Below are positions 1-12,153 of a DNA stretch of 12,153 bases, piece by piece. A program made the translations under genes and the position numbers. Source of the DNA: Candidatus Cloacimonadota bacterium. GTDB taxonomy: Bacteria; Cloacimonadota; Cloacimonadia; Cloacimonadales; JAIOQZ01. The stretch lies in contig JAIOTM010000190.1 of the NCBI GenBank assembly GCA_021106755.1, positions 1 to 12,153 of the forward strand, in the 5' to 3' direction. The notes beneath the pieces were generated by a model. That model was given only the letters and a program-made list of their open reading frames with translations, was not told where the DNA came from and did not search any database. Numbering within the stretch: the stretch's first letter is position 1; each line of letters begins with the position of its first letter.

Positions 1-1
1 A

Positions 2-751
2 GGGAAAATTCTGACTCAAATCGCCAGATACTTTTTTGAGCGAACCGGGCACTTGCTACCCAACCATCTTATCAGTTGCGACATTGACGAATTCCCTCAG
101 GAACTGCAACCATTCCGAGCCGAACTGCAAGACAGAAGCATGTTGGTAAAAAAAACCCGAGTACTACCTTTCGAGTGCATAGCACGAGGCTATATTACAG
201 GATCAGCCTGGAAAGAATTTACTTCATCGGGAACGGTACACGGAAAGTCGATGCCTCCTGATTTACAGGAAAGCCAACGCTTCCCGGAGCCAATTTTCAC
301 TCCTTCCACTAAAGCCGAAGAAGGACACGATATAAATATCTCGTTTGAAGTAATGAACGAGCGCATGGACGAACATCTGGCAAAACAGCTTCGGGATATA
401 ACTTTGAATTTGTTTGCTTTCACTTCCGATTTGTTGCGGGAGAAGGGAATCATTATCGCCGACACCAAGCTGGAATTTGGTTCGATAAACGGAGAAATCT
501 ATCTGATAGACGAGATTTTCACGCCGGATTCCTCCCGTTTCTGGGATGCGGATTCCTACTCACCGGGACGCTCGCAGGAAAGCTTTGACAAGCAGTTTGT
601 CCGCGATTATATTTCCTCGGTGGGTTGGGATAAAACACATCCCGCTCCGGTACTTTCCCCGGAAATTATCAAGAAAACATACGAACGCTACATAACAATA
701 TATAAAAGAATTGTAGGAAATGAGGCTCTCGAATGGGATACACCATTTTAG
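2..751 (+). CDS. purC: Phosphoribosylaminoimidazole-succinocarboxamide synthase (SAICAR synthetase), 5'-truncated by window
   Basis: PurC joins CAIR and aspartate, using ATP, to give SAICAR in de novo purine synthesis in the cytosol. The reading frame is open from base 2, and the residues before the TTG at 53 already match the family (GKILTQIARYFFE), so the gene begins upstream of the window and 53 is not its start. About 249 residues are visible, and perhaps 50-60 N-terminal residues are missing compared with the usual 290-310. Recognisable family blocks are PNHLIS, the ECIARGYITGSAWKEF block, FTPSTKAEEGHD, IADTKLEFG, LIDEIFTPDSSRFW, and the C-terminal KQFVRDY...GWDKTHPAP. The last 19 bases overlap the start of the receiver gene at 733, so the two are probably cotranscribed and translationally coupled. 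The identification is firm; the promoter and true start are outside the window. Confidence 0.96.
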   Translation, partial: GKILTQIARYFFERTGHLLPNHLISCDIDEFPQELQPFRAELQDRSMLVKKTRVLPFECIARGYITGSAWKEFTSSGTVHGKSMPPDLQESQRFPEPIFTPSTKAEEGHDINISFEVMNERMDEHLAKQLRDITLNLFAFTSDLLREKGIIIADTKLEFGSINGEIYLIDEIFTPDSSRFWDADSYSPGRSQESFDKQFVRDYISSVGWDKTHPAPVLSPEIIKKTYERYITIYKRIVGNEALEWDTPF

Positions 752-1128
752 TTGTCGATGATGAAGTAGATGTTACAGAGTTGCAGAAACTTGACCTCGA
801 AGACGAAGGTTTTGATGTAATCTGCGAAAACTCAGGTTACGACGCGCTCAAGCATATTATGGAAGACAAAATTGATTTGCTCTTAACCGATATAGCAATG
901 CAGGATATGGACGGCTATCAGCTTTACGCGAAAGTAATGGAACTGCGAGATGATGTTCCAGTAATAATGATGACAGGATTTGGCTATGACCCTAACCATG
1001 TGGTAGTTAAAGCCAAGAAAGACGGTTTACACGATGTTGTGTTCAAACCATTTGACACAGATAAGCTGGTCGAATTAATTAAAACCCGTCTGGATGGAGG
1101 GCGATGCAACATCGAAACAGACCATTAG
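733..1128 (+). CDS. Stand-alone CheY-like response regulator receiver protein
   Basis: A 131-residue protein consisting of one receiver domain and no output domain. The acidic pocket is D9-D10, the phospho-acceptor is D53 (in LLLTDIAMQDMDG), the switch threonine is T81 (IMMTG) and the conserved lysine is K105 (FKPF), so all key residues are intact and it should be phosphorylatable. It starts at ATG 733, inside the end of purC, with GAGG at 722-725 as a well-spaced ribosome binding site. Its own end overlaps the next gene by 25 bases. No histidine kinase is in the window, so its partner is unknown. Lone receivers act as phosphorelay intermediates or by binding partner proteins. The link to purC or to the downstream peptidase rests only on position. 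Confidence 0.93.
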   Translation: MGYTILVVDDEVDVTELQKLDLEDEGFDVICENSGYDALKHIMEDKIDLLLTDIAMQDMDGYQLYAKVMELRDDVPVIMMTGFGYDPNHVVVKAKKDGLHDVVFKPFDTDKLVELIKTRLDGGRCNIETDH

Positions 1129-2021
1129 TCTTCTGTTTCCTGCTTCTCACCGCCTATATCTTTTGCGGGGCACAGCCTCTTGAAATTACAGACGATTCGA
1201 TTACAATCCACTTTGATACTGGACATGAACGTTTTGTCCGACATATACTCCCCCTTTTTAAAAACGACAGGCTCGATTTTCTTAATCGGCTCGGTGTTTA
1301 TCCAGAAATCCCTGTTCAAATTAACATTGCCCCCAATAGAAATACATATCGTGAATGGACCGCCCAACCGGGTGGAATTATTGAGTATAGCAGTGGCTTT
1401 TATCATCCATCTTCTGGTACCATTTACCTAAGTCCGCCGGATGGACTGAAATCCGTAGAGAACATTCGCAGAATAATCCTTCACGAATACATCCATCACT
1501 TTGTCAATTATCTGTTCCCGGATGCACCGCTATGGTTTCATGAAGGCATGGCACAGTATTACTCTGAGGGCGTGGGCTATTTTCGCCTGTTCGGATTCGC
1601 GAAAGACTATTTTCTGGGAAATACGCAATCGCTACGAAATATGCGCAAGCATTATCCTCAGCATAAAGTGCAATGGTTTCCTTTCTATGTTAAGTCCGCC
1701 CTCGCGGTGCATTATATGGCAAGTCAGTTTCCCCGAAGATACAACTCTTTGTGGGACAGGGCACGAGTAGGGCAGTCATTTGAACCAGCTTTTATTCGTG
1801 CTTATATGATGCCGATTGCATCGTTTGAAGCAGGATTTGAAAGCTATCTGAAAAAGCGGGTACGAATTCAGATGCTCTTTTCAGCTTCATCCATTATTTG
1901 GGGATTCTTACCATTTCTCTTATTAATTGCATGGACTCGTAAAAAGATAAAAGGATACTACATCAAGAAAAGATGGGAATCTGAAGATTCGCGTGAAATA
2001 ATTGAAATAACTGATGATTAG
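1104..2021 (+). CDS. Exported membrane-anchored zinc metallopeptidase, peptidase MA-like (gluzincin)
   Basis: A 305-residue protein with a hydrophobic N-terminal signal segment (about residues 8-22, possible cleavage after the Ala in CGAQP). A central gluzincin-type active site follows: H127-E128-Y-I-H131, with E147 in the LWFHEGMAQY block as the likely third zinc ligand 16 residues later. A C-terminal transmembrane segment (about 258-277, ending in an aromatic- and Leu-rich stretch) is followed by a positive tail (RKKIKGYYIKKRW). This predicts a catalytic domain outside the cytoplasmic membrane with a short cytoplasmic tail. The HExxH...HEG arrangement fits the peptidase MA-like family; the substrate is unknown. 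The start at 1104 overlaps the receiver gene by 25 bases and has GGAGGG just upstream with rather short spacing. The stop at 2019-2021 overlaps the stop of convergent htpX. Confidence 0.85.
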   Translation: MQHRNRPLVFCFLLLTAYIFCGAQPLEITDDSITIHFDTGHERFVRHILPLFKNDRLDFLNRLGVYPEIPVQINIAPNRNTYREWTAQPGGIIEYSSGFYHPSSGTIYLSPPDGLKSVENIRRIILHEYIHHFVNYLFPDAPLWFHEGMAQYYSEGVGYFRLFGFAKDYFLGNTQSLRNMRKHYPQHKVQWFPFYVKSALAVHYMASQFPRRYNSLWDRARVGQSFEPAFIRAYMMPIASFEAGFESYLKKRVRIQMLFSASSIIWGFLPFLLLIAWTRKKIKGYYIKKRWESEDSREIIEITDD

Positions 2022-3235
2022 TGAGAAATAGCCTGCATGGTTCCACAACGCGGACATGTTATTTTGTCACCCTTGTAGTCGGGTGGAACCTTAATTTTTA
2101 AGCCGCAAGCACAATTAATAAACACGAAACCTGCCATTGAGCGAATAATATCTCCGGCAACCCGTGCCTTGTCTTTGTCTGAGAACGGTTGAGCTTTATC
2201 AACATCTCCGCCCTTTTTTGCCTGTATGAAATTGCTCTCTTTCAAAGCAGACTCAGGCAGTAAATCACCACCTTTCCCTTTGAGAATAAACTTATATGCC
2301 GACTGATATTCTGGCAAGCTGGCGTTACTTCCCATACTTCGCAGAATTTGAATCCGTTTCTCAATTGGCGGATGTGTACTGCTCAACTGAGTAAATGACT
2401 TGCCCTTAGCTATCCAGGGCGCGGAAATATACATTGGAGCAGTTACTTTGTTAGCTTTTTCCATAGGGATGTTAGAATGCGAAAGTTTCGCTAACGCGGA
2501 GGCTAGTCCTTCAGGATACCTTGTAAAGCGAACAGCCGTGGCATCCGCGAGATACTCCCGCTTACGTGAAATAGAGAAATAGAGAATCTGTGCCAGAATA
2601 GGTGCCAGGATTGCCATTACTATCGCGACAACCATCAAAATCAATCCAAGTTGACCGCTACTACTGGAGCTACGGGAGCTTCGGCGCCCACCAGAGAACC
2701 ATAAACCACGCAGAAAAAGCTCGGACATTAAAACTATCGCTCCCAGCATCACTCCGGCATAGGTCATATAGAGTATATCACGATTGTGAATATGAGCCAT
2801 TTCGTGAGCGATAACACCTTGCAGTTCGTCACGGTTGAGGGTAGCCAGTAACCCGGCTGTTACCGCAACGGTACTGTTTTCCGGTTTACGTCCCGTAGCA
2901 AAAGCGTTCATCGCTTTGGTGGGAATAACATAAATTCGGGGCATGGCGGGAAGTTGTGCCGCCAGTTTTATTTCCTCAACCACGTTATACAACATCGGTT
3001 GCTCGTGTCTGGTAACTTCCTTAGCACCACTAACTCCCAGCAAAAGCGCGTTACCCCCGGAAAAAGCTGACAACAACAGAATCAGCCAGATTACCACCGC
3101 CAGTATTACGCCAAAAAAGCCGCCTCCCGAATAGTAATATTCGGCAATAACATAGCCCATCGCGAGAAGCACTATGCCCATCATAAAGGTCAGCATTGCC
3201 GACTTTCGCTGATTAGCCCGAATGAGTTCCCACAT
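2018..3235 (-). CDS. htpX: HtpX-like M48 membrane zinc metalloprotease with extra C-terminal zinc ribbon
   Basis: HtpX-type proteases cut membrane proteins in quality control, with the active site facing the cytoplasm. Evidence: two N-terminal transmembrane segments (about 13-31 and 40-57), catalytic HEMAH at 144-148 (VIAHEMAHIHNRD), the third ligand E227 in SRKREYLAD, two further membrane segments (about 155-176 and 197-219), and the family block SSTHPPIEKRI at 285-295. A low-complexity Ser/Arg linker lies at 184-194. The protein is 405 residues, about 100 longer than usual. The extra C-terminus ends in a zinc ribbon with C375-x-C377 and C394-x2-C397. It starts 2 bases after the lemA stop, and no good ribosome binding site is seen, so it is probably translated by coupling to lemA. 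The lemA-htpX pairing is a common bacterial arrangement. Confidence 0.93.
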   Translation of the reverse strand: MWELIRANQRKSAMLTFMMGIVLLAMGYVIAEYYYSGGGFFGVILAVVIWLILLLSAFSGGNALLLGVSGAKEVTRHEQPMLYNVVEEIKLAAQLPAMPRIYVIPTKAMNAFATGRKPENSTVAVTAGLLATLNRDELQGVIAHEMAHIHNRDILYMTYAGVMLGAIVLMSELFLRGLWFSGGRRSSRSSSSSGQLGLILMVVAIVMAILAPILAQILYFSISRKREYLADATAVRFTRYPEGLASALAKLSHSNIPMEKANKVTAPMYISAPWIAKGKSFTQLSSTHPPIEKRIQILRSMGSNASLPEYQSAYKFILKGKGGDLLPESALKESNFIQAKKGGDVDKAQPFSDKDKARVAGDIIRSMAGFVFINCACGLKIKVPPDYKGDKITCPRCGTMQAISH

Positions 3236-3237
3236 AA

Positions 3238-3795
3238 TTACGAGAAATTAACCTTAGGTACTTCCCTCTCTTTTTCGTCCTGTATCTCAAAATACTCAGA
3301 TTGAGTAAAATTGAACATCCCGGCAATGATATTCGATGGAAACATTTGTATCTGGTTGTTTATAAAGAGTACAGCATCATTGTACGCTTGTCTGGAAAAG
3401 GCAATTTTGTTCTCGGTTGAGGTCAGCTCTTCCTGAATCTGCATGAAATTCACATTTGCTTTCAAATCGGGATAGTTTTCCACTACGAGAGAGAATTCAT
3501 TTAACGCGCGGCTCAGTTCCTGTTCGGCTTGGGATTTATCTCCCACAGTATTGGCTTTCTGGGCTTTGCCACGAGCTTGAGTAACACTATCCAGCGTTTC
3601 ACGCTCATGTTTCATGTAGCCTTTCGCAGTTTCGACTAAGTTTGGTATCAGATCGTGTCTGCGTTTAAGCTGCACATCTATCTGAGCCCAGGCGTTTTTT
3701 ACCTGATTGCGTAGTCTGACAAGTCGATTGTACATACCAACAATTACACCAACTACTATAATAAAAATTACGAGAATGATAATACCTGTCAACAT
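3238..3795 (-). CDS. lemA: LemA family membrane protein
   Basis: A 185-residue protein with one N-terminal transmembrane helix (about residues 3-22). It is followed by the LemA signature: LRNQVKNAWAQIDVQLKRRH, then DLIPNLVETAKGYMKHE and the helical remainder with the YNDAV block. This is the normal length and layout for LemA, which is expected to be an integral membrane protein with a long helical soluble domain. Its biochemical role is not established. The start at 3795 is supported by a strong ribosome binding site, AAGGAG (complement of 3801-3806), five bases upstream. It forms a two-gene unit with the HtpX-like protease immediately downstream, which suggests a shared envelope quality-control role. 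Confidence 0.94.
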   Translation of the reverse strand: MLTGIIILVIFIIVVGVIVGMYNRLVRLRNQVKNAWAQIDVQLKRRHDLIPNLVETAKGYMKHERETLDSVTQARGKAQKANTVGDKSQAEQELSRALNEFSLVVENYPDLKANVNFMQIQEELTSTENKIAFSRQAYNDAVLFINNQIQMFPSNIIAGMFNFTQSEYFEIQDEKEREVPKVNFS

Positions 3796-3891
3796 TTTAA
3801 CTCCTTTTTTTCTATTTCTTTAACCCAATGTGTTTTTTTTCCGGGTACCCGTTCGATACTCCCTGTAAGACTTTATTAGACACCATCTGTT

Positions 3892-4518
3892 TTACACTTC
3901 TTCGTTTACTTCCTTCAGCTTCTCCAGCACCAAATCTTTAACATCATAGTAGTCAAATCCCTGACGGTAGAGAGCAGTCATAATCTTATCAAATTTCTCG
4001 CTTTCCGGCAGTTGCCGAAACCTGCGAACAGCTTTACGGACAGCGTTTAAGCAAAGCTCGTTAACTGTCTCTCTGGTGAGAAAGCGGGCTATTGCCGACT
4101 CAATAATCGGCTCAGAGATACCTTTTTCATGCAACTTTCCCCGGATAACCACTTCCGGTTTTGCCTGACGCACCATTGCCGAGATAAACATCTCCGCGGC
4201 TCGCTCATCACTTACATAACGCATTTTCAATGCTTTTTGTAACAGCTTTTCGGCAATTTCTCCACTGGTTCTGTACCGGGTGAGATATTGTCGGCACTCT
4301 GCTTCGGTATGCTCCCGTCGGGCAAGGTAGTTCAATAATCTATCCCAGGTAAAGCTTTCAATCATTTGCTTTAACTCTGGCAATAACCGATTGTTTAATA
4401 CCTGCTCACCTTCACCAGAGATGTAAGGTTTTACCGATGACCGACTTACCACACCGATAATATGGTCATCTGCTTCGACAAAGAGCTGGGTTTTATTTCT
4501 CGGTTGTAGCCTTATCAT
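3892..4518 (-). CDS. recX: RecX, regulatory protein of RecA
   Basis: RecX binds RecA filaments and limits or reverses their growth. The 208-residue protein shows the three-helix repeat character of the family: [19 protein letters not shown] near residues 61-79, then [17 protein letters not shown] near 102-118 and the GKLHEKGI block, with a third repeat toward the C-terminus ([13 protein letters not shown]). The N-terminal [23 protein letters not shown] matches the short beta segment that opens RecX proteins, which supports the ATG at 4518. That start lies inside recA, with a 26-base overlap, and only AAGAAG abuts the ATG, so translational coupling to recA is likely. The recA-recX order is the classical one. 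Confidence 0.9.
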
Positions 4519-5530
4519 CTTCTTTTGGCAGGAGATTCAGTTCTTTGCGAATTTTATTCTCAATTTCCTGTTGAATTTCCGGGTTTTCCTGCATAAATAT
4601 TTTAACCTTCTCGCCGCCCTGTCCTAAACGAGTATCACCATAGGAATACCAAGAGCCGCTCTTACCAACAATATCGAACTTAACGCCCAAATCCAGCAAG
4701 ATATCCAGGTGCGAAATGCCAACTCCGAAAATAATCGGAAATTCTACCGTTTTGAACGGAGGCGCAAACTTATTCTTCACGATTTTCACTCGTGTGTTTT
4801 TACCAGATATATCCGTACTGCCACCAGCGTCTTTTATCGAACCCGCGGCACGTATTTCCAGTCGAACAGAAGAATAAAACTTCAAGGCAACGCCGCCAGT
4901 TGTTGTTTCAGGGTTCACATAAGGTGGAGCACCAATTTTCATGCGAATCTGGTTGATAAATATTACAGCAGTATTGGATTTACTCACAATACTTGTAAGT
5001 TTACGCAACGCCTGAGACATAAGCCGTGCCTGAAGACCAACATGGATGTCCCCCATCTCACCTTCAATCTCCTGACGGGGAACCAGAGCCGCAACCGAGT
5101 CTATAATTATCAAATCAAGGGCGTTGCTACGCACTAAGGTTTCCACGATTTCCAGAGCTTGCTCTCCTCCATCGGGCTGAGACAGTAGCAGGCTGTCGGT
5201 ATCAACTCCGATTTTGCCAGCATATATCGGGTCTAACGCGTGTTCCGCGTCGATGAAAGCTACTACACCATTCTGCTTTTGAGCCTGTGCCGCGATATGC
5301 AGAGTGAGAGTGGTTTTTCCCGAAGCTTCCGCCCCATAAACCTCTGTAATCCTACCTCTGGGAATTCCACCTATTCCCAAAGCTGAATCGAGGTTTAACG
5401 CGCCTGTAGGAATGATATCCACAGTAAGATTAGGTTTATCTCCAAGTCGCATAATAGAACCGGCACCATATTTTTTTTCTATCTGTCCCATTGCGGTTTT
5501 AAGTGCAGATTCTTTACTTTTATCAGCCAT
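4493..5530 (-). CDS. recA: RecA recombinase, with atypical P-loop and loop L2
   Basis: RecA forms ATP-dependent filaments on single-stranded DNA for homologous recombination and SOS signalling. The chosen start is ATG 5530 (345 residues): AAGGAGG (complement of 5537-5543) sits six bases upstream of it, but directly against the in-frame ATG at 5536, which is too close. With this start the numbering equals E. coli RecA up to loop L2. Seen: P-loop G66-A-E-A-S-G-K72-T73, catalytic E96 in [17 protein letters not shown] Walker B-like strand, NQIRMKIG before L2, and NPETTTGG after it. Two oddities: Ala at position 67, where most RecAs have Pro, and L2 reading G200-A-P-P-Y-V-N with one extra residue and no exact equivalent of F203. 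The short charged tail is normal. The start overlaps thpR by 8 bases; recX overlaps the end. Confidence 0.98.
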
Positions 5531-6092
5531 TGTCATCCTCCTTATATCCTTTTAATTCATATTGTTGTAGTAAGTGATAAACCGGACCATCGGGTTTTAG
5601 TTTGCTCTCAAATAATCCGACAGTGTCAATTATTGTATTTTGCTTTGGCATGTCGAGTGAGATTATCTTCCCAAAGGGGATATTCTCCGCGTTGCTTCTG
5701 ACCCGACCCAGAGTAACGTGCAGTTTCAGTGGCTTTGTTTCCAGACCCAGCTTGGGAAACGCGTTTCGGATACTACCTGGCAGGGAGAAAATTTTCCTTA
5801 CATTAGTGCGATACCGAACCCAGATAATTCGGGGTTCCCTTGCCGGAATAGTTTCAATTATGGGAGAATTTATCGTGAAAGGTTGCAAGCCACCAAATAT
5901 TTTCGAGAAAACTCTATCCATTTGCTTCAACTGGCTACGCTCAATATCTCCAAGAAACAGAAGCGTTATATGCAGGTTCTCTTCCCGCACCCACTTAATC
6001 CCTTTAGGTACAAGGTTTTTACCTTTATCAATCAGTTGCGATAACTCTTCCCTGATATTGTCGGGAAGCTGAAAAGCCAGAAAAGCTCGCAA
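5523..6092 (-). CDS. thpR: RNA 2',3'-cyclic phosphodiesterase, 2H phosphoesterase superfamily
   Basis: ThpR (formerly LigT) hydrolyses 2',3'-cyclic phosphodiester ends of RNA to 2'-phosphomonoesters. The 189-residue protein has the two catalytic HxT motifs of the 2H superfamily: H41-I-T43 (in HITLLFLGD) and H125-V-T127 (in HVTLGRVR). It opens with the usual RAFLAFQLP strand. The start codon is TTG at 6092-6090, supported by AAAGG about six bases upstream and by the homology beginning right at this point. It follows the adenosine-specific kinase stop by 3 bases and overlaps the true recA start by 8 bases. A thpR-recA neighbourhood is common in bacteria, often with cinA upstream; here an adenosine-specific kinase takes that place. 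Confidence 0.92.
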
Positions 6093-6095
6093 TTT

Positions 6096-6578
6096 TTACC
6101 TTTTGTAGCCGATTTTCTTTAGAAAATCCGTGCGCCAGGTAGCATCTTTAGGAGTCTCAATTCCGTAGGGACCGCTACCATCAATTACACCAAGTACACC
6201 ACGCCCCTGCTCTGTCTCTGCCAGAATAACCTGCACGGGATTAGAAGTCGCGCAGAAAATATTCACGATTTCCCGAACATCCCGCAAGGCGGGAATAATA
6301 TTGATTGGGAACATATCCCGCATAACAATTAAAAAGGTATGCCCCGCTCCCAGCCGCATCTGATTTTCTGCTGCCAGTTTAATAAGCTCTTCATCGGTGC
6401 CATCTTTGCGTACTAAACGGGGTCCCGATGCTTCGTTAAAGGCTATCCCGAATTTCGCGCCCGGAACTGTATTGACTATTGCCTCGTAAATATCTTCTAC
6501 AGTCTTGATGAAATGGGACATCCCGTAGATAAGGTTCAGTTCTTCCGCTAACTGGATTCTCTCAATTTTCAGTTCCAT
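6096..6578 (-). CDS. Adenosine-specific kinase family protein (COG1839, DUF355)
   Basis: A 160-residue protein matching the adenosine-specific kinase family known mainly from archaea and some deep-branching bacteria. Members are reported to bind or phosphorylate adenosine, but the physiological role is poorly defined. Recognisable blocks are KFGIAFNEASGPRLVR (42-57), GAGHTFLIVMRD (77-88), FCATSNPVQVILAE (108-121) and GRGVLGVIDG (125-134). The frame stays open upstream to an ATG at 6710, but 6578 is chosen for four reasons: family homology starts there, GAGGAG lies just upstream, a promoter (6610-6638) lies inside the longer version, and the upstream ATG falls beside the rpmB terminator hairpin. 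It is first in the operon with thpR, recA and recX. A salvage role linked to purine supply or RNA ends is only inference. Confidence 0.87.
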   Translation of the reverse strand: MELKIERIQLAEELNLIYGMSHFIKTVEDIYEAIVNTVPGAKFGIAFNEASGPRLVRKDGTDEELIKLAAENQMRLGAGHTFLIVMRDMFPINIIPALRDVREIVNIFCATSNPVQVILAETEQGRGVLGVIDGSGPYGIETPKDATWRTDFLKKIGYKR

Positions 6579-6609
6579 AAGCTCCTCTTGTGATACGTGC
6601 TTTTTTGTT

Positions 6610-6638
6610 ATTATTATCCTGCGTGCTTCTTTCGTCAA
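6610..6638 (-). promoter_or_regulatory. Sigma70-like promoter of the adenosine-kinase/thpR/recA/recX operon
   Basis: On the minus strand, TTGACG (complement of 6633-6638) is followed after 17 bases by AATAAT (complement of 6610-6615). Each hexamer differs from consensus at one position. Transcription should begin near 6603, about 25 bases before the ATG at 6578. I saw no clear LexA-type palindrome over or next to it, so SOS control of recA is not evident from sequence. Confidence 0.65.
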
Positions 6639-6680
6639 GAGAGTTTTTTCAATTATTCGGGGTATTTTCGCAGAAAGCAG

Positions 6681-6706
6681 AAAAGCACCCCTTACGAGGT
6701 GCTTTT
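6681..6706 (-). terminator. Rho-independent terminator of rpmB
   Basis: A perfect 9-bp inverted repeat, AAAAGCACC (6681-6689) and GGTGCTTTT (6698-6706), encloses an 8-base loop. On the minus strand the hairpin starts 20 bases after the rpmB stop, and the 3' arm ends in TTTT followed by CTGCTTTCTG. It separates rpmB from the recA operon promoter just downstream. Confidence 0.75.
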
Positions 6707-6725
6707 GCATAGCTATAAAACTGGA

Positions 6726-6917
6726 TTATACTATCTTTTTAACCTTATTGGCTTTGAGACAGGAAGTACAGATATTTATCTTCTGCACTTTGCCGTTAAA
6801 ATCGGCACGAATCTTTTGCAGGTTCGGCTGAAAACGGCGCTTTGTAGCGTTCATCGCGTGGCTCCGGTGGTTTCCTACCTGAGCTTCCTTACCACATACA
6901 TCACATCTTCTCGACAT
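6726..6917 (-). CDS. rpmB: 50S ribosomal protein L28, zinc-binding form
   Basis: L28 is a small protein of the large ribosomal subunit. The 63-residue product shows the family start [14 protein letters not shown], the basic [14 protein letters not shown] block (23-36) and the end [14 protein letters not shown]5, C8, C50 and C53 form two CxxC pairs, so this is the cysteine-containing form expected to bind zinc, not the cysteine-free paralogue some bacteria make under zinc limitation. The start at 6917 has AGAAGG upstream (complement of about 6922-6928). The gene is a single unit ended by the hairpin at 6681-6706. No other ribosomal gene is next to it. The upstream hypothetical gene ends 117 bases away in the same direction. 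Confidence 0.96.
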
Positions 6918-7034
6918 AATAACCTTCTTTGTCCGTTATCGGCTCAATATTATTTCATGCCCAATAATCAATAGCCCTTATATCTGGCAAGAAATTTATT
7001 GAAGTATATCGCTTTTTCGTTGCAGGGAAAAAGG

Positions 7035-7433
7035 TTAGCCTATCGCAGTCTGCTGACGGAGATAGCGGCGTTCCAACCGGATAGCAAGTTTCATCTCGGT
7101 TTCGCTCAAACCAGCAATGTCCAGACCACACCGAACAGCCTCGCTGAAAAGTTGCGATAACCGCTGTGTTCTTGTTCCCGAAACAGCACTCAAATCATCC
7201 TCAACGCACAACCGTTCGCCATGTTCATCCACAATGTCTATTTCCGCGTATTTCTGCTCTAAATACATCGCCATATCAGTTGGAAGAAGATGTACATAGC
7301 CTCTTAGAAAAAGCAGACTCAGCACATGCGGTTGAGTCGCCGGACGCAGACGAGCCATCTCGTCTGCATTTACTGTCACCTGAATAAAGTCTTCAACACC
7401 GGACTTAACGCATACTCGCCATAATCTTTGCAT
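7035..7433 (-). CDS. Hypothetical protein, unrecognised family
   Basis: A 132-residue protein I do not recognise. It appears soluble, with no signal peptide or membrane segment. The first half looks alpha/beta (FIQVTVNADEMARL, then VLSLLFLRGYVHLLPTD) and contains an acidic patch (IDIVDEHGERLCVEDD, about 70-85). The C-terminal third looks helical, ending in a basic stretch (KLAIRLERRYLRQQ). Support for a real gene: GGAG (complement of 7439-7442) sits five bases before the ATG at 7433, base composition is like the neighbouring housekeeping genes, and no competing frame in 7018-7668 has a clear product. It lies upstream of rpmB in the same direction and divergent from the ATPase cassette. Function unknown; it could be a lineage-specific protein. 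Confidence 0.6.
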   Translation of the reverse strand: MQRLWRVCVKSGVEDFIQVTVNADEMARLRPATQPHVLSLLFLRGYVHLLPTDMAMYLEQKYAEIDIVDEHGERLCVEDDLSAVSGTRTQRLSQLFSEAVRCGLDIAGLSETEMKLAIRLERRYLRQQTAIG

Positions 7434-7668
7434 TTCATCTCCATGTCATTCGTAATCAATCTTCAATAATAATGCAAAGCTGGTGCCACAGAGAGGAGAA
7501 GAAGTAGTAACTCCTTTTTACCCATAGTATATGAGGTTAGCGGTTTTGAGAGTGAGGCTGATATTTTGATAAGTAGGGAACTATTTTCCTGTTAATCTAC
7601 GTACATAGAAAAGATTTGTTGACCTGAACTCCGAAACACGCATACATGACAATACTATAGGAGCAAAA
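7434..7668. other. Divergent intergenic region at the left edge of the accessory cassette
   Basis: 235 bases between the minus-strand hypothetical gene and the plus-strand ATPase gene, with no coding sequence or RNA gene I can support. The plus-strand ribosome binding site AGGAG is at 7659-7663, five bases before ATG 7669. A TTGACC at 7619-7624 could be a -35 element, but the -10 partner 17 bases on (ATACAT) is poor, so a promoter is only tentative. This is where base composition shifts from the housekeeping block to the AT-richer cassette. Confidence 0.5.
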
Positions 7669-9009
7669 ATGTTAAAACGTGTTCAAGTAAAGAATTACAG
7701 ATGTCTGAAATATGTTGATGTTGAACTCGACAATTTTAATGTGCTGGTAGGACCTAACGCCAGTGGAAAATCCACGTTGCTGGATGCTATCCAGTTTTGC
7801 AGCGATTTTGTAAAAGATGGTCTGGAAAAAGCTATAGCTAAACGAGCAACTTCTTTGCAGGATCTGTTTTTTAATAGAGAAGGTGATAGTTTTGAGATTC
7901 TAATTGAATATGAATTCCCAAAAATAGAATTCACTCATTACATAAAGGATAGGTATACAAGTGATAAAAATGCTTTTTTAAAATTATACGAAAGAAAAAA
8001 CACGCCTTTATCGACAGATGATGAAGCTAAATCTAAGTTATCAAATGCTGATTATAATATCATCCGTTATGAGATTTCAATCAAGTACAATAACAAGCTA
8101 AACAAAAACACAATAAACTTTGAGAGATTGCTAATTGCAAAGCCAGAATGGATAAAAAATAATAGACATTGTGAACCACCAAAAATAAATTTTTCTGAGT
8201 CAGGGAATGTCTTAGTTTTGTTCAAAAAAAATGATGATAGAAATTTTGTTAGTTTCAGTTCCAATATTGGCAGGAATTTATCAAGTCACCCAAAATTGAC
8301 TTCTGACGCTTTTTCAACAGAGATGTTCCTAAAATCTGAATTCAATGTGGATGAAATCTTTGAGTCAGTGCATTTTTTGTTTCTAAAGCAGTTACTCGTT
8401 TCGGACATAAAATCTTTAAATCTAATTGGAAATGTCCTGAAAACAAGTTCTCAATCCGGGCAAGGATTATCAATTCTTCCAGACGGCTCCAACCTACCGT
8501 GGGTTATTGATAATCTAAAAACTAAACATAAGAAGAAATTCGATGAATGGCTGGAACATCTGCAAACTTCTTTACCAGATCTTACCGATATTACAGTTCA
8601 CGAAAACCCGGAAACCCTAAGCAAGTTTTTACAGATACATTATAACAATGTGGCTGTCAACTCGTGGCTAGTATCTGATGGTACAATGCGACTTTTGGCT
8701 CTTACACTGCTTGCATATATACCGGATTTCAGGGGCATACTGATGATAGAAGAGCCAGAAAATGGTATCCATCCTCAGGCATTGGAAACTATTTTTCAGT
8801 CGCTTTCATCAGTTTACAATGCACAGGTAATGCTGGCAACTCATTCTCCGATAATTGTTGGTAGTGCGAAATCTGAGCAGATTCTGTGTTTCAGTAAAGA
8901 TGAAGATGGAGGTACAAAGGTTGTTCGTGGTTCAGACCACCCCGCTTTGAAAGAATGGAAAGGACATATTGATGTAAGTACTTTGTTTGCATCCGGGGTA
9001 CTCGGATGA
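7669..9009 (+). CDS. OLD/RecF-like AAA family ATPase, first gene of a two-gene cassette
   Basis: A 446-residue ABC-type ATPase of the AAA_15/AAA_21, RecF/OLD-like group. The N-terminus has the typical VKNYRCL...VELDNFNVLVG lead into Walker A G28-PNASGKS35. The middle (about 60-300) is a divergent, very AT-rich region likely to hold the coiled or lid part. The C-terminal half has the signature-like SDGTMRLLAL (336-345), Walker B ILMIEEPENGIHP (357-369) and the THSP switch (391-394). It ends in DVSTLFASGVLG, with no TOPRIM domain fused on, unlike OLD or GajA proteins. The next gene starts inside the stop codon (ATGA at 9006-9009) and encodes a TOPRIM-like protein. The likely role is an ATP-driven sensor or regulator of that partner in defence or a similar conflict. 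The ATPase class is firm; the biological role is inferred. Confidence 0.9.
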   Translation: MLKRVQVKNYRCLKYVDVELDNFNVLVGPNASGKSTLLDAIQFCSDFVKDGLEKAIAKRATSLQDLFFNREGDSFEILIEYEFPKIEFTHYIKDRYTSDKNAFLKLYERKNTPLSTDDEAKSKLSNADYNIIRYEISIKYNNKLNKNTINFERLLIAKPEWIKNNRHCEPPKINFSESGNVLVLFKKNDDRNFVSFSSNIGRNLSSHPKLTSDAFSTEMFLKSEFNVDEIFESVHFLFLKQLLVSDIKSLNLIGNVLKTSSQSGQGLSILPDGSNLPWVIDNLKTKHKKKFDEWLEHLQTSLPDLTDITVHENPETLSKFLQIHYNNVAVNSWLVSDGTMRLLALTLLAYIPDFRGILMIEEPENGIHPQALETIFQSLSSVYNAQVMLATHSPIIVGSAKSEQILCFSKDEDGGTKVVRGSDHPALKEWKGHIDVSTLFASGVLG

Positions 9010-9623
9010 AAGACATCTATTTTGTATTTGCTGACAGAGATATTGAATACACAATTATCACTTTGCTGAAAGAAAGATGCAATAGTCTTGGAATAAGACC
9101 AATCTCATATGACAAATTCAAATATGGACTTAAAGATTCTGGATGCTTGAAGCTATCAGTCAATATTCTCAGACCTAAACTCAATAAATACCATCATGCT
9201 CTTGTCATTTTAGACCGAGATGGATGTGGCAAAGAATCAATGGAAGCTGTTGAAATTGAGACAGAATTAGAAAATGAGCTACAGAAGAATGGCTGGGACT
9301 CAAACAATGCAAAGGTGATTGTAATTGATCCAGAACTCGAAGCCTGGATTTGGAATGGCAGTGATGAATTGCCAAAAGTTCTTGATTGGTCAGGCAATTA
9401 CAAAAGCATTGAAAAATTTCTTGTTACTGAGGAAATACTCAATCCCGGACAGATTAAACCTGATGATCCTAAAACGGCTTTCAGAGCAGTTCTGAGAAAA
9501 TGTCAGGTTCCTCATTCCTCCAGAATATATAGAAAAATTGCAGAGAAAGTTTCTCTCAGTACTTGCACAGACCGCTCTTTCAATAAATTCAAAGAGACAC
9601 TAACCAACTGGTTTTCCGAATAA
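9006..9623 (+). CDS. TOPRIM-like (DUF4276-like) protein, partner of the upstream ATPase
   Basis: A 205-residue soluble protein. It has TOPRIM-type acidic motifs: an early glutamate in ADRDIEY (E14), a strand ending in D70-R-D72-GCG (ALVILDRDGCG), and a later acidic cluster in VIVIDPELEAW (D108, E110, E112). The last resembles the PElEaW motif of DUF4276 proteins. A C-terminal helical part (about 150-203) follows. The gene overlaps the ATPase by 4 bases (ATGA), a strong sign of obligate coexpression. From memory, some relatives of this ATPase-linked family are named as methylation-associated defence (MAD4-like) proteins in public annotation; I cannot verify this here. The acidic set could support metal-dependent nuclease activity, but that is inference. 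The gene ends 57 bases before a convergent gene. Confidence 0.75.
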   Translation: MKDIYFVFADRDIEYTIITLLKERCNSLGIRPISYDKFKYGLKDSGCLKLSVNILRPKLNKYHHALVILDRDGCGKESMEAVEIETELENELQKNGWDSNNAKVIVIDPELEAWIWNGSDELPKVLDWSGNYKSIEKFLVTEEILNPGQIKPDDPKTAFRAVLRKCQVPHSSRIYRKIAEKVSLSTCTDRSFNKFKETLTNWFSE

Positions 9624-9635
9624 ACAAATAGTTTT

Positions 9636-9681
9636 GAGGCCAATGTCTTTTTCTACTTTATTGTACTGATTTATTGACCTC
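9636..9681. repeat. Imperfect inverted repeat between convergent genes, possible weak terminator
   Basis: GAGGCCAATG (9636-9645) pairs with TATTGACCTC (9672-9681) across a 26-base AT-rich loop. Read as minus-strand RNA it gives nine pairs including one G-U. It fills the gap between the stops of the TOPRIM-like gene (9623) and the pRiA4b-like gene (9681). The loop is long and the T-run after either arm is weak, so a terminator role is uncertain. Confidence 0.3.
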
Positions 9682-10226
9682 TATTCATTTAGTAGTTCGT
9701 TTACTTCATTAACATCAAACTCTTCGGGGTCATACTCTTCTCCCCACCATTCGATTAACTCTGAATATTCTTCTGTTCCATGATTTTTTACAACTTCGCA
9801 AAAATGTGAATATCCTGGAGGACCACCACAATCTTCCGGCGGGCAAGCTCTGGCTCCATCTACACAGACAATCGGAAACTTCTGCTTTGGGTCAATATCC
9901 TGAATCTTTTTAAGAGTTATTTCGTGATACCAGTCATCTCCAAAATCATACCAGTAAATGAATTTATTACCTGCTTTTCTCAGAAAATCTGATAGTTTTG
10001 GATTTTTCATCCCTCCAGTATCCTCTAATCCGACTGGTGTACCAGTAATTCGAGTTTTCTTGTTAAACTGAAATTCATACATATGATTATTATCCCACCC
10101 CATCACACTCTGGATTATAATGTGCAGATAGTGTAATGGTATGTTTGTCGGAACTATAAAACTTCTCCATATATCGGGACTGATTCGCATAAGTTTGATG
10201 CGAAGAAGATAGTTATTTTTTGCCAT
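9681..10226 (-). CDS. pRiA4b ORF-3-like family protein
   Basis: A 181-residue soluble protein of the plasmid pRiA4b ORF-3-like family (PF07929). Landmarks are the N-terminal LLRIKLMRISPDIWRSF strand region, LHYLHIIIQSVMGWDNNHMYEF (31-52), the hallmark YDFGDDWYHEI (93-103), CPPEDCGGPPGY (128-139), and an acidic C-terminal tail. The family has no established biochemical function and is often carried on plasmids or next to transposons. The start at 10226 has AGGAG (complement of 10232-10236) five bases upstream. It lies 18 bases after the gpmA stop in the same direction, so it may be read from the gpmA transcript. No transposase is visible nearby. It sits at the right edge of the accessory segment and may have arrived with the ATPase cassette or on its own. 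Confidence 0.87.
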   Translation of the reverse strand: MAKNNYLLRIKLMRISPDIWRSFIVPTNIPLHYLHIIIQSVMGWDNNHMYEFQFNKKTRITGTPVGLEDTGGMKNPKLSDFLRKAGNKFIYWYDFGDDWYHEITLKKIQDIDPKQKFPIVCVDGARACPPEDCGGPPGYSHFCEVVKNHGTEEYSELIEWWGEEYDPEEFDVNEVNELLNE

Positions 10227-10244
10227 TTCTACTCCTATTATTGA

Positions 10245-10991
10245 TCATTTCGCTTTCCCCTGATTTTTCACTTTATCCATAGCGGCTTTGATTGAGTCCT
10301 CATCTGCCAGATAATAGCTTTTGATTGGTTTCAGGTTTTCGTCCAACTCGTATATCAGTGGAATTCCTGTGGGAATATTCAGACTGACAATCTCCTCGTC
10401 CAGGACATTATCAAGATATTTCACTAACGCCCGCAGACTGTTGCCGTGGGCGGCAACGAGAACTCGCTTTCCTTCAAGAATCGATTTAGAGATAACTTCG
10501 TGCCAGTAAGGCAACATACGCTCAACGGTAAGCTTGAGGCTTTCCGTTTTAGGTAGCTCAGTCTCCGAAAGCGATGAATAACGGGGGTCTTTCCCCGGGT
10601 AGCGGTCGTCGGTAACTTCCAGTTCCGGGGGTGGAATATCGTAGCTGCGACGCCAGATATGCACCTGCTCCTCGCCTACTTTCTTCGCCATTTCGGATTT
10701 ATTGTATCCTTGTAAATCGCCGTAATGACGTTCGTTCAACCGATAGTCACGAATAACCGGAATCCACATCAGGTCTAACTCATCAAGAGTAATCCAGAGA
10801 GTACGGATTGCCCTTTTCAAAACGGACGTATATGCCATATCGAAACAAAAGCCTTGCTCCCGCAAGGATTTCCCTGCCTGATGAGCTTCGACAATACCTT
10901 TCTCGGATAAATCCACATCAGTCCAGCCGGTGAAGCGGTTTTTCATGTTCCAGACACTTTCGCCATGCCGCAGTAAAACAAGCTTATACAT
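10245..10991 (-). CDS. gpmA: 2,3-bisphosphoglycerate-dependent phosphoglycerate mutase
   Basis: This enzyme interconverts 3- and 2-phosphoglycerate in glycolysis and gluconeogenesis. The 248-residue protein has the phosphohistidine motif LLRHGES with H9, the substrate-binding block [15 protein letters not shown] (18-32), the catalytic E87 in [12 protein letters not shown], and the second histidine H182 in [16 protein letters not shown]. Length and motif order are normal for the cofactor-dependent type, with no sign of decay. AGAGAGG (complement of about 10997-11003) precedes ATG 10991 and overlaps the stop of the tricorn gene, which ends 10 bases upstream, so the two are probably one operon. 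The linkage to a tricorn protease has no obvious metabolic logic. Confidence 0.96.
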
Positions 10992-11001
10992 GTTTACCTC
11001 T

Positions 11002-12153
11002 CTATTTCTTCGGAATCTTTGGTAGCGACAAATTTGGTCGTTTGTCGAACTTAGGCTTTACAACCGGATTCTTCTTCATCTCATTTAACACAACTGATAG
11101 AGCTTTGTCGAGTTGAGGATCGCGCCGGGCAACATAATCCTGTGGGGTCATGTCAACTTCGATATCAGGATCGGTGCCGTAGTTTTCCACTCCCCAGCCA
11201 ACATCTTTGAACCAGAACGAGTACTCAGGCTGAGTTGTCATACTGCCATCCGCGAAAGAGTACTGTCCGTTTATGCCGATTACTCCGCCCCAGGTGCGTT
11301 TGCCGATTAGCTTACCAATTTTCATCAGCTTAAACGAGTGGCTGAAGATGTCGCCATCCGAACCCGCGTACTCGTTAGTAACAGCGACAATAGGTCCGGC
11401 AACAGTATCTGAAGGATATGTCTCTGGAGTTTTCGACCATCGTGTAATATCATAACCAATTGTACGCCGGGCAAGTTTCTCTAACAAAAGCTGAGATACA
11501 TGTCCGCCACCATTATAGCGAACATCCACAATGAGTGCGTCATAACGGTTTTCCACCAACCAATAGCGATGAAACTCCGCGTAGCCCCGCTTTCCCATAT
11601 CCGGGATATGGACATAGCCAATTTTACCTTTCCCTTTTTCGTGAACATAGCGTCGGTTGTTTTCGACCCAGTTGCGGTATAAGAGTTTACCTTCAAGTTT
11701 CAGAGTCTTTACCGCTACATCGCGGGTTTTCCGTTTGCCACTCTCGCGAACAGTAAGGGTAATTTCCTGTCCACCAAGATTGAGCAACAACTCCCTCGGA
11801 TGCTTTTCAGCATTAACCAATTCACCATTGATAGCAATCAGATGAGTGCCTTCGGAAATCCCTGCTCCCGCTCGCAACAAGGGTGAGGTTTCGTTTGTAT
11901 CGGTAGCGTCTCCATAGAGAATTTTCTCTATTATCCAGTATTTACCCGAAGGTGCTGACTTGTATGTACAGCCTAACTTACCCATGCTGAAACTTCCGTG
12001 CGGTCTGTAGTCTCCACCAAACTCGTAGCAATGGGAAGTTCCCAACTCTCCCTGCATCTCCCAGATAAGGTCGGAATATTCACTACGACTACCAAGCCTG
12101 TCAAGTAATGGATAATAGCGCTTGTAAATCCGCTTCCAGTCTATCTTGCTCAT
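11002..12153 (-). CDS. Tricorn protease, C-terminal catalytic part (S41 family), truncated by window
   Basis: Tricorn is a very large cytosolic serine protease that trims peptides released by ATP-dependent proteases. The 383 residues here match its C-terminal half: a helical segment ([30 protein letters not shown]), a PDZ-like region (about 50-140), and the S41 core. Candidate catalytic residues are S40-H41 (GELGTSH), nucleophile S265 in YAGSDGD, and E323 in [13 protein letters not shown]. The [11 protein letters not shown] loop is at 210-220. The frame runs off the right end; the ATG at 12153-12151 is internal, because tricorn proteins are about 1,000 residues with beta-propeller domains before this point. 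A basic Pro/Lys tail closes the protein. It lies 10 bases upstream of gpmA. Confidence 0.92.

What the first reader, a model, noticed from the sequence alone, without database searches (positions are those of the whole stretch)
7669..9623. Two-gene ATPase plus TOPRIM-like cassette resembling a split OLD-type defence system
Seen: an OLD/RecF-like ATPase with intact Walker A, signature, Walker B and THSP motifs but no fused nuclease domain is followed, with an ATGA overlap, by a 205-residue protein carrying TOPRIM-style acidic motifs. Known: in OLD and Gabija GajA the ATPase and TOPRIM are fused, and in PARIS they are separate (AriA and AriB). Inference: this is another split architecture, probably an anti-phage or plasmid-conflict module, with the ATPase as sensor and the small protein as effector.
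Basis: partly seen in the sequence, partly recalled or inferred. Interest (0 to 1): 0.75.

Follow-up and report, generated by a model that had tools for sequence, protein, structure and literature searches.

The report
Free-standing MAD3/MAD4-like gene pair
A bacterium carries two coupled genes, a DNA-repair-like ATPase and a small nuclease-fold protein, that resemble the third and fourth parts of a known anti-phage system but stand alone here, and some relatives sit beside or inside several different DNA-methylation defence systems.

Summary
In detail: window 7669-9009 encodes an OLD/Rad50-type ABC ATPase and 9006-9623, overlapping by 4 nt, a 205-aa protein. The kind is already known. NCBIfam matches the small protein to MAD4 of the defence system MADS (above cut-off) and the ATPase to MAD3 (below cut-off); PADLOC's best hit for the ATPase is HEC-01A. 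AlphaFold gives the small protein a TOPRIM-like fold whose best solved match is an OLD nuclease TOPRIM domain. In 79 of 80 related loci the ATPase gene lies upstream; in a 294-genome draw all 14 genomes with a strong MAD3 match have MAD4 beside it. Ten of the window's neighbouring genes give no credible defence match. By my reading 17 of 80 related loci lie in or near BREX, Hma-like, MADS-like or restriction-type genes, one as a fusion with a methyltransferase-like protein; a quick tree scatters these associations. One correction: D70 is invariant, but the second Asp of the 'DxD' (D72) is Asp in only 9 of 76 genome sequences and 22 of 29 database proteins. The likeliest working is PARIS-like (ATPase sensor, TOPRIM effector); nothing about activity was tested. 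Verdict: a member of a known kind, moderately interesting.

The parts
7660..7663 (+). likely ribosome-binding site GGAG for the ATPase gene
   Evidence: sequence
7669..9009 (+). MAD3-like OLD/Rad50-type ABC ATPase, 446 aa
7750..7773 (+). Walker A GPNASGKS (residues 28-35)
   Evidence: G28, N30, G33, K34 in 75 of 75 sequences
7921..8373 (+). variable insert of the ATPase (residues 85-235), possible sensor region (inferred)
   Evidence: mean conservation 0.34 against 0.69 and 0.68 on either side; pLDDT about 51-73 in most blocks but 87-94 for residues 131-160
8674..8685 (+). ABC signature SDGT (residues 336-339)
   Evidence: S336, G338 in 75 of 75
8749..8760 (+). Walker B glutamates, residues 361-364
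   Evidence: E361, E362, E364 in 75 of 75
8839..8850 (+). THSP motif with H392 (residues 391-394)
   Evidence: H392 in 75 of 75
9006..9009 (+). ATGA start-stop overlap (translational coupling, inferred)
   Evidence: sequence; a 4-nt overlap is possible in 53 of 79 related loci
9006..9623 (+). MAD4-family TOPRIM-fold protein, 205 aa
9033..9035 (+). D10, after strand 1, about where the canonical TOPRIM Glu is expected (equivalence inferred)
   Evidence: D in 72 of 76; 23 of 29 with 4 gaps
9135..9137 (+). D44, invariant, after strand 2
   Evidence: 76 of 76; 29 of 29
9213..9221 (+). D70-R-D72: first Asp invariant, second not
   Evidence: D70 76 of 76, D72 is D in 9 of 76; 29 of 29 and 22 of 29
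9327..9341 (+). D108-P-E110-L-E112, after strand 4
   Evidence: 27, 29 and 28 of 29 for D108, E110, E112; the 76 of 76 is by construction, because the genome scan used this motif
9456..9458 (+). K151, invariant lysine of the helical part
   Evidence: 76 of 76; 29 of 29
9681..10226 (-). pRiA4b ORF-3-like gene next to the pair, also low in G+C (37%); possibly acquired with it
   Evidence: PF07929 188 bits

Best explanation
The pair is a free-standing MAD3/MAD4-like (HEC-01-like) cassette: an OLD-type ABC ATPase and a separate TOPRIM-fold partner encoded by overlapping genes. Shown: sequence identity to these families, intact ATPase motifs, predicted TOPRIM-like fold, near-obligate pairing, no credible other defence gene among the ten neighbours scanned. 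Inferred: the two proteins form a complex; the ATPase holds the TOPRIM protein in check and senses invasion through its variable insert; a phage or plasmid signal then frees or activates the TOPRIM protein, which cuts nucleic acid (host tRNA as in PARIS, or DNA as in OLD/Gabija) and stops the infection.
For: MAD4 model above its cut-off, MAD3 model over its full length. TOPRIM-like fold: both Foldseek rows at E<=0.001 are the Burkholderia OLD TOPRIM domain, and five of the top six VIA entries are OLD TOPRIM domains, three of them one Xanthomonas protein. ATPase motifs invariant in 75 of 75. MAD3 upstream in 79 of 80 loci; 14 of 14 genomes with MAD3 at E<=1e-95 have MAD4 adjacent, at least two of these being loci already among the 80. 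D44, D70 and K151 invariant in both samples, E110 29 of 29 in the sample not chosen by that motif; Burkholderia OLD uses acidic metal ligands plus a Lys (PMC6755086, passages). Variable ATPase insert. Patchy: 0 of 97 other related genomes; G+C 36% against 45%. PARIS logic from PMC12409363 (passages).
Confidence: 0.6

Rival explanations
1. The ATPase and TOPRIM protein form a DNA-cutting machine, as in Gabija GajA or Mre11-Rad50, and phage DNA is cut directly rather than the host being shut down.
For: Best ATPase fold matches are SMC, Rad50, PtuA and OLD heads; best TOPRIM matches are DNA nucleases of the OLD family.
Against: Genes are split as in PARIS rather than fused; no helicase gene follows; the second DxD Asp is not conserved.
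Confidence: 0.25
2. The pair is an accessory of methylation systems, for example reading unmodified DNA for a methyltransferase acting in trans, and does nothing alone.
For: Relatives lie in BREX, Hma-like, MADS-like and type III-like contexts, with one fusion of MAD4 to a DUF1156-like methyltransferase. The window's genome has 5 places matching the N6/N4 methyltransferase family.
Against: 63 of 80 loci show no such system that I recognised within the DNA held; the 5 places are on other contigs.
Confidence: 0.15
3. A housekeeping or cell-cycle role, as reported for the archaeal OLD protein Cran1.
For: OLD proteins need not be defensive (PMC12796447, abstract and passages); most loci lack defence neighbours that I recognised.
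Against: Patchy: 0 of 97 other related genomes, 14 of 294 in another draw; low G+C here; repeated embedding in defence operons.
Confidence: 0.05

Closest known systems
MADS subunits MAD3 and MAD4 (NCBIfam NF047739, NF047734)
   Same: Both proteins align over the full models in the same order; one related locus, L079, has a mad5 hit downstream and, upstream, a methyltransferase whose second-best PADLOC model is mad2
   Different: MAD3 below the curated cut-off; no credible other MADS gene among ten neighbours
HEC-01 (PADLOC, Hma-embedded candidate; the meaning of HEC from PMC12988326, passages)
   Same: Best PADLOC hit of the ATPase is HEC-01A (174.2 bits); relatives do lie in Hma-like loci
   Different: HEC-01B match only 22.9 bits; no Hma gene among ten neighbours
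PARIS (AriA-AriB)
   Same: Separate ABC ATPase and TOPRIM genes; AriA models hit the ATPase at 107.4 and 100.2 bits
   Different: Only mad4 and HEC-01B models were listed for ORF2; that PADLOC holds AriB models is recalled, not checked
OLD class 1 and 2, Gabija GajA
   Same: ATPase head and TOPRIM fold
   Different: Two genes rather than a fusion, no GajB-like neighbour
DUF4276 and RloB families
   Same: 14 of 29 MAD4 relatives hit DUF4276 and 2 hit RloB at E<=1, best 1.4e-4 and 6.5e-4; a precomputed label gives PF14103 (DUF4276) to the window protein
   Different: The window protein itself hit no Pfam family at E<=1
TOPRIM-linked OLD-ABC modules of BREX and BREX-related systems (PMC12839542)
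   Same: The same idea of a backup module embedded in BREX or DUF1156 systems (passages)
   Different: The term MADS does not occur in that paper, and the window copy is not embedded

Membership tests
MAD4 protein family | NCBIfam model at or above curated cut-off | tested here: met
   197.7 bits, cut-off 160
MAD3 protein family | NCBIfam model at or above curated cut-off | tested here: not met
   388.4 bits, cut-off 420, full-length match; hence called MAD3-like. 17 of 20 genomes of related loci pass
MADS (complete system) | other MADS genes next to the pair | tested here: not met
   ten neighbours scanned with PADLOC: one weak mad8 hit (20.5 bits, residues 58-147) on the gene I read as recA, read as a shared P-loop. 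Other MADS genes were not sought genome-wide; genome 81% complete
HEC-01 | HEC-01A ATPase | tested here: met
   PDLC04182 174.2 bits, best PADLOC hit
HEC-01 | HEC-01B partner | tested here: inconclusive
   22.9 bits, E 1.7e-5
PARIS | AriA-like ATPase and separate AriB TOPRIM protein | tested here: inconclusive
   split genes and TOPRIM-like fold present; AriA models hit; AriB identity not established
PARIS | tRNA cleavage after a phage trigger | not testable with these tools
   needs experiment
OLD / Gabija GajA | ATPase and TOPRIM fused in one protein | tested here: not met
   two ORFs with a 4-nt overlap
Gabija | GajB helicase next to GajA | tested here: not met
   next gene downstream is PRiA4_ORF3-like; no GajB hit among ten neighbours
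TOPRIM superfamily | TOPRIM fold | tested here: met
TOPRIM superfamily | catalytic Glu and DxD | tested here: inconclusive
   the window protein has D70-R-D72, but D72 varies in relatives; Asp (D10) near the Glu position; residue equivalence not checked on coordinates

The most novel reading that the evidence does not exclude
MAD3/MAD4 is a portable guard module that exists mainly on its own and has docked independently into BREX, Hma-like, MADS-like and type III-like restriction systems, once fusing to a methyltransferase; MADS would then be a restriction-like core plus this guard. Its effector would be a distinct TOPRIM subtype whose metal site relies on other conserved acids (D44, E110 and neighbours) in place of the second DxD Asp.
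Probability: 0.35. Interest if true: 0.65.

Novelty: new member of a known kind. Interest (0 to 1): 0.4.

Why it matters
If the pair protects on its own, MADS splits into a core and a separable PARIS-like guard, which can be tested with two genes. The same module beside several methylation-based systems would suggest a shared answer to phages that block restriction. The altered TOPRIM site would also test which residues that nuclease fold really needs.

Tried and rejected

Rows dropped and biases: alignment A3 has 75 of 80 loci plus the window (L010, L051, L060, L067 partial; L054 with an in-frame stop). A2 has 74 of 80 plus the window (L003, L006, L031, L034, L063 partial; L060 without the gene). 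The 80 loci were found with the motif [IV]VIDPELE, so its conservation in A3 is by construction; 5 of 29 proteins of A1 lack it. The motif count left out L047, L055, L056 as near-copies and genes under 250 aa, and so does not count the L063 fusion. The PADLOC near/far sets left out L055, L056 and genes under 150 aa; the far set was a random draw of genes of at most 900 aa, at most 4 per locus, while the near set had no upper size limit, which favours large defence genes in the near set.

Full report
What is there. The window is contig C278 (1-12153 as given) of an unnamed draft genome, 2.33 Mb in 459 contigs, 81% complete. Two + strand genes lie between minus-strand neighbours: 7669-9009 (446 aa) and 9006-9623 (205 aa), overlapping as ATGA. 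The pair has 36% G+C against 45% for the flanks used, and the neighbouring PRiA4_ORF3-like gene 37%. Other neighbours by Pfam: SAICAR synthetase, a response regulator, adenosine-specific kinase, a histidine phosphatase and an S41 peptidase. RecA, RecX, HtpX and 2'-5' ligase-like genes are my reading of the ORF list and come from no family call. Ten neighbours against PADLOC gave one weak hit, mad8 at 20.5 bits on the gene I read as recA, probably a shared P-loop.

Identity. NCBIfam matches ORF2 to MAD4 (197.7 bits, cut-off 160) and ORF1 to MAD3 (388.4 bits, cut-off 420), both over the full model. PADLOC's best for ORF1 is HEC-01A (174.2 bits), then mad3 (137.5); for ORF2 mad4 (30 bits) and HEC-01B (22.9). 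HEC means Hma-embedded candidate (PMC12988326, passages). PMC12409363 lists MADS among systems that pair an ABC ATPase with Toprim (passages). So the pair is of a described kind, although the ATPase fails the curated MAD3 cut-off and is called MAD3-like here.

Active site. In 76 sequences of A3, D44, D70 and K151 are invariant, D10 is Asp in 72, E14 Glu in 45 and D72 Asp in 9. D108, E110 and E112 are also 76 of 76 there, but by construction, since the scan used that motif. In the 29 proteins found without it, D44, D70, E110 and K151 are 29 of 29, E112 28, D108 27, D10 23 (4 gaps), D72 22. So D72 conservation depends on the sample, and E110, D44, D70 and K151 hold in both. By position after strands 2, 3 and 4 these acids fall where a TOPRIM metal site lies; I had no coordinates, so this is inference. 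Burkholderia OLD uses E400, E404, D455, D457, T506, E508 and K562 (PMC6755086, passages).

Pairing. One scan of the species-representative contigs kept the best 80 of 121 confirmed loci. MAD3 lies upstream in 79 of 80: 63 by the script's strict rule and 16 read by eye from the same output, mostly where the MAD4 frame was open further upstream; L060 begins 220 bases before its MAD4 frame. In L003 MAD3 is in two pieces. A 4-nt overlap is possible in 53 of 79. In 294 genomes from the phylum of L038 (Planctomycetota by the label; whether it is the window's phylum was not told), MAD3 at E<=1e-95 occurs in 14 and MAD4 in 16 at E<=0.001; all 14 have the two adjacent. G107 is the genome of L038 and G167 shows the coordinates and contig length of L081, so the draw is not fully independent. 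Of the other two MAD4 matches, G150 is a 22-bit fragment and G305 has only a 58-aa MAD3-like match upstream and looks decayed. The strict MAD3 threshold was needed because the model rings in 11 of 14 control genomes at E<=0.001, none over cut-off; MAD4 rings in 0 of 14. Of 98 related genomes, the window's own included, only the window's own has MAD4.

Context. Only MAD3 and MAD4 recur in nearly all loci; the next cluster is in 6. By my reading 17 of 80 loci lie in or near defence-type genes: BREX L028 (BrxC-pair-PglX), L082 (PglX-pair-PglZ), L073 (next to BrxL); Hma/DUF1156 type L022, L038, L040, L046, L052, L063; MADS-like L079; type III-like L014, L029, L044, L045, L065; a IIG enzyme 2.9 kb away in L072; a DpdE/ZorD-like helicase in L061. 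Caveats: DUF1156 and DUF499 scores in L038 and L063 are far below NCBIfam cut-offs; L046 rests on clustering with L038; L045 and L065 rest only on clustering with a protein of L029 that itself scores far below cut-off, and L065's protein had no PADLOC hit at 1e-30; in L079 the upstream gene scores best as a type II methyltransferase and second as mad2. Some PADLOC hits (for example PDC-S13, PDC-S14) were not traced to loci, and many contigs are short, so 17 may be too low or too high. In L063 one open frame of 1218 aa holds MAD4 (215 bits, residues 3-202) and a DUF1156-like methyltransferase with DPPY at 813; residues 228-1112 align to a similar gene of L040. PMC12839542 already describes TOPRIM-linked OLD-ABC modules inside BREX and BREX-related systems (passages).

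Enrichment. Genes with an amino-methyltransferase motif: 15 of 277 within 4 kb against 3 of 210 further out (one-sided p 0.016); with a second motif 11 of 277 against 2 of 210 (p 0.034). The 4-kb cut was chosen after seeing the bins. PADLOC at 1e-30 rang 61 and 67 families for the 66 and 65 nearest genes and 27 for 131 distant ones; these are families, not genes, some distant hits may belong to the same systems, and the far set was capped at 900 aa. This is modest support.

Tree. On a quick tree of 71 rows the five Hma/BR rows need 5 changes, the five type III rows 5 and the three BREX rows 3, the most possible and no fewer than shuffled labels; well-supported branches alone force 4, 3 and 3. 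That fits repeated docking, but the groups are small, the labels rough and many forks open. The window has a long branch; its smallest supported set is L030, L043 and L047, none with a host system that I recognised.

Mechanism. Shown: sequence identity, motifs, predicted folds, pairing, context. Inferred: complex formation, sensing by the insert, nuclease activity, and abortive or direct defence. The PARIS-like route is preferred because the split arrangement matches and AriA-AriB gives a precedent; the Gabija-like route is the main rival.

Verdict. A real, well-formed cassette of a known kind, interesting mainly for standing alone, for its recurrence beside different methylation systems, and for its TOPRIM residues.

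Noticed in passing
L063:451-4107: MAD4 in one open frame with a DUF1156-like DNA methyltransferase (DPPY motif at residue 813), followed by a gene of the DUF499/HmaC-like cluster.
   Followed up: partly
L003:7109-9993: MAD3 appears as an N-terminal and a C-terminal piece with a 524-aa ORF (7584-9155) between them, without a PADLOC hit at 1e-30; it may be an inserted element.
   Followed up: no
L054:10001-10603: The MAD4 frame has an in-frame stop about 26 codons before the end of the match.
   Followed up: no
L088 (6566-8137): A MAD4 match lacking its first 27 residues with only a 58-aa MAD3-like match upstream; looks decayed.
   Followed up: partly
window 9681-10226 (-): pRiA4b ORF-3-like gene of low G+C directly after the pair; possibly acquired with it.
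   Followed up: partly
window 7035-7433 (-): 132-aa ORF without a Pfam or PADLOC match at E<=0.001.
   Followed up: partly
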